Source: Devosia geojensis
GTDB taxonomy: Bacteria > Pseudomonadota > Alphaproteobacteria > Rhizobiales > Devosiaceae
Direction of reading: 5' to 3'
NCBI RefSeq assembly: GCF_000969415.1
Contig: NZ_JZEX01000124.1
Span: 62,001-126,000 of the forward strand
Length of the DNA: 64,000 nt
Part shown: one piece after another, positions 1-64,000 of the stretch
Layout of the letters: the number at the start of each line of letters is the position of its first letter
Numbering within the stretch: position 1 is the stretch's first letter
Program-made: the position numbers and the translations under genes
Notes under the pieces: generated by a model
What the model was told of the DNA's origin: nothing
Database searches by the model: none
The model's input: the letters and a program-made list of their open reading frames with translations, nothing else

Positions 1-63
1 CGACGGCACGGCGAAGCTCGCCGTCATCAGAATCAGGAGAACGATACGCACCAATCTCGTCAC
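1..63 (-). CDS. N-terminal fragment of a secreted protein, cut by the window edge
   Basis: Read leftwards from a GTG at 63 (or an in-frame GTG at 51), the frame gives a basic start followed by a hydrophobic run (VRIVLLILMTASFAVPS) that looks like a signal peptide and stays open to the window edge. Only about 20 residues are visible, so no family can be named. It would lie downstream of the rhamnose operon on the same strand. Confidence 0.35.
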   Translation of the reverse strand, partial: MTRLVRIVLLILMTASFAVPS

Positions 64-130
64 GCGGGCGAAACTAGTGCGGGCCGGACGGGCGCACAAG
101 CGCCCGGCGAACACGACTGTGTCAGGTCGG

Positions 131-877
131 TCAGTACGTCGCGCGTCCCCCCGAAAGGTCGAAGACCGAGGCGGTGGTGAAGCTGTTCTCTTTCGAGACC
201 AGCCAGGCGACCATGTTGGCCGCCTCCTCGACCTCGAGGAACCGCCCGCGCGGGATGCGCGAGAGCATGTAGTCGATGAACTCCGGCTTCAGTTCCTCGA
301 GGATGCGGGTCTTGGCGGTCGCGGGGGTGATGGCGTTGATGGCGATGTCGTATTTGGCGCATTCCTTGCCGACGGCCTTGGTCATGCCGATGACGCCGGC
401 CTTGGCCGCCGCATAGGCCGAGGCGTTGGGATTGCCTTCCTTGCCCGCGATCGAGGCGATGTTGACGATCCGCCCGTAATTGCGCGCCTTCATCCCCGGC
501 AGCACCGCCCGGTTGACGTGGAAGGCGCCGTTGAGGTCGATGTCGATGACCCGGCGCCACTCGTCGAGCTCGTATTCGTCGAGCGGCGCGTTCTTGCCGG
601 CGATGCCGGCCGAGTGGACGAGGATGTCGATGCGCCCCAGCCGCCGCTCCGTCTCGGCAACGGCCGCTTCCACCGCCGCATAGTCGGTGATGTCGACGGT
701 GACCGCCGAGGCGGCCTCGCCCAGTTCACGCGCGGCACTTGCGAGAAGTTCGGCGTTCATGTCCCAGAGGGTGACCCGCGCGCCCGAGGCGATGAGCCGG
801 CGGGCGATGGCGAAGCCAATGCCCTGCGCGCCGCCGGTGATGACGGTCGCCTGGCCGTTGAGGTCGATCTGGTTCAT
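131..877 (-). CDS. SDR family oxidoreductase, likely in L-rhamnose catabolism
   Basis: Classical short-chain dehydrogenase of 248 aa. The cofactor motif TGGAQGIG is at 14-21 and the catalytic set is S142, Y155, K159 (YAAAK). It is the last gene of the minus-strand rhamnose operon, 73 bp after the rhamnonate dehydratase. In the diketo-hydrolase version of the rhamnose pathway an SDR (LRA5 type) oxidises 2-keto-3-deoxy-L-rhamnonate at C4, and this gene is well placed for that step. The substrate is inferred from context, because SDR sequence alone does not fix it. The start ATG has only a weak ribosome binding site. Confidence 0.85.
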   Translation of the reverse strand: MNQIDLNGQATVITGGAQGIGFAIARRLIASGARVTLWDMNAELLASAARELGEAASAVTVDITDYAAVEAAVAETERRLGRIDILVHSAGIAGKNAPLDEYELDEWRRVIDIDLNGAFHVNRAVLPGMKARNYGRIVNIASIAGKEGNPNASAYAAAKAGVIGMTKAVGKECAKYDIAINAITPATAKTRILEELKPEFIDYMLSRIPRGRFLEVEEAANMVAWLVSKENSFTTASVFDLSGGRATY

Positions 878-950
878 GGGGTGCTGTCCGAAAGATGCTG
901 TAAATGAACGACTCGAAGGTGGCCAGAATGTCCGGCATGCGCGGCGCGGT

Positions 951-2132
951 CTAGCTGAAAGGCTTGAGCAGTGCCCTGTCGGCGATCTCCATGCCGAAGC
1001 CGGGTGCCGGACTAAGCTTGAGCCTGCCCTCCCGCGGCAGGTCCTCGCCGGAAAAGAGAGCGCCGAAGATCGGCCGGATCGAACGCCCGTCGGGACTCGC
1101 CGCCACGTATTCGCAGAGCGCCGGGCCTGGCTGGCTCATGATGAAATGGTAGGAATAGGGTCCCGACCCGTGCGGGATGACCGGAATATCGTAGGCCGCC
1201 GCCTGCGCCGCGATCTGCAGGAGCGCAGTCAGGCCCCCAACCCACATCACGTCCGGCTGCAGGATGTCGACGGTGCGCTCCTCGATGAGGCGGCGGAAGC
1301 CGTAGCGGGTGTATTCGTGCTCGCCGGTCGTCCATTTGAGCGTCGGATGCGCCTGCTTCAAAAGCCGGTAGCCCTCGACGTCGTCCGGGTGGAGCACCTC
1401 CTCCCACCAGTAGATGTCGAGGTCGCGCGCCGCCTCGGCGAGGCGGATGGCGTAGGGCACGGTGAGCGACATGTAGCAGTCGACCATCAGCGGATAGCCG
1501 GGCCCGAGCGCCGCGCGGTGACCGGCGAGGAAGTCGACGTTCTGCCGCAGCCCCGCCTCCCCGTCGCCCGGCCCGTGCGGCAGCGGCACCTTGGCGCCCC
1601 AGAAGCCCAGCGCCTTGACCGCATCGGGCGCCGGCCCGGTGCAGTAGAAGGCGATCTCTTCATGGCAGCGTCCGCCGATGAGGTTGTAGACCGGCTCCTC
1701 GCGCATCTTGCCGAGGAGGTCCCAGAGCGCCAGGTCGACGACCGAGATGGTGGCGATGGGCAGCCCTTTGCGCCCGTAGGGCATCGAGGCGCGGAAGAGC
1801 TGGTCCCAGATTTTAGCCACGTTGCGCGCATCCTCGCCGAGGAGGAAGCGGGTAAAGTGGTGGACGACGAGCCAGGCCGCCGGCGGCCCGCCAAAGCCCG
1901 TCGCCACCCCCGTGACGCCCGATGCGGTCTCGATCTCGACGACGATCGAGCCGAGCACCCCGATGCCCCAGGACTGGCGCGATGCCTTCCAGCGGGGGTA
2001 CCCCGACATCGGGTTGGCGATGAGCGTATCGATCAGCCAGTGCCCGCGGCCCTGCTGGAAATAGTCGCCGCCGTTCCCCTCGCTCTCGACGAGATGGACG
2101 CGCACGCCCGTGATGATGAAATCCTTGGGCAT
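951..2132 (-). CDS. rhmD: L-rhamnonate dehydratase
   Basis: Enolase-superfamily enzyme of 393 aa that dehydrates L-rhamnonate to 2-keto-3-deoxy-L-rhamnonate. The N-terminus has the family's typical stretch around residues 20-60 (GGDYFQQGRGHW, then IANPMSGYP and SWGIGVLG). Candidate metal ligands are D218, E244 and E271, and the catalytic dyad is D294/H321 (IPHGSGPYSYH). Length is close to E. coli RhmD. It starts 9 bp after rhaM. The dehydrogenase, mutarotase and transporter beside it fit non-phosphorylative rhamnose breakdown. Confidence 0.93.
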   Translation of the reverse strand: MPKDFIITGVRVHLVESEGNGGDYFQQGRGHWLIDTLIANPMSGYPRWKASRQSWGIGVLGSIVVEIETASGVTGVATGFGGPPAAWLVVHHFTRFLLGEDARNVAKIWDQLFRASMPYGRKGLPIATISVVDLALWDLLGKMREEPVYNLIGGRCHEEIAFYCTGPAPDAVKALGFWGAKVPLPHGPGDGEAGLRQNVDFLAGHRAALGPGYPLMVDCYMSLTVPYAIRLAEAARDLDIYWWEEVLHPDDVEGYRLLKQAHPTLKWTTGEHEYTRYGFRRLIEERTVDILQPDVMWVGGLTALLQIAAQAAAYDIPVIPHGSGPYSYHFIMSQPGPALCEYVAASPDGRSIRPIFGALFSGEDLPREGRLKLSPAPGFGMEIADRALLKPFS

Positions 2133-2141
2133 CAGCGCTCG

Positions 2142-2459
2142 TTACGGCAGGTGGAAGACTTGCTTGAGGTCGACGACGGTGGGCGTGCCGTCGTCGTTGT
2201 AGTCCATGATGTCGGCCATGAACGCCCACCAGCGCCTGTTGGCGTCGGTCCTGGGCAGGCTCGCCATGGTGTGATCGTCGGCGCGCACCAGTGTGGCGAA
2301 GAGGTAGTCCGTTTCCGGATCGTGCCAGATGGAATAGTCGGAGACGCCCGCGTCGCGCAGCGCTTGGGCAAGGTCTGGCCAGATCTCGTCGTGGCGCTTC
2401 TTGTACTCGGCGATCCTGCCGGGGTGGACCTTCATGCGGAAGGCGATGCGTTCGGGCAT
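2142..2459 (-). CDS. rhaM: L-rhamnose mutarotase
   Basis: A 105-aa ferredoxin-fold protein that interconverts the alpha and beta anomers of L-rhamnose. It matches the family over its whole length: N-terminal MPERIAFRMKVHPG, then YKKRHDEIWPDL, YSIWHD and RRWWAFMADIMD. The start has a strong ribosome binding site (AGGAGGG). It lies 9 bp after the upstream SDR and 9 bp before rhmD. Its presence is the best single sign that the operon's substrate is rhamnose. Confidence 0.95.
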   Translation of the reverse strand: MPERIAFRMKVHPGRIAEYKKRHDEIWPDLAQALRDAGVSDYSIWHDPETDYLFATLVRADDHTMASLPRTDANRRWWAFMADIMDYNDDGTPTVVDLKQVFHLP

Positions 2460-2468
2460 GGCGCCCTC

Positions 2469-3251
2469 CTATTGCAGGTTGACGAAAAGGCCGCCGTCGA
2501 CGAGGAGCGCGGCGCCCGTGACATAGGCGGCCATGTCGGACGCAAGGAACGCCACGACCCTGGCAACGTCCTCGGGCTCGCCGAACCGGCCGAGCGGGAT
2601 GCGCTTGTCGAGATAGTCGCGCTTTTTGGGGTCCGACCAGTCGTCCTTGTTGATGTCGGTGGCGATGGCCCCCGGCATCACCGAATTGCAGCGAATGCCG
2701 TAGGGCCCGAGCGCGATGGCCGCCGACTGCATCAGCGAATGGACGCCGGCCTTCGTGGGCGTGTAGTGCGTCTGCAGCGCCCCGCCGACCAGCGCCGAGA
2801 TCGAGGAGGTGGCAACGATCGCTCCGCCCGTTCCCTGCGCGTTCATCCGGTTGGCCGCCGCCTGCACGGCAAAGAAGGCGCCGCCGAGATTGACGTCGAC
2901 GACCTGCTTGAAGAGCTCCGCGGGCATGTCGAGGAACGCGTGGAACGGGCAGATGCCGGCGTTGGAGGCGAGCACGTCGACGCCGCCGAATGCGTCGATC
3001 GCAGCCTCGACGAGGGCCGTGCTGACCTGCGGATCGGCGATATCGCCCTCGACGGCTATGGCCCGGCGCCCCAGCGCCTCGATCTCGGCCACCACCTCGT
3101 CGGCCGCGGTATCGCGGGCAAAGCCCTTGTCGGCCCCGGCATAGTAGTTGACGACCACGTCCGCCCCCTGCCGGGCGAATTCGAGGCAGATGCCCCGCCC
3201 GATACCGCGCGAGCCTCCGGTGACGATTGCGCGCTTGCCCTCGAGCAGCAT
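2469..3251 (-). CDS. SDR oxidoreductase, probable L-rhamnose 1-dehydrogenase
   Basis: Short-chain dehydrogenase of 260 aa with cofactor motif TGGSRGIG at 11-18, NAG at 97-99 and catalytic S150, Y163, K167. It ends in the usual SDR tail (VTGAALLVDGG). It lies between the sugar permease and rhaM, which fits L-rhamnose 1-dehydrogenase (LRA1 type) making L-rhamnono-lactone. A purine-rich AAGGGGGAA precedes the ATG. The substrate call is from context. No lactonase gene is visible nearby. Confidence 0.85.
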   Translation of the reverse strand: MLLEGKRAIVTGGSRGIGRGICLEFARQGADVVVNYYAGADKGFARDTAADEVVAEIEALGRRAIAVEGDIADPQVSTALVEAAIDAFGGVDVLASNAGICPFHAFLDMPAELFKQVVDVNLGGAFFAVQAAANRMNAQGTGGAIVATSSISALVGGALQTHYTPTKAGVHSLMQSAAIALGPYGIRCNSVMPGAIATDINKDDWSDPKKRDYLDKRIPLGRFGEPEDVARVVAFLASDMAAYVTGAALLVDGGLFVNLQ

Positions 3252-3264
3252 GGCGTTCCCCCTT

Positions 3265-4275
3265 TCAGGCCTGCGAGCGCACGCGCAGCTGGTCGAGACC
3301 GACCGCCAGCAGCAGCACCGCGCCCTTGGTCACGTCCTGCCAGAAGCTCGAGACGTTCATCAGCGTCAGCCCGTTGTTGAGGGTGCCGAGGATGAGGACG
3401 GCAAGCAGCGTGCCCCATACCGACCCGCGCCCGCCAAAGAGCGAGGTGCCGCCGAGGATGATGGCGGCGATGACCGTCAGGAGGTGCTTGCCGACTGAGT
3501 CCGGCGCCGCCGCCCCCAGCATCGCCGCAACGATGATGCCGGCGATGGCCCCGGAAATGCCCGAGAGGATGTAGAGCGTGACCTGCGTGCGGTCGACCGG
3601 GATGCCGAGCATGCGCGAGGCTTCCGGATTGCCGCCTGAGGCGTAGATGTAGCGGCCGAAGGGGGTAAAAGCCATCATCCACCAGATGAGGACGAAGGCG
3701 ACAAGCATGATGATCAGCGGTACCGGCACGCCGCCCGAGCCGCCGATGCGGCCGGAGCCGATCCAGTTGAAGCCCTCGATCATCAGCGGCTGCGTCAGCC
3801 CGCCGGTGAGGACCAGCGAGGCGCCGGTGATGATCGACATGGTGCCGAGCGTCACGATGAACGGATTGAGCTTCAAGCCGTTGGTCAGCGCCCCGTTGCC
3901 CGCGCCGATCAGCCCGCCCGCCGCGACGGCGATGAGGCAGGCCGCCCAGATGTCGATGCCCGCCGCATAGCAGAGCGCGACGACCACCCCGGATATGCCC
4001 GCCACCGCCGCAACCGAGAGATCGAGCCCGCCGGCGACGATCAGCGGCGTGCCCGCCGCCGCCATCAGGCCGATGAAGGCCATGTTGGAGCCGATGGAAA
4101 GCAGGTTCTTGACCGTGAGGAAGAACGGCGAAAGCGCCGAGAACGCCGCGATCAGCAGGAGGTAGAAGACCAGCAGCATAGCCACCCCCGCAAACGGGTG
4201 GCCCAGAAGCGCCCGTATCGGCCGTTTAGCGGCAGGGGTGCCGGCGGGAAGGGTGGAGGTCTGGCTCATCTTCAC
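3265..4275 (-). CDS. Sugar ABC transporter permease (RbsC/RhaPQ type)
   Basis: Inner-membrane permease of 336 aa, BPD_transp_2 family, with about eight to ten hydrophobic segments from residue 30 to 330. The conserved GGLDLSVAAVAG segment is near residue 105, and the coupling region PFGRYIYASGGNPEASRMLGI is in the middle. It follows the ATPase by 10 bp. Either GTG at 4275 or ATG at 4269 could be the start. Rhizobial rhamnose importers have two permease genes (rhaP, rhaQ). Only one is present here, so the channel may be a homodimer. Confidence 0.92.
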   Translation of the reverse strand: MKMSQTSTLPAGTPAAKRPIRALLGHPFAGVAMLLVFYLLLIAAFSALSPFFLTVKNLLSIGSNMAFIGLMAAAGTPLIVAGGLDLSVAAVAGISGVVVALCYAAGIDIWAACLIAVAAGGLIGAGNGALTNGLKLNPFIVTLGTMSIITGASLVLTGGLTQPLMIEGFNWIGSGRIGGSGGVPVPLIIMLVAFVLIWWMMAFTPFGRYIYASGGNPEASRMLGIPVDRTQVTLYILSGISGAIAGIIVAAMLGAAAPDSVGKHLLTVIAAIILGGTSLFGGRGSVWGTLLAVLILGTLNNGLTLMNVSSFWQDVTKGAVLLLAVGLDQLRVRSQA

Positions 4276-4285
4276 AAAATCCCTG

Positions 4286-5791
4286 TCAGGCAGCGGCGGA
4301 TTTGCTCGCCGCGCTCATCAGTGCCGAGGCGCTGGTCGGCTGCTCGAAAGTCTGCGTCACGACGCCGGAGGCGAGCGCGACGGAGCGGTCGGCGAGCCCC
4401 GCCACTTCCTCGGCGTCCGAGGAGATGAGGAGGATCGCCAGGCCCTCGTCGGCCAACTGGCGGATCTGCCGGTAGATCTCCTGGCGTGCACCGACGTCGA
4501 CGCCGCGCGTCGGCTCCTCGAGAATCAGCGCCTTGAGGTCGCCCAGGAGCCAGCGGGCAAGGCACACCTTCTGCTGGTTGCCGCCCGAAAGCGTGCCGAT
4601 CGGCTGTTCGGCGTCGCGCGCGCGGATGGAGAGCCGCTTGATCCACTCGCCGACGGTGCGCGCCTCCTTCGTCCTGTCGACGTGGAGCCCGTGGGTAAAG
4701 AGCGGCATGTTGGCGACTGACATGTTCTCGCGCAGGCTGAGCATCGCGACGATTCCCTCGCGCTTGCGCTCGGCGGCCACCAGCCCCAGCCCCGCCGCCA
4801 CGGCCCTGCCCGGCGTCGATATGCGGTAGGGCTCTCCGCCGATGGCAACGCTGCGCGCCTCTGCCCGCGGGGCCGCGCCGAAGAGCGCCCGCCCGATCAT
4901 CTCGACGCCCGAACCGACGAGCCCGTGGACGCCGGTGATGGTGCCGCGCTTGACGGAAAAATCGACGTCGCGCAGCCAGCCGGGAACCGTGAGGCCGGTG
5001 ACGGCAACGACGTCCTGCGCCCCCTCGACGCCCTGCGCGAAAGGCGGATAGAGGTCGCCGACCCGGTTGCCGACGATGGCGTGCAGCACCTCGTCGACAT
5101 TGGTATTGCCCGTGACGAAATCGCCGGCATTGCGCCCGTCGCGCAGCACGACGATCCGCCCGGAGATGGCGAACACTTCCTTCAGGTAGTGCGAGATGTA
5201 GATGACCGAGATGCCCTCGGCCTGCAGCCGCCGGATGATGGAAAAGAGCATGTCCACCTCGTCGGCGGCGAGCGATGCGGTGGGCTCGTCCATGATGAGG
5301 ACGCGCGCGTCCCCGTTGAGCGCCCGGGCGATCTCGACGAGCCGCTGCACGTGGTGCGAGAGGCTGCCCATGCGAGTGCCGGGCGAGAGCCAATCGAGCC
5401 CCATACGCTTGAGCAGCGCCTGCGCCCGCTCCGTCATCGCGCGCCGGTCGACATGCGCGCCTTTGACCGGCAGGCCGCCGATCATGATGTTTTCGGCAAC
5501 CATCAGGTCCGCAAAGACCGAGAGCTCCTGCGGCAGCATGCGGATGCCGAGCGCCAGCGCGTCGGCGGGCGTGCGCAGCGCATGGGTGCGTCCGTTGACG
5601 ACGACGGTGCCGGCATCGCGCGTATAATTGCCCGAAAGGATCTTCATCAACGTCGACTTGCCCGCGCCGTTGGCGCCGAGCAGCGCCACCACCTCGCCGG
5701 CATCGAGGTGGAACGCGACGTCGGCGAGCACCGGCACGCCGCCGAAGGCCTTGCCGATGCCGCTCATGTCGAGGATACGCGTTCCGGGCAT
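4286..5791 (-). CDS. Sugar ABC transporter ATP-binding protein (RbsA/MglA type, two domains)
   Basis: A 501-aa tandem ATPase. Domain 1 has Walker A GANGAGKST at 39-47 and Walker B VLIMDEP at 164-170, but its signature motif is degenerate (LSHHVQ at 144-149). Domain 2 has a degenerate Walker A (GLVGSGVEM near 290) with a good signature LSGGNQQ at 401-407 and ALILEEP at 421-427. In the dimer this leaves one canonical ATP site and one degenerate site. It lies between the binding protein and the permease in the rhamnose operon. Confidence 0.94.
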   Translation of the reverse strand: MPGTRILDMSGIGKAFGGVPVLADVAFHLDAGEVVALLGANGAGKSTLMKILSGNYTRDAGTVVVNGRTHALRTPADALALGIRMLPQELSVFADLMVAENIMIGGLPVKGAHVDRRAMTERAQALLKRMGLDWLSPGTRMGSLSHHVQRLVEIARALNGDARVLIMDEPTASLAADEVDMLFSIIRRLQAEGISVIYISHYLKEVFAISGRIVVLRDGRNAGDFVTGNTNVDEVLHAIVGNRVGDLYPPFAQGVEGAQDVVAVTGLTVPGWLRDVDFSVKRGTITGVHGLVGSGVEMIGRALFGAAPRAEARSVAIGGEPYRISTPGRAVAAGLGLVAAERKREGIVAMLSLRENMSVANMPLFTHGLHVDRTKEARTVGEWIKRLSIRARDAEQPIGTLSGGNQQKVCLARWLLGDLKALILEEPTRGVDVGARQEIYRQIRQLADEGLAILLISSDAEEVAGLADRSVALASGVVTQTFEQPTSASALMSAASKSAAA

Positions 5792-5863
5792 GCTCTTGCG
5801 TCCAATCAGAAATCGGGGGCCGCGCGGCGCTCGGGACGTCGCCGCGCGGCCTGTGGTGCCCGG

Positions 5864-7045
5864 CTATTCGGCCGGCACCAGATCCTCGAAGCCCTCGAGG
5901 AAGTCCTCCTGGCGCAGCTCCGTCAGGTACGCCGAGAATTCTTCCTGCGGGAACTGGTATTCGAACCCGGGGTCCTCACCGCATTCGAAATCCGGATAGT
6001 ACTCGCATACATTGGCCTTGGTGATCATCACGTGGTTGACGAGCACGGCCGGGGGCAACTCCTGACCGGCGAGGGTCGCAAGCGCGATGGGCAGCAGGTA
6101 GTTGCCGTAGGTCTCCGGGAAATAGCCGGTCGCGGCCACGAGGTCCGCCTCGTCGACCAGCGCCTGCGTCTCGTCTGCGCCGTTGCCGACGACCACCACG
6201 TCCGCCTCGCGCCCGGCCTGCTGCACGGCGCGCAGCATCCCGATCGCCGATTGGTCGTTGATGGCGGTGATCATGATCGGCACCCCCTCGGGGATGCGCC
6301 CCAGCAGGTTCGACATCTGCGTGAACGATTCCTGCTGGGTGTTCTTGGTGTCGATGCGCAGCATCTTTTCCGGATCGAACTCCGGCAGCACCGACAGGAA
6401 CCCGTTAACCTGGCCTTCGGTGCGCATCTGCGGGATGGCGCCCGACTGCGGCAGCTCGCCGACGACGAAATAGCCCTCCATCACCCGCTCCTCGCCAAAC
6501 TTGGCGATGGCCGCCTGCGCCAGGTACGAGCCGCCCATGAAGCCGGACTTGGGGTTGTTGGCCCCGAAGAACGTGGCTCCGGGCATGGGGATGTCGATGG
6601 CGACGACCTTGACCCCGTCCTCGTTGAAGACGTTCATCACCGTCGGGCCGAAATTGCTGTCGGTCTGGAATTCGATGACGTAGTCGACGTTGCGCTGCAC
6701 GAAGCTCTGGGCATTGGCGAGCGCCGTCGGCCCGTCGAGGCGGTTGTCGGCGATGACGAGGTCGACGCCGGCGAGATCCGCGTTCTCCTGGATGGAGCGC
6801 TCGACCGCCACCCCGAAGGCGATGTCGCGCTGCAGGTTGGCGAACCCGATGACGTATTTCTCGCCATTGCGCGGCGGCGTGGCAGCGGTCGCATCGGCGA
6901 CCATGGCCGCGTATTGCTCGGCCGAGAGCCGCTTGCCGTCATAACTGGCGGGATCGAACCCGTGGAAATCCTGCGCGAGCGCGGCGGCGCCGAAAAGGGC
7001 GCCGGCGGCCACACCGAGCGCGAGCGCCCTGGCGAATGTCTTCAT
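5864..7045 (-). CDS. Sugar ABC transporter periplasmic substrate-binding protein
   Basis: A 393-aa periplasmic binding protein (Peripla_BP_4 type) with a clear signal peptide, MKTFARALALGVAAGALFGA ending near AALAQ. It is probably the first gene of the rhamnose operon: a strong AAGGAGGAG precedes the ATG, and 122 bp separate it from the next gene upstream. The ligand is probably L-rhamnose given the catabolic genes behind it, but this is context only. A 9-bp-arm inverted repeat lies about 90-115 bp upstream of the start. Confidence 0.92.
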   Translation of the reverse strand: MKTFARALALGVAAGALFGAAALAQDFHGFDPASYDGKRLSAEQYAAMVADATAATPPRNGEKYVIGFANLQRDIAFGVAVERSIQENADLAGVDLVIADNRLDGPTALANAQSFVQRNVDYVIEFQTDSNFGPTVMNVFNEDGVKVVAIDIPMPGATFFGANNPKSGFMGGSYLAQAAIAKFGEERVMEGYFVVGELPQSGAIPQMRTEGQVNGFLSVLPEFDPEKMLRIDTKNTQQESFTQMSNLLGRIPEGVPIMITAINDQSAIGMLRAVQQAGREADVVVVGNGADETQALVDEADLVAATGYFPETYGNYLLPIALATLAGQELPPAVLVNHVMITKANVCEYYPDFECGEDPGFEYQFPQEEFSAYLTELRQEDFLEGFEDLVPAE

Positions 7046-7135
7046 TTCGCTTCTCCTCCTTGGCGGGTTTTCCGCCTTTGGTCCGCGCCGGCCCTCCTCG
7101 GCCGCACACCGGAACTTTCCAAAACCATCTCACTT

Positions 7136-7158
7136 CGCAACTTGTCAGTCAAGTTGCG
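7136..7158. promoter_or_regulatory. Inverted repeat upstream of the rhamnose operon (candidate operator)
   Basis: Perfect inverted repeat with arms CGCAACTTG (7136-7144) and CAAGTTGCG (7150-7158) around a 5-bp spacer TCAGT. It lies between the end of the dehydratase gene and the start of the binding-protein gene. No T-run follows on the minus strand, so an operator fits better than an intrinsic terminator. No rhamnose regulator of the DeoR type is visible nearby. Confidence 0.5.
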
Positions 7159-7167
7159 CATTTGAGC

Positions 7168-8295
7168 TCATGTGATCTCCAGCCGCTCGACCACCGCCTC
7201 GTTGACGCGGATGCCGAGCCCCGGACCGGCGGGCGCGCGCACCACGCCGTTCTCCTGGCCGATGGGCGCCTCGACGAGGTCGCCCTGCACCGGCACGGGA
7301 AAGGGCTTGAGCTCGATGAGCCGGGCATTGGGTGAGGCAAGCGAAAGCTGCAGGCTCGCCGCCGTCAGGATCGCCGTGCTCCATGCATGGGCGTTGATGG
7401 CGATGCCGGCCGCGCCGCAGAGCGCGTCGATCTTGCGGAAGCCCGTGATCCCCTCGGCCCGCGCCGGATCGACGCCGACGACGTCGACCGTGCCGGTCTC
7501 GATGAGGCGCTTGTATTGGGTGACGGTGAACTCGCGCTCGCCGGTGCCGATCGGCACGTTGGGCAGCGCGTCCTTCAGCGCCCGGTAATCCTCGATGCGG
7601 GTCGGATAGAACGGCTCCTCGATCCAGCCGATGCCGTACTCGGCCATGCGCCGGACGGTGTCGATGCCGGTCTGCCGGTCCCAGACGACGCCGTTGCCGG
7701 CGTCGACGACGATATCGAAATCCGGTCCCACCGCCGCGCGCAGCTCGGCGACGAACGCGACGTCATTGTCCGGATCCCGCCCGATGTCGGAAAGGCCGCG
7801 CTTGCCGAAGCCGAGCTTGCAGCCGGCGTAACCCTGCTGCTTGAAGCCGACAACCTCGGCGATGTTCTCTTCCCGCGTCGCCTTGTTGACGTGATTGGCG
7901 ACGTAGGCCGGCAGGCTCTCGTGCACCTTGCCGCCGAGAAGATCGCAGATCGGCCTGCCTTCGATCTTGCCCTCGATATCCCAGAGCGCCATGTCGAGCG
8001 CCGAATAGGCGAAACACGCGATGCCGCCTTCTCCGTACCACCAGGCATGGGTGCGCATCCGGCGCCAGGCCTCGTCGATAGTGATATCTCCCGCTTCGAT
8101 CAGCAGCGGCCCGAAGCCTTCGTCGATCAGGAGCCTGGTCGCCTTGCACGCTTCCGGCCACATGGCGATGCCCTCGCCCCAGCCGACGACGCCATCCGCC
8201 GTCTCGACCCGCACCAGCACCGTATGGCGCCAGTTGCCGTGGTCGTTGGTGTCCTCGTAGCGGATCACATAGCTGCGGATGCGGCCGATGCGCAT
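7168..8295 (-). CDS. Mandelate racemase/muconate lactonizing family sugar-acid dehydratase
   Basis: Enolase-superfamily protein of 375 aa. Candidate metal ligands are D198 (VVDAGNG), E226 (WIEEPF) and E253 (GTGERE). The D276/H303 dyad (VGVDPAR and NAHAWS) is typical of mandelate racemase subgroup acid-sugar dehydratases. Candidate catalytic lysines are K160 and K165. It has a GGAGG site before the ATG and is transcribed away from the GntR gene. It may act with the divergent operon at 8475-14369 rather than on rhamnose, because rhmD is already present. The substrate is unknown. Confidence 0.88.
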   Translation of the reverse strand: MRIGRIRSYVIRYEDTNDHGNWRHTVLVRVETADGVVGWGEGIAMWPEACKATRLLIDEGFGPLLIEAGDITIDEAWRRMRTHAWWYGEGGIACFAYSALDMALWDIEGKIEGRPICDLLGGKVHESLPAYVANHVNKATREENIAEVVGFKQQGYAGCKLGFGKRGLSDIGRDPDNDVAFVAELRAAVGPDFDIVVDAGNGVVWDRQTGIDTVRRMAEYGIGWIEEPFYPTRIEDYRALKDALPNVPIGTGEREFTVTQYKRLIETGTVDVVGVDPARAEGITGFRKIDALCGAAGIAINAHAWSTAILTAASLQLSLASPNARLIELKPFPVPVQGDLVEAPIGQENGVVRAPAGPGLGIRVNEAVVERLEIT

Positions 8296-8402
8296 GGGGC
8301 TGAAATCCTCCGGAGCGGCCCGTTGACCGGGCTCGGTCTCTGCCGGGGGATCAACTCCCGGCGGACGTTGACTAGCACCCGATCCCCTGTTACGTCAAGA
8401 AG

Positions 8403-8413
8403 TGGTCAGACCA
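8403..8413. promoter_or_regulatory. Palindrome, candidate GntR/FCD operator
   Basis: TGGTCAGACCA is a perfect 11-bp palindrome and fits the TNGTNNNACNA pattern bound by many FadR/FCD regulators. It lies about 60 bp before the regulator's start and about 110 bp before the divergent dehydratase's start, so one protein could control both promoters. The site is seen in the sequence. Binding is inferred. Confidence 0.55.
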
Positions 8414-8474
8414 TTTGTCCAATTCATGCCGAAGCAGCGGAACGAACCGCAGGGCGCAAGGGAGCGAGGAACGC

Positions 8475-9197
8475 GTGCCGGTCAGTGATTTCAGCGGGGA
8501 AGCGCCTCTGAAGCGGGCGGGGCTCACCGAGCTCCTCGTCGCGCGCATCCTCGGGCTCGTCACCACCGGCAGCCTCAAGCCCGGCGACCAGTTGCCGCCG
8601 GAGCGCAAGCTCGCCGAGACCTTCCACGTCTCCCGCCCGACGCTGCGCGAGGCGCTGCGCGCCCTTGCCGTCCTCGGCGTCGTCGAGGTGCGCCACGGCG
8701 GCGGCGTCTTCGTCTCGCGGCTGGAGGCGAGCGACCTGCTCGGCCCCCTCACCTTCTTCCTGACGCTGCGCTCGACCGAAGTCGACAAACTCTACGAGGC
8801 GCGCCGGCTGATCGAGGGCGAGATCGCCGCGCTCGCCGCAGAACGGGGCGATGCGGCTGCCCATGACGAGCTCGAAGCGCTGATCGACCGGCAGGAGGAG
8901 GCCAAGGCCGACCCCGCCCGCTACCGCGACGTCGACACAGCCTTCCACAAGCGCCTCGGGGACCTCGCCGGCAACGAATTCCTCGCCCGCGCCGCCCAGA
9001 GCCTCAACATCCTCGGCCAGGAGTTCCGCAAGATCGCCTCCGAGACGCCCAACGTCATCGCCACCTCCATCGCCGACCACCGCGCCGTGCTCGCCGCCAT
9101 CCGTGCCGGCAATCCCGCGGAAGCGCGCGAAGCGATGGCGACCCACATGGACCACGTGCTGCAATCGACCAAAGCCTCGATGGGGAGCAAGCCATGA
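8475..9197 (+). CDS. GntR family (FadR/FCD subgroup) transcriptional regulator
   Basis: Regulator of 240 aa with an N-terminal winged helix-turn-helix (about residues 15-80, including GDQLPPERKLAETFHVSRPTLREALR) and a C-terminal all-helical FCD ligand domain (about 100-225) with the usual D/H metal residues (DTAFHKRL, DHRAVL, THMDHVL). The GTG at 8475 is preferred because GAGGA lies just upstream. An upstream TTG at 8415 would overlap the operator region. The stop overlaps the next start by ATGA, so the regulator is part of the catabolic operon and probably controls it. Confidence 0.92.
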   Translation: MPVSDFSGEAPLKRAGLTELLVARILGLVTTGSLKPGDQLPPERKLAETFHVSRPTLREALRALAVLGVVEVRHGGGVFVSRLEASDLLGPLTFFLTLRSTEVDKLYEARRLIEGEIAALAAERGDAAAHDELEALIDRQEEAKADPARYRDVDTAFHKRLGDLAGNEFLARAAQSLNILGQEFRKIASETPNVIATSIADHRAVLAAIRAGNPAEAREAMATHMDHVLQSTKASMGSKP

Positions 9198-9973
9198 CCG
9201 AACGCCGCTGGGGCATCGATAAGGTGACGCAGGATGACATCCGCAAGGGCGGGTTCTCGACCCCCTGGGACGCGCCGTTCGTACCGCCCTTCCCCTTCAC
9301 CTTCCGCAATGCGCAGATCCTGACGGTCTTCTGGCGCACGGACCCCGCCGCCCTCGCCTTCCTCGCTCCGCCGCCGGTCGTGCCCGTCGGCGACCTCGTC
9401 TGCATCCACATCTACAAGATGAACGACACCAGCTGGATCGGCCCCTACCACGAGGCCAACGTCATGTTCGGCGCGCGCCTGCCCTCTGGCGGGAGCGGCG
9501 CCTATTCGCCCTACCTCTTCCTCTCCTCGGACGGCGGCGTCGCCCATGGCCGCGAGGTGCACGGGCAGCCCAAGAAGCTCGCCGATCCGTTCCTCGACTT
9601 CCGTGGCGACCTGATCGTTGCCGGCGTCGAGCGCAACGGCATCGACGTGGTGACCGTCACCACGCCATATAAACAGCGCTTGGCGGACCCGGCTGAGATG
9701 CGCGCCCATTTCGATTTTTCGACCAACCTCAACCTCAAGGCCATCGACCACATCGATGGTCGCCCGGCTATCCGCCAGATCACCTCGCGCAAGCTGACCG
9801 ATGTCGTCGTCCACGAATGCTGGCGGGGGCCGGCGACGGTGGAGCTGCGGCCCAACGCGCAGGCGCCGGTCTTCCGCCTGCCCGTCCTGGAGCCGCTCGA
9901 AGCCTTCTATTGGCGCGCCGACTTCACCCTGGTGCCGGGCGAGATCCTCCACGACTATCTCGAGGGCCAATGA
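9194..9973 (+). CDS. Acetoacetate decarboxylase family protein
   Basis: A 259-aa member of the ADC-like superfamily. The active-site region REVHGQPKKLADP (120-132) keeps the lysine pair K127/K128, one of which would form the Schiff base. Many ADC-like proteins act as aldolases or dehydratases on keto acids rather than on acetoacetate. In this operon of sugar-type dehydrogenases, a role on a keto-sugar acid is plausible. It is coupled by 4-bp overlap to the regulator and by short overlap to the next gene. Confidence 0.87.
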   Translation: MTERRWGIDKVTQDDIRKGGFSTPWDAPFVPPFPFTFRNAQILTVFWRTDPAALAFLAPPPVVPVGDLVCIHIYKMNDTSWIGPYHEANVMFGARLPSGGSGAYSPYLFLSSDGGVAHGREVHGQPKKLADPFLDFRGDLIVAGVERNGIDVVTVTTPYKQRLADPAEMRAHFDFSTNLNLKAIDHIDGRPAIRQITSRKLTDVVVHECWRGPATVELRPNAQAPVFRLPVLEPLEAFYWRADFTLVPGEILHDYLEGQ

Positions 9974-10953
9974 TGCGCGTCGTCGTCACCGACTATACCT
10001 TTCCCGCGCTCTCTGCCGAGGAGGCCGCCGCGCGCGCCGCCGGCGCCGAGTTCGCCGCCTTCCAATGCCGCACGGGCGAGGAGGTCGCCGAGGCGGTGAA
10101 GGGCGCCGATGTCGCGGTCGTGCAGTTCGCCCCGATGACGCGCGCGGCGATTGCCGGACTTGCCCCAAACGCCGCCGTCATCCGCTACGGCATCGGCTAC
10201 GACAATATCGACCTCGCCGCCGCCAACGCGCATGGCGTGCCCGCCGGATACGTGCCCGACTACTGCCTCGACGAGGTCGCCGACCACACCACGGCGCTGA
10301 TCCTCTCGTTGCTGCGGAAAATCCCGCCGCTCGACGCGAGCGTGCGGCGCGGCGAATGGGCGGCGGTCAAGATCGCCTCGCCCCTGCCCGCCTATGGCGA
10401 AACGACCATCGGCCTCCTCGGCCTCGGCCAGATCGGCCGCGCGGTGGTCAAGCGCCTTGCCCCTTCGGGCTTCCGCTTCATCGTCGCCGATCCGGCGCTC
10501 GACGAAGCGACCGCCGCCGGCCTCGGCGTCGAGCGGGTGACGGCCGACGCGCTCGTCGCGCGCGCCGACGTGCTGAGCCTCCATGTTCCGGCGACGCCCG
10601 AGACCACCGGCTTCGTCAATGCCGAGCGCCTTTCGCGCATGAAACGCACGGCCGTCCTCGTCAACACGGCCCGCGGCGCCCTCGTCGACGAGGCGGCGCT
10701 TGCCGCCGCGCTCGCGAGCGGCACCATCGCCGGCGCCGCCCTCGACGTCTTCACGACCGAGCCGCTGCCCGCCGATTCGCCGCTGCGCGATGCGCCGAAC
10801 CTGATCCTCACGCCGCACGCCGCCTGGTATTCGGACGCGGCGATCACGCGCCTGCAGCAGCTCGTCGCCGACGATATCGCGGCCCATCTTGCCGGCCGGC
10901 CGCTGCGCCGGCCCGTGCCCGAATCGATCGCCGCCAGGGGAGGAGTGCGATGA
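9970..10953 (+). CDS. D-isomer specific 2-hydroxyacid dehydrogenase
   Basis: NAD-dependent dehydrogenase of 327 aa. The dinucleotide motif GLGQIG is at 151-156, and the catalytic triad is R235 (NTARGALVD), E264 (FTTEP) and H283 (TPHAAW). It resembles the CtBP/phosphoglycerate dehydrogenase-like branch. The first ATG at 9970 overlaps the previous stop by 4 bp, and a second ATG follows at 9973. It would interconvert a 2-keto acid and a D-2-hydroxy acid in the pathway encoded here. Confidence 0.92.
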   Translation: MMRVVVTDYTFPALSAEEAAARAAGAEFAAFQCRTGEEVAEAVKGADVAVVQFAPMTRAAIAGLAPNAAVIRYGIGYDNIDLAAANAHGVPAGYVPDYCLDEVADHTTALILSLLRKIPPLDASVRRGEWAAVKIASPLPAYGETTIGLLGLGQIGRAVVKRLAPSGFRFIVADPALDEATAAGLGVERVTADALVARADVLSLHVPATPETTGFVNAERLSRMKRTAVLVNTARGALVDEAALAAALASGTIAGAALDVFTTEPLPADSPLRDAPNLILTPHAAWYSDAAITRLQQLVADDIAAHLAGRPLRRPVPESIAARGGVR

Positions 10954-11996
10954 ACGACAAGGTCAATATCGGCGTCATCGGCGCCGGCTGGTGGGCGACG
11001 CTCAGCCACATCCCGGCGCTGCGCGACAATCCCCATGTCGGCACCATCGCCGTCAACCGCCCGGACGCGGAGGGGCTCGACAAGGTCGCCGCCATCTTCC
11101 CGGGCGCAAAACCCTATCTCGACGCCGAAGAGATGCTGGCGAGCGAAGCCCTCCACGGCATCGTCGTCGCCTCGCCGCACACCTTGCACGCCCAGCACGC
11201 GCGCCTCGCCATCGACAAGGGCCTCCACGTCCTCATCGAAAGGCCGATGGCGACGACCGCCGCCGACGCCCGCGCCCTGGTCGCGGCGGCCAAAGACAAG
11301 GGCGTCGAGATCGTGCTGCCCTATGGATGGAATTACCGGCCCGTCGTCGAGACGGCGCACCGGCTCGTCGCGGAAGGTTGGGTCGGCGAAGTGCGGCATG
11401 TGGTGGCGCAGATGGCCTCGGCATTGGCCGACCTCTTCGGCGGCGAGCCGATGGCCGAGACGCAGGACCATCTCTTCCGCCCACCCGTCTCGACCTGGGC
11501 GGACCCGGCAAAATCGGGCGGCTATGGCTGGGGGCAATTAACCCACGGCCTCGGCGCGCTTTTCCGCATGGTCGACATCGATCCCGTGCGCGTCTTCGCC
11601 CGCACGGGGTTGTCTCCCGCCGGCGTCGATTTCTACGATGCTGCCGTCGTTGAGTTCGCCAACGGCGCGACGATGGTGCTCTCGGGTTCGGCGACCGTGC
11701 CCAAGTCGCGCAGCTACCAGATCGATATTCGCATTTTCGGAACCGAGGGTATGCTGCTCTTCGACATCGAGCGTGCCCGGGTCGAGGCGATCCGTCACGA
11801 CGGCAGGACGCATGTCGAAGAGCTGGGGCCGGGAGCGGGGGACTACGAGTCGGTCGCGCCGATCACCCTGCTCGTCGACCTCTGCCGGGGCAAGGCCGCG
11901 GTGAACCCCGCCGACGGCACGGTGGGGATGCGCGCCACCCTCGTGCTCGATGCGATGTACCGCTCGGCAAAAAGCGGGCGGATGGAGGAGGTTTGA
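10950..11996 (+). CDS. Gfo/Idh/MocA family oxidoreductase
   Basis: A 348-aa two-domain NAD(P) oxidoreductase. The Rossmann motif GVIGAGWWA is at the N-terminus. The usual EKP motif is ERP (LIERPMA). The C-terminal half has the family's substrate-side segment GGYGWGQLTHGLGALF. Such enzymes oxidise ring hydroxyls of sugars, inositols or sugar acids. The ATG overlaps the previous stop by 4 bp and has AGGGGAGGAG ahead of it. A TIM-barrel isomerase follows directly, a pairing common in keto-sugar and inositol-like pathways. Confidence 0.92.
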   Translation: MNDKVNIGVIGAGWWATLSHIPALRDNPHVGTIAVNRPDAEGLDKVAAIFPGAKPYLDAEEMLASEALHGIVVASPHTLHAQHARLAIDKGLHVLIERPMATTAADARALVAAAKDKGVEIVLPYGWNYRPVVETAHRLVAEGWVGEVRHVVAQMASALADLFGGEPMAETQDHLFRPPVSTWADPAKSGGYGWGQLTHGLGALFRMVDIDPVRVFARTGLSPAGVDFYDAAVVEFANGATMVLSGSATVPKSRSYQIDIRIFGTEGMLLFDIERARVEAIRHDGRTHVEELGPGAGDYESVAPITLLVDLCRGKAAVNPADGTVGMRATLVLDAMYRSAKSGRMEEV

Positions 11997-12817
11997 TGAT
12001 TAGACTTTGCGTCACCAGCTGGTCGTTCCCCCAGCTCACCCTCGACGAGGTCGGAGGCCTTGCCAAGGTGCTCGGCATCGAGGCCATAGACATCGGCTAT
12101 TTCTACCGCTCGGCCCTCGACAAGGCGCGGCTCCTGGCCGAGCCGGAGCGCTACGGCGAGGAGGTGCGCAAGCGCCTGCCCGTCGCCGTTTCCAACCTCT
12201 ACCACCTCTTCGGGCGCGACACGCTGGAGCGCAACCTCGCCAACCCGGCCCATCGCGCCGAGAACCTCGCCGACTTCCGCCAGGCCTTAAAGTTCTGCAA
12301 GGCGGTCGGCTCACCCACGGTCTTCATCCTGCCCGGCATGATCAACGGCGCCCAGAGCCGCAGCCAGGCGCTCGACGAGACCGTCGAATCCCTAAAGCCC
12401 CTCATTGAAGCCGGCAGCGAGGCGGGCGTCGCCGTCTGCGTCGAGCCGCATGTCCACTCCTATCTCGAAAGCCCGGAGATCACGGCGCAGATGTGCGAGC
12501 GTGCGCCGGGCGTGAAGCTCGCCATCGACTATGCGCACTTCGCCGTTTCCGGCTACCGGCAGGAGGAGATCGACGCGCTGGCGCAATGGTTCGGCCACGC
12601 GCACCTGCGCCAGGCCCGCCCCGGCGCCCTGCAGGCCAAGCTGGAGGAAGGCACCCTCAACTTCCCGGCGATGTTTGCAACCTTCCGCGACGCCGGCTAT
12701 GACGGGTGGTTCGCCAGCGAATACGTCCACCAGGGCTATTTCGACACGCTTCACGACGACGTGCTGACCGAGACCGTCAAGATGCGCGACCTCTTCCGCG
12801 CCTGGAGCGCGCCATGA
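11996..12817 (+). CDS. Sugar phosphate isomerase/epimerase-like TIM barrel (AP endonuclease 2 family)
   Basis: A 273-aa xylose-isomerase-like TIM barrel. Candidate metal ligands sit in CVEPHVHS, AIDYAHF, HAHLRQ and ASEYVHQ, matching the E-D-H-E pattern of the family. The ATG at 11996 overlaps the previous stop by one base (TGATG) and GGAGGAGG lies just upstream. A TTG at 11993 is also possible. Its substrate is unknown. It probably isomerises or epimerises the product of the neighbouring oxidoreductase. Confidence 0.88.
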   Translation: MIRLCVTSWSFPQLTLDEVGGLAKVLGIEAIDIGYFYRSALDKARLLAEPERYGEEVRKRLPVAVSNLYHLFGRDTLERNLANPAHRAENLADFRQALKFCKAVGSPTVFILPGMINGAQSRSQALDETVESLKPLIEAGSEAGVAVCVEPHVHSYLESPEITAQMCERAPGVKLAIDYAHFAVSGYRQEEIDALAQWFGHAHLRQARPGALQAKLEEGTLNFPAMFATFRDAGYDGWFASEYVHQGYFDTLHDDVLTETVKMRDLFRAWSAP

Positions 12818-13623
12818 CGGGCGCCGTCCTCGTCACCGGCGGGGCCGGCGGCATCGGGCGGGCCATTGCCCGCCGGCTCGTTACCGACGGCTATGCCGTC
12901 GTCCTCGCCGACCGCGACCGCGCTGCCGGCGAAGCCGCCGCGCGCGAGATCGGCTGCGAGTTCGAGGAGATCGACATCGCCTCGGAAACCTCGGTGATGG
13001 CCGGCGTCGCGGCGATCGCGCGCCGCCACGAGCGCCTCCACGGCGCGGTCAACTGCGCCGGCATCCACATGCAGGCCCTCGTCGTCGAAACGAGCCTTGC
13101 CGACTGGGACCGCATCCAGGCGGTCAACAGCCGCGGCACCTTCCTCGTCTGTCGCGAGGCGGCCCGGCTGATGGCGCGGCAGGGCGAGGGCCGCATTGTC
13201 AACGTCGTCACCAAGCTGGGCTTCGGCAATCCGTTCTCGGCGGCCTATATCGCTTCCAAGAACGCGGTCTGGGGCCTGACGCAATGCCTTGCCATCGAGA
13301 TGGCCTCGAGCGGCGTGCTGGTCAACGCCATCGCCCCCGGCCATGTCGGACCCGGCACCGGCATGGAGGCAGCGTTCCGCGCCAAGGCGGAAAAGCTCGG
13401 CAAGAGCTGGGAAGACTTCGAGGCCGACGTCGTCAGGACCATCCCGCTCGGCCGCTGGTGCCGGCCCGAGGATGTCGCCAGCGGCGTCTCGTGGCTGATG
13501 GGCCCGGAAACGGGCTTCGTCACCGGCGAATTGATCAACATCACCGGCGGCTTCCAGGCCTACGCGGCCGCACCCGATGCCGATGCGGTGCGCGAGGCGG
13601 CGGCGCGGGGCCCCGGCGCATGA
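12814..13623 (+). CDS. SDR family oxidoreductase
   Basis: A 269-aa short-chain dehydrogenase with TGGAGGIG near residue 8 and the YIASK active-site pair. The serine expected 12-13 residues before the tyrosine is threonine here (VNVVTKLG), a tolerated but less common change. The protein has a C-terminal extension after the usual end (FQAYAAAPDADAVREA). It overlaps both neighbours by 4 bp (ATGA), so it is translationally coupled within the operon. Confidence 0.88.
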   Translation: MTGAVLVTGGAGGIGRAIARRLVTDGYAVVLADRDRAAGEAAAREIGCEFEEIDIASETSVMAGVAAIARRHERLHGAVNCAGIHMQALVVETSLADWDRIQAVNSRGTFLVCREAARLMARQGEGRIVNVVTKLGFGNPFSAAYIASKNAVWGLTQCLAIEMASSGVLVNAIAPGHVGPGTGMEAAFRAKAEKLGKSWEDFEADVVRTIPLGRWCRPEDVASGVSWLMGPETGFVTGELINITGGFQAYAAAPDADAVREAAARGPGA

Positions 13624-14369
13624 GGCCGCTCTCCGGCAAGGTCGCCCTCGTCACCGGTGCGCGCCGGGGGCTCGGTGCCGCGACCGCCATCGCCCTTGCC
13701 GATCTCGGCGCAACCGTCATTGCCTGCGGGCGCCGGCCGGGCGATTGCGCCGATGTCGTCGCGGCGATCAAAGCCGAGGGCGGCAAGGCCGACGATCTCG
13801 CCCTCGATGTCGCCGACATTGCCGCCATTCCCGCTCGCGTCGCGGCGGCGATCCTGCGCCATGGCGGCATCGACATCCTCGTCAACAACGCCGCGACCAT
13901 CGAGCCGATGGCGCCGCTCGCCCGGCTCGATCCGGCCGGTTTCGATCTTGCCATGCGCGTCAACGTTTCCGGCCCCGCCGCGCTCGTCGCGGCGCTCTGG
14001 CCGGCGATGGCCGCACGCGGCGGCGGGCGCATCGTCAATGTGGTGAGTGGCGCGGCAAGGGAAGCGCTGCCCGGCTGGGCCGCCTACTGCACGAGCAAGG
14101 CCGCGCTCCTGATGCTCACCCGCTCCATCGCCCTCGAAGGCGCCGATGCGAAAATCCTCGGCTTCGCCTTCGCGCCCGGCCTCGTCGACACCGACATGCA
14201 GGCCGCCATCCGCGAGAGCCGCATCAACCGCGTGGCGGACATCCCCCGCGAGAACCTGCTGCCGCCCGAGATCCCCGCCCGCGCGATCGCCCGCCTCGCG
14301 GCCGGCGCGCACGACGATCTTTCCGGCAGCTATATCGACATTCGCGACGAAAATCTCGGCCTCGCCTGA
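13620..14369 (+). CDS. SDR family oxidoreductase
   Basis: A 249-aa short-chain dehydrogenase: TGARRGLG near residue 12, NNAA in the middle, and catalytic S, Y (YCTSK) and K in the usual spacing. It starts with ATG overlapping the previous stop and is the last gene of the operon begun by the GntR regulator. It is the operon's second SDR, so the pathway probably has two separate alcohol/ketone steps on top of the Gfo/Idh and hydroxyacid dehydrogenase steps. Confidence 0.88.
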   Translation: MRPLSGKVALVTGARRGLGAATAIALADLGATVIACGRRPGDCADVVAAIKAEGGKADDLALDVADIAAIPARVAAAILRHGGIDILVNNAATIEPMAPLARLDPAGFDLAMRVNVSGPAALVAALWPAMAARGGGRIVNVVSGAAREALPGWAAYCTSKAALLMLTRSIALEGADAKILGFAFAPGLVDTDMQAAIRESRINRVADIPRENLLPPEIPARAIARLAAGAHDDLSGSYIDIRDENLGLA

Positions 14370-14424
14370 AGCTGCTGTCTAACCTGCCGGAACCGGCGCG
14401 CGGCTGCGCCGTTGCAGGCAGGCC

Positions 14425-16245
14425 ATGGAAAAATCGCTTGCTCCCCCGCCTGGTGATGCCACCGACTACGCCTTCGGTCCCGTCTTCGGGAACGGCGGCG
14501 TCACCTTCCGCCTCTGGGCCCCGTTCTGCCGCCGCATCGATCTCTGCCTCGCGCATGTCGAACTGCCCATGCAGGCGCGCGCCGGCGGCTGGTTCGATCT
14601 CTTCGTCGCCGGCGCCGCGTCGGGGATACGCTACGCTTTCCGCCTCGACGGCGGGCAGGTGGTGGCCGATCCGGCCTCGCGCTGGCAGCCCGAGGGCGTC
14701 CATGGACCGAGCGTCGCCTACGCCTCCGGTCATCGTTGGACCGACGCGGAATGGACCGGCATCGACTGGCACGAGGTCGTCTACTACGAGGCGCATATCG
14801 GCACCCTCACGCCTGAGGGCACCTACCGCGCCGCCATCGGCAGGCTCGACGCCATTGCCGGCCTCGGCGTCAACGCGCTCGAGATCATGCCGCTGCATGA
14901 TTTCTCCGGCCGCTTCGGCTGGGGCTATGACGGCGTGCTGCTCTATGCGCCGGCCAATTGCTACGGCAGCCCCGATGACCTGCGCGCCCTCGTCGACGCC
15001 GCCCATGCGCGCGGCATGATGGTCTCCCTCGACGTCGTCTACAACCACCTCGGGCTCGACGGGAACGACCTGCCAACCTACGCGCCCTACATCTCCGAGG
15101 AGCACGACGGCGAGTTCGGCGATCCGCCCAATCTCGACGGGCCGAGCAGCGGGCCGGTGCGCCGTTTTATCCTCGAGAACGTGCTCTACTGGCTCGAAGA
15201 GTTCCATTTCGACGGGCTGCGGTTCGACGCCGTGCAGGCGCTCAAGGACGACAGCGACAGGCATCTCGTCGTCGAGATCGCCGAAGCGGTGAAGGCCCGC
15301 CTGCCGGATCGGCGCATCCACCTGCTCGTCGAGAACGCCAACAACGACGTGACCCTCCTGCGCCGCGACGAAGGCGGAAAACCGCACCTCTACACCGCCC
15401 AGTGGGACGACGACATCCATCACCCCATGCACGTCGCCGCGACCGGCGAGACCTGGGGCTATTACGTCGACTATGCCGATGCGCTGCCCAAGCTCGCCCG
15501 CGCGCTGACGGAAGGCTTCGGCTACCAGGGCGAGCCGACCCCGCGCTCGAACGAGTCCAAGGGCGCCCCCAGCGCCTTCCTGCCGCCCACCGCCTTCGTC
15601 TCCTATGTGCAGAACCACGACCAGGTGGGCAACCGCCCGCTCGGCGAGCGCCTGCACGAGACGGTGCCCCTCGAGCGCGTATTGGCGCTCGCCACGATCT
15701 GCCTCTTGAGCCCCACCATCCCCATGATCTTCATGGGCGAGGAGTGGGCCGCCTCCACGCCCTTTCCCTATTTCGCCGACATGCCGCCTGAACTGCGCGA
15801 AACCGTTCGCGCCTCGCGGCGCCGGCAGATGGCGGATTTTCCCGACCCGACCATATGGTCCCGCATGCCCGATCCCTGCGAGCAGCTGACCTGGCGTTCT
15901 GCGGTGCTCGACTGGACCGAAAGGCGCCAGGACGGACATGCGCAGGCCCTCGCCGTCTACAAGCGCCTCATCGAGGTGCGCCGCCGCGAGCTCGTGCCGC
16001 GCCTTGCCGGCATAGGCGGCCACGCGGGAAAAATCCTGCGGGCCGATGGCGGCATCCTCGATGTCTGCTGGCGGCTCGCCGACGCCAGCCGCTGGCGCAT
16101 CACCGCCAATCTCGGGTCGCAGCCTGCGGCCGGTGTTCCGACCGAGGCCGGCGAGCATATCTGGACGACCGGGAAGGTCTGCGAGGACATGTCGATGCCG
16201 TGGAGCGTCGTCGTCTCGCGCGGATCCGTCGCGAGGCTGGATTAA
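14425..16245 (+). CDS. treZ: Malto-oligosyltrehalose trehalohydrolase
   Basis: A 606-aa GH13 enzyme that releases trehalose from maltooligosyl-trehalose. It has an N-terminal E-set domain (about 15-105), then an (alpha/beta)8 barrel with nucleophile D268 (GLRFDAVQ), acid/base E303 (LLVENANND) and D399 (QNHDQVGNR). The partner treY, which makes its substrate, is not in the window. It lies 55 bp after the catabolic operon and may have its own promoter. The ferritin-like protein next to it suggests osmotic or general stress. Confidence 0.93.
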   Translation: MEKSLAPPPGDATDYAFGPVFGNGGVTFRLWAPFCRRIDLCLAHVELPMQARAGGWFDLFVAGAASGIRYAFRLDGGQVVADPASRWQPEGVHGPSVAYASGHRWTDAEWTGIDWHEVVYYEAHIGTLTPEGTYRAAIGRLDAIAGLGVNALEIMPLHDFSGRFGWGYDGVLLYAPANCYGSPDDLRALVDAAHARGMMVSLDVVYNHLGLDGNDLPTYAPYISEEHDGEFGDPPNLDGPSSGPVRRFILENVLYWLEEFHFDGLRFDAVQALKDDSDRHLVVEIAEAVKARLPDRRIHLLVENANNDVTLLRRDEGGKPHLYTAQWDDDIHHPMHVAATGETWGYYVDYADALPKLARALTEGFGYQGEPTPRSNESKGAPSAFLPPTAFVSYVQNHDQVGNRPLGERLHETVPLERVLALATICLLSPTIPMIFMGEEWAASTPFPYFADMPPELRETVRASRRRQMADFPDPTIWSRMPDPCEQLTWRSAVLDWTERRQDGHAQALAVYKRLIEVRRRELVPRLAGIGGHAGKILRADGGILDVCWRLADASRWRITANLGSQPAAGVPTEAGEHIWTTGKVCEDMSMPWSVVVSRGSVARLD

Positions 16246-16314
16246 CCTGTGGCAACGAACGCGCGCGAGACGAGTTTGTCCGGAAGGACCGATCCCAAAA
16301 AGGAGCAAGATCAA

Positions 16315-16827
16315 ATGGCCCACCATGACGCCCGAGACATCTTCGTCACCGGCCTCAAGAACGCGCATGCCATGGAAAACCAGGCCCTTGCGATCATGAA
16401 ACCCCAGGCCGACCGCATTCAGAACTACCCGCAGGTCGAGGCGCGGCTGCGCGACCATATCCTGGAGACCGAAGGCCAGATTGAACGGCTCGACCGCATC
16501 CTCGACGACATGGGCGAGGACCGCTCCGCCCTCAAGGACACGGCCCTTTCCATGGGCGGCACCATGGCGGCCATGGGCCACACCCTCGCGCCCGACGAGA
16601 TCGTCAAGAACTCGTTTGCCGACTTCGCGTTCGAGAACTACGAGATCGCCGCCTATAAATCGCTCCTCTGCCTCGCCGAGGAGGCGGGCATGCGCAGCGC
16701 CATCGGTCCCCTGCGGCAGAACCTCGAGGAAGAGCAGGCAATGGCCGAGTGGCTCGACAGCAACATCGAGGCCGTGACCCTGCAATATGCGGGCCTACGC
16801 ACCGCCGGCGAGGAGGCCAAAAGGTAA
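16315..16827 (+). CDS. Ferritin-like protein, YciE/YciF (DUF892) family
   Basis: A 170-aa four-helix protein with repeated acidic/His metal-site patterns (MENQALAIM, HILETEGQIERLD, FENYEIAAYKSL, NLEEEQAMAEWL). Members of this family are stress-induced, and their chemistry is poorly known. ATG at 16315 is preferred because AAGGAG lies 8-12 bases upstream. A start at 16249 would add about 22 low-complexity residues. It follows treZ by 69 bp. Confidence 0.9.
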   Translation: MAHHDARDIFVTGLKNAHAMENQALAIMKPQADRIQNYPQVEARLRDHILETEGQIERLDRILDDMGEDRSALKDTALSMGGTMAAMGHTLAPDEIVKNSFADFAFENYEIAAYKSLLCLAEEAGMRSAIGPLRQNLEEEQAMAEWLDSNIEAVTLQYAGLRTAGEEAKR

Positions 16828-16929
16828 AACCCACCCCGCGCCCTTGCGCCCTTTCGTCCGCCGCCTTTTGTCTGTAGGCAATTGGCGGCGGCCTGCCGAA
16901 GGCGGCAGGCGGGAACAAAGGGGGCGCAT

Positions 16930-17946
16930 GTGAAAGTGTTCATCACCGGCACCGCCGGCTTCATAGGCTTTCATCTCGCCAGGCGCCTGCTCGCCGATGG
17001 TCATCAGGTCGTCGGCTTCGACGGGATGACCCCCTACTACGACGTGTCGCTGAAAGAGAGGCGCCACGCGCTTCTCAGGCGCTCCAACGCCTTTTCCGCC
17101 GTCGAGGCGATGCTCGAGGACAGGGATGCCCTGGAAGCGGCCGTCGCCGGCTTTGCCCCCGAAGTGATCGTCCATCTCGCCGCCCAGGCGGGCGTGCGTT
17201 ACAGCATCGAGCACCCCGAGAGCTACATCGGCGCCAATCTTATCGGCACCTTCAACCTGCTCGAGACCGCGCGGGCGCATCCGCCCGGACACCTCCTTAT
17301 CGCCTCGACCTCCTCGGTCTATGGCGGCAACGAGAAGATGCCGTTCGTCGAGGCCGACCGCACCGATTTCCCCGCCTCCCTCTATGCCGCGACCAAGAAG
17401 GCGGGAGAGGCTATGAGCCACTCCTATGCCCACCTCTTCCACCTGCCGGTCACCTGCTTCCGCTTCTTCACCGTCTACGGGCCCTGGGGCCGGCCCGACA
17501 TGGCGCTCTTCAAGTTCGTCTCGGCCATCGAGAACGACGAGCCCATCGAGGTCTATGGCGAGGGCCGGATGCAGCGCGACTTCACCTATGTCGACGACCT
17601 TGTCGAAGGCGTCGTCCGGTTGATGGCCGCCATACCCGAGACCGGCCACCCCGTCATGGCCGAAGGCGTCACCGATTCCCTCTCGCCCATCGCCCCCTGG
17701 CGCTGCGTCAATGTCGGGGGCGGCCAACCGGCGGGCCTCATGGACTTCATCGCCACCATCGAAACGTGCCTCGGCCGCGTCGCGAAGAAGACCATGCTCT
17801 CCATGCAGCCCGGCGACGTCACCGAGACCTTCGCCGATCCGGCCCTGCTCGAGGCATTGACCGGCTACCGCCCGCAGACCGGCATCGAGGAAGGTGTCCG
17901 CGCCTTCGTCGACTGGTATCGCGCCGACTACATGGCCGCGAGCTGA
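16930..17946 (+). CDS. UDP-glucuronate 4-epimerase (NAD-dependent epimerase family)
   Basis: A 338-aa extended SDR: the Rossmann motif TGTAGFIG is at the N-terminus, SSVYGGN and YAATKKAGE give the catalytic residues, and [14 protein letters not shown] is typical of nucleotide-sugar 4-epimerases. Length and sequence fit UDP-GlcA 4-epimerases (LpsL/Cap1J type), which make UDP-galacturonate. GTG at 16930 is chosen because a GGGGG site precedes it and the Rossmann strand begins at once. It pairs with the UDP-glucose dehydrogenase 140 bp downstream, which supplies its substrate. Confidence 0.88.
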
Positions 17947-18086
17947 TATCGGTGCGTCTGGGACGCGGCGCATGGCTGCCATGCCGGGGCCGCCCGCGCA
18001 AATCGTGCGGCCTTCACCTTTACCTTGCGTTGCTCCTCATGCGAGCATCCGCATCGGTCCGGTAAGCGACGGGAGGGGCGCGCCCC

Positions 18087-19433
18087 ATGCGCATTGCGAT
18101 GATCGGCTCCGGCTATGTGGGGCTCGTCAGCGGCGCCTGCTTTGCCGATTTCGGCCATGAGGTCGTGTGCGTCGATCTCGACGCCGGCAAGATCGCCGCC
18201 CTCGAACGTGGCGAGATCCCGATCTTCGAGCCCGGCCTCGACCGGCTGGTGGCCGACAACGCCTCCGCCGGCCGGCTGCGCTTCACCACCGACCTCGCCC
18301 CCGCCGTGGCGCAGGCGGACGTCGTCTTCATCGCCGTAGGCACGCCCTCGCGCCGCGGCGACGGTCATGCCGACCTCTCCTACGTCCACGCCGCCGCCGC
18401 CGCCATCGCCGGGGCCGTCGAGGGCTTCACCGTCGTCGTCACCAAGTCGACGGTTCCCGTCGGCACCGGCGACGACGTCGAGCGCATCATCGCCGAGACG
18501 AACCCGCGAGCCGACGTCGCCGTCGTTTCCAATCCCGAGTTCCTGCGCGAAGGCGCGGCGATCGAAGACTTCAAGCGCCCCGACCGCATCGTCGTCGGGC
18601 TCGAGGACGAACGGGCCCGCGATGTGATGACCGAGGTCTATCGCCCGCTCTACCTCAACCAGGCGCCGCTCCTCTTCACCGGCCGGCGCACCGCCGAGCT
18701 CATCAAATACGCCGGCAACGCGTTCCTCGCCATGAAGATCACCTTCATCAACGAGATCGCCGATCTCTGCGAGAAGACCGGCGCCAACGTCCAGGACGTC
18801 GCGCGCGGCATCGGCCTCGACAAGCGCATCGGCCCCAAGTTCCTCAATGCTGGTCCGGGCTATGGCGGCTCGTGCTTTCCCAAGGACACCCTCGCTCTCG
18901 TCAAGACCGGGCAGGACTATGACAGCCCCCTGCGGCTCGTCGAAACGACTGTGGCCGTCAACGACCAGCGCAAGCGCGCCATGGGACGGCGGGTGGTCGC
19001 CGCGCTCGGCGGTTCGGTCCGCGGCAGGACCGTCGCCATCCTCGGCCTCACCTTCAAGCCCAATACCGACGACATGCGCGAAGCCCCCTCCATTGCCATC
19101 ATCCAGGCGTTGCGGGACGCCGGCGCCAGGGTGCGGGCCTACGACCCGGAAGGGATGTCCGCCGCCCGCGCGCTGATGGAGGGCGTCGACTATGCCGACA
19201 ATGCCTACGCGGCCGCAGAAGGCGCCGATTGCCTGGTGCTGGTGACCGAATGGAACCAGTTCCGCTCCCTCGACCTCAAGCGGCTCCGCGCGGCAATGGC
19301 GACGCCGCTCTTCATCGACCTGAGGAACGTCTACCGGCGCCGCGAAGTCGAGGCGGCCGGCTTCACCTACCACAGCATCGGCCGGCCGGGAGATGGGGAA
19401 GCCCATATCCCCGAGAGTGCGGCGGCAGAATAG
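18087..19433 (+). CDS. ugd: UDP-glucose 6-dehydrogenase
   Basis: A 448-aa enzyme that oxidises UDP-glucose to UDP-glucuronate. It has the N-terminal MIGSGYVGLVSGACFADFGH, a central domain with GPGYGGSCFPKDT carrying nucleophile C263, and a C-terminal UDP-binding domain (ILGLTFKPNTDDMREAPS). GGGAGGGG lies upstream of the ATG. With the neighbouring epimerase it gives a uronic-acid supply for the polysaccharide made by this locus. Confidence 0.96.
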   Translation: MRIAMIGSGYVGLVSGACFADFGHEVVCVDLDAGKIAALERGEIPIFEPGLDRLVADNASAGRLRFTTDLAPAVAQADVVFIAVGTPSRRGDGHADLSYVHAAAAAIAGAVEGFTVVVTKSTVPVGTGDDVERIIAETNPRADVAVVSNPEFLREGAAIEDFKRPDRIVVGLEDERARDVMTEVYRPLYLNQAPLLFTGRRTAELIKYAGNAFLAMKITFINEIADLCEKTGANVQDVARGIGLDKRIGPKFLNAGPGYGGSCFPKDTLALVKTGQDYDSPLRLVETTVAVNDQRKRAMGRRVVAALGGSVRGRTVAILGLTFKPNTDDMREAPSIAIIQALRDAGARVRAYDPEGMSAARALMEGVDYADNAYAAAEGADCLVLVTEWNQFRSLDLKRLRAAMATPLFIDLRNVYRRREVEAAGFTYHSIGRPGDGEAHIPESAAAE

Positions 19434-19512
19434 CAGGAAAGAACGTCACGCTGTTGGGGGGCACGACGAAACGCGGGCAAGTTGCGGAATACGCAAACGA
19501 TGGAGCCATGAC

Positions 19513-20772
19513 GTGAAGCTCCTCGTCCTCGGCCTCAACTATGCCCCCGAGAAGGTCGGCACCGGCGTCTATACGGCCGGCATGGCGGAGGCGATCGCGC
19601 GTGTCGGCCATGAGGTGCGGGTCATCGCCGGCAAGCCCTACTATCCGGCCTGGCGGCTCGTCGAAGGCCACCGGGCCTTCACCTTCGACGGCGACCGCGA
19701 AGCGGGCGTCGAGATCACGCGCGTGCCCCACTACATCCCGGCCTCACCCACGGGTCCCAGGCGCCTGGCCCATCACGCGAGCTTTGCCGTCTTCAGCGCC
19801 TTTCCCCTCATCTGGCAGGCGCTGACCTGGCGTCCGGACGTCGTCATGGCGATCGCCCCGTCGCTCGCCGCCGCGCCTGCCGCGCGCATCGCCGCAGGCC
19901 TCTGTGGCGCGCGGTCCTGGCTGCATGTCCAGGACTTCGAGGTCGAGACCGCCTTTGCCACCGGCCTCATCAAGGCGGACGGATATCTGGGCGTTTTCGC
20001 GCGCGCCTTCGAAAAGCGGGTGCTGACGGGGTTCGGCACGCTCAGCACCATCTCCCCGCAGATGTGCGCCAAGCTCGCCGAAAAGGGCGTACCGTCCGAT
20101 CGGATCGTCGAGCTGCGGAACTGGGCCGATACCGAGGGCATTCGTCCGCTCGCCACCCCGTCGCGCTATCGGCAGGAATGGGGAATCGCGACGCCCCATG
20201 TCGCGCTCTACTCCGGCAACATCGCCAACAAGCAGGGCATCGACATCGTCGTCGAGGCTGCCCGGCGCCTTGCGCACCGCACCGACCTCACCTTCGTCGT
20301 CTGCGGCGAGGGGTCCAATCGCGCCGACCTCACGGCCCGGGTGCGCGGCCTTGCCAATTTCCGCGTCCATGACCTGCAGCCGAGGGAACGCCTAAATGAC
20401 CTCCTCGGTCTCGCCACCATCCACCTGCTGCCCCAACTGGCCGGCGCCGCCGACCTCGTGCTGCCGAGCAAGCTCGCCAACATGCTCGCATCGGGCCGCC
20501 CGGTGGTCGCGACCGCTGCACCCGGCACCGGCCTTGCCGCCGAGGTCGAGGGCTGCGGCCTCGTCACGCCACCTGCCGACGCCGGCGCCTTCGCCGACGC
20601 CATCGTTCGCCTGATGGACGATGCCGGGCTGCATGCGCACGCATCGGCAGCGGCGCGGGAGCGGGCCGTCGAGCGCTGGAGCGGCGAGGCGATCCTGGCG
20701 CGCCTCGTGCCGAAACTGATCGATCCCACGCCAGCAGGATATGCTCCCGCGGACGAACGCGCCGGCTCCTGA
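19513..20772 (+). CDS. Glycosyltransferase family 4 protein, WcaI-like
   Basis: A 419-aa GT-B fold glycosyltransferase. The N-terminus (LLVLGLNYAPEKVGTGVYT) and the long N-terminal domain resemble WcaI of colanic acid synthesis. The C-terminal nucleotide-sugar domain has LYSGNIANKQGID and the segment LPSKLANMLASGRPVVAT. GTG at 19513 is chosen, with GGAG 7 bases upstream. It lies 79 bp after ugd on the same strand. The sugar donor and acceptor are unknown. Confidence 0.88.
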   Translation: MKLLVLGLNYAPEKVGTGVYTAGMAEAIARVGHEVRVIAGKPYYPAWRLVEGHRAFTFDGDREAGVEITRVPHYIPASPTGPRRLAHHASFAVFSAFPLIWQALTWRPDVVMAIAPSLAAAPAARIAAGLCGARSWLHVQDFEVETAFATGLIKADGYLGVFARAFEKRVLTGFGTLSTISPQMCAKLAEKGVPSDRIVELRNWADTEGIRPLATPSRYRQEWGIATPHVALYSGNIANKQGIDIVVEAARRLAHRTDLTFVVCGEGSNRADLTARVRGLANFRVHDLQPRERLNDLLGLATIHLLPQLAGAADLVLPSKLANMLASGRPVVATAAPGTGLAAEVEGCGLVTPPADAGAFADAIVRLMDDAGLHAHASAAARERAVERWSGEAILARLVPKLIDPTPAGYAPADERAGS

Positions 20773-20780
20773 TCGGGTCA

Positions 20781-22109
20781 TCACGCCAATCGGGATCGCG
20801 TGGTGCGCCACCCGCAGACCGCCACCAGCGGCGCGAGCACCGTGATGAGGCTCGTATCCCCGTTGAAGGGCCCCGAATTGTGCACGAGCACATGCACGAT
20901 GAAGGAGAAGAGCGCATAGAGCGCCACCCGGCCCGTCGCCGCCACCGTGGCGCTGTCGCTCACGCGGGCCCTTTGCGCCGCCCGCAGCATCAGCCAGTAG
21001 AAGACGCCGATGAGAACGACGCCCTGCACGCCGTAGTAGATCGCGAAATTGATGAAATAGTTGTGCGGCTCGAAGGTGCCGATCGCAAAGCGGGCGACCA
21101 CGGCATGCTCGTTCCAATAGATATCGAGGCCGAGCGCGGCTTCGGCGAAGCTGGCAAAGCCGATGCCGAACGGCATGGCGGCGATCTGGTGGAGGGCCGC
21201 CTCGAGCAGCACGCCGCGTGACGCGGAGCTGAAATCGTCGGTCGACAGGAACCGTCCTTCGCCGAACTCGGCAACCACCAGGACCGCGCTATAGGCGATC
21301 AGGAGCCCGATGCCGATGAGCGCCAGCGCGGCCGGCCTGTCGGCCTTGCGGACCCGCAGGAACGCGGCAAGGGCGAGCAGGACGACGAGCGCAACGACAG
21401 CGGAGCGCGTGCCGCTGAGGATCGTCGCTGCACCGTTGACGAGGAACAAGAGGAGCAACAGCCGCCGCGCCCCTCCGGCCAACAACCCGAGAGAAATGGC
21501 CGCTCCAAGCAGGCTGATATAGGAGAGCCGGACGGGGTCGGCCGTCAGCCCCGCGACCCGCCCGTCGAGGCGGTAGCCGGTCGGGATGGCTTCGGCAAAG
21601 AACCCCTGCACCTGCCAGGCGACCGCGAGATCAAGCGCCTGCAGCACCGCTAACACGCTGCTCATGCTGGCGGCGGCCAATACAACAGCGATCAATCGCA
21701 GCGGCCGGTTGCCGCAAAGAGCGATGAGCGCGACGAGGAGCACCGTCGGCTGGACGAAGAGGATGACCGCGGTCCTCGTCGAGAAGTTGCCGGCAAGTAC
21801 CGCCACCGCCAGCGCATTGAAGACGATGAGCCCGACGAGAGCGAGAAGCTGGAGATGAAACCGGTTGACGGTCAGGCTTCCCCGCCGCAGCGCGGCATGG
21901 ACGATCCCCGCCAGCGCAAGCGCGAGCAACGCCGCGGTCAGCAGGTATCGCACCTGCACCCCCGCCACGGAAACCCTCGGCGAATAGAAGAACAAGAGCT
22001 CGATGCTGAGGACCGCGAACAGGCAAGCAAAGACGGCAACGTCCCTGAGGCCCGTTCGCCGCGGCGAGACATCGGTGCGACGCTCCGCCGTCGCGATTGC
22101 GACGGTCAT
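20781..22109 (-). CDS. O-antigen ligase/polymerase family membrane protein (Wzy/WaaL-like)
   Basis: A 442-aa inner-membrane protein with about ten to twelve hydrophobic segments. The ligase-domain hallmarks are the SGTRSA segment near 240 and the periplasmic-loop sequence EPHNYFINFAIYYG near 350. Families of this type either polymerise polysaccharide repeats or ligate glycans, and sequence alone does not separate these. It is the second gene of a two-gene minus-strand unit, with a 4-bp overlap with the upstream glycosyltransferase. It converges on the WcaI-like gene with 8 bp between the stops. Confidence 0.86.
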   Translation of the reverse strand: MTVAIATAERRTDVSPRRTGLRDVAVFACLFAVLSIELLFFYSPRVSVAGVQVRYLLTAALLALALAGIVHAALRRGSLTVNRFHLQLLALVGLIVFNALAVAVLAGNFSTRTAVILFVQPTVLLVALIALCGNRPLRLIAVVLAAASMSSVLAVLQALDLAVAWQVQGFFAEAIPTGYRLDGRVAGLTADPVRLSYISLLGAAISLGLLAGGARRLLLLLFLVNGAATILSGTRSAVVALVVLLALAAFLRVRKADRPAALALIGIGLLIAYSAVLVVAEFGEGRFLSTDDFSSASRGVLLEAALHQIAAMPFGIGFASFAEAALGLDIYWNEHAVVARFAIGTFEPHNYFINFAIYYGVQGVVLIGVFYWLMLRAAQRARVSDSATVAATGRVALYALFSFIVHVLVHNSGPFNGDTSLITVLAPLVAVCGWRTTRSRLA

Positions 22110-23293
22110 ACCCGCTCCCCGATCATGGCGCCGCTCTGCATCACGCTTTCGACGACGGCAAGATAGCGGTCGATCCAGCGCTCATACCCGTGCTCGCCGC
22201 CGATGAACGCCATCCGCTCGGCCCGGTCGCCCGGTGCTGCCAGAAGCCCGAGCATCGCCTTGGCCATGGCCGGCGCATTCCCGACCGGCACCAGCCGCCC
22301 GCAGGCAGGATCGGTCATGATCTCGCGCGCGCCGCTGCGGCAGTCGGTGGCAACGCAGGGCGTCCCGGTCGCCAGCGCCTCGATGAGCGCATTGGGACTT
22401 CCCTCCCAGCGCGACGGCAACACGAAGAGATCGGCGCGTGCCATGTAGGCATAGGGGTTCTCGACGAAACCGGGCATCTTCACCGTCCCCGCCAGCCCGA
22501 GCCTGGCCACGAGCCTCGTCAGCGTCTCGCGCAGTTCGCCTTCGCCGAGGATGATGAGCCGGGTGGGCCGCACCGCGTTGACCTCGGCCATCGCCGCCAG
22601 CAGGGTCTCGAACCCCTTCTGCGCCGTCAGCCGGCCAGCGGTCACCACCACCGGCGCCGGCCGGTCCGGGCCCAGCCACGGCTCCTCGACGGGCTCGCGG
22701 CTGCGCCTCAAAACCTCCGCCTGGTCGACGCCGTTGCCGATGAGGGCAATATCGTGCGGCGCCCGGCCGATCATCGCGGCCAGATCCTCGCGCGCTGCCT
22801 GCGAAAGCGCGATGAATCCCCCCGCTCTCCTGTAGAGGAAGGGGACGAAGGGAGCCCACAGCCGGGACTGGCCTTTGAGGGGCACGGATCTGATGATGTT
22901 GGGCTCGCGGACGATGAGCGGATTGCGCAGCCATCCGGCGGCCACGCACAGCCCCGCCACGCGGCTGAGATTGGCCTGGCACGAAAGCAGCACCGCCCCC
23001 GGGCTCCGCCGCGACCAGGCGCTGAGGCCCCGCGCCATCGACCAGGGACTCCTGCCGACCACATGAACCTCGACAGAAGCCGGCAGCAGGGCGCCATAGC
23101 TGCCGGCCCCGCTGGCGACGATCATGTCGACCTTCCACCCGCGCGCGATGAACCCGCGCGCCAGGTTGACCGCCACCCGCTCGGCGCCGCCGCCGCCCAG
23201 CGACATCGCCGCCAACCCGATGTGTCCGCGTCTCGCGGCGCTTGCCTCGCTGCGCCTGGCATCGGCGGCCAGCACCGCGTCCGCTTCGCTCAT
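22106..23293 (-). CDS. Glycosyltransferase family 4 protein
   Basis: A 395-aa GT-B glycosyltransferase. The N-terminal glycine-rich loop is SLGGGGAERVAVNLARG, and the C-terminal donor site has GRLTAQKGFETLL and the E-x7-E motif in SRWEGSPNALIEALATGTP. ATG at 23293 with GAGGA upstream is preferred over a TTG at 23326. It overlaps the ligase-like gene by 4 bp and is divergent from the next glycosyltransferase, so 23294-23467 holds promoters for both directions. Confidence 0.9.
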   Translation of the reverse strand: MSEADAVLAADARRSEASAARRGHIGLAAMSLGGGGAERVAVNLARGFIARGWKVDMIVASGAGSYGALLPASVEVHVVGRSPWSMARGLSAWSRRSPGAVLLSCQANLSRVAGLCVAAGWLRNPLIVREPNIIRSVPLKGQSRLWAPFVPFLYRRAGGFIALSQAAREDLAAMIGRAPHDIALIGNGVDQAEVLRRSREPVEEPWLGPDRPAPVVVTAGRLTAQKGFETLLAAMAEVNAVRPTRLIILGEGELRETLTRLVARLGLAGTVKMPGFVENPYAYMARADLFVLPSRWEGSPNALIEALATGTPCVATDCRSGAREIMTDPACGRLVPVGNAPAMAKAMLGLLAAPGDRAERMAFIGGEHGYERWIDRYLAVVESVMQSGAMIGERV

Positions 23294-23467
23294 GCCGTCC
23301 TCGCCCCCACGCGTCCTGCCCCACAAAGGTCTACAGTTCGCAGCCTCAGGCGTAAACGATATTTGCGCAGATCAGTCTTATGGCGAGCGTTGAGTTAAAC
23401 CGCTTGCTTTCTTCGGGTTTGCCCGCAGAGTTGGACCCTGGTGATACAGTCGTTCATGCGGGGGCTC

Positions 23468-24562
23468 ATGAAGATAGTCCACTATGCCACCTCCCTTTCC
23501 CGGTCGGCCGGCGGCCTTTACTACTCGGTCTCGGGTCTCGCTCAGGGATTGGCGGACCTTGGCGCCGATATCACCGTCATCGGCGGCGCCGATCGGCATT
23601 TCGCGGAGGACCGCGCGGTCTGGGGCGACGTGCCGGTGCGTCCTTTCCCCTTCCGTTTCGGCCGTTACGGTCTCGATCCCGGCATCCTGCGCGAGCTTGC
23701 CCGGTTGAAACCGGACATCCTCCACATCCACGGCATCTGGTCGGCCGCCTCCGCCTATGGCCGGCTGGCGGTCGCCCGCGGCATCGATGTAATCGTGTCT
23801 TCGCATGGCATGCTCGATCCGTGGATCCTGGCCCGGCGCCCGCGCCTCAAGGCGCTTCATGCCTGGCTCTTCGAGCGCCCGATGCTGACAAAAGCGCACC
23901 TCCATGCGCTGAACCAGGCGGAGCGCGAGGCGGCTCTCGCCTATATGCCCGATCTTGCCCGCCGCACCTTCGTGGTGCCCAACGGCATATCGGCAGCGGA
24001 TGACGCGGATACCGCCGGCGTCCGTTCCGGCATGCTCTATCTCGGGCGCCTGCATGAAAAGAAACAGGTGCTCGAGCTGATCCGCGCCTGGGCCGCCGTG
24101 CCCGGCCTCCGAAAGGAACGGCTGACAATCGCCGGTTGGGGGGAGAAAGCCTACGAGACGGAAGTCGCGGTTCTTGCCGCGTCGACGCCAGGCGTATTCT
24201 TCGTCGGTGCGCTCTATGGAGAGGCCAAGGCCGCGGCGCTGCGTTCGGCCGCGTTCCTCGTGTTGCCATCGCTGAGCGAAGGCTTGCCGATGGCAGTGCT
24301 CGAGGCCCTCCAGTTCGGAGCCATCCCCCTGATCACCGCCCAGTGCAACCTGCCCGAGCTCTTCGCCCACGATATCGCCCTGCCGATTTCCTCCGATTTC
24401 CGCGATTTTCCGGACATCGCGACGGCCGCTTTCGCCATGTCTCCGACCGAAAAGGCCGAACGCGCGACGAGCGCCCGCGCCTATGCAAAGCGGTATCTCT
24501 GGACGGACGTCGCCCGCCAGATGCTGGATCACTACCGCCGCATCCGCGAGGCTCGGCCATGA
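23468..24562 (+). CDS. Glycosyltransferase family 4 protein
   Basis: A 364-aa GT-B glycosyltransferase: MKIVHYATSLSRSAGGLYYSV at the N-terminus, HIHGIWS in the acceptor domain, YLGRLHEKKQVLELI and PSLSEGLPMAVLEALQFG in the donor domain (E-x7-E pattern). ATG at 23468 follows a GGGGG run, while ATG at 23456 and an earlier start at 23441 are less likely. It is coupled by ATGA overlap to the acetyltransferase gene downstream, so the two probably act on the same glycan. Confidence 0.9.
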   Translation: MKIVHYATSLSRSAGGLYYSVSGLAQGLADLGADITVIGGADRHFAEDRAVWGDVPVRPFPFRFGRYGLDPGILRELARLKPDILHIHGIWSAASAYGRLAVARGIDVIVSSHGMLDPWILARRPRLKALHAWLFERPMLTKAHLHALNQAEREAALAYMPDLARRTFVVPNGISAADDADTAGVRSGMLYLGRLHEKKQVLELIRAWAAVPGLRKERLTIAGWGEKAYETEVAVLAASTPGVFFVGALYGEAKAAALRSAAFLVLPSLSEGLPMAVLEALQFGAIPLITAQCNLPELFAHDIALPISSDFRDFPDIATAAFAMSPTEKAERATSARAYAKRYLWTDVARQMLDHYRRIREARP

Positions 24563-25155
24563 CATCGACCGACCGTCCTTCAGTTATCCTCGATGCGGGC
24601 CGGCATGATACGCTTGCCGGGGCCCCGTCCTTCACTCTTTCCAACCGCCTCTTTCGCTTAGCCTGGGTCCTGGCCTGGCTTGTGCTGGCGCGTTGGACAC
24701 CGCCGCCCTTCCATCGCTGGCGCGTGCTGCTGCTCAACCTCTTCGGCGCCAAGGTTGCGGGAAATGCGCGCGTCTATGCCAGCGCCAGCATCTGGTACCC
24801 GCCCAATCTCGTGATGGGTTCGCAGGCGACCCTCGGACCCGGCGTCATCTGCTATGCCATGGATCGCATCATCATCGGCGAGCGCGCCGTCATTTCCCAA
24901 CGCGCGCATCTATGCACCGGCACGCATCTCCTCGACGACCCAAATTTTCAGCTCGTCGCCCGCCCCATCGAGATCGGCGCGCAAGCCTGGGTGGCCGCCG
25001 AGGCCTTCGTCGGCCCCGGCGTCACAATCGGGCAAGGTGCGGTGCTCGGAGCCCGGGGCGTCACTGTCAAGGACCTCGAGCCGTGGACCATCTATGCCGG
25101 TAATCCGGCAAGACCCATCGGGCGGCGCACGCCGTTCGTCAGTCGCCTCACCTGA
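24559..25155 (+). CDS. WcaF-like acetyltransferase (left-handed beta-helix)
   Basis: A 198-aa acyltransferase. A hydrophobic region at about 35-70 precedes hexapeptide repeats (NARVYASASIW, NLVMGSQATLG, IIIGERAVISQRAHLCTGTH, then VGPGVTIGQGAVLGARGVTVKD). The GNPARPIG ending is typical of WcaF/CysE-like sugar O-acetyltransferases. It would decorate the exopolysaccharide with O-acetyl groups. It overlaps the preceding glycosyltransferase by 4 bp and converges on the SGNH gene with a 3-bp gap. Confidence 0.88.
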   Translation: MTSTDRPSVILDAGRHDTLAGAPSFTLSNRLFRLAWVLAWLVLARWTPPPFHRWRVLLLNLFGAKVAGNARVYASASIWYPPNLVMGSQATLGPGVICYAMDRIIIGERAVISQRAHLCTGTHLLDDPNFQLVARPIEIGAQAWVAAEAFVGPGVTIGQGAVLGARGVTVKDLEPWTIYAGNPARPIGRRTPFVSRLT

Positions 25156-25158
25156 GCA

Positions 25159-27078
25159 CTACCAGCCTATGGCCTCGTGCGCCTGCACGAAGGCCGACGC
25201 GACGAGGGCATAGCCGGCGTCATTGAGATGAACGTCGTCGGAACGCAACGAGCGGGGAGTAAGGCCCGCCGCGATATCCGCCGCATCGCCGGACGAGCCA
25301 TCGCCCGCCGCCTGCAGAACCGCCAGCAAATCGACGAAGCGCCGGCCATGGGCGGAAGCAAGATGGGCATTGCGCGCCGCGATGGCCGCGATCGCGGCGG
25401 CACTATCGCCTGCGGACGGCAGGATCGCCCCGACGAGGAAGCGGCCATGTCGCAGATGCGTCGCTATTGCGGCAATGTCCTCTTCGACCGAAAATCCGGA
25501 CTGCGCGCCGTTCCGCCCGAGCCAGAGCCAGTGCGTGCGGGGGTGCAGGCTCTCCCCGAGCCTGGTGATGAACCGGGAGCCGGGCGGACAGGCGACGGGC
25601 GGTCCGTCGCTCATGCGCGTGAACGTCCAGTTGCCCGCCGCATCCGTCGTCATCATGCCCGCGACACCCGCCAACGAGCCTGCCTGACTGCCGACGAAGG
25701 CGCCCGAACCGATGAGGATGTTGACCGATTTGTCGGTGACGGCAACCGGGCCCGAGGCGGGGATGGTGTCGCTGGCAACGCTCACCGATATTGGCCTTGC
25801 ATTCATGCGCGCGGCGATCTGCGTCGAGCTCTGCCCGCCTATGCCCATATTGGCCACCGCGCGTGGCGGCGTGAGAAGGGCCGCTGCCGCAGAAGGATAG
25901 CCGCCTGCACCCGTCGAGCCGGCGCCCGCGGTCAGGCTGTCGCCCCAGGCGGCGACGAGCCACGCCGGCGCGCAGGCGAGGTTCTCGACCTCGAAGGCGC
26001 TGCAGGGGCCGGCGTGAACAGTGGTCCGAAGGACTTCCCCCGTCCAGGCATAGCCGGTCGCACCGTGGCCGATGCGCATGGCAGCCAGGCCCGGCATCTG
26101 TCCCGACATGTCGGCAACCGCCTGCCGGCCGTCGAGACTGGCGACGAAGGCGTTGGCGCTTGCCGAAAAAGCGACGGTGAACGCCGTATCGGCCGGCACG
26201 GTGCCGAGATCGAGATTGGCCTGCTCGACGGCAGTCCCGGTCGCCCCGCTCGAGACGATAAGGCGCAGACGCTGCGTGCCGTCGCGCACGAGCCGCACGA
26301 AGTTGCGCTCGAGGGGATTGCCGAGGTTGCTGGCCGCATCATCTGCCTGCCAGAGGATCTGCATGCCCGCAGCGCTTGCGGGCGTACGCGCCGCCACCAC
26401 CACTCTGATGCCGCCGGCAACAAATCCGGGAAATGGCACCGCCTCCTTCATCGACATGGCCTCGAACAGCGCCGTGCCGGTCATCGGGTTGCCGTAGGAC
26501 TTGCCACCGAAAAGACCTCCCAGGGGAATACCGCCACAATGGATGATCCCTTCGACCATGGTCTGGCCGGGCGCGGCGGTGGACTGACTGAACGCATCAG
26601 GGGCTCCACCGCTGGAATTGAAGACACCGATGGTGACGCTGTTGTTCTGTGTCCCGCGCGCATAGCGCCCCTTGAAGCGGTAAGCCTTTCCTGATCCGGA
26701 ATGACTTCCGATCAGTTGGGCGACGACGGGCGAATTCGCCCCGCCGCCCGAGAGCAGGCCGACCCCACCCATCACCGCGAGCGAGGCGGCGCCCGATGTC
26801 TGCCAGCCGGTCGTGCCGGCGCTGAAATCGCCGTTCGTCAGCAGTTCCGGCGCGTCATCCGCCACATGAGGACCGAACCGGTGGCCGCCCGCAACCACCG
26901 AGCCGCCGAGCGCGGCAAGGAACGCAGCTTCCGTCGCGGCCGGCGCGCCGCCTATCAAGAAACGTCCGCGGGCGAAATCCGCATCGAACAGCGCCGGCGG
27001 CGTATTGCCTGCGCGCCGGCGCGAGACGCATACGCTGCCCTGCCCGCCGGACAGCGCTACCGCACCCGCCCCCAGCAT
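25159..27078 (-). CDS. Large SGNH-hydrolase domain protein, putative spike protein
   Basis: A 639-aa protein. The N-terminal half (about 75-365) is Gly/Ala/Ser-rich and beta-type, with two carbohydrate-binding-like parts (LLTNGDFSAGTTGWQ; a LamG-like stretch near 220-365). The C-terminal half is an SGNH hydrolase: S381 (GDSLTAG), glycine block near 415 (GIGGQS), N523 (GRN) and D614/H617 (DDVHLND), with a beta-rich insert at 425-505. SGNH enzymes often remove acetyl groups from polysaccharides. The ATG overlaps the stop of the spike base gene (TGATG). A role as a virion or GTA spike acting on capsule is inferred. Confidence 0.75.
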   Translation of the reverse strand: MLGAGAVALSGGQGSVCVSRRRAGNTPPALFDADFARGRFLIGGAPAATEAAFLAALGGSVVAGGHRFGPHVADDAPELLTNGDFSAGTTGWQTSGAASLAVMGGVGLLSGGGANSPVVAQLIGSHSGSGKAYRFKGRYARGTQNNSVTIGVFNSSGGAPDAFSQSTAAPGQTMVEGIIHCGGIPLGGLFGGKSYGNPMTGTALFEAMSMKEAVPFPGFVAGGIRVVVAARTPASAAGMQILWQADDAASNLGNPLERNFVRLVRDGTQRLRLIVSSGATGTAVEQANLDLGTVPADTAFTVAFSASANAFVASLDGRQAVADMSGQMPGLAAMRIGHGATGYAWTGEVLRTTVHAGPCSAFEVENLACAPAWLVAAWGDSLTAGAGSTGAGGYPSAAAALLTPPRAVANMGIGGQSSTQIAARMNARPISVSVASDTIPASGPVAVTDKSVNILIGSGAFVGSQAGSLAGVAGMMTTDAAGNWTFTRMSDGPPVACPPGSRFITRLGESLHPRTHWLWLGRNGAQSGFSVEEDIAAIATHLRHGRFLVGAILPSAGDSAAAIAAIAARNAHLASAHGRRFVDLLAVLQAAGDGSSGDAADIAAGLTPRSLRSDDVHLNDAGYALVASAFVQAHEAIGW

Positions 27079-27338
27079 CAGACGAGCCCGACGATCGAGG
27101 CTGCGGTCGTTGCGGCGAGCACCTTGTCGACCCGCACCGGCAACAGGGCCCCGTCCGGCACGTTAGCGAAGCTGACCACCGCGCCCCACTGCATCTCGAC
27201 GACGAGATCGCCGCCGATGCCGACGTAGAGCGCCCGCGTGGTCAGGGGGAGGGCATTGGCGTCATGCGGCTCGATGGCGAACGCCCCCGACGCCGGCGAG
27301 GTGAGGCTTGCCGATTGATCGGCATAGGGATCGGTCAT
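27078..27338 (-). CDS. Spike base protein, RCAP_Rcc01079 family
   Basis: An 86-aa protein with the layout of the Rcc01079 spike base family: a DPYADQSASLTSPA-type start, FAIEPHDANALPLTTRALYVG, a middle with GGDLVVEMQWG, and a short ending with LPVRVDKVLA. In Rhodobacter capsulatus the family member is a gene transfer agent head-spike component that helps bind the recipient's capsule. The pair found here (base, then large partner) has the same order as rcc01079-rcc01080. No other phage or GTA structural gene is in the window. Confidence 0.8.
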   Translation of the reverse strand: MTDPYADQSASLTSPASGAFAIEPHDANALPLTTRALYVGIGGDLVVEMQWGAVVSFANVPDGALLPVRVDKVLAATTAASIVGLV

Positions 27339-27381
27339 GACCTGTCTCCGTTCTTCAAACTGCGGACAAGTCTAGGCCGCT

Positions 27382-27395
27382 CCCCGCATGCGGGG
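27382..27395. repeat. 14-bp palindrome between divergent genes
   Basis: CCCCGCATGCGGGG is a perfect palindrome in the 198-bp space between the spike base gene (minus) and the M20 peptidase gene (plus). It lies about 45-60 bp upstream of the spike base start codon. It could be an operator or simply a GC-rich palindrome. No T-run follows. Confidence 0.4.
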
Positions 27396-27536
27396 ATAAC
27401 ATCGCGATTACCCAATTTTATCAGTCATTTGATCCGGCATGCCCTCGCGTCCCGGAGAAGGTGGACCGCGTGGCATGGACATCGCCCCCGCCCTCGCGCC
27501 ATTGTGCGCACACCGTTGATCCCGAGGATTGTCCCC

Positions 27537-28934
27537 ATGACCACGCCCGCAGCCCCGCAACTCGACGCCGTTCTCGCCGAGATCGACCGGGGCCTCGAAG
27601 CCAGCCTCGAACGCCTGAAGGCGCTATTGCGCATCAAATCGATCTCAACTGATCCGGCGTATGCAGAAGAATGCCGGCGGGCGGCCGAGTGGCTGGCGCA
27701 GGATCTGGCCGCCGAAGGATTCCAAGCCTCCGTGCGCCCGACTCCCGGCCATCCGGTCGTCGTCGCCCACGATACGGGCGCGCCAGGTGCGCACGTCCTC
27801 TTCTACGGTCACTACGACGTGCAGCCCGTCGATCCGATCGATCTGTGGAACACCGATCCCTTCGAGCCGCAGCTGGTGACGCTTTCCGATGGAAGCAGGC
27901 AGCTCGTCTGCCGTGGCGCTTCCGACGACAAGGGGCAGCTGATGACCTTCATCGAGGCCTGCCGCGCCTGGCGGGCGGTGACGGGCAGGTTGCCGGTCGG
28001 GGTCTCGATCCTGCTTGAAGGCGAGGAGGAGAGCGGCGGCAAGAACCTGCCCCCCTTCATCGCCGCCAATGCTGAGGAACTGAAGGCCGATATCGCCCTC
28101 GTCTGCGACACCGACATGTGGGACCGCCAGACCCCCTCGATCACCACGATGCTGCGCGGGCTGGTGGGCGAGGAAGTCACCATCACCTGCGCCGACAAGG
28201 ACCTGCACTCGGGCATGTTCGGCAACGCCGCGCGCAATCCCAACCAGGTGCTGGCCGACATCGTCGCGTCCCTGCGCGATGCCGACGGGCGCGTGACCAT
28301 CGACGGCTTCTACGACGACGTCGCCGAGCTCCCCGATACGGTCAAGGCGCAATGGAAGGGCCTCGGCTTCGACGAGAAGGCGTTCCTCGCTGGCGCGGGC
28401 CTTTCCATTCCCGCCGGTGAAAAGGACCGCTCGGTGCTCGAGCAGCTCTGGAGCCGGCCGACCTGCGAGATCAATGGCATGTGGGGCGGCTACACCGGCG
28501 AAGGCTTCAAGACCGTCATTCCCGCCAAAGCCAGCGCCAAGATCTCCTTCCGCCTCGTCTCCGGCATGCAGCCGGACAGGATCCGCAAAGCCTTCCGCGA
28601 CCATGTGCGGGCCCGCCTGCCCGCCGACTGCTCGGTCGAGTTCAAGGAGCATGGAGGCAGCCCGGCGCTCACCGTCCCGGCCGACGGCCCGCTCCTCAAC
28701 AAGGCCCTGGCGGCGCTGTCGGGGGAATGGCCCAAGCCCGCCGTCATCACCGGCTCGGGCGGCTCGATCCCCGTCGGCGGCGACTTCAAGCGGCTTCTCG
28801 GTCTCGACACGCTCTTCATCGGCTTCGCCCACAACGACGACCGTATCCACTCGCCCAACGAGAAATACGACCTGACAAGCTTCCACAAGGGCATCAGGAG
28901 CTGGGCGCGGGTGCTGGCGGCGTTCGCCGGCTAA
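27537..28934 (+). CDS. M20 family metallopeptidase (dipeptidase-like)
   Basis: A 465-aa zinc peptidase of the M20 family. H92/D94 (GHYDVQP), D130 (GASDDKGQ), the catalytic/metal pair E163-E164 (EGEEESGG), CDTD, and the late histidine in HSPNEKYD form the metal site. The dimerisation domain lies in between, with DLHSGMFGNAARNP. Length and motifs fit the cytosolic nonspecific dipeptidase/PepV-like branch. ATG at 27537 is the first start giving a normal N-terminus. It overlaps the convergent gene's end by 4 bp. Confidence 0.92.
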   Translation: MTTPAAPQLDAVLAEIDRGLEASLERLKALLRIKSISTDPAYAEECRRAAEWLAQDLAAEGFQASVRPTPGHPVVVAHDTGAPGAHVLFYGHYDVQPVDPIDLWNTDPFEPQLVTLSDGSRQLVCRGASDDKGQLMTFIEACRAWRAVTGRLPVGVSILLEGEEESGGKNLPPFIAANAEELKADIALVCDTDMWDRQTPSITTMLRGLVGEEVTITCADKDLHSGMFGNAARNPNQVLADIVASLRDADGRVTIDGFYDDVAELPDTVKAQWKGLGFDEKAFLAGAGLSIPAGEKDRSVLEQLWSRPTCEINGMWGGYTGEGFKTVIPAKASAKISFRLVSGMQPDRIRKAFRDHVRARLPADCSVEFKEHGGSPALTVPADGPLLNKALAALSGEWPKPAVITGSGGSIPVGGDFKRLLGLDTLFIGFAHNDDRIHSPNEKYDLTSFHKGIRSWARVLAAFAG

Positions 28935-29131
28935 GAATCCCGCCCCTCGAGCTCCTTGATGAGCATCAGCGCCGCGCTCTTGGCGAGCGCAAGATCGCGC
29001 GGATCGGCAAGGTCAGCCTCGAACCGGCGGCAGAGATCGCGATAGGCGGCAAAGTGCGCCGAACCGACCCACTTTGCTTCCATCCGCAGAACGGTCGCCT
29101 CGATCTCTTCGAGCGTCGGAACCGTCGGCAT
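28931..29131 (-). CDS. Small hypothetical protein
   Basis: A 66-aa soluble, helix-prone and acidic protein (PTLEEIEATVLRMEAKWVG, LALAKSAALMLIKELEG). I recognise no family. It starts 3 bp after the stop of the secreted hypothetical protein upstream, so the two are probably one transcript, and it ends inside the last codons of the convergent peptidase gene. Confidence 0.65.
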   Translation of the reverse strand: MPTVPTLEEIEATVLRMEAKWVGSAHFAAYRDLCRRFEADLADPRDLALAKSAALMLIKELEGRDS

Positions 29132-29134
29132 CGC

Positions 29135-29524
29135 TCAGCCCCCGGCCTTGTACTTGTCGATGGTGCCGCCGCGCGCCACCATCTCCTCGATCAGCGGCGC
29201 GACCAGCGGCCCTTGCGTTTCGCAGAACTGCGGATCGTCGTCGAGTGCATCGAATGCGGGACCGTAATAGCGCTCGTCATAGCCGGCGCTGTCGAGGCCG
29301 AGCTGGTTGGCGACCTGGTCGGCGGTATCGACGACGAACTTCCACTGCGCGTTGCTGACCTCGTATCCGGCGCAGTTGGACGAGGCGACATTGGCCGTCA
29401 CCAACCGGCGGAGCAGCCCCGACGCGGCCTTGTCGCCGAGGTCATCGGTCGGCGGCGGACCGGCGAGGGTTGGCGCGTTCGCAACCATCATCATCAGTAT
29501 TGCTGCACAGATCCGCACACGCAC
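29135..29524 (-). CDS. Secreted hypothetical protein
   Basis: A 129-aa protein with a signal peptide (ICAAILMMMVANAPTLAG, cleavage likely near residue 22). The mature part has two cysteines (SSNCAGYEV and PQFCETQG), which may form a disulfide in the periplasm, and helical segments. Start choice is GTG at 29524 or 29518, with GGAGG overlapping the first. No known family was recognised. It forms a probable two-gene unit with the small gene 3 bp downstream. Confidence 0.7.
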   Translation of the reverse strand: MRVRICAAILMMMVANAPTLAGPPPTDDLGDKAASGLLRRLVTANVASSNCAGYEVSNAQWKFVVDTADQVANQLGLDSAGYDERYYGPAFDALDDDPQFCETQGPLVAPLIEEMVARGGTIDKYKAGG

Positions 29525-29591
29525 CTCCGTTTGCCGTCGCCGACGATGCCACGGGCATGGATGCCGGTCGAGCCGTCCTGGGTCAACTGGG

Positions 29592-30476
29592 TCAAAGCGG
29601 CTGTCCGCCGATCGTGGCGACGGCCCGCGCCCCGGCGGCTATCCCGGCTTCGAGGCACGCCGCCTCGTCCGTGCCCTCGCACCACGCCTTGAGGAACCCG
29701 GCGGCGAAGGCGTCGCCCGCTCCCGTGCTGTCGACCGTCTCGACCTTGGGCGCCAACCGCTCGAGGCGGATGCCGCCCGCGTCCCCCAGCACCGCGCCGG
29801 TCGCACCGCATTTGACCACCACCGTGGCGAAGTGAGCTGCGAGCGCACGCACCTGCGCCTGCCTGTCGGCAGGCCCCGTCAGCGCCTGCGCCTCGTCCGC
29901 ATTGGCAAGGATGAGCGTCGCTCCCGCCGTCCAGCCGAGGAACGCGTCCGCACCGACCTCCTCGATGAACCCGGCCGACGCCGGATCGATGGCGATGGCA
30001 ATGTCACGCGCCCTCGCCCGCGCCATCAGGTCCGTCACAGCGGCGCGCGGCCCCGGTTCGAAGAGGCTGTAGCCCGAGACGGCCAGCACCGCGACGCCGT
30101 CAAGAAGCGCATCCGGCAAGTCGGACGGAGACAGGTTGAGGTTGGCGCCACGATCGGTGAGGAAGCTGCGCTCGCCGGCGGCGTCGAGGATCGTCACCAG
30201 CACGCCCGATGGTTGCTCTGCGTCGGCCGCCAGCAACGGCCTGACGCCGCGGGCGGTGAAATAGGCGTCCCACCGCTCGCGGTCCGCGATGCCGACACGG
30301 CCCGCGAACGTCACCTGCGCCCCGAGCGCTCCGAGCCAGACCGCCTGGTTGGCGCCCGACCCGCCTGGCCGCTGCCGGATGCGCGCCCGCCGGTCGGACC
30401 CCAGGACCATCGGTCCGTCCGGCAGGACGATGACATCGGTCATCACGTCCCCGACGACGAGGATGCGCCGGCTCAT
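29592..30476 (-). CDS. psuK: PfkB family kinase, probable pseudouridine kinase
   Basis: A 294-aa ribokinase-fold kinase with the GGSGANQA substrate loop near residue 40 and the C-terminal signature DSTGAGDAFAAGF carrying the catalytic aspartate. It overlaps psuG by 4 bp, and this pairing is the reason for calling it pseudouridine kinase, which makes pseudouridine 5'-phosphate. Without that neighbour it could only be called a PfkB sugar/nucleoside kinase. Confidence 0.85.
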   Translation of the reverse strand: MSRRILVVGDVMTDVIVLPDGPMVLGSDRRARIRQRPGGSGANQAVWLGALGAQVTFAGRVGIADRERWDAYFTARGVRPLLAADAEQPSGVLVTILDAAGERSFLTDRGANLNLSPSDLPDALLDGVAVLAVSGYSLFEPGPRAAVTDLMARARARDIAIAIDPASAGFIEEVGADAFLGWTAGATLILANADEAQALTGPADRQAQVRALAAHFATVVVKCGATGAVLGDAGGIRLERLAPKVETVDSTGAGDAFAAGFLKAWCEGTDEAACLEAGIAAGARAVATIGGQPL

Positions 30477-31429
30477 GCGCGCCGGATCGCCGGCTGGCCC
30501 GCATGCATGGCCGAGAGCGCCACGGCGATCTTGGCGGCAAGGCGCGCATTGTTCTCGACGAGCGCGATATTGGCCGCAAGCGACTTGCCTTGCGTCAACT
30601 CGAAGATGCGCTTCAAGAGGAACGGCGTCAGGTCCTTGCGCGACACGCCTGCAGCCTCGGCGTCGGCGATCGCTTCGGCGATGCGCGCCTCGATCGCCTG
30701 CGCCTCGAGGGCATCCGCTTCCGGGATCGGGTTGGCGACCAGCACCCCGCCGAGCCCGAGCTCGCCCTGCAGCGCCACGACCCTGGCGATCTCCTCTGCC
30801 GTATCGAACCGGTGGTCGACCTTGTGCCCGCTCTCGCGCGCCCAGAAGGCGGGGAATTCGTCGGTGCCGTAGCCGATGACGGGGACACCGTTGGTTTCCA
30901 GCACCTCGAGCGTCTTGGCGATGTCGAGAATGGATTTGGCGCCCGCGCAGACGACCGCGACGGGCGAGCGCGCCAGTTCCTCCAGGTCGGCCGAAATGTC
31001 GAACGTCTCCTCGGCCCCGCGATGCACGCCCCCGATGCCGCCAGTGGCAAAAACCTTGATGCCGGCGAGCGCGGCGATCTGCATGGTGGTGGCGACGGTC
31101 GTGCCGGCGAGTCCGCCCTTGACGAGAAGGCTCGCGACGTCCCTGCGCGACGCCTTGGCGGCCGTGCCGCCCTCCTGGGCCAGCCGCTCGAGATCCTCGC
31201 CCGAAACCCCGACCGCGAACCGCCCGTCCATGATGGCGATGGTCGCCGGGATCGCCCCATTGTCGCGGATCACGGCCTCGACCGCATTGGCCATCTCGAG
31301 GTTCTGCGGATAGGGCATGCCGTGGGTGATGATGGTCGATTCCAGCGCCACCACCGGCCTGCCTTCGGCCAGGGCCTTCTTGATGTCGGCGGTGATCGAA
31401 AGATAGGCCTTCGCGCTCATGTCGGGCAT
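30473..31429 (-). CDS. psuG: Pseudouridine-5'-phosphate glycosidase
   Basis: A 318-aa enzyme that cleaves the C-C glycosidic bond of pseudouridine 5'-phosphate to uracil and ribose 5-phosphate. The family is highly conserved and unmistakable: VALESTIITHGMPYPQNL at the start, KASRRDVA, ATGGIGGVHRG, CAGAKSILDI, and NPIPEADAL. The first ATG is at 31429, with a second at 31420. It is the first gene of the two-gene unit, divergent from the polyamine transporter. Confidence 0.96.
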   Translation of the reverse strand: MPDMSAKAYLSITADIKKALAEGRPVVALESTIITHGMPYPQNLEMANAVEAVIRDNGAIPATIAIMDGRFAVGVSGEDLERLAQEGGTAAKASRRDVASLLVKGGLAGTTVATTMQIAALAGIKVFATGGIGGVHRGAEETFDISADLEELARSPVAVVCAGAKSILDIAKTLEVLETNGVPVIGYGTDEFPAFWARESGHKVDHRFDTAEEIARVVALQGELGLGGVLVANPIPEADALEAQAIEARIAEAIADAEAAGVSRKDLTPFLLKRIFELTQGKSLAANIALVENNARLAAKIAVALSAMHAGQPAIRRA

Positions 31430-31888
31430 CTCGCTGAACGTATGGGACTAGGGCCGCGCCGGCGCCGCTCGAGCGGGTTTTGCGCTCGGATGTGGCATAA
31501 GGTCAATACCCGCAAAAACTTACGGCCGAGCCGCTTGTCGCACCTTTCGTTTCGCTCTAGTTTGCGCAGCGAAACCTCAAGCGTTTCCAGGCGAAGGACG
31601 ACTGCACTGAACACGAGCATTGTTGGCCGCGGCATGCCCGCCCATCGATACGCGCCCGGCTCCGGGCTCATTGCCGGTCCTTCCTCCAAGGCGTGCGCCG
31701 ACGCCTTCGTCGCCACATATCCGCGCCTTCACAAATCCGTTTCACACCTGCCGCACTCTCGCCCTGGCGCCGACCGCGCCGGCGGGCCGAACGGCATGTG
31801 AGCCAGACTGCGCCGCACAGTCTTGCGGCTGAGACCGATCAGGCAGGACCGAACCCCTGCAAAATTCGAGACAGGAGCCCGAAAAACA
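31430..31888. promoter_or_regulatory. 459-bp divergent intergenic region with a leader hairpin
   Basis: No convincing gene lies between psuG (minus) and the polyamine binding-protein gene (plus). Open frames across it lack ribosome sites and composition typical of genes. It must hold promoters for both directions. One hairpin is clear: GCCGCA (31812-31817), loop CAGTCT, TGCGGC (31824-31829), about 60 bp before the transporter start. It lacks a T-run, so it is not an obvious terminator. Confidence 0.5.
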
Positions 31889-32977
31889 ATGAGAACACCG
31901 CTCGCCATCGCCCTCGCCAGCCTGTTGGCCGCGACGCCCGCCCTCGCGCAGGATCAGGTCGTCAACGTCTACAACTGGTCCGACTACATCGCCGAGGACA
32001 CCATCGCCAAGTTCACCGCCGAAACCGGCATCGCCGTGAACTACGACGTGTTCGACAGCAACGAGATCGTCGAGGCCAAGCTGCTTGCCGGCAATTCCGG
32101 CTATGACGTCGTGGTGCCCTCGGGCTTCTTCCTCGAGCGCCAGATCGCGGCCGGCCTCTTCCAGCCGCTCGACAAGGGCAAGCTCCCCAACCTCTCCAAC
32201 ATGGATCCCCAGATCATGGAGGAGACCGCCGCCCACGATCCGGGCAACGAGCATGCGGTCGACTACATGTGGGGCACCACCGGCCTCGGCTACAACGTCG
32301 CGGCCGTGACCGAACGGCTCGGCGCCGATGCGGACCTTGCCACCTGGGATCTGCTCTTCGATCCGGAAACCGTTTCCAAGCTCGCCGATTGCGGCGTCGC
32401 CGTGCTCGATGCGCCGGCCGAGGTCTATGCGGCCGCCCTCAACTATCTCGGTCTCGACCCGAACTCGGAGAGCGAGGAAGACCTTGCCGCGGCCGAGGAG
32501 CTGCTGCTCTCGGTGCGCCCGCACATCCGTTACTTCCACTCCTCGCAGTACATCGACGATCTCGGCAACGGCGAGATCTGCCTGGCCATGGGCTATTCGG
32601 GCGACGTCTTCATCGCCCAGGCTGCAGCCGCCGAGGCCGGCCAGGGCGTCGAGATCGCCTATACGATCCCGGCCGAAGGCGCCCTCAAGTGGTTCGACAT
32701 GTTCGCCATTCCGGCCGACGCGCCCAACGTCGACAACGCCCACGCCTTCATCAACTTCATGCTGCGCCCGGACATCGCGGCAGCCAACACCAACTACGTC
32801 TACTACGCGTCCGGCAACGGCGCCGCCCTCGAGCTGATCGACGACGAGGTCAAGAACGACCCGGCGATCTACCCGCCCGCCGAAGTCGCCGCCAATCTCT
32901 ATCCGCTCAACGCCCACACGCCCGAGTACGATGAGCTCTTGACGCGCAGCTGGACCCGGGTAAAGACCGGCCAGTAA
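31889..32977 (+). CDS. potF: Polyamine ABC transporter substrate-binding protein (PotF/PotD type)
   Basis: A 362-aa periplasmic protein with signal peptide MRTPLAIALASLLAATPALA. The family opening VVNVYNWSDYIAEDTIAKF, then VVPSGFFLERQ, MWGTTGLGYN, LAMGYSGD and FINFMLRPDIAA fit putrescine/spermidine binding proteins. ATG at 31889 with AGGAG 11 bases upstream is preferred over 31823, which lies before the signal peptide. It is the first gene of a four-gene transporter operon. Specificity for putrescine versus spermidine is not settled by sequence reading. Confidence 0.94.
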   Translation: MRTPLAIALASLLAATPALAQDQVVNVYNWSDYIAEDTIAKFTAETGIAVNYDVFDSNEIVEAKLLAGNSGYDVVVPSGFFLERQIAAGLFQPLDKGKLPNLSNMDPQIMEETAAHDPGNEHAVDYMWGTTGLGYNVAAVTERLGADADLATWDLLFDPETVSKLADCGVAVLDAPAEVYAAALNYLGLDPNSESEEDLAAAEELLLSVRPHIRYFHSSQYIDDLGNGEICLAMGYSGDVFIAQAAAAEAGQGVEIAYTIPAEGALKWFDMFAIPADAPNVDNAHAFINFMLRPDIAAANTNYVYYASGNGAALELIDDEVKNDPAIYPPAEVAANLYPLNAHTPEYDELLTRSWTRVKTGQ

Positions 32978-33039
32978 GAACCATTGTGGATGGCGGGGTC
33001 CCACCCCGCCATCCCTTTTGCTTTTCGGGACCGCTTCCA

Positions 33040-34188
33040 ATGGCCAAGAAGCCCCAGATCGCCGCCGAAACCCGCCCCTGGCGCGATCCCGCCGCCAAGC
33101 CGTTCGTGCGCATCACCAACGTCACCAAGAAGTTCGGTGACATTTTCGCCGTCTCGGATGTGTCGCTCGACATCTACAAGGGCGAGCTTTTCTGCCTGCT
33201 CGGCGGTTCAGGCTCGGGCAAGTCGACGCTTCTGCGCATGCTCGCCGGCTTCGAGGAGCCGACGGCCGGGCGCATCGAGATCGACGGGCAGGACATGACC
33301 GGCGTGCCGCCCTACAACCGGCCGGTCAACATGATGTTCCAGTCCTACGCGCTCTTCCCGCACATGAGCGTCGAGCAGAACATCGCCTATGGCCTCAAGC
33401 GCGACCACATGGGCAAGGGCGAGATCGCCGACCGGGTCGCCGAGTTGCTGAAGCTCGTCAAGCTCGACGACTACGGCCGCAGGAAGCCCCATCAGCTCTC
33501 CGGAGGCCAGCGCCAGCGCGTGGCCCTTGCCCGCTCGCTCGCCAAGCGCCCCAAGCTCCTGCTGCTCGACGAGCCGCTGGGCGCCCTCGACAAGAAGCTG
33601 CGCGAGGAGACCCAGTTCGAGCTCGTCAAGATCCAGGAAACCCTCGGCGTCACCTTCATCGTCGTCACCCACGACCAGGAAGAGGCGATGAGCCTTGCCA
33701 CGCGCATCGGGGTCATGAACTTCGGCGAGATCGCCATGATCGGCGAGCCGACCGACATCTACGAATTCCCCAATTCCAAGTTCGTCGCCGGCTTCATCGG
33801 CTCGGTCAACATGGTCGAGGGCGTCGTCGTCGAGGACGAGCCGGACCACGTGCGCATCCGCTCGGGCGAACTCGGTTGCGACATCTATGTCGACCACGGC
33901 GTCGACTGCGCGCCCGACCAGATCCTCTGGTGGGCCATTCGCCCGGAAAAGATCACCCTCTCGCGCGACAAGCCCGAGGCCTACAACGGCGCCAATGTCA
34001 CCAAGGGCATCGTCGAGGACATCGGGTATCTGGGCGACATGAGCGTCTACCAGGTGGTCCTCGACAGCGGCAAGCGCCTGCGCGTCACGCAGACCAACAC
34101 CGTGCGCGGCAATCCCGACGCCATCACCTGGGACGAACCGGTCTACGCCACCTGGGCGGGCTCGGCCGGCTCGGTGCTGACGGTATGA
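33040..34188 (+). CDS. potG: Polyamine ABC transporter ATP-binding protein
   Basis: A 382-aa ATPase: Walker [10 protein letters not shown] at 55-63, Q-loop region [13 protein letters not shown], signature LSGGQ at 153-157, Walker B LLLLDEP at 173-179, and a C-terminal TOBE domain (about 290-380). The N-terminal tail of about 20 residues before the ABC domain is usual for PotG. ATG at 33040 is chosen over an upstream ATG at 32986. The stop overlaps the permease start by ATGA. Confidence 0.94.
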
Positions 34189-35138
34189 GCACGCTCGACG
34201 CCGATCTGCCGCCGCCGCGCCAGCGTCCCTGGTCGCTGATCGAGCGCAGCCTCGCCGGCATCGGCCTGTCGGGCCGCGCGCTCGTCATCTTCGCGCCGGC
34301 CCTGTGGCTCATCGTCTTCTTCCTCGTGCCGCTGGCCGTCGTCTTCGGCATCTCGCTCGCCGTCAAGCAGTTCGGCCGCCCGCCCTATACGGACCTGCTG
34401 ACGGCCGAGGACGGCACCGTGCAGCTGACGCTGCATCTGTCCAACTACATCCGCCTCTTCACCGACGCGCTCTACGTCAACGCCTACCTCAACTCGATCA
34501 AGATCGCCGCCATCGCGACCGCCATCGCGCTCCTCATCGGCTATCCGATGGCCTATTTCATCGCCCGCACGCAGGACCCCTGGCGCAACATCCTCCTGAT
34601 GCTGGTGATCCTGCCGTTCTGGACCTCGTTCCTCCTGCGCGTCTACGCGCTCGCCGGCTTCATGCGCGGCAATGGCGTCATCAACAATTTCCTCGGGCTC
34701 TTCGGTATCCCGCCGCTGGTGATGATGCAGACCGATTTCGCCGTCTATGTCGGCATCGTCTACACCTACCTGCCGTTCATGATCCTGCCGCTCTATACGA
34801 CGCTGGTGAAGCTCGATCCGGCGCTGCTCGAAGCCTCGGCAGACCTCGGCGCCAAACCCTGGCGCACGTTCCTGTCGGTAACGCTCCCGCTTTCCATGCC
34901 CGGCATCATCGCCGGCTCCATGCTGGTCTTCATCCCGGCGATCGGCGAGTTCGTCATCCCCTCGCTCCTCGGCGGCCCCGGCACGCTGATGATCGGGCGC
35001 GTCCTCTGGGACGAGTTCTTCGCCAACACCAACTGGCCGCGCTCGGCGGCGGTCGCCATCGCCATGCTGGTGGTGGTGGTCGTGCCGATCATGCTGATGC
35101 AGCGCGCCCAGGATGCGGTCGTCGAGAGGAGGAAGTGA
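34185..35138 (+). CDS. potH: Polyamine ABC transporter permease (PotH type)
   Basis: A 317-aa membrane protein of the binding-protein-dependent transport family, with about six transmembrane segments. The first is at about 30-52. The cytoplasmic coupling loop is LEASADLGAKPWRTFLSVTLPLSMPGI. It is coupled by 4-bp overlap to the ATPase gene and by a one-base TGATG overlap to the second permease. Confidence 0.94.
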   Translation: MSTLDADLPPPRQRPWSLIERSLAGIGLSGRALVIFAPALWLIVFFLVPLAVVFGISLAVKQFGRPPYTDLLTAEDGTVQLTLHLSNYIRLFTDALYVNAYLNSIKIAAIATAIALLIGYPMAYFIARTQDPWRNILLMLVILPFWTSFLLRVYALAGFMRGNGVINNFLGLFGIPPLVMMQTDFAVYVGIVYTYLPFMILPLYTTLVKLDPALLEASADLGAKPWRTFLSVTLPLSMPGIIAGSMLVFIPAIGEFVIPSLLGGPGTLMIGRVLWDEFFANTNWPRSAAVAIAMLVVVVVPIMLMQRAQDAVVERRK

Positions 35139-35947
35139 TGCGGCGCGGCTGGTTCCTTCCTCTCGCGGCGGCACTGGGGTTCGTCTTCCTCTACGCCCCT
35201 ATCGTCTCGCTCGTCGTCTTCTCGTTCAACGAGAACCGGCTGGTGACCGTCTGGTCCGGCTTCTCGCTGCGCTGGTATGGCGAGCTCTTCCGCGATCCCC
35301 AGATCCTCGGCGCGGCGTGGCTGAGCCTGCAGATCGCCGCCATCAGCGCCACCATCGCGCTGGTGCTGGGCACGCTCTGCGCCGTGGCGCTCGTGCGCTT
35401 CAAGCGCTTCCGCGGGCGCACGGCGCTTGCCGGGATGGTCTCGGCCCCGCTCGTCATGCCCGACGTCATCACCGGCCTCTCGCTGCTGCTGCTGTTCGTG
35501 GCCATGGAAGGCCTCTTCGGCTGGCCCTCCGGGCGCGGCATGCTGACCGTCACCATCGCCCACTCGACCTTCTGCATGGCCTATGTCTGCGTCGTGGTGC
35601 AGTCGCGCCTCTCCGACCTCGACCTCAGCCTCGAGGAAGCGGCCATGGACCTCGGCGCCACGCCGGCGCGCGTCTTCTTCGACATCACCCTGCCCATCAT
35701 CGCGCCGGCGCTGGTCTCGGGCTGGCTCCTGGCGTTCACCCTCTCGCTCGACGACCTCGTCATTGCCTCGTTCGTTTCGGGTCCCGGCTCCTCGACCCTG
35801 CCCATGGTCATCTTCTCCAAGGTCCGCCTCGGCGTCTCACCCGACGTCAACGCGCTTGCCACCATCATCATCGGCATCGTCGCCCTCGGCGTCGTCGCCG
35901 CCACCATCTTCCAGCTCCGCGCCCGCCCGAAACGGGCGCGGGCCTGA
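35138..35947 (+). CDS. potI: Polyamine ABC transporter permease (PotI type)
   Basis: A 269-aa membrane protein, the second permease of the importer. It starts with a hydrophobic segment (PLAAALGFVFLYAPIVSLVVF) and carries the coupling loop EEAAMDLGATPARVFFDITLPIIAPAL. GAGAGGAGGAAG precedes the ATG at 35138. It is the last gene of the transporter operon. The next gene has its own ECF41-type promoter 36 bp downstream. Confidence 0.94.
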   Translation: MRRGWFLPLAAALGFVFLYAPIVSLVVFSFNENRLVTVWSGFSLRWYGELFRDPQILGAAWLSLQIAAISATIALVLGTLCAVALVRFKRFRGRTALAGMVSAPLVMPDVITGLSLLLLFVAMEGLFGWPSGRGMLTVTIAHSTFCMAYVCVVVQSRLSDLDLSLEEAAMDLGATPARVFFDITLPIIAPALVSGWLLAFTLSLDDLVIASFVSGPGSSTLPMVIFSKVRLGVSPDVNALATIIIGIVALGVVAATIFQLRARPKRARA

Positions 35948-35982
35948 TCGACAGGAAAGGCGCGTCCTTCCGCCCAAATGCA

Positions 35983-36009
35983 TGTCACAAACGGCGTGCC
36001 CGTCTCGTC
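35983..36009 (+). promoter_or_regulatory. ECF41-type promoter
   Basis: TGTCACA (35983-35989), a 16-base spacer and CGTC (36006-36009) match the reported ECF41 consensus in both elements and spacing. It lies 35 bp before the carboxymuconolactone-decarboxylase-like gene, the class of gene ECF41 factors normally control, and the sigma factor itself follows. The transcript would start between the polyamine operon and that gene. Confidence 0.8.
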
Positions 36010-36043
36010 TTGTCCTTGCCACCTGCCACGTAAGGACATCACC

Positions 36044-36499
36044 ATGACGAGACCGAACCCTTTCATCGCCCACACCGCCCTCATCCAGCCGCTGGTCGAC
36101 CTCGGCGCGAGCGTGCATTCCAGCCTCGATGCGGGCCTGTCGTTCCTCGTGCGCATCCGCGCCTCGCAGATCAACGGATGCACCGCGAGCCTCTTCAACA
36201 ATCTCCGGCTGGCCCGTGAGAACGGCGAGAGCGAAGAGCGCCTCGGCGTGCTCGCCGCCTGGCGCCGCTCGCCGCTGTTTTCCAGCCGCGAGCGGGCAGC
36301 GCTTGCCTGGGCGGAAGCCCTCACCCTCGTCAGCGCCGCCGGCGTGCCCGACGATGTCTACAAGGCCTTCGCAGCCGAGTTCAGCGAGGAGGAACAGGTG
36401 AGGCTGACCCTCATGATCGCCCTGGTCAACGGCTTCAATCGCTTGGGAGTAGGCTTTGCCGTCGGCCACCCCCCGGTCGCGGCGGCCAAGGCCGCGTGA
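36044..36499 (+). CDS. Carboxymuconolactone decarboxylase family protein (AhpD-like), ECF41 target
   Basis: A 151-aa helical protein of the CMD/alkylhydroperoxidase fold. The active-site region reads ASQINGCTASLFNN (40-53): C46 is kept, but the second cysteine of the usual CxxC is serine (S49), so ordinary AhpD disulfide chemistry is unlikely. ATG at 36044 follows TAAGGAC. It stands 7 bp before the ECF41 sigma gene and behind an ECF41-type promoter, the arrangement typical of this sigma group. Its substrate is unknown. Confidence 0.88.
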   Translation: MTRPNPFIAHTALIQPLVDLGASVHSSLDAGLSFLVRIRASQINGCTASLFNNLRLARENGESEERLGVLAAWRRSPLFSSRERAALAWAEALTLVSAAGVPDDVYKAFAAEFSEEEQVRLTLMIALVNGFNRLGVGFAVGHPPVAAAKAA

Positions 36500-36506
36500 G
36501 GCCGCG

Positions 36507-37382
36507 ATGCCGTCCACCGACGAGGCAGGCGCGGTCTTCGCCCCGCTGCGGCCGCGGCTCCTACGCGTCGCCTACCGCATGCTCGGGTCCCTGGCCGATG
36601 CCGAGGACGTGGTGCAGGACGCGTTCATCCGCTGGCACACCGCCGACCGCGCGGCGGTGCGTCAGCCGGAAGGCTTTCTGACGCGCATCGTCACCCGGCT
36701 TTGTCTCGACCAGTTGAAGTCGGCGCGCCGGCGGCGCGTGACCTATGTCGGTCCATGGCTGCCGGAGCCGTTCATCGATGCGCCTGCCGAGGACGAGCTG
36801 CTCGACGACATCACCCTGCCCCTGATGCTCGCGCTCGAGCGGCTCTCGCCGCTCGAGCGCGCCGCGTTCCTCCTCCATGACGTCTTCGGCGCCGACTTTG
36901 CCGAAATCGCCGAAACCATCGGCCGCACGCCGACGGCTTGCCGCCAGCTTGCCAGCCGCGCCCGCCTCGCGGTACGCGAGGCCAAACCGCGCTATCCGGT
37001 GCCACGCAAGGAAGCGATGGAGATCGCCGCCGCCTTCTTTGACGCCTCGCGCGGCGGCGACATGCAGCGCCTGCGCGCCCTGCTCTCGGCCGATGTCGTC
37101 GCCCATTCCGACGGCGGCGGCCGCAAGCCGGCGACGCCGGAGCCCGTCATCGGCATCGAAGCAGTCATGGCCGTGCACGAGCGGCTGGCCCTGTCCTTCG
37201 CCCGCGGCACATCGCAACTCGTGCGCTACGGCGTTATCGACGGCCTGCCGGGCTTCGTGACCATCGAGGAAGACGAGACGCTCCAGACCACCGCCCTGGC
37301 CCTCGATGCCGGACGGATCACCGCCATCTATATCGTGCGCAACCCAGACAAGCTGCGCCACATCGGGGCGTCGCGCCACTAA
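36507..37382 (+). CDS. ECF41-group RNA polymerase sigma factor with SnoaL-like regulatory domain
   Basis: A 291-aa sigma factor. Sigma region 2 is at about 10-75 (YRMLGSLADAEDVVQDAFIRW), region 4 at about 105-160 (LSPLERAAFLLHDVFG, then IGRTPTACRQL), and a C-terminal SnoaL-like domain at about 170-290. The two hallmark motifs of ECF41 are present: DGGG at 202-205 and NPDKL at 279-283. In this group the fused domain modulates activity in place of an anti-sigma factor, and none is encoded nearby. ATG at 36507 gives a normal N-terminus. Confidence 0.94.
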   Translation: MPSTDEAGAVFAPLRPRLLRVAYRMLGSLADAEDVVQDAFIRWHTADRAAVRQPEGFLTRIVTRLCLDQLKSARRRRVTYVGPWLPEPFIDAPAEDELLDDITLPLMLALERLSPLERAAFLLHDVFGADFAEIAETIGRTPTACRQLASRARLAVREAKPRYPVPRKEAMEIAAAFFDASRGGDMQRLRALLSADVVAHSDGGGRKPATPEPVIGIEAVMAVHERLALSFARGTSQLVRYGVIDGLPGFVTIEEDETLQTTALALDAGRITAIYIVRNPDKLRHIGASRH

Positions 37383-37453
37383 GGCCGTTCACGAAAATTG
37401 TGACTGGACAGGTCCGCCAAACCCACGCATGCTCACGACATGTTCAATCAGCG

Positions 37454-37467
37454 AAAGGAGGTGATCC
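37454..37467 (+). promoter_or_regulatory. Unusually perfect ribosome binding site
   Basis: AAAGGAGGTGATCC is an exact complement of the 3' end of 16S rRNA. With the flanking bases the match extends to about 17 nt (37452-37468). AGGAGG ends 7 bases before the ATG at 37469. Ordinary genes in this window have only 4-7 matching bases. Confidence 0.75.
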
Positions 37468-37468
37468 A

Positions 37469-37543
37469 ATGTCTCATGAGGTTACGGCTCGTAACGAAGG
37501 GCTTGGATTCAAGGTGGTCGTGTCGGAGGTAGCCCTCCGCTAG
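37469..37543 (+). CDS. 24-codon small ORF with ideal ribosome binding site
   Basis: ATG at 37469 to TAG at 37543 encodes 24 aa, starting MSHEVTARNE and ending SEVALR. It is preceded by a perfect 16S-complementary site at optimal spacing, which argues that it is translated. Four stem-loops overlap or follow it, the last an intrinsic terminator, so the transcript seems to be a short monocistronic unit. I do not recognise the peptide. It could be a leader-type peptide, the coding part of a dual-function small RNA, or a precursor peptide. Confidence 0.6.
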   Translation: MSHEVTARNEGLGFKVVVSEVALR

Positions 37544-37591
37544 AAGCACCTGCTTCCTTTCGGCCGGCTTGCCGGCCGGGCCCTTGAAAGG
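37524..37591 (+). ncRNA. Structured RNA segment after the small ORF
   Basis: Three perfect stem-loops follow one another: CGGAGG/CCTCCG with a TAGC loop (37524-37539, covering the end of the ORF), AAGCA/TGCTT (37544-37555), and a compound stem with outer arms CCTTTC (37556-37561) and GAAAGG (37586-37591) and inner arms GGCCGGC/GCCGGCC (37562-37568, 37571-37577). The CCTCC at 37534-37538 could instead pair with the ribosome site at 37456-37461, suggesting a translation switch. Together with the terminator at 37606 this looks like a small regulatory RNA. Confidence 0.5.
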
Positions 37592-37605
37592 CCGTGAAAC
37601 TCAGG

Positions 37606-37636
37606 AAGGGCCGTCCTTTGCAGGACGGCCCTTTTT
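37606..37636 (+). terminator. Strong intrinsic terminator
   Basis: Perfect 12-bp stem AAGGGCCGTCCT (37606-37617) and AGGACGGCCCTT (37622-37633) with a TTGC loop, running into TTTTT (37632-37636). It ends the small-ORF transcript, and any readthrough from the sigma gene. Only a minus-strand gene lies beyond it. Confidence 0.93.
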
Positions 37637-37684
37637 AATTTGCCGCGGGGACCATGGTCCGCCAGCGGTTATGGATACCGGAAA

Positions 37685-37831
37685 TTAGAAGAGGGTCGCC
37701 AACAAGTTGCCGTCGGCGGGGGCGGAGATCAGCGCCGGCGAGGGTTCCGCGTGGGCTGTGATCACCAGGAATCCGAAGGCCACGGAGGCGGCGAGCGCCG
37801 CGTAGGCCAGAGCGGTTGCCAAGACTTTCAT
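37685..37831 (-). CDS. Small exported or membrane peptide
   Basis: A 48-aa product: MKVLATALAYAALAASVAFG begins a single hydrophobic segment of about 25 residues, followed by HAEPSPALISAPADGN. The region looks like a signal peptide or a single membrane anchor with a short tail. ATG at 37831 follows GGGAG. A longer frame from 37897 adds an N-terminus without a ribosome site. No family was recognised. Confidence 0.6.
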   Translation of the reverse strand: MKVLATALAYAALAASVAFGFLVITAHAEPSPALISAPADGNLLATLF

Positions 37832-38047
37832 TCCGTCTCCCGACAGATGTTGTGAGTAAACTCTATCGGAACAGTCGGGAATTGGCAAGGTCACCATTTC
37901 GCCACAAACCGGCGGCGGAGGAATTTCATTCCTCTCTTGAAGCGCAAGGCCACAGGATTCAAACAGCCCCGCACATATCGATAAAATTTAATAACCGATT
38001 GCCCGCCAAATGCTAACAGTTGGTGAACGCAGCATCGGGGTGGGGCG

Positions 38048-38476
38048 CTAGATCGGCATGTCCTCGAGCTTGAGGGCGTCGGCCAACGTGGTGCTGTCGA
38101 GCACCCCGCGCGTCGCCAGCGCCACCCGCTCGAAAACGTGCCGCACCTCGCAGCTCGTCTCGTCCTGGCAATCCTCGCAGCGCCGGTAGGCGATCTTCGA
38201 GAGGCACGGCAGCGGCGCGACCGGCCCGTCGATGAGGCGCAACACCTCGCCGAACGTCACCTCCTCCGGCGCCTTGAGGAGCGCATAGCCGCCCGAGCGG
38301 CCTCTGAGGCTCATGACGATCCCGGCCCGCTTCAATTCGAGCAGGATCTGCTCGAGGAACTTCTTGGGGATCGCCTGCTCGCGCGAGATCTCCCCGATCA
38401 TCATCGTCGCGCCCGTGCGCGTGCGCGACAGGGCGACCAGCGCGCGCAGGGCATATTTGGCCTTTTGCGAGATCAT
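38048..38476 (-). CDS. Rrf2 family transcriptional regulator
   Basis: A 142-aa regulator with an N-terminal winged helix (ISQKAKYALRALVALSR, then IPKKFLEQILLELKRAGIVMSLRGRSGGYAL) and a C-terminal cysteine cluster C91, C100, C103, C109. Such clusters usually hold an Fe-S centre that senses iron, sulfur, NO or redox state. The exact subgroup cannot be told by reading. It ends 37 bp before the start side of the antiporter gene's tail and may be co-transcribed with that gene. Confidence 0.9.
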   Translation of the reverse strand: MISQKAKYALRALVALSRTRTGATMMIGEISREQAIPKKFLEQILLELKRAGIVMSLRGRSGGYALLKAPEEVTFGEVLRLIDGPVAPLPCLSKIAYRRCEDCQDETSCEVRHVFERVALATRGVLDSTTLADALKLEDMPI

Positions 38477-38513
38477 TGCGTACCTTCCTTACGCGGAATG
38501 CCCGGCCGCCGCG

Positions 38514-40841
38514 TCATTTGCGCGGCTCGGGCTCGACCGCCGGAACCTGGCGCTTTTCGGCTTGCGTCCCGTCAGCGTCTTCGCCGGTCTCCTCGGCAAC
38601 CGGTTCGGTCTCCTCGTCGGCGGCAGGCGCGTCCTCCTCGCTTAAAGGCGGCAGGGGAACGGGCTCGTCGGGCAGCGGCTGGATGGATTGTTCTGCGGTT
38701 GGGGCCTGAGCCGCGCTCCGCTTCCTTGCCCTCGTCCTCTGCCGTGCTCCGCTCTTTTTACCCTCGACCGGCGGCTCATCCACAACCGCTTCGGGGACGT
38801 CGGGGGGAGGAGATTCGACCGGCGGCTCGGCTTCACCTTCCGGCTCGGCGTCGGCAGCGGGCGCGACGTCCACCGCGGCCTCGCCAGGAGGTACGTCGTC
38901 CGCGCCGGGCCTTGCGTCCTCCTCGTCCGCCGCCGGGCGGATGGCTGCGTCGATGACGTTCTCGGTCGGGGCGAGCCGGATCGCTTCGGCCACCGCCGCC
39001 GCCATCGCCTCGCGTTCGCCCTTGACCCAGGCGAGCATGCCGAGCCCGATCTCGCGCTCGCCCATGATGACGGTATCGGCCCCGAGATTGGCGAGATAGC
39101 TCTCCTCCTCCTCAGAATGGGCGCGCGCGATGATGCGGATGGCCGGGTTGAGCTTGCGGCCCTGCTCGACCACCTGCCCCGCTTCGAACGAATTGGGAAT
39201 GGCGATGAGGAGGGTGCGCGCGCCCGCGATGTTGGCGAGCTTCAAGACGTCGACCGCCGCGGCGTTGCCCACCACCACCTCGATGCCCATGTCGCGCGCC
39301 GCCTTGATCGAGGTGTCGGAGTCCTCGATGACGACGAGCGGCGCGCCGGCGGCATGAAGGCCTTCCCCGACGACGCTGCCCACCCGCCCGAAACCGACAA
39401 GGATGGTGTGCTCGCTCTGGCTGGTGGGGCCGGCGGCCTCCTCCTCGTCCGCTTCCGCGTCGGCCTCTGCGGCCTCGCCGGAAGCAACCTGCGGCTCGGG
39501 CGCGACGCTCGACATGGCGTCGTTGGCCGTGACGGTCTCCGACGGCATCAGCGGGCCGTCGAACGGCTCCTCGGGCACCTGCCGGGCGGCCCTGCGCATG
39601 GCGATCCTGCTCTCGAGCCTTGGCCGCACGAAGTCGATCACCGCGAACACCAGCGGGTTGAGGATGATGGATATGAGCGCGCCCGCCAGAATGAGATCCT
39701 GCCCCTCGGGCGGCATCAGGGCGAGGGACACGCCGAGCGAAGCGAGGATGAATGAGAACTCGCCGATCTGCGCCAGGCTCGCCGAGATGGTCAGCGCCGT
39801 CGACACCGGCCGGCGGAACAGCACGACGATGGCGAAGGCCGCCAGCGACTTGCCGATGACGATGATGAAGACCGTGGCGATGAGCGGCAGCGGATTGGTG
39901 AGGATGATCGAGGGGTCGAACAGCATGCCGACCGATACGAAGAAGAGCACTGCGAACGCATCGCGCAGCGGCAGCGTCTCCTGGGCGGCGCGATGGCTGA
40001 GCTCGCTCTCCGACAGGATCATGCCGGCAAAGAACGCGCCCAGCGCCAGCGAGACGCCGAAGAGCATCGAAGAACCGAGCGCCACGCCGAGCGCAATGGC
40101 GAGGACCGCGAGGCGGAAGAGCTCGCGCGAGCCGGTATGGGCGGTGGCGTGCAGTGCCCAGGGGATGACCCGGCGCCCGACGATCAGCATGAAGCCGACG
40201 AAGGCGGCGACCTTGACGATGGTGAGCGCCAGAATGCCCCAGATGCCGACATCTATGCCGAGGATCCGCTCGACGAACGAGACGAACGGGTCGTGGACCG
40301 CGCTTTCCCCATTGCCGGCGAGCCCGGCGAGCGCCGCCATCAGCACCAGCGCCAGCACCATGGCGATATCCTCGACGATGAGCCAGCCGACGGCGATGCG
40401 CCCGCGCTCGGTCTCGATGAGGCGCCTGTCCTGCAGGGCCTTGAGGAGCACGACGGTCGAGGCGACGGAAAGGGCGAGGCCGAAGACCAGGCCGGCCGGA
40501 ATGCTCCAGCCCATGAGCACGGCAAGCCCGAGGCCGAGGAGCGTCGCCACCGCCATCTGCGCGACGGCGCCGGGGATGGCGAGCGCGCGCACGCTCATCA
40601 GGTCGCGCAGCGAAAAATGCAGGCCGACGCCGAACATCAGGAGGATGACGCCGAGCTCGGCGAGCTCCAGGCCCAGCTCCTGATCGGCGACGAAACCGGG
40701 CGTGTTGGGACCGACGAGAATGCCGGCGAAGAGATAGCCGACGAGCGGCGGCAGGCGCAGGCGATTGGCGATCGCGCCGAAGATGAATGCCAATACGAGA
40801 CCCGCGACGATCGTCGTGATCAGAGGGGTCTCGTGGTGCAT
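38514..40841 (-). CDS. CPA2 family cation:proton antiporter with RCK domain and long acidic tail (YbaL-like)
   Basis: A 775-aa inner-membrane protein. Residues 1-400 hold about twelve to thirteen membrane segments of the Na+/H+ exchanger fold (RLPPLVGYLFAGILVGPNTPG, SVASTVVLLKAL, GWLIVEDIAMV). A TrkA-N/RCK domain follows at about 470-590 (ILVGFGRVGSVVGEGL). The last 140 residues are acidic and Pro/Ala-rich with a basic patch (SGARQRTRARKRSAAQ), unlike standard YbaL (about 560 aa). GGAGG precedes the ATG. It is expected to move K+ or Na+ in exchange for H+. Confidence 0.92.
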   Translation of the reverse strand: MHHETPLITTIVAGLVLAFIFGAIANRLRLPPLVGYLFAGILVGPNTPGFVADQELGLELAELGVILLMFGVGLHFSLRDLMSVRALAIPGAVAQMAVATLLGLGLAVLMGWSIPAGLVFGLALSVASTVVLLKALQDRRLIETERGRIAVGWLIVEDIAMVLALVLMAALAGLAGNGESAVHDPFVSFVERILGIDVGIWGILALTIVKVAAFVGFMLIVGRRVIPWALHATAHTGSRELFRLAVLAIALGVALGSSMLFGVSLALGAFFAGMILSESELSHRAAQETLPLRDAFAVLFFVSVGMLFDPSIILTNPLPLIATVFIIVIGKSLAAFAIVVLFRRPVSTALTISASLAQIGEFSFILASLGVSLALMPPEGQDLILAGALISIILNPLVFAVIDFVRPRLESRIAMRRAARQVPEEPFDGPLMPSETVTANDAMSSVAPEPQVASGEAAEADAEADEEEAAGPTSQSEHTILVGFGRVGSVVGEGLHAAGAPLVVIEDSDTSIKAARDMGIEVVVGNAAAVDVLKLANIAGARTLLIAIPNSFEAGQVVEQGRKLNPAIRIIARAHSEEEESYLANLGADTVIMGEREIGLGMLAWVKGEREAMAAAVAEAIRLAPTENVIDAAIRPAADEEDARPGADDVPPGEAAVDVAPAADAEPEGEAEPPVESPPPDVPEAVVDEPPVEGKKSGARQRTRARKRSAAQAPTAEQSIQPLPDEPVPLPPLSEEDAPAADEETEPVAEETGEDADGTQAEKRQVPAVEPEPRK

Positions 40842-41325
40842 TAAGGCCTCCGGGCAAACTCAGCGATGATGTAAATGTCTAGTGGCAAAATGGGGTATGA
40901 ACACGTTTCGCGCAAGCATCTCGCCTGCCGAAAATTCACGCATCCGCCACAGGTTGGGCTGGCGTTTTCATGCGGGGCGATTCCGTCGCGGATGTGGCGG
41001 ACGGGTTAAATCGACGTGATGCGGGGAATGACGACCGAGGGGGCATCAAAACATCCATACCCACCGGCCGTCATCCCAGCGAAAAGCCGGACCCAGTACA
41101 CTCTGACCCGACGATTCTCGTGCGCTAACAACTTTGCCACCGGGTCATTCCCGCGAAAGCGGGAACCTCTGTTTTCCTATTGCGGTGCAGCAAACGGAGG
41201 TCCCCGCTTTCGCGGGGATGACCCTGGGGGGCGGGATTGCTGCGGTGAGAAAACCGGTTGAGCGGCTGGGCCCGGCTTACGCCGGGGTGACATCGGGGGT
41301 GGGAAGCATTGGGGGCGCCCCTGCC
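40842..41325. repeat. 484-bp intergenic region with a cluster of palindromic repeats
   Basis: No gene is supported here. Three related elements appear: GTCATCCCAGCGAAAAGCCG at 41070, a pair of inverted copies at 41144-41222, and CCCGGCTTACGCCGGGGTGA from 41271. All resemble the short 'GTCAT-CCCGC-GAAAGCGGG' intergenic repeats common in alphaproteobacterial genomes. The left part (40842-41060) should carry the antiporter gene's promoter. An 81-codon frame at 41016 is built from repeat sequence and is not called. Confidence 0.7.
41144..41222. repeat. Inverted pair of palindromic intergenic repeats
   Basis: GTCATTCCCGCGAAAGCGGG begins at 41144, and the reverse-oriented copy CCCCGCTTTCGCGGGGATGAC ends at 41222. 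About 35 bp lie between the copies. Each copy is itself a hairpin (CCCGC-GAAA-GCGGG type), so the unit would fold as a long cruciform. It sits between the divergent antiporter gene and the end of the helicase gene. Confidence 0.8.
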
Positions 41326-42414
41326 TCAACTCACGATGGTGATCTGCTCGGCCGCTCTTGTGATGCCGGTATAGAGCCAGCGGGCGCGCTCCTCGCGGAA
41401 GACGAAGCTTTCGTCGAACAGGAAGACCTTGTCCCACTGGCTGCCCTGCGCCTTGTGGACGGTGAGGCAGTAGCCGAAGGTGAACTCGTCGTATTGGCGG
41501 CGCTCAGGCCAGGCCATCTGGTCCTCCTCGCCGGAAAAGAACGCCTTGTGGGTGAGGACCTTGGCCTCCCCGCGACCTTCGTCGGCCCCGAGCAGCAGCT
41601 GGTAGCGGCCGTTGGCCTTGCGGCTCACTTCGGTGATGATCCAGATCTGCCCGTTGAGCAGGCGCTTCCTTGGATTGTTCCGCAGGCACACCAGCCGGTC
41701 GCCGATGACCGGTTCGTGGAACGGCAGGCCTTTCAATTCGCGCAGGCGGTCGTTGTACATGAGGCGCGTTTTGTTGCGCCCGACCAGCACCTGATCGGCA
41801 TCGAGCACATCGCCGGTATCGATCGCGTCCCGGCCGATGACCCGGCTCTCGCCATATTGGCCGCGTTCGATCCGCCCGCCCTCGCGCACCTGCATGGAAA
41901 GGTGGATGATGGGGTTGTCGGCCGCCTGCCGGTGGATTTCGGTGAGCATGATATCGGGCTCGTCGGCAGTGAAGAACCCGGCCCCCTGCACCGGCGGCAG
42001 CTGGAAGGGGTCGCCGAGCACCAGCACCTTGACCCCGAAGGACAGAAGATCCTGCCCCAGTTGCTCGTCGACCATCGACACCTCGTCGATGACGATGAGG
42101 TCGGCGTCGGCCGCCGGGCTTTCCGGATCGAGCACGAACCGCGGTTCGCCCTCCTTTTCGCTGACCAGCGAATAGATGAGGGAATGGATGGTCTGCGCGC
42201 CCTTGCAGCCGCGCTTCCTCATGACGAGGGCGGCCTTGCCGGTGAAGGCGGCGTATTTGACGCTGTTGACCCCTTCGGCCAGGTGCCTTGCCAGCGTCGA
42301 CTTGCCGGTGCCGGCCCAGCCGAAGAGGCGGAAGACCTGCGGCCCGTCCGTGTCCTTGAGCCAGGCCGAGACGGCCTTCAGGGCAGCGTCCTGCTGGGCC
42401 GACCAGGCAACCAT
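41326..42414 (-). CDS. RecD-like/Dda-like ATP-dependent DNA helicase
   Basis: A 362-aa superfamily 1B helicase. Motif I is GWAGTGKST near residue 32, motif II is VIDEVSMVDE, motif III is GDPFQLPPVQG, and the C-terminal UvrD-like part has TVHKAQGSQWDKV and YTGITRA. It is about half the length of RecD2 and lacks its N-terminal domains, so it is closest to the short RecD/Dda-type helicases. Its ATG overlaps the stop of the FAH gene by one base, making it the third gene of the unit. Confidence 0.9.
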   Translation of the reverse strand: MVAWSAQQDAALKAVSAWLKDTDGPQVFRLFGWAGTGKSTLARHLAEGVNSVKYAAFTGKAALVMRKRGCKGAQTIHSLIYSLVSEKEGEPRFVLDPESPAADADLIVIDEVSMVDEQLGQDLLSFGVKVLVLGDPFQLPPVQGAGFFTADEPDIMLTEIHRQAADNPIIHLSMQVREGGRIERGQYGESRVIGRDAIDTGDVLDADQVLVGRNKTRLMYNDRLRELKGLPFHEPVIGDRLVCLRNNPRKRLLNGQIWIITEVSRKANGRYQLLLGADEGRGEAKVLTHKAFFSGEEDQMAWPERRQYDEFTFGYCLTVHKAQGSQWDKVFLFDESFVFREERARWLYTGITRAAEQITIVS

Positions 42415-43097
42415 CAGACGATCTGCGTCCTGACGGTGCCGATCCCTTCGATATCCCCCTCGATCACGTCGCCGGCAACGACCGCTCCAACGCCGGCAGG
42501 CGTGCCGGTGAAGACGAGGTCTCCGGCCTTCAGCGCCACGAACTGCGAGAGATAGGCGATCGTCTCGGCGACGGTCCAGATCTGGTCGGCAAGGTCGCCG
42601 CGCTGCCGCTCGGCGCCGTTGACGGCAAGCGTGATCGCACCCTTGTCCGGATGGCCGATCTTTTCGGCCGGCACGATTTCGCCGATCGGCGCGGAATGAT
42701 CAAAGGCCTTGGCCATCTCCCATGGGCGGCCGGCTTTCTTGGCGGCGGCCTGCAGATCGCGGCGGGTGAGGTCGATGCCGGCGGCATAGCCATAGACATG
42801 GGCGAGCGCGTCTTCAACCTCGATGCCGAACCCGTCGCGCCCGATGGCGACGACGAGCTCGACCTCGTGGTGGAGGTCCTGCGTCTGCGGCGGGTAGGGC
42901 ACGCTCCCTCCGCCGATCACCAGCGCATCGGCGGGCTTGGCGAAGAAGAATGGCGGATCCTTGGGATCATTGCCCATCTCGCGCGCGTGCTCGGCATAGT
43001 TGCGCCCGACGCAATAGACGCGCCGCACCGGAAAGAGCCCGCCGCCGGCAACGGGCACGGATACCTGCGCAGGGCGCGGAACGACGAACTCAGCCAC
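42414..43097 (-). CDS. Fumarylacetoacetate hydrolase family protein
   Basis: A 227-aa FAH-fold enzyme. [16 protein letters not shown] near the N-terminus, [11 protein letters not shown], the metal-binding E-x-E in [11 protein letters not shown] and a later aspartate ([10 protein letters not shown]), and [10 protein letters not shown] near the end are all present. Length and motifs are closest to fumarylpyruvate hydrolases and acylpyruvases. A role as diketo-deoxy-rhamnonate hydrolase is possible but the gene lies 40 kb from the rhamnose operon. It overlaps the aldo/keto reductase gene by 8 bp. Confidence 0.9.
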
Positions 43098-44151
43098 GCT
43101 TGTACTCCTCGAGATAAGGGGCGAGCAGCACGAGATCGGCTTCGCTCAAGCGGTCCTGGGCGGTGAAGGACTGGTGCCAATAGGGATAGGGAAGCGGACG
43201 CTGGCTGACGGCGTCGAGCCGGGCGACCTCGTCGTCGCTGAGCTTTAGATCGGCGGCCTTGAGGTTATCGGCGAACTGCGCGTCGGTGCGCGCGCCCACG
43301 ATCACCGACGAGACGCCCTTGCGCTGCAAAGCCCAAGCCAGCGAAACGACCGCGCCCGAAACGCCCCGCTCGGCGGCAACCGCATTGATGACATCGACGA
43401 TGTCGTAGAGCCGCTCGGGATCGGGCACCGGCGGCTCGCGGAAACCGCGCACGTGTCGGCCGTCCTCGGGCTGGCTGGCGCGCGTGTACTTGCCCGAGAG
43501 CCACCCGCCGGCGAGCGGGCTCCAGACGAGTATGCCGAGCCCCTGGTCGACGGTGATCGGCTGCAGCTCGTATTCGGCCTCGCGCGAATAGAGGGTGTAG
43601 TGGATCTGCTGGGCGACGAACCGCTGGTAGCCGCGGCTGTCGGCGACGGCGAGCGCCTTCATCAGGTGCCAGCCCGAATAGTTCGAGCAGCCGATGTAGC
43701 GGACCTTCCCCTGCCGCACCAGGGTATCGAGGGCTTCCATCGTCTCCTCGAGGGGCGTCTGCCCGTCCCACTGATGGACCTGGTAGAGATCGATGACGTC
43801 GGTCTGGAGGCGTTTGAGGCTGCCCTCGCACTGGGCGATGATGTGGTGGCGCGACAGCCCGCGGTCATTGGGACCGTCGCCGAACGGAAAGCGCACCTTG
43901 GTGGCGATCAGCGCGCGCTGCCGCCGACCGCCGTCGCGCAGCACCTCGCCGGTGATCTCTTCCGAAACGCCCTTGTTGTAGACATTGGCGGTATCGATGA
44001 GGTTGATGCCTGCATCGAGGCACATGTCGATCTGCCGGGCGGCGCCGGTGACGTCCGTATCGCCCCACAGCCCGTCGCCGCCGAACGTCACCGTCCCGAC
44101 GCTCAGCACCGAAACCTTGAGGCCCGACCGGCCGAGATAGCGGTAGTCCAT
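43090..44151 (-). CDS. Aldo/keto reductase
   Basis: A 353-aa TIM-barrel oxidoreductase using NADPH. The catalytic tetrad is visible as D (DTANVYNKG), Y in the same segment, K ([10 protein letters not shown]) and H (YQVHQWDG). [12 protein letters not shown] and the C-terminal cofactor loop ([17 protein letters not shown]) fit the AKR7/12-like or YajO-like branch. It is the first gene of a three-gene minus-strand unit with the FAH-family hydrolase and the helicase. Its substrate is unknown. Confidence 0.92.
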
Positions 44152-44308
44152 TGCACCGACTCCTTCACGTCATGGGAGCGTTAAGGGCTACTGCGGCAGG
44201 GGACTCGGGTCAACGGCGGTGAAGCTGGCATGGATCAAGCCATGCAACCCCGACATGGCGTGCGCGGTTCGCCTAGCACCGACCTGGCACGAGCGAGGAG
44301 ACCCGAGA

Positions 44309-44863
44309 ATGGCCGCAACCGACATCATGCAAACCTGGCCCGAGGAATCGCGCGAAGCCGCCAAGCTGGTGCTCGACGCCTATGGCGAACCCGACGAGAC
44401 GAGTCAAAGCCAGCTCATCTGGCACAAGGCCGGCCCCTGGAAGCGGATCGTCGCGAGCAAGGCGTTCTTCAACCACAACTTTCCCGCGCCCCACATCGAC
44501 TCGGTCGAATCCTTCATCGACTATCACGTGCCGCCCGAGAAATTCTCCGACCTTGCCGCCTTCGACGGCAGCGTCATCGTCGAGCGCACCGCCGGCGAGG
44601 TTTCGGCGCGCTGCCACGACGAGCAGGCCAACTTCCTGGCGCTCAACCTGATGCACGATATCGTCACCGGCGCGAAGTCGGTCGAGGAGGCGCGCGCGTA
44701 CTACGCCAAGGAATTCGCCGACTACCGGCGCAAGAAACCGACGCCCTACATGGAAAAGCTCCGCTTCACCCCCGATGGCCGCGACACCGCCGATCCCGAC
44801 GAGCGCATGCTCTTCGACGAGGACCTGAAGAAAGCCCAGCAAGAGGGCAGGAAAGCGCACTAG
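44309..44863 (+). CDS. Conserved-type hypothetical protein
   Basis: A 184-aa soluble protein: WPEESREAAKLVLDAYGEPDE near the start, then SQLIWHKAGPWKRIVASKAFFNHNFP, DSVESFIDYHVP, DEQANFLALNLMHDIVTG and SVEEARAYYAKEFADY. The regular composition, codon usage and GAGGAG site 9 bases before the ATG at 44309 show it is a real gene. I do not recognise a named family with certainty. It resembles proteins annotated only as hypothetical in this order. Confidence 0.82.
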   Translation: MAATDIMQTWPEESREAAKLVLDAYGEPDETSQSQLIWHKAGPWKRIVASKAFFNHNFPAPHIDSVESFIDYHVPPEKFSDLAAFDGSVIVERTAGEVSARCHDEQANFLALNLMHDIVTGAKSVEEARAYYAKEFADYRRKKPTPYMEKLRFTPDGRDTADPDERMLFDEDLKKAQQEGRKAH

Positions 44864-44916
44864 GCGCGCCGATGGACTGGGGGCTACCGGCGTCTTCGGC
44901 CGGCGAAAGCGCAGGA

Positions 44917-45006
44917 TGGCGGAGAGGGAGGGATTCGAACCCCCGATAGAGTTGCCCCTATGCCGCATTTCGAGTGCGGTGCATTCAACCGCTCTGCCAC
45001 CTCTCC
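44917..45006 (-). tRNA. tRNA-Ser (CGA)
   Basis: On the minus strand the acceptor stem is GGAGAGG/CCTCTCC with a CCA end encoded (44917-44919). The anticodon stem-loop is CCGCA-CTCGAAA-TGCGG, giving anticodon CGA, which reads UCG (Ser). The long variable arm (GGCATAGGGGCAACTCTATC region) is typical of class II tRNA-Ser, and the T-loop is TTCGAAT. It lies in the gap between the hypothetical gene and the cyclotransferase gene. Confidence 0.95.
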
Positions 45007-45137
45007 GCGAGGTCGTCATCGCCGGATGGGAATCCGCGCGACCGGTCGACAAGGCAGGGCTTATGGCATAGCAATCTGCCTGCCGCAACACCCCATTTGC
45101 GCATTCGCGGCAACGTTCGCAACCCTCGCTGAGCCCC

Positions 45138-45554
45138 ATGCAGATGAGCCCGCTCTTCGTCTATGGAACGCTGCGTGATCCCGACATCCGCGCCGCGGTG
45201 CTCGGGCGCGATGTCGAGGCGGAGCCGGCGACCCTCCCCGGCTATCGCACGGTATTCTATCCCGGGCGGTCCTATCCGGCGCTGGCCCCGGCGCAAGGGC
45301 AGAGAGCGCATGGCCTGCTGCTGACGGGGCTGACTGGCGCGGATCTGGCCATGCTCGACGCCTTCGAGGCGCACGAGTACCGGCGGGACGCCGTTCGCGT
45401 CGCAACCGGGCGGGGGGCCGTTGTTGCGGAAACCTACATGCCCGTCGTCGAAATCGGCGCCGGAGCGCGCGAATGGACGCTCGAGGACTGGACGGTGCGT
45501 CACAAGACGGCGATGCTCGCCGGCGAGTTCGGCCACCGTCCGCAGCCGCGCTAG
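45138..45554 (+). CDS. Gamma-glutamylcyclotransferase family (AIG2-like) protein
   Basis: A 138-aa protein with the family's glycine loop FVYGTLRDPDIR at the start and an acidic residue in MLDAFEAHEYRRD at the expected catalytic position. PGYRTVFYPGRSYPAL and the ending match the AIG2/BtrG-like fold. Possible activities include gamma-glutamylamine or glutathione-related cyclotransfer, but the substrate is not clear. It stands alone, after tRNA-Ser. Confidence 0.88.
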   Translation: MQMSPLFVYGTLRDPDIRAAVLGRDVEAEPATLPGYRTVFYPGRSYPALAPAQGQRAHGLLLTGLTGADLAMLDAFEAHEYRRDAVRVATGRGAVVAETYMPVVEIGAGAREWTLEDWTVRHKTAMLAGEFGHRPQPR

Positions 45555-45673
45555 CGTACGATCACAAAACCGTTGGCGACGCCAACTTGCCGCAATAAAT
45601 CCGCAAGGCTTGCGTAATCCGGGCGCACCAAGGGCAGTGCCATCCGGGACTTTTTCATTCAAGGGAGAATAAG

Positions 45674-46489
45674 ATGGTCAAACGTCGTGACGTCGTCCTC
45701 GGCCTTTCCGCGCTGCCGGTGGCGCAGCTCGCAGGTGGAGCGCTCGGCCCTGTCCTGGCGCAGGAAGGGACCGAAGAGGAACCGGAAGAGGCCCCGCCCG
45801 AGGAGCAGGTGATGGAAGGCGACACGGTCGAGACCACCCAGGGCAATCTCGTCATCCGCCCCGTCGAGCATGCGAGCCTCCTGCTCGCCTGGGGCGGGCA
45901 CGTGCTCTATGTCGATCCGGTCGGCGGGGCCGAGCTCTATGACGACCTGCCGGCCCCGACCGGCATCCTCATCACCCATGAGCACGGCGACCATTTCGAC
46001 CTGCCGACTCTCGAGGCCGTCGCCGGGGAAGCGCCGCTGATCGTCAACGAGGCCGTCTACAACATGCTGCCCGAGGCGCTCCAGGCGCGCGCGACCGCCC
46101 TCGCCAATGGCGAGAGCGGCAGCGTCAGCGGCATCCAGGTGCGCGCCATCCCCGCCTACAACACCACGCCCGAGCGCCAGCAGTACCATCCGGAAGGGCG
46201 CGACAACGGCTATATCCTCACCTTCGCCGACAAGCTGGTCTATGTCGCCGGCGACACCGAGGACACCGAGGAGATGCGCGCGCTCTCCGGCATCGAGGTG
46301 GCGTTCATCCCCATGAACCTACCCTATACGATGGACGTCGAGCAGGCCGCCGACGCGGTCAACGCCTTCCAGCCGGCGATCGTCTATCCCTACCACTACC
46401 GCGGCAGCGACCTCGACGCCTTCGAGGAGCTGGTCCAGCCGCTGACCGAGGTGCGGCGCGGCGCCTGGTATCGCGAGGGCGAGGGCTGA
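45674..46489 (+). CDS. Exported MBL-fold metallo-hydrolase
   Basis: A 271-aa metallo-beta-lactamase-fold protein. The N-terminus has a twin arginine and a hydrophobic stretch (VKRRDVVLGLSALPVAQLAGG), probably a Tat or Sec signal, followed by a Glu/Pro-rich linker (TEEEPEEAPPEEQ). The metal motif HEHGDHFD, then VYVAGDTEDTEE and the late YPYHYRG give the usual ligand set of UlaG/YtnP-like hydrolases. AGGGAG precedes the ATG. Its substrate is unknown. Confidence 0.88.
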   Translation: MVKRRDVVLGLSALPVAQLAGGALGPVLAQEGTEEEPEEAPPEEQVMEGDTVETTQGNLVIRPVEHASLLLAWGGHVLYVDPVGGAELYDDLPAPTGILITHEHGDHFDLPTLEAVAGEAPLIVNEAVYNMLPEALQARATALANGESGSVSGIQVRAIPAYNTTPERQQYHPEGRDNGYILTFADKLVYVAGDTEDTEEMRALSGIEVAFIPMNLPYTMDVEQAADAVNAFQPAIVYPYHYRGSDLDAFEELVQPLTEVRRGAWYREGEG

Positions 46490-46688
46490 AGGTTAAGCCC
46501 AAAAGGCTTGACTCACGGGGCGTTTCCATCGATAAGCCCCAACCGGAAGCGTGCCGGCCCTGGCTGGCGCGCGTTCGTTTTATGAAATCCGCTGCTCGAG
46601 GCCGCCTGCCGGACATCCGGCACTCTCGATGAAGCCCGCAGGACAAGGCAAATGCCTGCGGCGCCACAGGGCGCGACAGAACAAGGAT

Positions 46689-46706
46689 CGGAACGGGAAA
46701 GTTCCG
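46689..46706 (+). promoter_or_regulatory. Hairpin in the rplU leader
   Basis: CGGAAC (46689-46694), loop GGGAAA, GTTCCG (46701-46706) forms a perfect 6-bp hairpin that ends 12 bases before the rplU start codon, next to the ribosome site (GTGGGA). The 229-bp leader from 46490 has no gene. Ribosomal protein operons often have leader structures that feed back on translation, and whether this is one is inference. Confidence 0.4.
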
Positions 46707-46718
46707 GTGCGTGGGAAT

Positions 46719-47384
46719 ATGACTTTTGCTGTGATCAAGACCGGCGGCAAACAATACAAGGTCGCCGCCAACGACGTCCTCAAGGTCGAAAAGATCGATG
46801 CCGAGCCCGGCTCGATCGTGACCTTCGAAGAGGTGCTGATGGTGGGCGACACCGTCGGCGCTCCGCTGGTGGATGGCGCGCTCGTCGCTGCCGAGCTGGT
46901 GGAAACCAAAAAGCAGAAGACGGTCATCATCTTCAAGAAGAACCGTCGCCACAATTATCGCCGCCGCAACGGCCACCGGCAGTTGCTGTCGACCGTGCGG
47001 ATCACCGAGATCCTGACCGGCGGCAAGAAGCCGACGATCAAGGCCGCGGCCAAGGCCGAGAAGACCGAAACCGTTGCCGAGGCCAAGCCCGCCAAGGCTC
47101 CGGCCAAGAAGGCGGAGGCCAAGCCGGCCGAAGCCGCCGCGCCCGCGGCCGAGTTCAAGGACGACGTCAAGCTCATCGGCGGCGTCGGTCCGGCCCTGGA
47201 AAAGAAGCTCGCCGCCGCCGGCGTCACGAGCCTCACCCAGATCGCCGCCTGGACCGACGAGGACGTTGCCAAGTTCGACGCGGAGCTCAACTTCAAGGGT
47301 CGCATCGAACGCGAGGACTGGATCGGCCAGGCCAAGGATCTCATCGCCGGCAAGCCCCCGCGCGCCAAGGCGGACAAGGAATAA
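46719..47384 (+). CDS. rplU: 50S ribosomal protein L21 with C-terminal helix-hairpin-helix extension
   Basis: A 221-aa protein. Residues 1-103 are ordinary bL21 ([38 protein letters not shown]). A Lys/Ala/Pro/Glu-rich linker follows (about 105-145), and then a helix-hairpin-helix-type domain ([22 protein letters not shown], about 147-205). Standard L21 stops near residue 103. The extension resembles domains in rhizobial L21 proteins and may contact rRNA. ATG at 46719 is chosen because the L21 fold begins at once. rpmA follows 11 bp later. Confidence 0.95.
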
Positions 47385-47395
47385 GGAGCTAGAAG

Positions 47396-47662
47396 ATGGC
47401 ACACAAGAAAGCTGGCGGTTCTTCCCGCAACGGTCGCGATACGGCCGGCCGCCGTCTCGGCATCAAGAAGTTCGGTGGCGAAACCGTCGTTGCCGGCAAC
47501 ATCATCGTGCGTCAGCGCGGCACCAAGTGGCATCCCGGCACGGGCGTGGGCCTGGGCAAGGACCACACGATCTATGCCCTCGTCGACGGCAACGTGACGT
47601 TCCGCACCCGCGCCAACTCGAAAGTCTTCGTGTCCGTGACCCCGGCAGAGGCCGCCGAATAA
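47396..47662 (+). CDS. rpmA: 50S ribosomal protein L27
   Basis: An 88-aa bL27: [20 protein letters not shown] start, [23 protein letters not shown], and the C-terminal [10 protein letters not shown]. It begins AHKK directly after the initiator Met, so there is no cleaved N-terminal extension of the Firmicutes type. Its neighbour 11 bp upstream is rplU, and the unit ends at a terminator at 47729. Confidence 0.97.
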
Positions 47663-47728
47663 CCCGGCACGGACCTCAACCCCTGCCGGAGACCTTCTCC
47701 CCGGCAGGCGCTAGAGCCAAAAGCATCG

Positions 47729-47758
47729 AAGGGGAGCCGGTCGCCGGTTCCCCTTTCT
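47729..47758 (+). terminator. Intrinsic terminator after rpmA
   Basis: Stem AAGGGGAGCCGG (47729-47740) and CCGGTTCCCCTT (47744-47755), with one G-T wobble, a TCG loop and a TTT-rich run after it. It ends about 15 bp before the S51 peptidase start, so the rplU-rpmA unit is separated from the genes downstream. A second inverted repeat (CCTGCCGG, 47682; CCGGCAGG, 47701) lies just before it. Confidence 0.85.
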
Positions 47759-47773
47759 CGTTGGAGAAGCCAG

Positions 47774-48442
47774 ATGCGGCTCTATCTCTCGTCCTACCGG
47801 CTCGGCGACACGCCCGGCGACCTCGTGACCCTGATGCGTGGCGGCACCCGCGCCCTGATCGTCGCCAACGCCCTCGACGCCATTCCGGCGGAGCGGCGCG
47901 AAGCCTACCGGGCAAACGTCTACGACCCGGTGGCCGAGTTCGCCCGTCTCGGCATCGCGGCCGAGCTCATTGACCTGAGGCTGGCCGGCACCCCTGCGCA
48001 ACTGCGGGCAAGGCTCGAAACCTCCGACCTCGTCTGGGTGATGGGCGGCAACAGTTTCGTCCTGCGCCGGGCGATGCGCATGAGCGGGTTCGAGAAGGTG
48101 ATCGTCGAGCTTCTTGCCGCCGACGCCCTCGTTTACGGCGGCTTCAGCGCCGGAGCGGTGGTGGCAACGCCCACCTTGCGCGGCATAGAGCTGATGGACG
48201 ATCCTTACGGGATTCCGCGCGGCTATGATCCCGAAATCGTCTGGGACGGCCTCAACCTCGTCGATTTCTCCATCGTGCCGCATTTCGAATCCGATCATCC
48301 TGAATCGGCGCTGGCCAAGGCGACCGCCCTGCGGCTCGAACGCCTGGGGCTCGCTCACCGGACGCTGCGCGACGGACAAGCAATCGTGGTCGACGGGCAG
48401 GATGTGCGATTTCTGGGAGGAAGCAATGACGAAGCTGCGTGA
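47774..48442 (+). CDS. Peptidase S51 (dipeptidase E/cyanophycinase) family protein
   Basis: A 222-aa class I glutamine-amidotransferase-like fold. The nucleophile elbow is GGFSAGAVV with S125, WVMGGNSFVLRRAM precedes it, and a late HFESDHPE supplies histidine. In S51 enzymes the nucleophile is serine rather than cysteine, as here. The likely activity is cleavage of N-terminal Asp dipeptides. It is the first gene of a run of translationally overlapped genes up to the GTPase. Confidence 0.88.
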   Translation: MRLYLSSYRLGDTPGDLVTLMRGGTRALIVANALDAIPAERREAYRANVYDPVAEFARLGIAAELIDLRLAGTPAQLRARLETSDLVWVMGGNSFVLRRAMRMSGFEKVIVELLAADALVYGGFSAGAVVATPTLRGIELMDDPYGIPRGYDPEIVWDGLNLVDFSIVPHFESDHPESALAKATALRLERLGLAHRTLRDGQAIVVDGQDVRFLGGSNDEAA

Positions 48443-48952
48443 GGCCCTGCCCGAAACCCTGCGCACGGCGCGGCTGACGCTCGCCCCGCCGCGGCTCACG
48501 GACCTGCCCGAGCTGGTGCCGCTCGCCGACAACGAGAACGTCACCCGCTGGACCACGCGCATGCCCTACCCCTACGCGCATGCCGACGGCGTCGATTTCG
48601 TCGAGAACATCGCGACGGGCGCGGACCAGAAGCCCTATGCGCTGCGCAACGAGGACGGCGCATTCATCGGCGTCGCCAGCCTCATGTTCCACGCGCAGCT
48701 TCCCGAAGTCGGCTATTGGCTGGGCGAGCCCTTCTGGGGCCGCGGCTATGCCAGCGAAGCGCTCGGCGCGCTCGTTGCCGCGGCGCGGGCAACAGGCCTT
48801 GCCCCGATGCTCGCGGCCAAGGCGCTCGCCGACAACAAGGCTTCCCTGCGGGTGCTGGAAAAGCAGGGCTTCCAGCGCGTGCGCGAAGTGCCGGACGACT
48901 CGGACCGCCACAAGGGCAAGCCGACCGTCCATCTCGAGCTGGAGTTCGAGCG

Positions 48953-48956
<4 letters not shown>
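48426..48956 (+). CDS. GNAT family N-acetyltransferase
   Basis: A 176-aa RimJ/RimL-type acetyltransferase. LRTARLTLAPPRLTDLPELVPL is the N-terminus, and the acetyl-CoA site is VGYWLGEPFWGRGYASEALGALV (Q/RxxGxG/A-like). SLRVLEKQGFQRVRE lies near the end. It overlaps the S51 gene by 17 bp and the next acetyltransferase by 4 bp. The substrate (protein N-terminus, amino acid or antibiotic) is not known. Confidence 0.9.
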
Positions 48957-51662
<2,706 letters not shown>

Positions 51663-52943
51663 ATGAGCGCGCTGGAAAAGAACCAGTCGCTGGCCGAGCT
51701 GATGGCCGGGATCGGCGTCAAGGCGCGCGCTGCCGCCAGAGTGCTGGCGACGGCGAGCGCCGAGCGCAAGCACGCAGCCCTCATCGGCGCGGCCGAGACG
51801 GTGCGCCGCAACGCCGACGCCATCCTTGCCGCCAACGCCCTCGACATGGACGCAGCCGAGGAAAAGGGCATCTCCAAGGCTTTCCTGGACCGGTTGAAGC
51901 TCAATACGCAGCGGCTCGAGGGCATCGTCGACGCCTTGCGCACCATCGCCGAGCTTCCTGATCCCGTAGGCTCGATCATCGCCGAATGGGACCGGCCGAA
52001 CGGCCTCCACATCGAGCGGGTGAGGACGCCCCTCGGCGTCATCGGCGTCATCTTCGAGAGCCGCCCGAACGTCACCGCCGACGCCGGGGCGCTCTGCCTA
52101 AAATCGGGCAACGCGGTGATCCTGCGCGGCGGCTCGGACAGCGTCCATTCCTCGCGCGCCCTCGTCGAATGCCTCTGGCAGGGGCTGGAGCAAGCCGGCC
52201 TGCCGCGCGATGCCGTCCAGCTCGTGCCGGTGACCGACCGCGAGGCGGTCGGCGAGATGCTGAAGGGCCTCAACGGCAATATCGACGTGATCGTGCCGCG
52301 CGGCGGCAAGACGCTGGTGGCGCGCGTCGAGACCGAGGCGCGGGTACCGGTCTTTGCCCATCTCGAGGGCATCGTCCACGTCTACATCGACAAATCCGCC
52401 GACCTCGACAAGGCCGTGACCGTTACCCTCAACGCCAAGATGCGCCGCACCGGCATCTGCGGGGCGGCCGAGACGCTGCTCGTCCATCGCGACGCGCTCG
52501 ACACGCACCTGCTGCCGATCCTTAAGGCGCTGATGGCCAAGGGCTGCGAAATCCGCGGCGACGCCGAGGTGATGCGCCGCCTGCCCTCAGCCAAAGCCGC
52601 AACCGAAGAGGATTGGCGGACCGAATACGAGGACGCCATCATTTCGGTCAAGGTGGTCGGCAGCGTCGAGGACGCCATCGCCCACATCGAGCACTATTCC
52701 TCCCACCACACCGAGGCGATCATCGCCGAGGACCCGATGGCGGTCGAAAAGTTCTTCGCCGCCATCGACTCGGCGATCCTGCTGCACAACGCGTCGACCC
52801 AGTTCGCCGATGGCGGCGAATTCGGCTTTGGCGGCGAGATCGGCATCGCGACCGGCAAGATGCACGCGCGCGGCCCCGTCGGCGTCGAGCAGCTGACAAG
52901 CTTCAAGTACCGCGTGCGCGGCGACGGCCAGACGAGGCCGTAG
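51663..52943 (+). CDS. proA: Glutamate-5-semialdehyde dehydrogenase (gamma-glutamyl phosphate reductase)
   Basis: A 426-aa ALDH-fold reductase acting after ProB. The nucleophile is C266 in [37 protein letters not shown] and [22 protein letters not shown] are typical ProA signatures. The ATG directly follows the proB stop, with GGAGG in the end of proB. The pair makes glutamate semialdehyde for proline synthesis. Confidence 0.97.
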
Positions 52944-53098
52944 TTGCCAGCTCTGACGGAAATATCGAGGTACACCCCCCTCCCGGCCTCGGCGCGCGCC
53001 CTGCGAGCCCGCCCCTGCTCGCAGGACCGCACCACTTGCTGACCCATCGTCGTCAAATCATTCCCGGCATCACCGACCTGCCGCCCTCGGCGCGCGGC

Positions 53099-53677
53099 AT
53101 GCGCATCGGCCTCTTCGGCGGCAGCTTCAACCCCGTGCATGACGGGCACAAGCTCGTTGCCGAGGAGGCCATCAAGAAGCTCGACCTCGACGCGGTCTGG
53201 GTGCTGGTGACCCCCGGCAACCCGTTGAAGGACCACTCCGAGCTCGCTCCGCTCAGCCAACGGGTGGAAGGGGCGCGCGCGCTGATGGGCAGCCCCTCGA
53301 TCCGCGTCACCGGCTTCGAGGCGGCCAAGGGGTTCCGCTATTCCTATGAGACCATAAAATTCCTGAAGGCGAGCCTGGCGGACCGGAAATTCGTCTGGAT
53401 CATGGGCGCCGACAACATGGTGGGTTTCCACCGCTGGGAGCGCTGGCGCGACATCGCGCGGCTCCTGCCGATGGCGGTCTATGTGCGCCCGGGCTCCTCG
53501 CGCCTTGCCCCCGCCTCGCGCGCCGCGACGGCCCTCGCCCGCTACCGGATCGACGAGAGCGAGGCGGCGACGCTTGCCGACCGGCGCCCGCCGGCCTGGG
53601 TCTATCTGCATGGGCTGATGTCGAGCCTCTCCTCGACGGCCATCCGCGCCCGCGACAACTCGCGCGGGACGAAATAA
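53099..53677 (+). CDS. nadD: Nicotinate-nucleotide adenylyltransferase
   Basis: A 192-aa NAD-synthesis enzyme. The nucleotidyltransferase motif is GLFGGSFNPVHDGH with the H-x-G-H pair, then TPGNPLKD, YETIKFLK and FVWIMGADNM, and the ISSTXIR-like motif is SSLSSTAIRARD. ATG at 53099 starts right before the fold. Rhizobial NadDs often have a few extra N-terminal residues, and the in-frame sequence from about 53036 could provide them from a TTG. The usual order obg-proB-proA-nadD-rsfS is kept. Confidence 0.94.
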   Translation: MRIGLFGGSFNPVHDGHKLVAEEAIKKLDLDAVWVLVTPGNPLKDHSELAPLSQRVEGARALMGSPSIRVTGFEAAKGFRYSYETIKFLKASLADRKFVWIMGADNMVGFHRWERWRDIARLLPMAVYVRPGSSRLAPASRAATALARYRIDESEAATLADRRPPAWVYLHGLMSSLSSTAIRARDNSRGTK

Positions 53678-53724
53678 TCCCGCCATCTTGCACCGCTAGC
53701 CTGCAAAGCGCATATTGATGAGGC

Positions 53725-53738
53725 GTGATCGTGATCAC
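53725..53738. repeat. Short inverted repeat between nadD and rsfS
   Basis: GTGATC-GT-GATCAC is a 14-bp inverted repeat in the 180-bp space before rsfS. About 70 bp downstream the 11-mer GCTGACAACGC (53824) nearly repeats CTCTGACAACGC (53804). These are small features that could mark a promoter or operator for rsfS-rlmH. No function is shown. Confidence 0.3.
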
Positions 53739-53857
53739 CATATGGGAATGACCGCTTGTTCCTGGTACGACAGACAAGGTCCATTCGCACAACTCAAGAG
53801 GATGCTCTGACAACGCATGACCCATGCTGACAACGCGTGGGCGGGAAGCCATTGCTG

Positions 53858-54253
53858 ATGGTGACCCTGCCCCAGAAGGCCTCTGAGGAGGCCGCCAAGG
53901 CGAACCCCGCAACTCCTCAACGCGCCATGATCGACGTGGTGCTCGACAGCCTCGATGATGCCAAGGCCGAGAACACCGTCGCCATCGACATCACCGGCAA
54001 ATCCTCGCTCTCCGACCACATGGTCGTGACCTCCGGCCGCTCCCACCGGCATGTCGGCGCCGTCGCCGACCAGCTGATGCGTGCGCTCAAGGACGAGGGA
54101 TACGGCTCGCCGCGCGTCGAGGGACTGCCGCACTGCGACTGGGTGCTGGTCGATGGCGGCGACGTCATCGTCCATATCTTCCGACCGGAAGTGCGCGAGT
54201 TCTACAACATCGAGAAGATGTGGCAGGCCGAGTTCTCGGATAACCCGAACTAG
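53858..54253 (+). CDS. rsfS: Ribosome silencing factor
   Basis: A 131-aa RsfS/Iojap protein that binds L14 and blocks subunit joining. MIDVVLDSLDDAKAENTVAIDITGKSSLSDHMVVTSGRSHRHVGAVADQL and the conserved WVLVDGGDVIVHIFRPEVREFYNIEKMW are the whole family core. ATG at 53858 is preferred, and a GTG at 53837 in the same frame would add seven residues. It lies between nadD and rlmH, its usual place. Confidence 0.94.
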   Translation: MVTLPQKASEEAAKANPATPQRAMIDVVLDSLDDAKAENTVAIDITGKSSLSDHMVVTSGRSHRHVGAVADQLMRALKDEGYGSPRVEGLPHCDWVLVDGGDVIVHIFRPEVREFYNIEKMWQAEFSDNPN

Positions 54254-54265
54254 CCGATCGTCTCG

Positions 54266-54748
54266 ATGCGGATTTCCATCGCCGCCGTCGGCCGCATGAA
54301 GGCGGGGCCGGAACGAGAGCTTGTTGCGCGCTATCTGGAGCGCGCCGCCGGCGGCGGGAAGCCGCTGGCGCTGACCGGGTTCGAGGTTTCCGAAACCACC
54401 GAATCCCGGGCGGCCGCCGCTGCCGCCCGCAAGGCCGAGGAAGCCCGCGCGCTCTCGGCGCTCCTGCCGGAAGGCGTACGCGTCGCGCTCGACGAGCGCG
54501 GCAGATCCATGGGCTCGGCCGCATTCGCCGAAAGGATCGCGCGCTGGCGCGACGACGGCCGACCGGCGGTGAGCTTCATCATCGGCGGCGCCGACGGGCT
54601 CGATCCTGAGTTCGTTGCCGAGGCCGACCTCGTCCTCAGCTTTTCGCCCCTCACCTGGCCGCACCAGATGGTGCGCATCATGCTGGCCGAGCAGCTCTAT
54701 CGCGCAACGACCATCCTTGCCGGGCACCCCTACCACCGGGGAGACTGA
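54266..54748 (+). CDS. rlmH: 23S rRNA (pseudouridine1915-N3)-methyltransferase
   Basis: A 160-aa SPOUT methyltransferase. ISIAAVGRMKAGPERELVARYLERA opens the fold, and the SAM-knot region FIIGGADGLDPEF and LSFSPLTWPHQMVRIMLAEQLYRA, with the ending HPYHRGD, are diagnostic of RlmH. It methylates a pseudouridine in helix 69 of the large subunit. It follows rsfS by 12 bp. Confidence 0.97.
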   Translation: MRISIAAVGRMKAGPERELVARYLERAAGGGKPLALTGFEVSETTESRAAAAAARKAEEARALSALLPEGVRVALDERGRSMGSAAFAERIARWRDDGRPAVSFIIGGADGLDPEFVAEADLVLSFSPLTWPHQMVRIMLAEQLYRATTILAGHPYHRGD

Positions 54749-54864
54749 AGACGGATCGCCGCCTCTTATGGTTAAGCAATGTTAACTTCCGGTTGTGGAC
54801 CCGGTTGCTAAGCTCGCCGCCGTTGATTCGCGGCGCGCGATGAGAAGAGGCTGAGAAGGCGGCG

Positions 54865-56283
54865 GTGGCGGTTCTGCCCGGTTTGCGATGGATGACGATG
54901 GGCGCGGGGCTCGGCCTTGCGCTCGCGCTCGGCTGGCCGGCGATCGCCCAGACGCAGCCGCAGGCTCCGCCGGCCCAAGAAGGCCCGCCGGCGCAGGACG
55001 AGACCGCGCCCGAGGCGCCCGCAACCGGGGCCGACCCCGCCGAGCCGACGCCGGCCGACGCGCCGGACGCCGAAACATCCACCGAGCCGCAGACCGTCGA
55101 GGAAGCGCAGGAGACCCTCACCGAGATCGAGCGCTCGATCACCCTTTCGCGCGAGCGGGCCGACGAATTGCGGGGCGAGATCGCCGAGATGGAGGGCGAC
55201 CGCACCCGGCAGAATGCCGCCCTCATCGCTGCCGCCCAGCGTGTCAAGCTGGCCGAAATCGAGGTCGCCGACATCGAGCAGCGGCTCGACGAGCTGATCG
55301 TTTCCGAGCTCGAGGTGCGGGGGCGCCTCGACGGGGCCGACGCCGAGATCGCCAACGTCCTGGCAGCCCTCGCCCGCATCTCGCGCAACCCGCCCCCCGC
55401 CCTGCTCGTCGATCCATCCGACGCGCTGGGGTCGGCCCGCGGCGCCCTCCTCATCTCGGCCATCCTGCCGCAACTGCAGGAGAGGGCCGCGACCATCACC
55501 GCCGACCTCACCCGCCTGACGGAAATCAAAGGGCAGATGCTCGAGGAAGAAGAGCTGCTGCGCGCCAACTTCGCCGTGCTCGAAGAAGAGCAGCTGCGCA
55601 TCGCGACCCTGATCCTTGCGAGGAAACAGGGGGTCGACACCATGAACGAGGAACTGGCGGTCGAGGAGCAGGAGGCCGTCGCGCTCGCCGAGCGGGCGAC
55701 GACCCTGCGCGACCTCATCGCCAGCCTCAACGAGCGCATGAACGCGGCAAGCGCCGTCGCCGAGGCCGGCACCGTGCCGACCCTCAGCGAGGAGGAGATC
55801 CAGGTCGCCCTCGCCAACACCGCCCGAACCGAACCGGCGGTGCCCTTCGAGCAGGTGCGCGGCTGGCTCGCCCGCCCGGCCAACGGCGTCACCGTGGTAG
55901 ACTACGGCGCCAATGACGGGTTCGGCGGCATCGCCCACGGCGTTTCTCTGGTCACCAGGGCTGAGGCGCAGGTGGTTTCGCCCGCCGACGGCTGGGTGCT
56001 CTACAAGGGTCCCTACCTCAATTACGGCCAAATCGTCATTCTCAATACAGGCCAGAACTACACCGCGCTCCTCGCCGGGCTGGAAACCGTGACCGTCGAC
56101 ATCGGCCAGTTCGTGCTGATGGGCGAGCCGGTCGGCACCATGGGATCACGCACAATTGGCCGTATGGTCACGACCAGCGCTGGCAACTCGCAACCGACCC
56201 TCTATATTGAACTGCGCCGCGACAACGAGCCGATCGATCCCACCGGCTGGTGGGCGCGCGAAGCCCAAACTGAAAGTGGATGA
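54865..56283 (+). CDS. EnvC-like murein hydrolase activator (degenerate M23/LytM)
   Basis: A 472-aa exported protein: signal peptide MTMGAGLGLALALGWPAIAQ, a Pro/Ala/Glu-rich linker, coiled coils over about 80-330 (EEAQETLTEIERSITLSRERADEL onwards), and a C-terminal LytM-like domain (about 345-465). The zinc ligands are missing: no H-x3-D, and the late HxH is LYIELR. Degenerate LytM proteins of this type activate amidases during division. GTG at 54865 follows GAGAAGG. Its partner downstream is a C-terminal processing protease. Confidence 0.9.
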   Translation: MAVLPGLRWMTMGAGLGLALALGWPAIAQTQPQAPPAQEGPPAQDETAPEAPATGADPAEPTPADAPDAETSTEPQTVEEAQETLTEIERSITLSRERADELRGEIAEMEGDRTRQNAALIAAAQRVKLAEIEVADIEQRLDELIVSELEVRGRLDGADAEIANVLAALARISRNPPPALLVDPSDALGSARGALLISAILPQLQERAATITADLTRLTEIKGQMLEEEELLRANFAVLEEEQLRIATLILARKQGVDTMNEELAVEEQEAVALAERATTLRDLIASLNERMNAASAVAEAGTVPTLSEEEIQVALANTARTEPAVPFEQVRGWLARPANGVTVVDYGANDGFGGIAHGVSLVTRAEAQVVSPADGWVLYKGPYLNYGQIVILNTGQNYTALLAGLETVTVDIGQFVLMGEPVGTMGSRTIGRMVTTSAGNSQPTLYIELRRDNEPIDPTGWWAREAQTESG

Positions 56284-56290
56284 TTTCTTG

Positions 56291-57643
56291 ATGCGCCTCA
56301 CGACTCTCCGTTCGGCCGCCCTGACCCTGGCGTTGCTCCTGCCGGCGCTGCCTGTCTCGACGACCCTCGCCCAGGACCAGGACGAAGCCGCGGTGGACGC
56401 TGCCGCGAGCGTCGAGCGCGATCCGCTCGAAATCTATTCGGACCTCAACCTCTTCGGCGAGATCTTCGACCGCATCCGCGCCGAATATGTCGACGCCCCG
56501 GACGAGAAGGAGCTGATCCGCGCCGCGATCCAGGGCATGCTGACCTCCCTCGACCCGCATTCGGGATACCTGCCGCCCGCCGAATACGACGAGGTGCGCG
56601 AGGATACGTCGGGCACCTTCGGGGGCCTCGGGATCGAGGTCACCATGGAGGACGGCATCGTCAAGGTCGTCACGCCCATGGACGAAACGCCGGCCGCCCG
56701 CGCCGGGGTGCTCGCCAACGACCTCATCGTCGAGATCGACGGAGAGTCGATCCAGGGCCTCTCCCTCGACGAGGCGGTGGAAAAGATGCGCGGGCCCGTC
56801 GGCACCGACATCGAGATCACCGTGGTGCGCGAAGGCGTGTCCCAGCCGCTCGAATTCTCGATGACGCGCGACATCATCGCGCTGCGCGCGGTGCGCTGGT
56901 CGATGGAAGGGGATGTGGGCGTGCTGCGCCTTGCCCGCTTCTCCGAGCAGGCGTTCGTGGGCATCGAGAACGCCATCAACGAGATCTACGACGAGCGCGG
57001 CGGCGAGCCGCCCAAGGGCCTGATCCTCGACCTGCGCAACAATCCGGGCGGGCTCGTCGACCAGTCGGTGTTCGTCGCCGATGCGTTCCTCAAGCAAGGC
57101 TCGGTGGTGCTGACCCGCGGGCGTCTGCCCGAGGAGAGCGCGCGCTACGACGCCAAGCCCGACGCGCTCGACGAGAAGATCGCCGAAGTGCCGCTGGTGG
57201 TGCTGATCAATGGCGGCTCGGCCTCGGCCGCCGAGATCGTCGCCGGCGCCCTGCAGGACCACAAGCGCGCCACGCTCGTCGGCACCCGCTCCTTCGGCAA
57301 GGGATCGGTGCAGTCGATCATCTCGCTCGGACCCAACGGGGCGATGCGACTGACCACCGCGCGTTACTACACGCCCAACAACCGCTCCATCCAGGCCGCC
57401 GGCATCCAGCCCGACATCGTCGTCACGCAGGTGGTGCCGGAGGAATTCCAGGGCCGCGACGAGATTATCGGCGAGGCTGGGCTTGCCGGCCATATCGCCG
57501 GCGAAGCCGAGGAGGAACCGACGGTCGGCTCCTCGGTCTACGTGCCGATCGAGCAGACCGAAGACACCCAGCTCCAGTACGCGATCCGCCTGATCAACGG
57601 GCAAGAGACCAATCCGGCCTTCCCGCCGACGCCCGAGAGCTGA
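56291..57643 (+). CDS. ctpA: C-terminal processing protease (S41 family)
   Basis: A 450-aa periplasmic protease with signal peptide MRLTTLRSAALTLALLLPAL. The PDZ domain is at about 100-195 (FGGLGIEVTMEDG), and the protease domain carries S312 (NGGSASAAEI) and K337 (SFGKGSV), the Ser/Lys dyad at the family's 25-residue spacing. Acidic Glu-rich residues lie near the C-terminus. CtpA trims or degrades murein hydrolases and their activators, which fits the EnvC-like gene 7 bp upstream. Confidence 0.95.
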   Translation: MRLTTLRSAALTLALLLPALPVSTTLAQDQDEAAVDAAASVERDPLEIYSDLNLFGEIFDRIRAEYVDAPDEKELIRAAIQGMLTSLDPHSGYLPPAEYDEVREDTSGTFGGLGIEVTMEDGIVKVVTPMDETPAARAGVLANDLIVEIDGESIQGLSLDEAVEKMRGPVGTDIEITVVREGVSQPLEFSMTRDIIALRAVRWSMEGDVGVLRLARFSEQAFVGIENAINEIYDERGGEPPKGLILDLRNNPGGLVDQSVFVADAFLKQGSVVLTRGRLPEESARYDAKPDALDEKIAEVPLVVLINGGSASAAEIVAGALQDHKRATLVGTRSFGKGSVQSIISLGPNGAMRLTTARYYTPNNRSIQAAGIQPDIVVTQVVPEEFQGRDEIIGEAGLAGHIAGEAEEEPTVGSSVYVPIEQTEDTQLQYAIRLINGQETNPAFPPTPES

Positions 57644-57723
57644 TGTGCTAAATGAGGGGCTGGCCGGGGCGGCGTGATTCGCCCTCCGGCCAGCTTTCGT
57701 TCACTTCGCGAGCCTTGGGGGCC

Positions 57724-58854
57724 ATGGCCGAAGATCTCAGCGCACCACTACGCAGCCGCCGGCGCCGCGCCGCGGACGCCGGGCGCCTGGGGAACGGCTT
57801 GCCGCTTGCCCGGATCGGCGCGGCCCTCATCCTCCTCATTGTCGGCGTCGTCGCCGGCTGGCTCGTCTTCTCCGACGATCCCGATGGGGGCAGGCCTGTC
57901 GCAGAGGCGCCCATCGGGTCGCCCCATGACGGCAACGCCATCGCCGGGCAGGTCGCGGCGACGCCCGGCCAGGTGACCATCACTGCCGACCCCCAGCAAT
58001 ACCCAGTCGGCGAAACACCGGCTTCTCCCGCAACCCTGGCGCAGGCAGAGGCCCCTGCCGGTACCGCCGTCATCGACCCCGACCTCATCGAGGAAGGGCC
58101 GCAGGGCCCCATCCCCCGCGCCTCGGGAACCGGCAAGACGCCGTTCGCCACCTATAAACGCCCGCTCGCCGCGCCCCTGACGCCCGGCCGTCCGGCCGTC
58201 GCCATCCTCGTCGTCGGACTCGGCATCAACGAAGCCGGCTCGCTCGAGGCGATCGAGCGCCTACCCGATGCGGTGAGCCTTGCCTTCGCGCCCTATGGCC
58301 GCTCCCTCGGGACCGTCGTCGCCTCCGCCCGCGGCGCCGGCCACGAGATCTTCCTCGAGGTGCCGCTGGAGCCCTTCGACTATCCCGACAACGATCCCGG
58401 CCCCCAGACGCTCGTCACCGGGGCCGAGCCGCGCGCCAACCTCGAAAAACTCTTCTGGCTGCTTTCGCGCTTTTCCGGCTATGCCGGCGTCGTTAACAAC
58501 ATGGGCGCGCGCTTCACCGCCTCGGGCGTCGATTTCGCCCCGGTGATGGAGGAGCTTGGCCTGCGCGGCCTCGGCTATCTCGATGACGGCTCCTCCAACC
58601 GTTCCCTCGCGCGTGAACTCGCCGCCGCCAACAAGGTGCCGTTTTCGCGTGCCGACATGACGCTCGATACCAACCCGGAGAGCGGCGCGATCCTCGCCGC
58701 CCTCGCCGACCTGGAAGCCAAGGCAAGGCAGACCGGCAGCGCCATCGGCGTCGTCAGCGCCCTGCCGGTGTCGATCCGCACCGTCGCCGAGTGGGCGGCG
58801 ACGCTCGAAGCCAAGAACGTGACGCTGGTGCCGGCCAGCGCGCTGATGGAATAG
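57724..58854 (+). CDS. Divergent polysaccharide deacetylase family protein (YibQ-like)
   Basis: A 376-aa protein with one N-terminal membrane segment (about 50-75, IGAALILLIVGVVAGWLVF), a long Pro/Ala/Gly linker, and a C-terminal NodB-like domain (about 185-375) that is unusual in the family's metal motif: VGLGINEAGSLEAI, EVPLEPFDYPDNDPG, and NNMGARFTASG. Members are found next to EnvC and CtpA and probably act on cell-wall glycans. ATG at 57724 is chosen over 57652 since the latter adds an unlikely N-terminus. Confidence 0.88.
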   Translation: MAEDLSAPLRSRRRRAADAGRLGNGLPLARIGAALILLIVGVVAGWLVFSDDPDGGRPVAEAPIGSPHDGNAIAGQVAATPGQVTITADPQQYPVGETPASPATLAQAEAPAGTAVIDPDLIEEGPQGPIPRASGTGKTPFATYKRPLAAPLTPGRPAVAILVVGLGINEAGSLEAIERLPDAVSLAFAPYGRSLGTVVASARGAGHEIFLEVPLEPFDYPDNDPGPQTLVTGAEPRANLEKLFWLLSRFSGYAGVVNNMGARFTASGVDFAPVMEELGLRGLGYLDDGSSNRSLARELAAANKVPFSRADMTLDTNPESGAILAALADLEAKARQTGSAIGVVSALPVSIRTVAEWAATLEAKNVTLVPASALME

Positions 58855-58865
58855 GACTTTTTGCC

Positions 58866-59405
58866 ATGCATGATCCCGCGACCCTGCGCGAAAAGCTGCC
58901 CTATCGCGACTGCGTCGGGGTGGCCGTGTTCAACCGGGACGGCAAGGTGTTCATGGGCCGGCGCATGCCCGAGGGCGACCCGGAAAATGCGCCGGAGAGG
59001 GGCGCGCCCTGGCAGATGCCGCAGGGCGGCATCGATCCGGGCGAGACGCCCTACCAGGCGGCGCTGCGCGAGCTCTTCGAGGAGACCAACATCTCCTCGG
59101 TCAGCCTCGTCGCCGAGGCGCCCGAGTGGATCCACTACGACCTGCCCGACGAGCTGCTGGGGGTCGTGCTCAAAGGCAAGTACCGCGGGCAGCGCCAGCG
59201 CTGGTTCGCCTTCGCTTTCACCGGACCCGACGGCGAGATCGACGTCGCCGCGCCCGGCGGCGGCAAGCACAAGCCCGAATTCGACGCCTGGCGCTGGGAG
59301 CTGCTCGACAGGGCTCCCGATATCATCGTGCCGTTCAAACGCGACGCATACGAGCAGGTCGCCGCCGCCTTCGCCGACATCCCGCGCCGCTTCACCCACG
59401 TCTAA
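58866..59405 (+). CDS. rppH: RNA pyrophosphohydrolase
   Basis: A 179-aa Nudix hydrolase that removes pyrophosphate from the 5' end of mRNA. The Nudix box is in the segment GGIDPGETPYQAALRELFEE (about 55-77), preceded by PWQMPQ, the RppH signature, and followed by YDLPDELLG and QRQRWFAFAF. ATG at 58866 is 11 bp after the deacetylase stop. The rlmH-envC-ctpA-deacetylase-rppH order is typical of Rhizobiales. Confidence 0.95.
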   Translation: MHDPATLREKLPYRDCVGVAVFNRDGKVFMGRRMPEGDPENAPERGAPWQMPQGGIDPGETPYQAALRELFEETNISSVSLVAEAPEWIHYDLPDELLGVVLKGKYRGQRQRWFAFAFTGPDGEIDVAAPGGGKHKPEFDAWRWELLDRAPDIIVPFKRDAYEQVAAAFADIPRRFTHV

Positions 59406-59409
59406 AGCC

Positions 59410-60096
59410 ATGCGAACCATCGGCCTCATCGGCGGCATGAGCTGGGAATCGAGCGCCCACTACTACCGCATCCTCAATGAGGAGACCGCCCGGCGCCTGG
59501 GCGGCCTGCATTCGGCCGAGGTGATCCTGCACTCGGTCGATTTCGCGCCGATCGAGGCGATGCAGCGCGCCGACGACTGGCAGGCGGCGGGCGTGCGCCT
59601 GGCAGGCGTTGCGCGCGGGCTCGTCGCGGCGGGGGCTGAGGTGCTGGGGCTTGCCACCAACACCATGCACATCGTTGCCGACGAGATGACGGCGGGGCTC
59701 GACGCCCGCTTCGTCCACATCGCCGATCCGACCGCCGAGGCGCTGCTCGCCGACGGCTTCGGGAGGGTCGGGCTCCTCGGCACGCGCTTCACGCTCGAAA
59801 AGCCGTTCTACCGCGAGCGGCTGAACGCGCGCGGGCTCGACGTGCTGGTGCCGGAGGTGGATGTGACCAACCTCAACGGGATCATCTACGATGAGCTGTG
59901 CAGGGGGATCGTCACCGAGGACTCCCGCCGCCGCTACGTTTCCGCCATCGAGCTGCTCGCCGCGCGCGGCGCCGAGGCGGTGATCCTCGGCTGCACGGAG
60001 ATCGGCATGCTGATCGACGACTCCGTCAGTCCCCTGCCGGTCTACGACACCACCGAACTGCACGCCAAGGCGCTGGTCGCCGCGGCGCTGGAGTAG
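59410..60096 (+). CDS. Aspartate/glutamate racemase family protein
   Basis: A 228-aa racemase-fold protein: GLIGGMSWESSAHYYRILNEE start, VDFAPIEAMQ, LATNTMHIVADE and the second site ILGCTEIGML. The first catalytic position is threonine (ATNTMH), not cysteine, while the second cysteine is kept, matching the atypical Thr/Cys pair described for E. coli L-Asp/Glu racemase (YgeA). It starts 4 bp after rppH. Its role could be in D-amino acid metabolism. Confidence 0.9.
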   Translation: MRTIGLIGGMSWESSAHYYRILNEETARRLGGLHSAEVILHSVDFAPIEAMQRADDWQAAGVRLAGVARGLVAAGAEVLGLATNTMHIVADEMTAGLDARFVHIADPTAEALLADGFGRVGLLGTRFTLEKPFYRERLNARGLDVLVPEVDVTNLNGIIYDELCRGIVTEDSRRRYVSAIELLAARGAEAVILGCTEIGMLIDDSVSPLPVYDTTELHAKALVAAALE

Positions 60097-60131
60097 ACCT
60101 CAAGCGGTGCGGAATCGACCACTCCTTCGCC

Positions 60132-60207
60132 TCCCTCCCCTTGAGGGGGGTTGTGTGGATCGCTGATGGACCCCCACCCCCGCCCCCTCCCCTCAAGGGG
60201 GAGGGGA
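60132..60207. repeat. C-rich palindromic repeats between convergent genes
   Basis: Two GC palindromes with CTCCCC-TTGAG/CTCAAGG-type cores: CCCTCCCCTTGAGGGGGG around 60134-60150, and CCCCTCCCC (60184-60192)/GGGGAGGGG (60198-60206) with a TCAAG loop. The two are oriented to each other like a mobile palindromic unit. The space 60097-60238 lies between the racemase gene (plus) and the chemotaxis receptor gene (minus), where the hairpins could also stop transcription. No gene is seen. Confidence 0.7.
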
Positions 60208-60238
60208 GCCGGCCTCCTCCGGTCGAACATGACAGAGT

Positions 60239-62401
60239 CTAGGCAGCGCGACGGCGGTCTGCGGCTTCCGCAGCGTCCTCGACGACGAATACGTCGACGA
60301 TGCGGTCGAGTTCGTTGGCCTGCGCTTCCGTTTGCTCGATGGCCGCGTTGGTTTCCTCGACGAGGGCGGCGTTGTGCTGGGTCATCTCGTCCATCTGCCG
60401 CACGGCGCCGTTGACCTCCTCGATGGCGGCGGCCTGTTCGCGGCTCTCGGCCGCGATCGATTCGACGAGCTGCGTATTGGCGCGCGCTTCCTCGAGCATG
60501 GCGGCCAGCTTGGCGGCGGCATCGGCGACGAGCCTCGCGCCGCCATTGACTTCGTCGGCCGATTTTTCGATGAGCGCCTTGACCTCCGAGGACGCCTCGG
60601 CCGCCGACTGGGCGAGGCGGCGCACTTCGACGGCGACGACGGCAAACCCCTTGCCGGCCTCTCCGGCGCGCGCTGCTTCCACGGACGCGTTGAGCGCCAG
60701 GAGGTTGGTCTGGAAGGCGATGTCGTCGATCATGCCGATGATCGACGAGATCCTGGCCGACGATGCCGAGATGCGCTCCATGGCCTCGTTCGCCCGGCCC
60801 ATCACCGCGCCGCCCTCTTCGGCCGTCTGCGCGACGCGATGCGCGTTGCCGCTGGCATCGCGCGCCTTCCCGGCGTTCCGCAGCACGGTGGCCGCGAGCT
60901 GCTCCATGGCCGCCGAGGTTTCCTCGATGGTCGCCGCCTGCCGGGTCGTGCGCCCGGAAAGGTCGTTGGCCCCGGACAGGATCTCGCCCGTCGCCATCTT
61001 GAGGGACCGGGAGGTGCGCTTGATCTGCGCGACGACCGCGCCGAACTGGGTGACCGTTCCGTTGAGGGCATGGCGCAGGTCCTCGAACTCGGCGGGGAAC
61101 GGCGTCTCGATGCTGGCGGTGAGGTCCCCGGCCGACAGGCGCTCCAGCGCCTCGCCGACGGCCGCGACGGTCTGCTTCCTCGCGGTGACGTCACTCGCCA
61201 GCTGCACGATCTTGTAGGGAATCCCGTCGATGCCGAGGATAGGGTTGAATGTCGACTGGATCCACACTTCCCGCCCGTCGCGCGTGCGCCGGCGGTACTC
61301 GCCTCTGCGGAACTCGCCGCCGGCAAGATCGGCCCAGAATCGCCGATAAGCCTCCGAACCAGGATCGGCATCGAAGAGGAATTTCGCGTTGGGTGCGCCA
61401 ACGACCTCCTCCAGGTCGTAGCCGACCAGGGCAAGAAAGTTGTCGTTGGCCGAGATCACTTCGCCGGTGAGGGTGAATTCGACGACGATCTGGGATTTCG
61501 ACATGGCGGCGAGCTGGCCGGTATGGTCCGCCGCCTCCTCGAGGTGCCGGCGGGTCTCCTCGCCGAGCTCGGCGATCCGCTTGGAGTTGCCGCGGAAGAC
61601 CTCCACCGCCTGCGCCATGACGCCGATCTCGTTGCTGCGTCCGGTATAGGGCACCTGTCTCTCGAACTCGCCCTCGGCGATCGCCGCCATCACCCGCGAG
61701 AGCCGGGGGATGGGACGCGTCAGGGCATGCGAGACGAGGAAGGCGAGCCCGCCGATGACGACGAGCGAGAGCGCCCCCACCATCAGCAGAAGGTTGCGGG
61801 TATTGCCGATGAGCGCGTTGATCGGCGCGCGCTCGACCGCGACCATCAGCGCGCCGAGCACCTGGCCATCCGGATGGACGATCGGCTGGTGATGGGTGTA
61901 ATAGCCGACGCCCTCGATGACCGACTCGCCGCGCACGGGCTGCCCGGCGATCAGCGCCTCGTGGAGAGCGGTGCCCGGGGTAATAGAATCGAGCGCCCGT
62001 GTGCCATCGGCGCGGGCGATGCTAGTGGTGCCGGCGACGAAATCCGGGCCCTGCTCGGGGTCGTGCACGTAGATGGTGACATCCTGACCGGCGACATCGG
62101 CGATGGCGTCGATGACGTCGTTGCTGCGGAAACGCGGCATGTTGCGCACGACGAAGGCGGAGACCTCGCCGGCCTCGTCCTTGACGACTTCGAGGCTCGG
62201 CAGGTTGACCCGCAGGATCTCGCCGCTGATGCGCAAGCCGCTCGTTACCGCGGCATCGGCTTCCTCGCGGACCGAGGCGGAAAGGTTGACGGTGAGGCTG
62301 AAGATGACCGCGGCGATGGCGACGGCAATGGAGCCGATGGCGAGCGCGGCAATGGCGAATGTCAGCCTCATATTGGAAAAGAGACGCGAGAACAGTCTCA
62401 T
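60239..62401 (-). CDS. Methyl-accepting chemotaxis protein with Cache-like, HAMP and PAS domains
   Basis: A 720-aa receptor. A first membrane segment at about 14-38 and a second near 205-228 enclose a periplasmic Cache-like domain ([23 protein letters not shown] near its end). HAMP and PAS follow (about 305-415; [28 protein letters not shown]), then a second HAMP-like segment and the signalling domain, whose hairpin tip is [25 protein letters not shown]. No CheR-docking pentapeptide is seen at the C-terminus (AADRRRAA). The ligand is unknown. Confidence 0.93.
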
Positions 62402-62707
62402 CTGGCGTTACCCCAAAAACGCCGGGTAGTCGTCCGGCCCCCAAAAAAGTCCATCCGAGGGGGCAGAGTGCCGTCCAAAACCTTAATCGGGCCTTAAGGG
62501 AGAACGCGATTGGGGCAACCGTGGCAGTTTGCACAATTTGTATGCAAATGCTCCGCGGCAAAGGGCCCCCTCACCCGACCCCTGCGGGTCGACCTCTCCC
62601 CAAGGGAGAGGTGCGCGCGAGCGCCGGGTGGCCTTCATCTGCTGCCCAACAAAAAACCGCCCCGGCGGAGCCGGGGCGGCTGATTGTAACCGGCGGTTTA
62701 TCCGCGA
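62402..62707. repeat. 306-bp gap with palindromic repeats and the atp terminator
   Basis: This space precedes the chemotaxis receptor gene, so it must hold that gene's promoter. A 6-bp inverted repeat, TTTGCA (62528) and TGCAAA (62543), lies about 130 bp upstream of its start. Two palindromes follow: CGACCC/GGGTCG (62576-62591) and CCTCTCCC/GGGAGAGG (62593-62611), like the ones at 60132. No gene is supported. Confidence 0.6.
62650..62679 (-). terminator. Intrinsic terminator of the atp operon
   Basis: Read on the minus strand: CCGCCCCGGC, loop TCC, GCCGGGGCGG, then TTTTTT (complement of the A-run from 62651). The 10-bp perfect stem and T-run lie 28 bp after the atpC stop codon. It also separates the atp operon from the receptor gene on the same strand. 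Confidence 0.95.
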
Positions 62708-63133
62708 TCAGTGGATATGGGCGCCGTTGATCTGTCCGGCCTCGATGGCGAGGTTGAGGAGCGCGCTGACCAGTTCCTGCGCATAGGTGCGGTCCTCATG
62801 CGTTTCGGCCCGCTCCAGCTCTTCCTGGGCCTGCTTGATCTGCTCTTCGAGCTCGGCCTGGCTGAAATCAGCAAGCGAGGACGCTTCCTCGGCGAGGATC
62901 GTCAGTCCCTCCGGCGAAACGTCGGCAAAGCCGCCGCGCACGAAGTAGATCTCGGCCTTGCCGTCGGTGCCCGACACCGTGATGAAGCCCGGCCGCAGCG
63001 TCGACATGAAGGGCGCATGGTCGGCCATGACGGTGAAGTATCCTTCGGTGCCCGGAACGGTCACCGAACGAACCTCTTCCGACAGCACCAGGTGCTCGGG
63101 CGATACGATGTCGATCTTGATGCCTTCGGCCAT
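62708..63133 (-). CDS. atpC: F1F0 ATP synthase subunit epsilon
   Basis: A 141-aa F1 epsilon subunit. The N-terminal beta sandwich has IKIDIVSPEHLVLSEEVRSVTVPGTEGYFTVMADHAPFMSTLRPG, and the C-terminal helical hairpin (about 90-140) is EELEQIKQAQEEL-like (QAELEEQIKQAQEELERAE). It lies 15 bp after atpD and is the last gene of the operon, before the terminator. Confidence 0.96.
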   Translation of the reverse strand: MAEGIKIDIVSPEHLVLSEEVRSVTVPGTEGYFTVMADHAPFMSTLRPGFITVSGTDGKAEIYFVRGGFADVSPEGLTILAEEASSLADFSQAELEEQIKQAQEELERAETHEDRTYAQELVSALLNLAIEAGQINGAHIH

Positions 63134-63148
63134 GGATCTTCGCTTTTG

Positions 63149-64000
<852 letters not shown>

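Follow-up and report, generated by a model that had tools for sequence, protein, structure and literature searches.

A gene transfer agent (GTA) of the Rhodobacter capsulatus type (RcGTA) is present in Devosia geojensis, and the well-supported assignment, on sequence evidence, of a two-gene unit to its head spikes places these genes among the exopolysaccharide (EPS) genes of the host. The fibre gene of the pair adjoins, in convergent orientation, a gene for a WcaF-like O-acetyltransferase, and the predicted fold of the fibre's C-terminal part is that of an SGNH hydrolase. In the Devosiaceae, fibres of this kind and the acetyltransferase are strongly associated. We consider it likely that the pair encodes GTA head spikes whose fibre binds the producer's own EPS and whose SGNH domain removes the O-acetyl groups added by the adjacent WcaF-like enzyme, the target thus staying matched to self. 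Coordinates in table 1 refer to the stretch of 64,000 nucleotides that was analysed, hereafter the window.

Table 1. Features of the spike locus and of the neighbouring EPS genes (window positions).
Feature	Position	Strand	Basis
NAD-dependent sugar epimerase/dehydratase	16882..17946	+	PF01370, E 1.1e-53
Nucleotide sugar dehydrogenase (UDP-glucose 6-dehydrogenase-like)	18087..19433	+	TIGR03026, 457 bits (cut-off 189.8)
WcaI-family glycosyltransferase	19393..20772	+	NF007640, 485 bits (cut-off 276)
Wzy_C / O-antigen ligase-like membrane protein	20781..22109	-	PF04932
Glycosyltransferase group 1 (EPS)	22106..23326	-	PF13692, E 1.1e-34
Family-4 glycosyltransferase (EPS)	23441..24562	+	PF13439, PF13692
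WcaF-like polysaccharide O-acetyltransferase	24559..25155	+	NF007797, 165.1 bits, E 1.3e-48; Hexapep
Head-spike fibre, 639 aa	25159..27078	-	phrog_11419; starts one base inside the stop of the base gene
Fibre residues ~370-639, predicted SGNH/GDSL hydrolase domain (S381, G414, N523, D614, H617)	25162..25971	-	
Fibre residues ~30-357, beta-sandwich domains, likely carbohydrate-binding	26008..26991	-	strand pattern, Foldseek
Fibre residues 1-25, proposed anchor in the base pentamer	27004..27078	-	disordered, small/hydrophobic alternation (MLGAGAVALSGG)
Head-spike base protein, Rcc01079 family, 86 aa	27078..27338	-	NF048002, PDB 6tb9, phrog_12296
Promoter-like motif TTATCCCCG-N15-CTAGACT	27369..27399	-	31-61 bases before the spike base start (G000:C36:89369-89399)

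The identity of the smaller gene is clear from profile and structure databases alike. Its product scores 103.1 bits against the NCBIfam model NF048002 (spike base protein, RCAP_Rcc01079 family; cut-off 28), and it matches Rcc01079 in the PDB (6tb9, E 3e-9) as well as phrog_12296 (E 1.2e-18). A search of the whole genome finds this one spike base only. The second gene product matches phrog_11419, a tail fibre family, at E 1.4e-40. The two reading frames share base 27078 on the minus strand, and the fibre begins one base within the stop of the base gene in 54 of the 61 family loci having a fibre. A sequence-only reading of this DNA had described an Rcc01079-family base protein overlapping a 639-aa protein by one base, and the reading-frame coordinates, the NF048002 score and the match to Rcc01079 in the PDB bear this out.

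The same reading had proposed that GTA genes be sought elsewhere in the genome, and the search recovered them. The capsid gene, on contig C189, matches Rcc01687 of RcGTA (E 1.2e-91), and a megatron domain on C60 scores 454 bits against GTA_TIM. C26 carries a DUF2793 tail fibre, DUF2793 being the RcGTA tail fibre (PMC10883770, available part), while a DUF6456/GafA-like protein on C17 reaches 114.8 bits (cut-off 26.3), DUF6456 being the family of GafA homologs (PMC9638019, available part). Capsid and baseplate genes of the GTA stand on different contigs of this draft genome. A terminase operon located on C55 probably belongs to the GTA as well. Its TerL was recognised by PF03237, and the small gene before it, which matches no family, was called TerS by position and by eye; neither this terminase nor two small terminase-like genes match an NCBIfam model, and the terminase has no useful match in the PDB. 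The C55 TerL is 53% identical to the TerL of another genome (G402), which also stands behind the promoter-like motif shared with the spike genes, and it has no significant match to the TerL of the prophage in its own genome. A separate HK97-type prophage capsid was located on C191. Given the capsid, megatron domain, DUF2793 fibre, GafA-like protein and probable terminase operon, the case of a genome without a GTA is excluded, and the head-spike assignment of the pair is well supported.

Upstream of the spike base, the family loci have a consensus, TTATCCCCG-N15-YTAnnCT, mostly 55-70 bases before the start. Of the 76 upstream regions, 53 contain the hexamer TTATCC and 16 the strict motif; among 3960 control windows the corresponding numbers are 70 and 0. 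With a slightly looser pattern the D. geojensis genome yields 14 matches, and a reversed control yields one. Three of the 14 precede GTA-type genes, namely the head spike, the C55 TerL operon and the DUF2793 tail fibre on C26. As the remaining 11 lie in repeats or ahead of other or unidentified frames, the motif is not exclusive to GTA-type genes. Inspection by eye of the listed matches for G319, G408, G414, G422, G427 and G431 showed no strict motif in the region 4-6 kb before the capsid. The shared motif looks similar to a DnaA box. The N-terminal domain of GafA resembles the DNA-binding domain of DnaA, and a small DnaA-like gene precedes gafA in most Hyphomicrobiales (PMC6363796 and PMC9638019, available parts of both). 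Control by CtrA, raised in the sequence-only reading, found no backing, none of the 76 family loci having an exact full site (TTAA-N7-TTAA) within 200 bases of the base gene on its upstream side.

The AF2 model of the 639-aa fibre has a mean pLDDT of 84.2, with values below 50 for residues 1-25; this N-terminus fits the hydrophobic/glycine alternating anchor loosely. By a pattern set after the sequences had been viewed, an alternating small/hydrophobic N-terminus occurs in 42 of 60 family fibres versus 84 of 667 other genes. The beta-sandwich region has Foldseek matches to CBM40 and LamG-type domains, and the fibres of relatives have CBM_4_9 and weak Laminin_G_3 matches. For residues ~370-639 the predicted fold, from the AF2 model and VIA-align, is an SGNH hydrolase. 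The SGNH fold was absent from the Foldseek top 50, which held carbohydrate-binding sandwiches and similar domains, yet VIA-align did show it. The domain scores 33.8 bits against PF13472, barely above the cut-off of 32.9. An alignment of 17 rows (the window fibre and 16 relatives) shows no variation at G379-D380-S381, G414 and H617, while N523 and D614 are conserved in at least 90%, so that the SGNH set picked out from the letters alone proves real. From these residues and the modelled fold we infer that the domain may act as an esterase on O-acetyl polysaccharide.

Among phage sequences, the PDB entry 9sij matches the window-type SGNH profile. Phage records gave 17 weak matches to the SGNH region, with coverage of at most 37% and with 16 of the 17 belonging to phages of Gordonia and Arthrobacter, and viral contigs, in a search that reaches close relatives only, gave six pattern stretches for the window's SGNH domain and no relative. 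Within the family, fibre length varies between 156 and 640 aa, a number of the fibres being cut or broken. An anchor-like N-terminus is common and the C-terminal parts are very different, the 44 fibres of other than window type having a mean column identity of 13%. The pattern fits a constant plug carrying exchangeable receptor-binding parts, which we liken to the RcGTA fibre, anchored via residues 2-10, IALGLGLGL (PMC7296036, available part).

The distribution of the base gene provides further clues on its setting. It is present in 51 of 397 genomes of the order and in 74 of the 136 Devosiaceae genomes. Of 38 loci from other families of the order, 11 have it within 0.8 kb behind g15, the GTA cluster's megatron gene, and in one further locus g15 is 9.4 kb away; at the 75 Devosiaceae loci examined besides the window, g15 was found at none. 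EPS-type queries match 61 of 69 Devosiaceae loci of at least 10 kb and none of 20 control loci, for which arbitrary round positions were taken in 20 of these genomes; the queries derive from the window, L038, L043 and L049, so three of the 61 matches are self-hits, and some (epimerase, glycosyltransferases) are general. Five stricter EPS queries match 53 of the 69 loci and again none of the 20 controls. Thus, while certain families keep the pair within the GTA cluster, the Devosiaceae have it in a coat locus. In 14 of the 74 base-bearing genomes no capsid at least 63% identical to that of this GTA was found, three of the 14 having one at 45-47%.

In the window itself, HMM annotation of the neighbours confirms that the pair adjoins EPS-type genes and an acetyltransferase, with an M20 peptidase on its other flank, and that no phage gene stands beside it among the HMM-annotated genes between 14.4 and 29.5 kb. 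The acetyltransferase falls short of the curated cut-off of 192 for NF007797 (WcaF) at 165.1 bits, and is therefore named WcaF-like only. The place beside capsule genes, pointed out in the sequence-only reading, is not unusual, since the adjacency of spike and capsule genes is already described for R. capsulatus in the part of PMC10218006 available to us.

By profile, 17 of the 61 family fibres carry a window-type SGNH domain, like that of the 639-aa fibre, two of them (L103 and L113) with no Pfam SGNH match. Four more fibres have other SGNH domains (L107, L144, L137 and L125), the first three found by profile and L125 by tblastn, with SGNH assigned by Pfam; PF13472 matched three of the 44 remaining fibres. 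Relatives of the WcaF-like gene at E 1e-20 or better occur in 24 of the 136 genomes, at one place each. Genome-wide, the gene is present in 19 of 21 SGNH genomes versus 3 of 53 other base-bearing genomes (Fisher p 1.4e-12), the latter including some whose fibre is absent, broken or truncated where a contig ends. Where both fibre and flank are visible, it is found in 17 of 19 SGNH loci and 2 of 37 others; 17 SGNH loci have it on the strand opposite to the base, at a distance of 1.7-4.7 kb downstream. The idea arose from the window, L043 and L049, all of which are counted; without them the SGNH figure is 16 of 18. L125 was reclassified as SGNH after standing out as an exception, and the table before that change read 18 of 20 versus 4 of 54 (p 1.7e-11). 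Downstream frames were thereafter listed for 18 loci in which the fibre was lacking, short or out of place, and Pfam was run on nine frames, eight of them from those loci.

Phylogenetic tests agree with the counts. The capsid tree comprises 60 of the 74 base-bearing genomes, G502 being represented by a fragment. It requires no fewer than 12 changes of the SGNH state and no fewer than 11 of WcaF, and Pagel's test on it gives a likelihood ratio of 41.4 (p about 2e-8; the Pagel and Fisher tests were run with our own scripts). Ten supported independent pairs, from the careful tree with genome-wide labels, comprise on average 7.9 changing in the same direction, 0 in the opposite and 2.1 without difference (p about 0.008). 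A first version, with a quick tree and 49 labelled rows, had given five supported pairs, three same and none opposite (p 0.25), and a Pagel p of 1e-6. Once the capsid tree is taken into account, the distances for SGNH and for WcaF are still correlated (partial r 0.64, n=15). Exceptions exist on both sides. Two genomes have SGNH without WcaF (G443, whose contig ends just behind the fibre, and G502), and three have WcaF with no SGNH found (G242, G435 and G484), the G484 fibre having related sandwich domains and stopping before any SGNH domain. WcaF is present in G460 and G480, where no base was found, while G428 has a broken base with an SGNH-like remnant alongside and no WcaF. The notion, voiced in the sequence-only reading, of a spike deacetylating the organism's own polysaccharide gains support from this association, and the pairing of a predicted acetyl-removing domain with an acetyl-adding enzyme suggests a self-recognition system.

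We envisage the following sequence of events. The base would form a pentamer on the capsid vertices, into which the fibre would be plugged by its flexible N-terminus. The beta-sandwiches would bind the cell's own exopolysaccharide, and the SGNH domain would hydrolyse O-acetyl groups put there by the adjacent WcaF-like enzyme. By binding and then deacetylating, the particle could hold onto, and work its way through, the coat of sibling cells. The genes for the spike and for the receptor-modifying enzyme are close to each other and come and go jointly, and we propose that the target of the particle would for this reason stay matched to the coat of its producer. A broader proposal, which we advance tentatively and would not yet favour over its negation, is that the Devosiaceae possess a swappable write-and-erase cassette for self-recognition, in which one gene writes an O-acetyl mark and the head-spike esterase reads and removes it. 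Exchange of the cassette might then redefine the recipients of DNA and couple coat type to gene-exchange group, with other fibre types matched to other coat chemistries.

The leading rival is genetic linkage without function. In this scenario, which we regard as unlikely, base, fibre, acetyltransferase and next glycosyltransferase would travel as one recombination cassette, SGNH and WcaF being linked as neighbours rather than by what they do. The position of WcaF in 17 SGNH loci, 1.7-4.7 kb from the base and in opposite orientation, speaks for such hitch-hiking, and co-inheritance of neighbours would also give the distance correlation that persists once the capsid tree is accounted for. Nevertheless, the association extends to the four SGNH fibres that the window-type search had missed, three of which are accompanied by WcaF at the locus, whereas the genome with the fourth (G493) carries WcaF on another contig. 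Furthermore, the match in chemistry would follow from the predicted fold.

The remaining alternatives detach the pair from the GTA or from the particle altogether. It might be the remnant of a phage, for example of the HK97-type prophage on C191. Relatives of the base do occur in 82 phage records, the genome has a prophage capsid of that type, the bases of L080, L091 and L150 lie less than 10 kb from more distant, phage-type capsids, and 14 base-bearing genomes show no close GTA capsid. We nevertheless deem this origin very improbable: the base is a single copy in an EPS locus with no phage gene among its annotated neighbours, it recurs in 74 of 136 species of the Devosiaceae, it stands within the GTA cluster in other families, and its upstream motif is common to the DUF2793 tail fibre and to a terminase operon unrelated to that of the prophage. 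Alternatively, the fibre could have been exapted as a cell-surface or secreted EPS esterase which has left the particle and tailors the host's coat. The frequent occurrence of SGNH domains in EPS modification, together with the EPS setting and some genomes that retain the spike although no close GTA capsid was detected in them, speaks for such a role. Against it stand the one-base overlap with the base gene in 54 of 61 fibre loci, the widespread anchor-like N-terminus and the motif common to other GTA-type loci, and we judge it highly improbable. The reading that we retain as likely is that of a GTA head spike acting on the producer's own coat.

Why a cell pays with its life to send DNA, and how that DNA stays among relatives, is an open question for GTAs. 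The available part of PMC10883770 argues that delivery can be confined to clonal cells or close relatives by polysaccharide receptors. In the Devosiaceae, the enzyme that probably modifies the receptor is encoded next to the one by which the particle probably binds it, and the two change together across this bacterial family; spike type could, we suggest, predict coat chemistry from sequence. If the write-and-erase proposal is true, a swap of the cassette would redefine who receives DNA from whom and tie coat type to the gene-exchange group. Earlier work had already described the base family, the pair and its position beside capsule genes. In the literature examined, to the extent that its text was available, we have not seen an esterase-type GTA head spike, its acetyltransferase association, the exchange of fibre types in place, or a motif common to separate GTA-type loci. 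No report of an acetyl-linked GTA spike stood among the matches listed for GTA with acetyl or esterase, or for head spikes with Rhizobiales or capsular polysaccharide (subscription papers were outside this scope), and GTA papers naming Devosia describe no such spike in title or abstract.

The closest known system is formed by the RcGTA head spikes Rcc01079/Rcc01080 (ghsA/ghsB) of R. capsulatus, which share with the Devosia pair a homologous base and an anchor-like peptide at the fibre N-terminus. The fibres, set against each other by description only, differ in that the Devosia protein has 639 aa and a predicted SGNH hydrolase, whereas the RcGTA fibre has 325 residues (PMC7296036, available part). 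An O-acetyltransferase adjoins the Devosia fibre gene, unlike in RcGTA, and the bacterial order is another. The RcGTA tailspike TspA (Rcc02623) is likewise a GTA-associated enzyme acting on extracellular polysaccharide, but it is a loosely attached baseplate tailspike that degrades biofilm, and not a head spike; the term SGNH is not mentioned in the available text of its description (PMC13420450). SGNH tail fibres and spikes of phages (Klebsiella prophages, Escherichia coli phage G7C, PDB 9sij) offer the parallel in chemistry: their virion-borne SGNH domains are predicted to remove acetyl groups from surface polysaccharide, as has been shown for some phages, and are associated with particular capsule loci (PMC13123978, available part). 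Two Klebsiella prophage fibres are active esterases, and a G7C fibre deacetylates LPS (same source). Those are, however, phage tail proteins, whereas the Devosia fibre is the predicted head spike of a particle that serves its host, encoded in the coat locus of that host beside the acetylating enzyme.

In D. geojensis (G000), the same promoter-like motif lies upstream of the head spike, the terminase operon, which is probably that of the GTA, and the RcGTA-type tail fibre (DUF2793), and could serve in mapping the GTA regulon in Devosiaceae. Sequences similar to TTATCCCCGC...CTATCCT were also found in the loci L275, L276, L278, L280 and L283, within ~100 bases of contig ends and with similar sequence behind each. 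These copies are a repeat family carrying the same promoter-like motif. The genome harbors, together with the GTA, an HK97-type prophage (L037; G000:C191:17000-36999), whose capsid was identified by HMM and PDB, and whose portal, protease and terminase were called by eye.

Coordinates of the motif copies and spike-associated genes
Feature	Locus	Position	Strand
Promoter-like motif before head spike	window	27369-27399	-
Promoter-like motif copy	L281	~1501-1531	
Promoter-like motif copy	L256	~1501-1531	
Spike base, G390	L074	2603-2857	-
SGNH-like gene 1 flanking base	L125	8426-9769	-
SGNH-like gene 2 flanking base	L125	10170-10937	+

At L125 the spike base has an SGNH-like gene on either side, on opposite strands, and a WcaF-like gene (putative polysaccharide O-acetyltransferase) adjoins gene 1; this arrangement perhaps represents a fibre exchange in progress. 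A long fibre of a separate type occurs at L117, with L106 and L108 alike by eye. Its PHROGs matches are to phage hydrolase and tail-fibre families, and it is possibly another coat-active enzyme. In the sister genomes G202 (L040) and G499 (L105) the spike base is retained directly behind a Wzc-like gene; no fibre was found, and an L,D-transpeptidase gene comes next.

In G390, the spike base follows g15, the megatron gene of the GTA cluster, after ~85 bases, and the next gene resembles a DUF2793 tail fibre (by eye). Both receptor-binding loci may therefore still reside within the GTA cluster of this genome.
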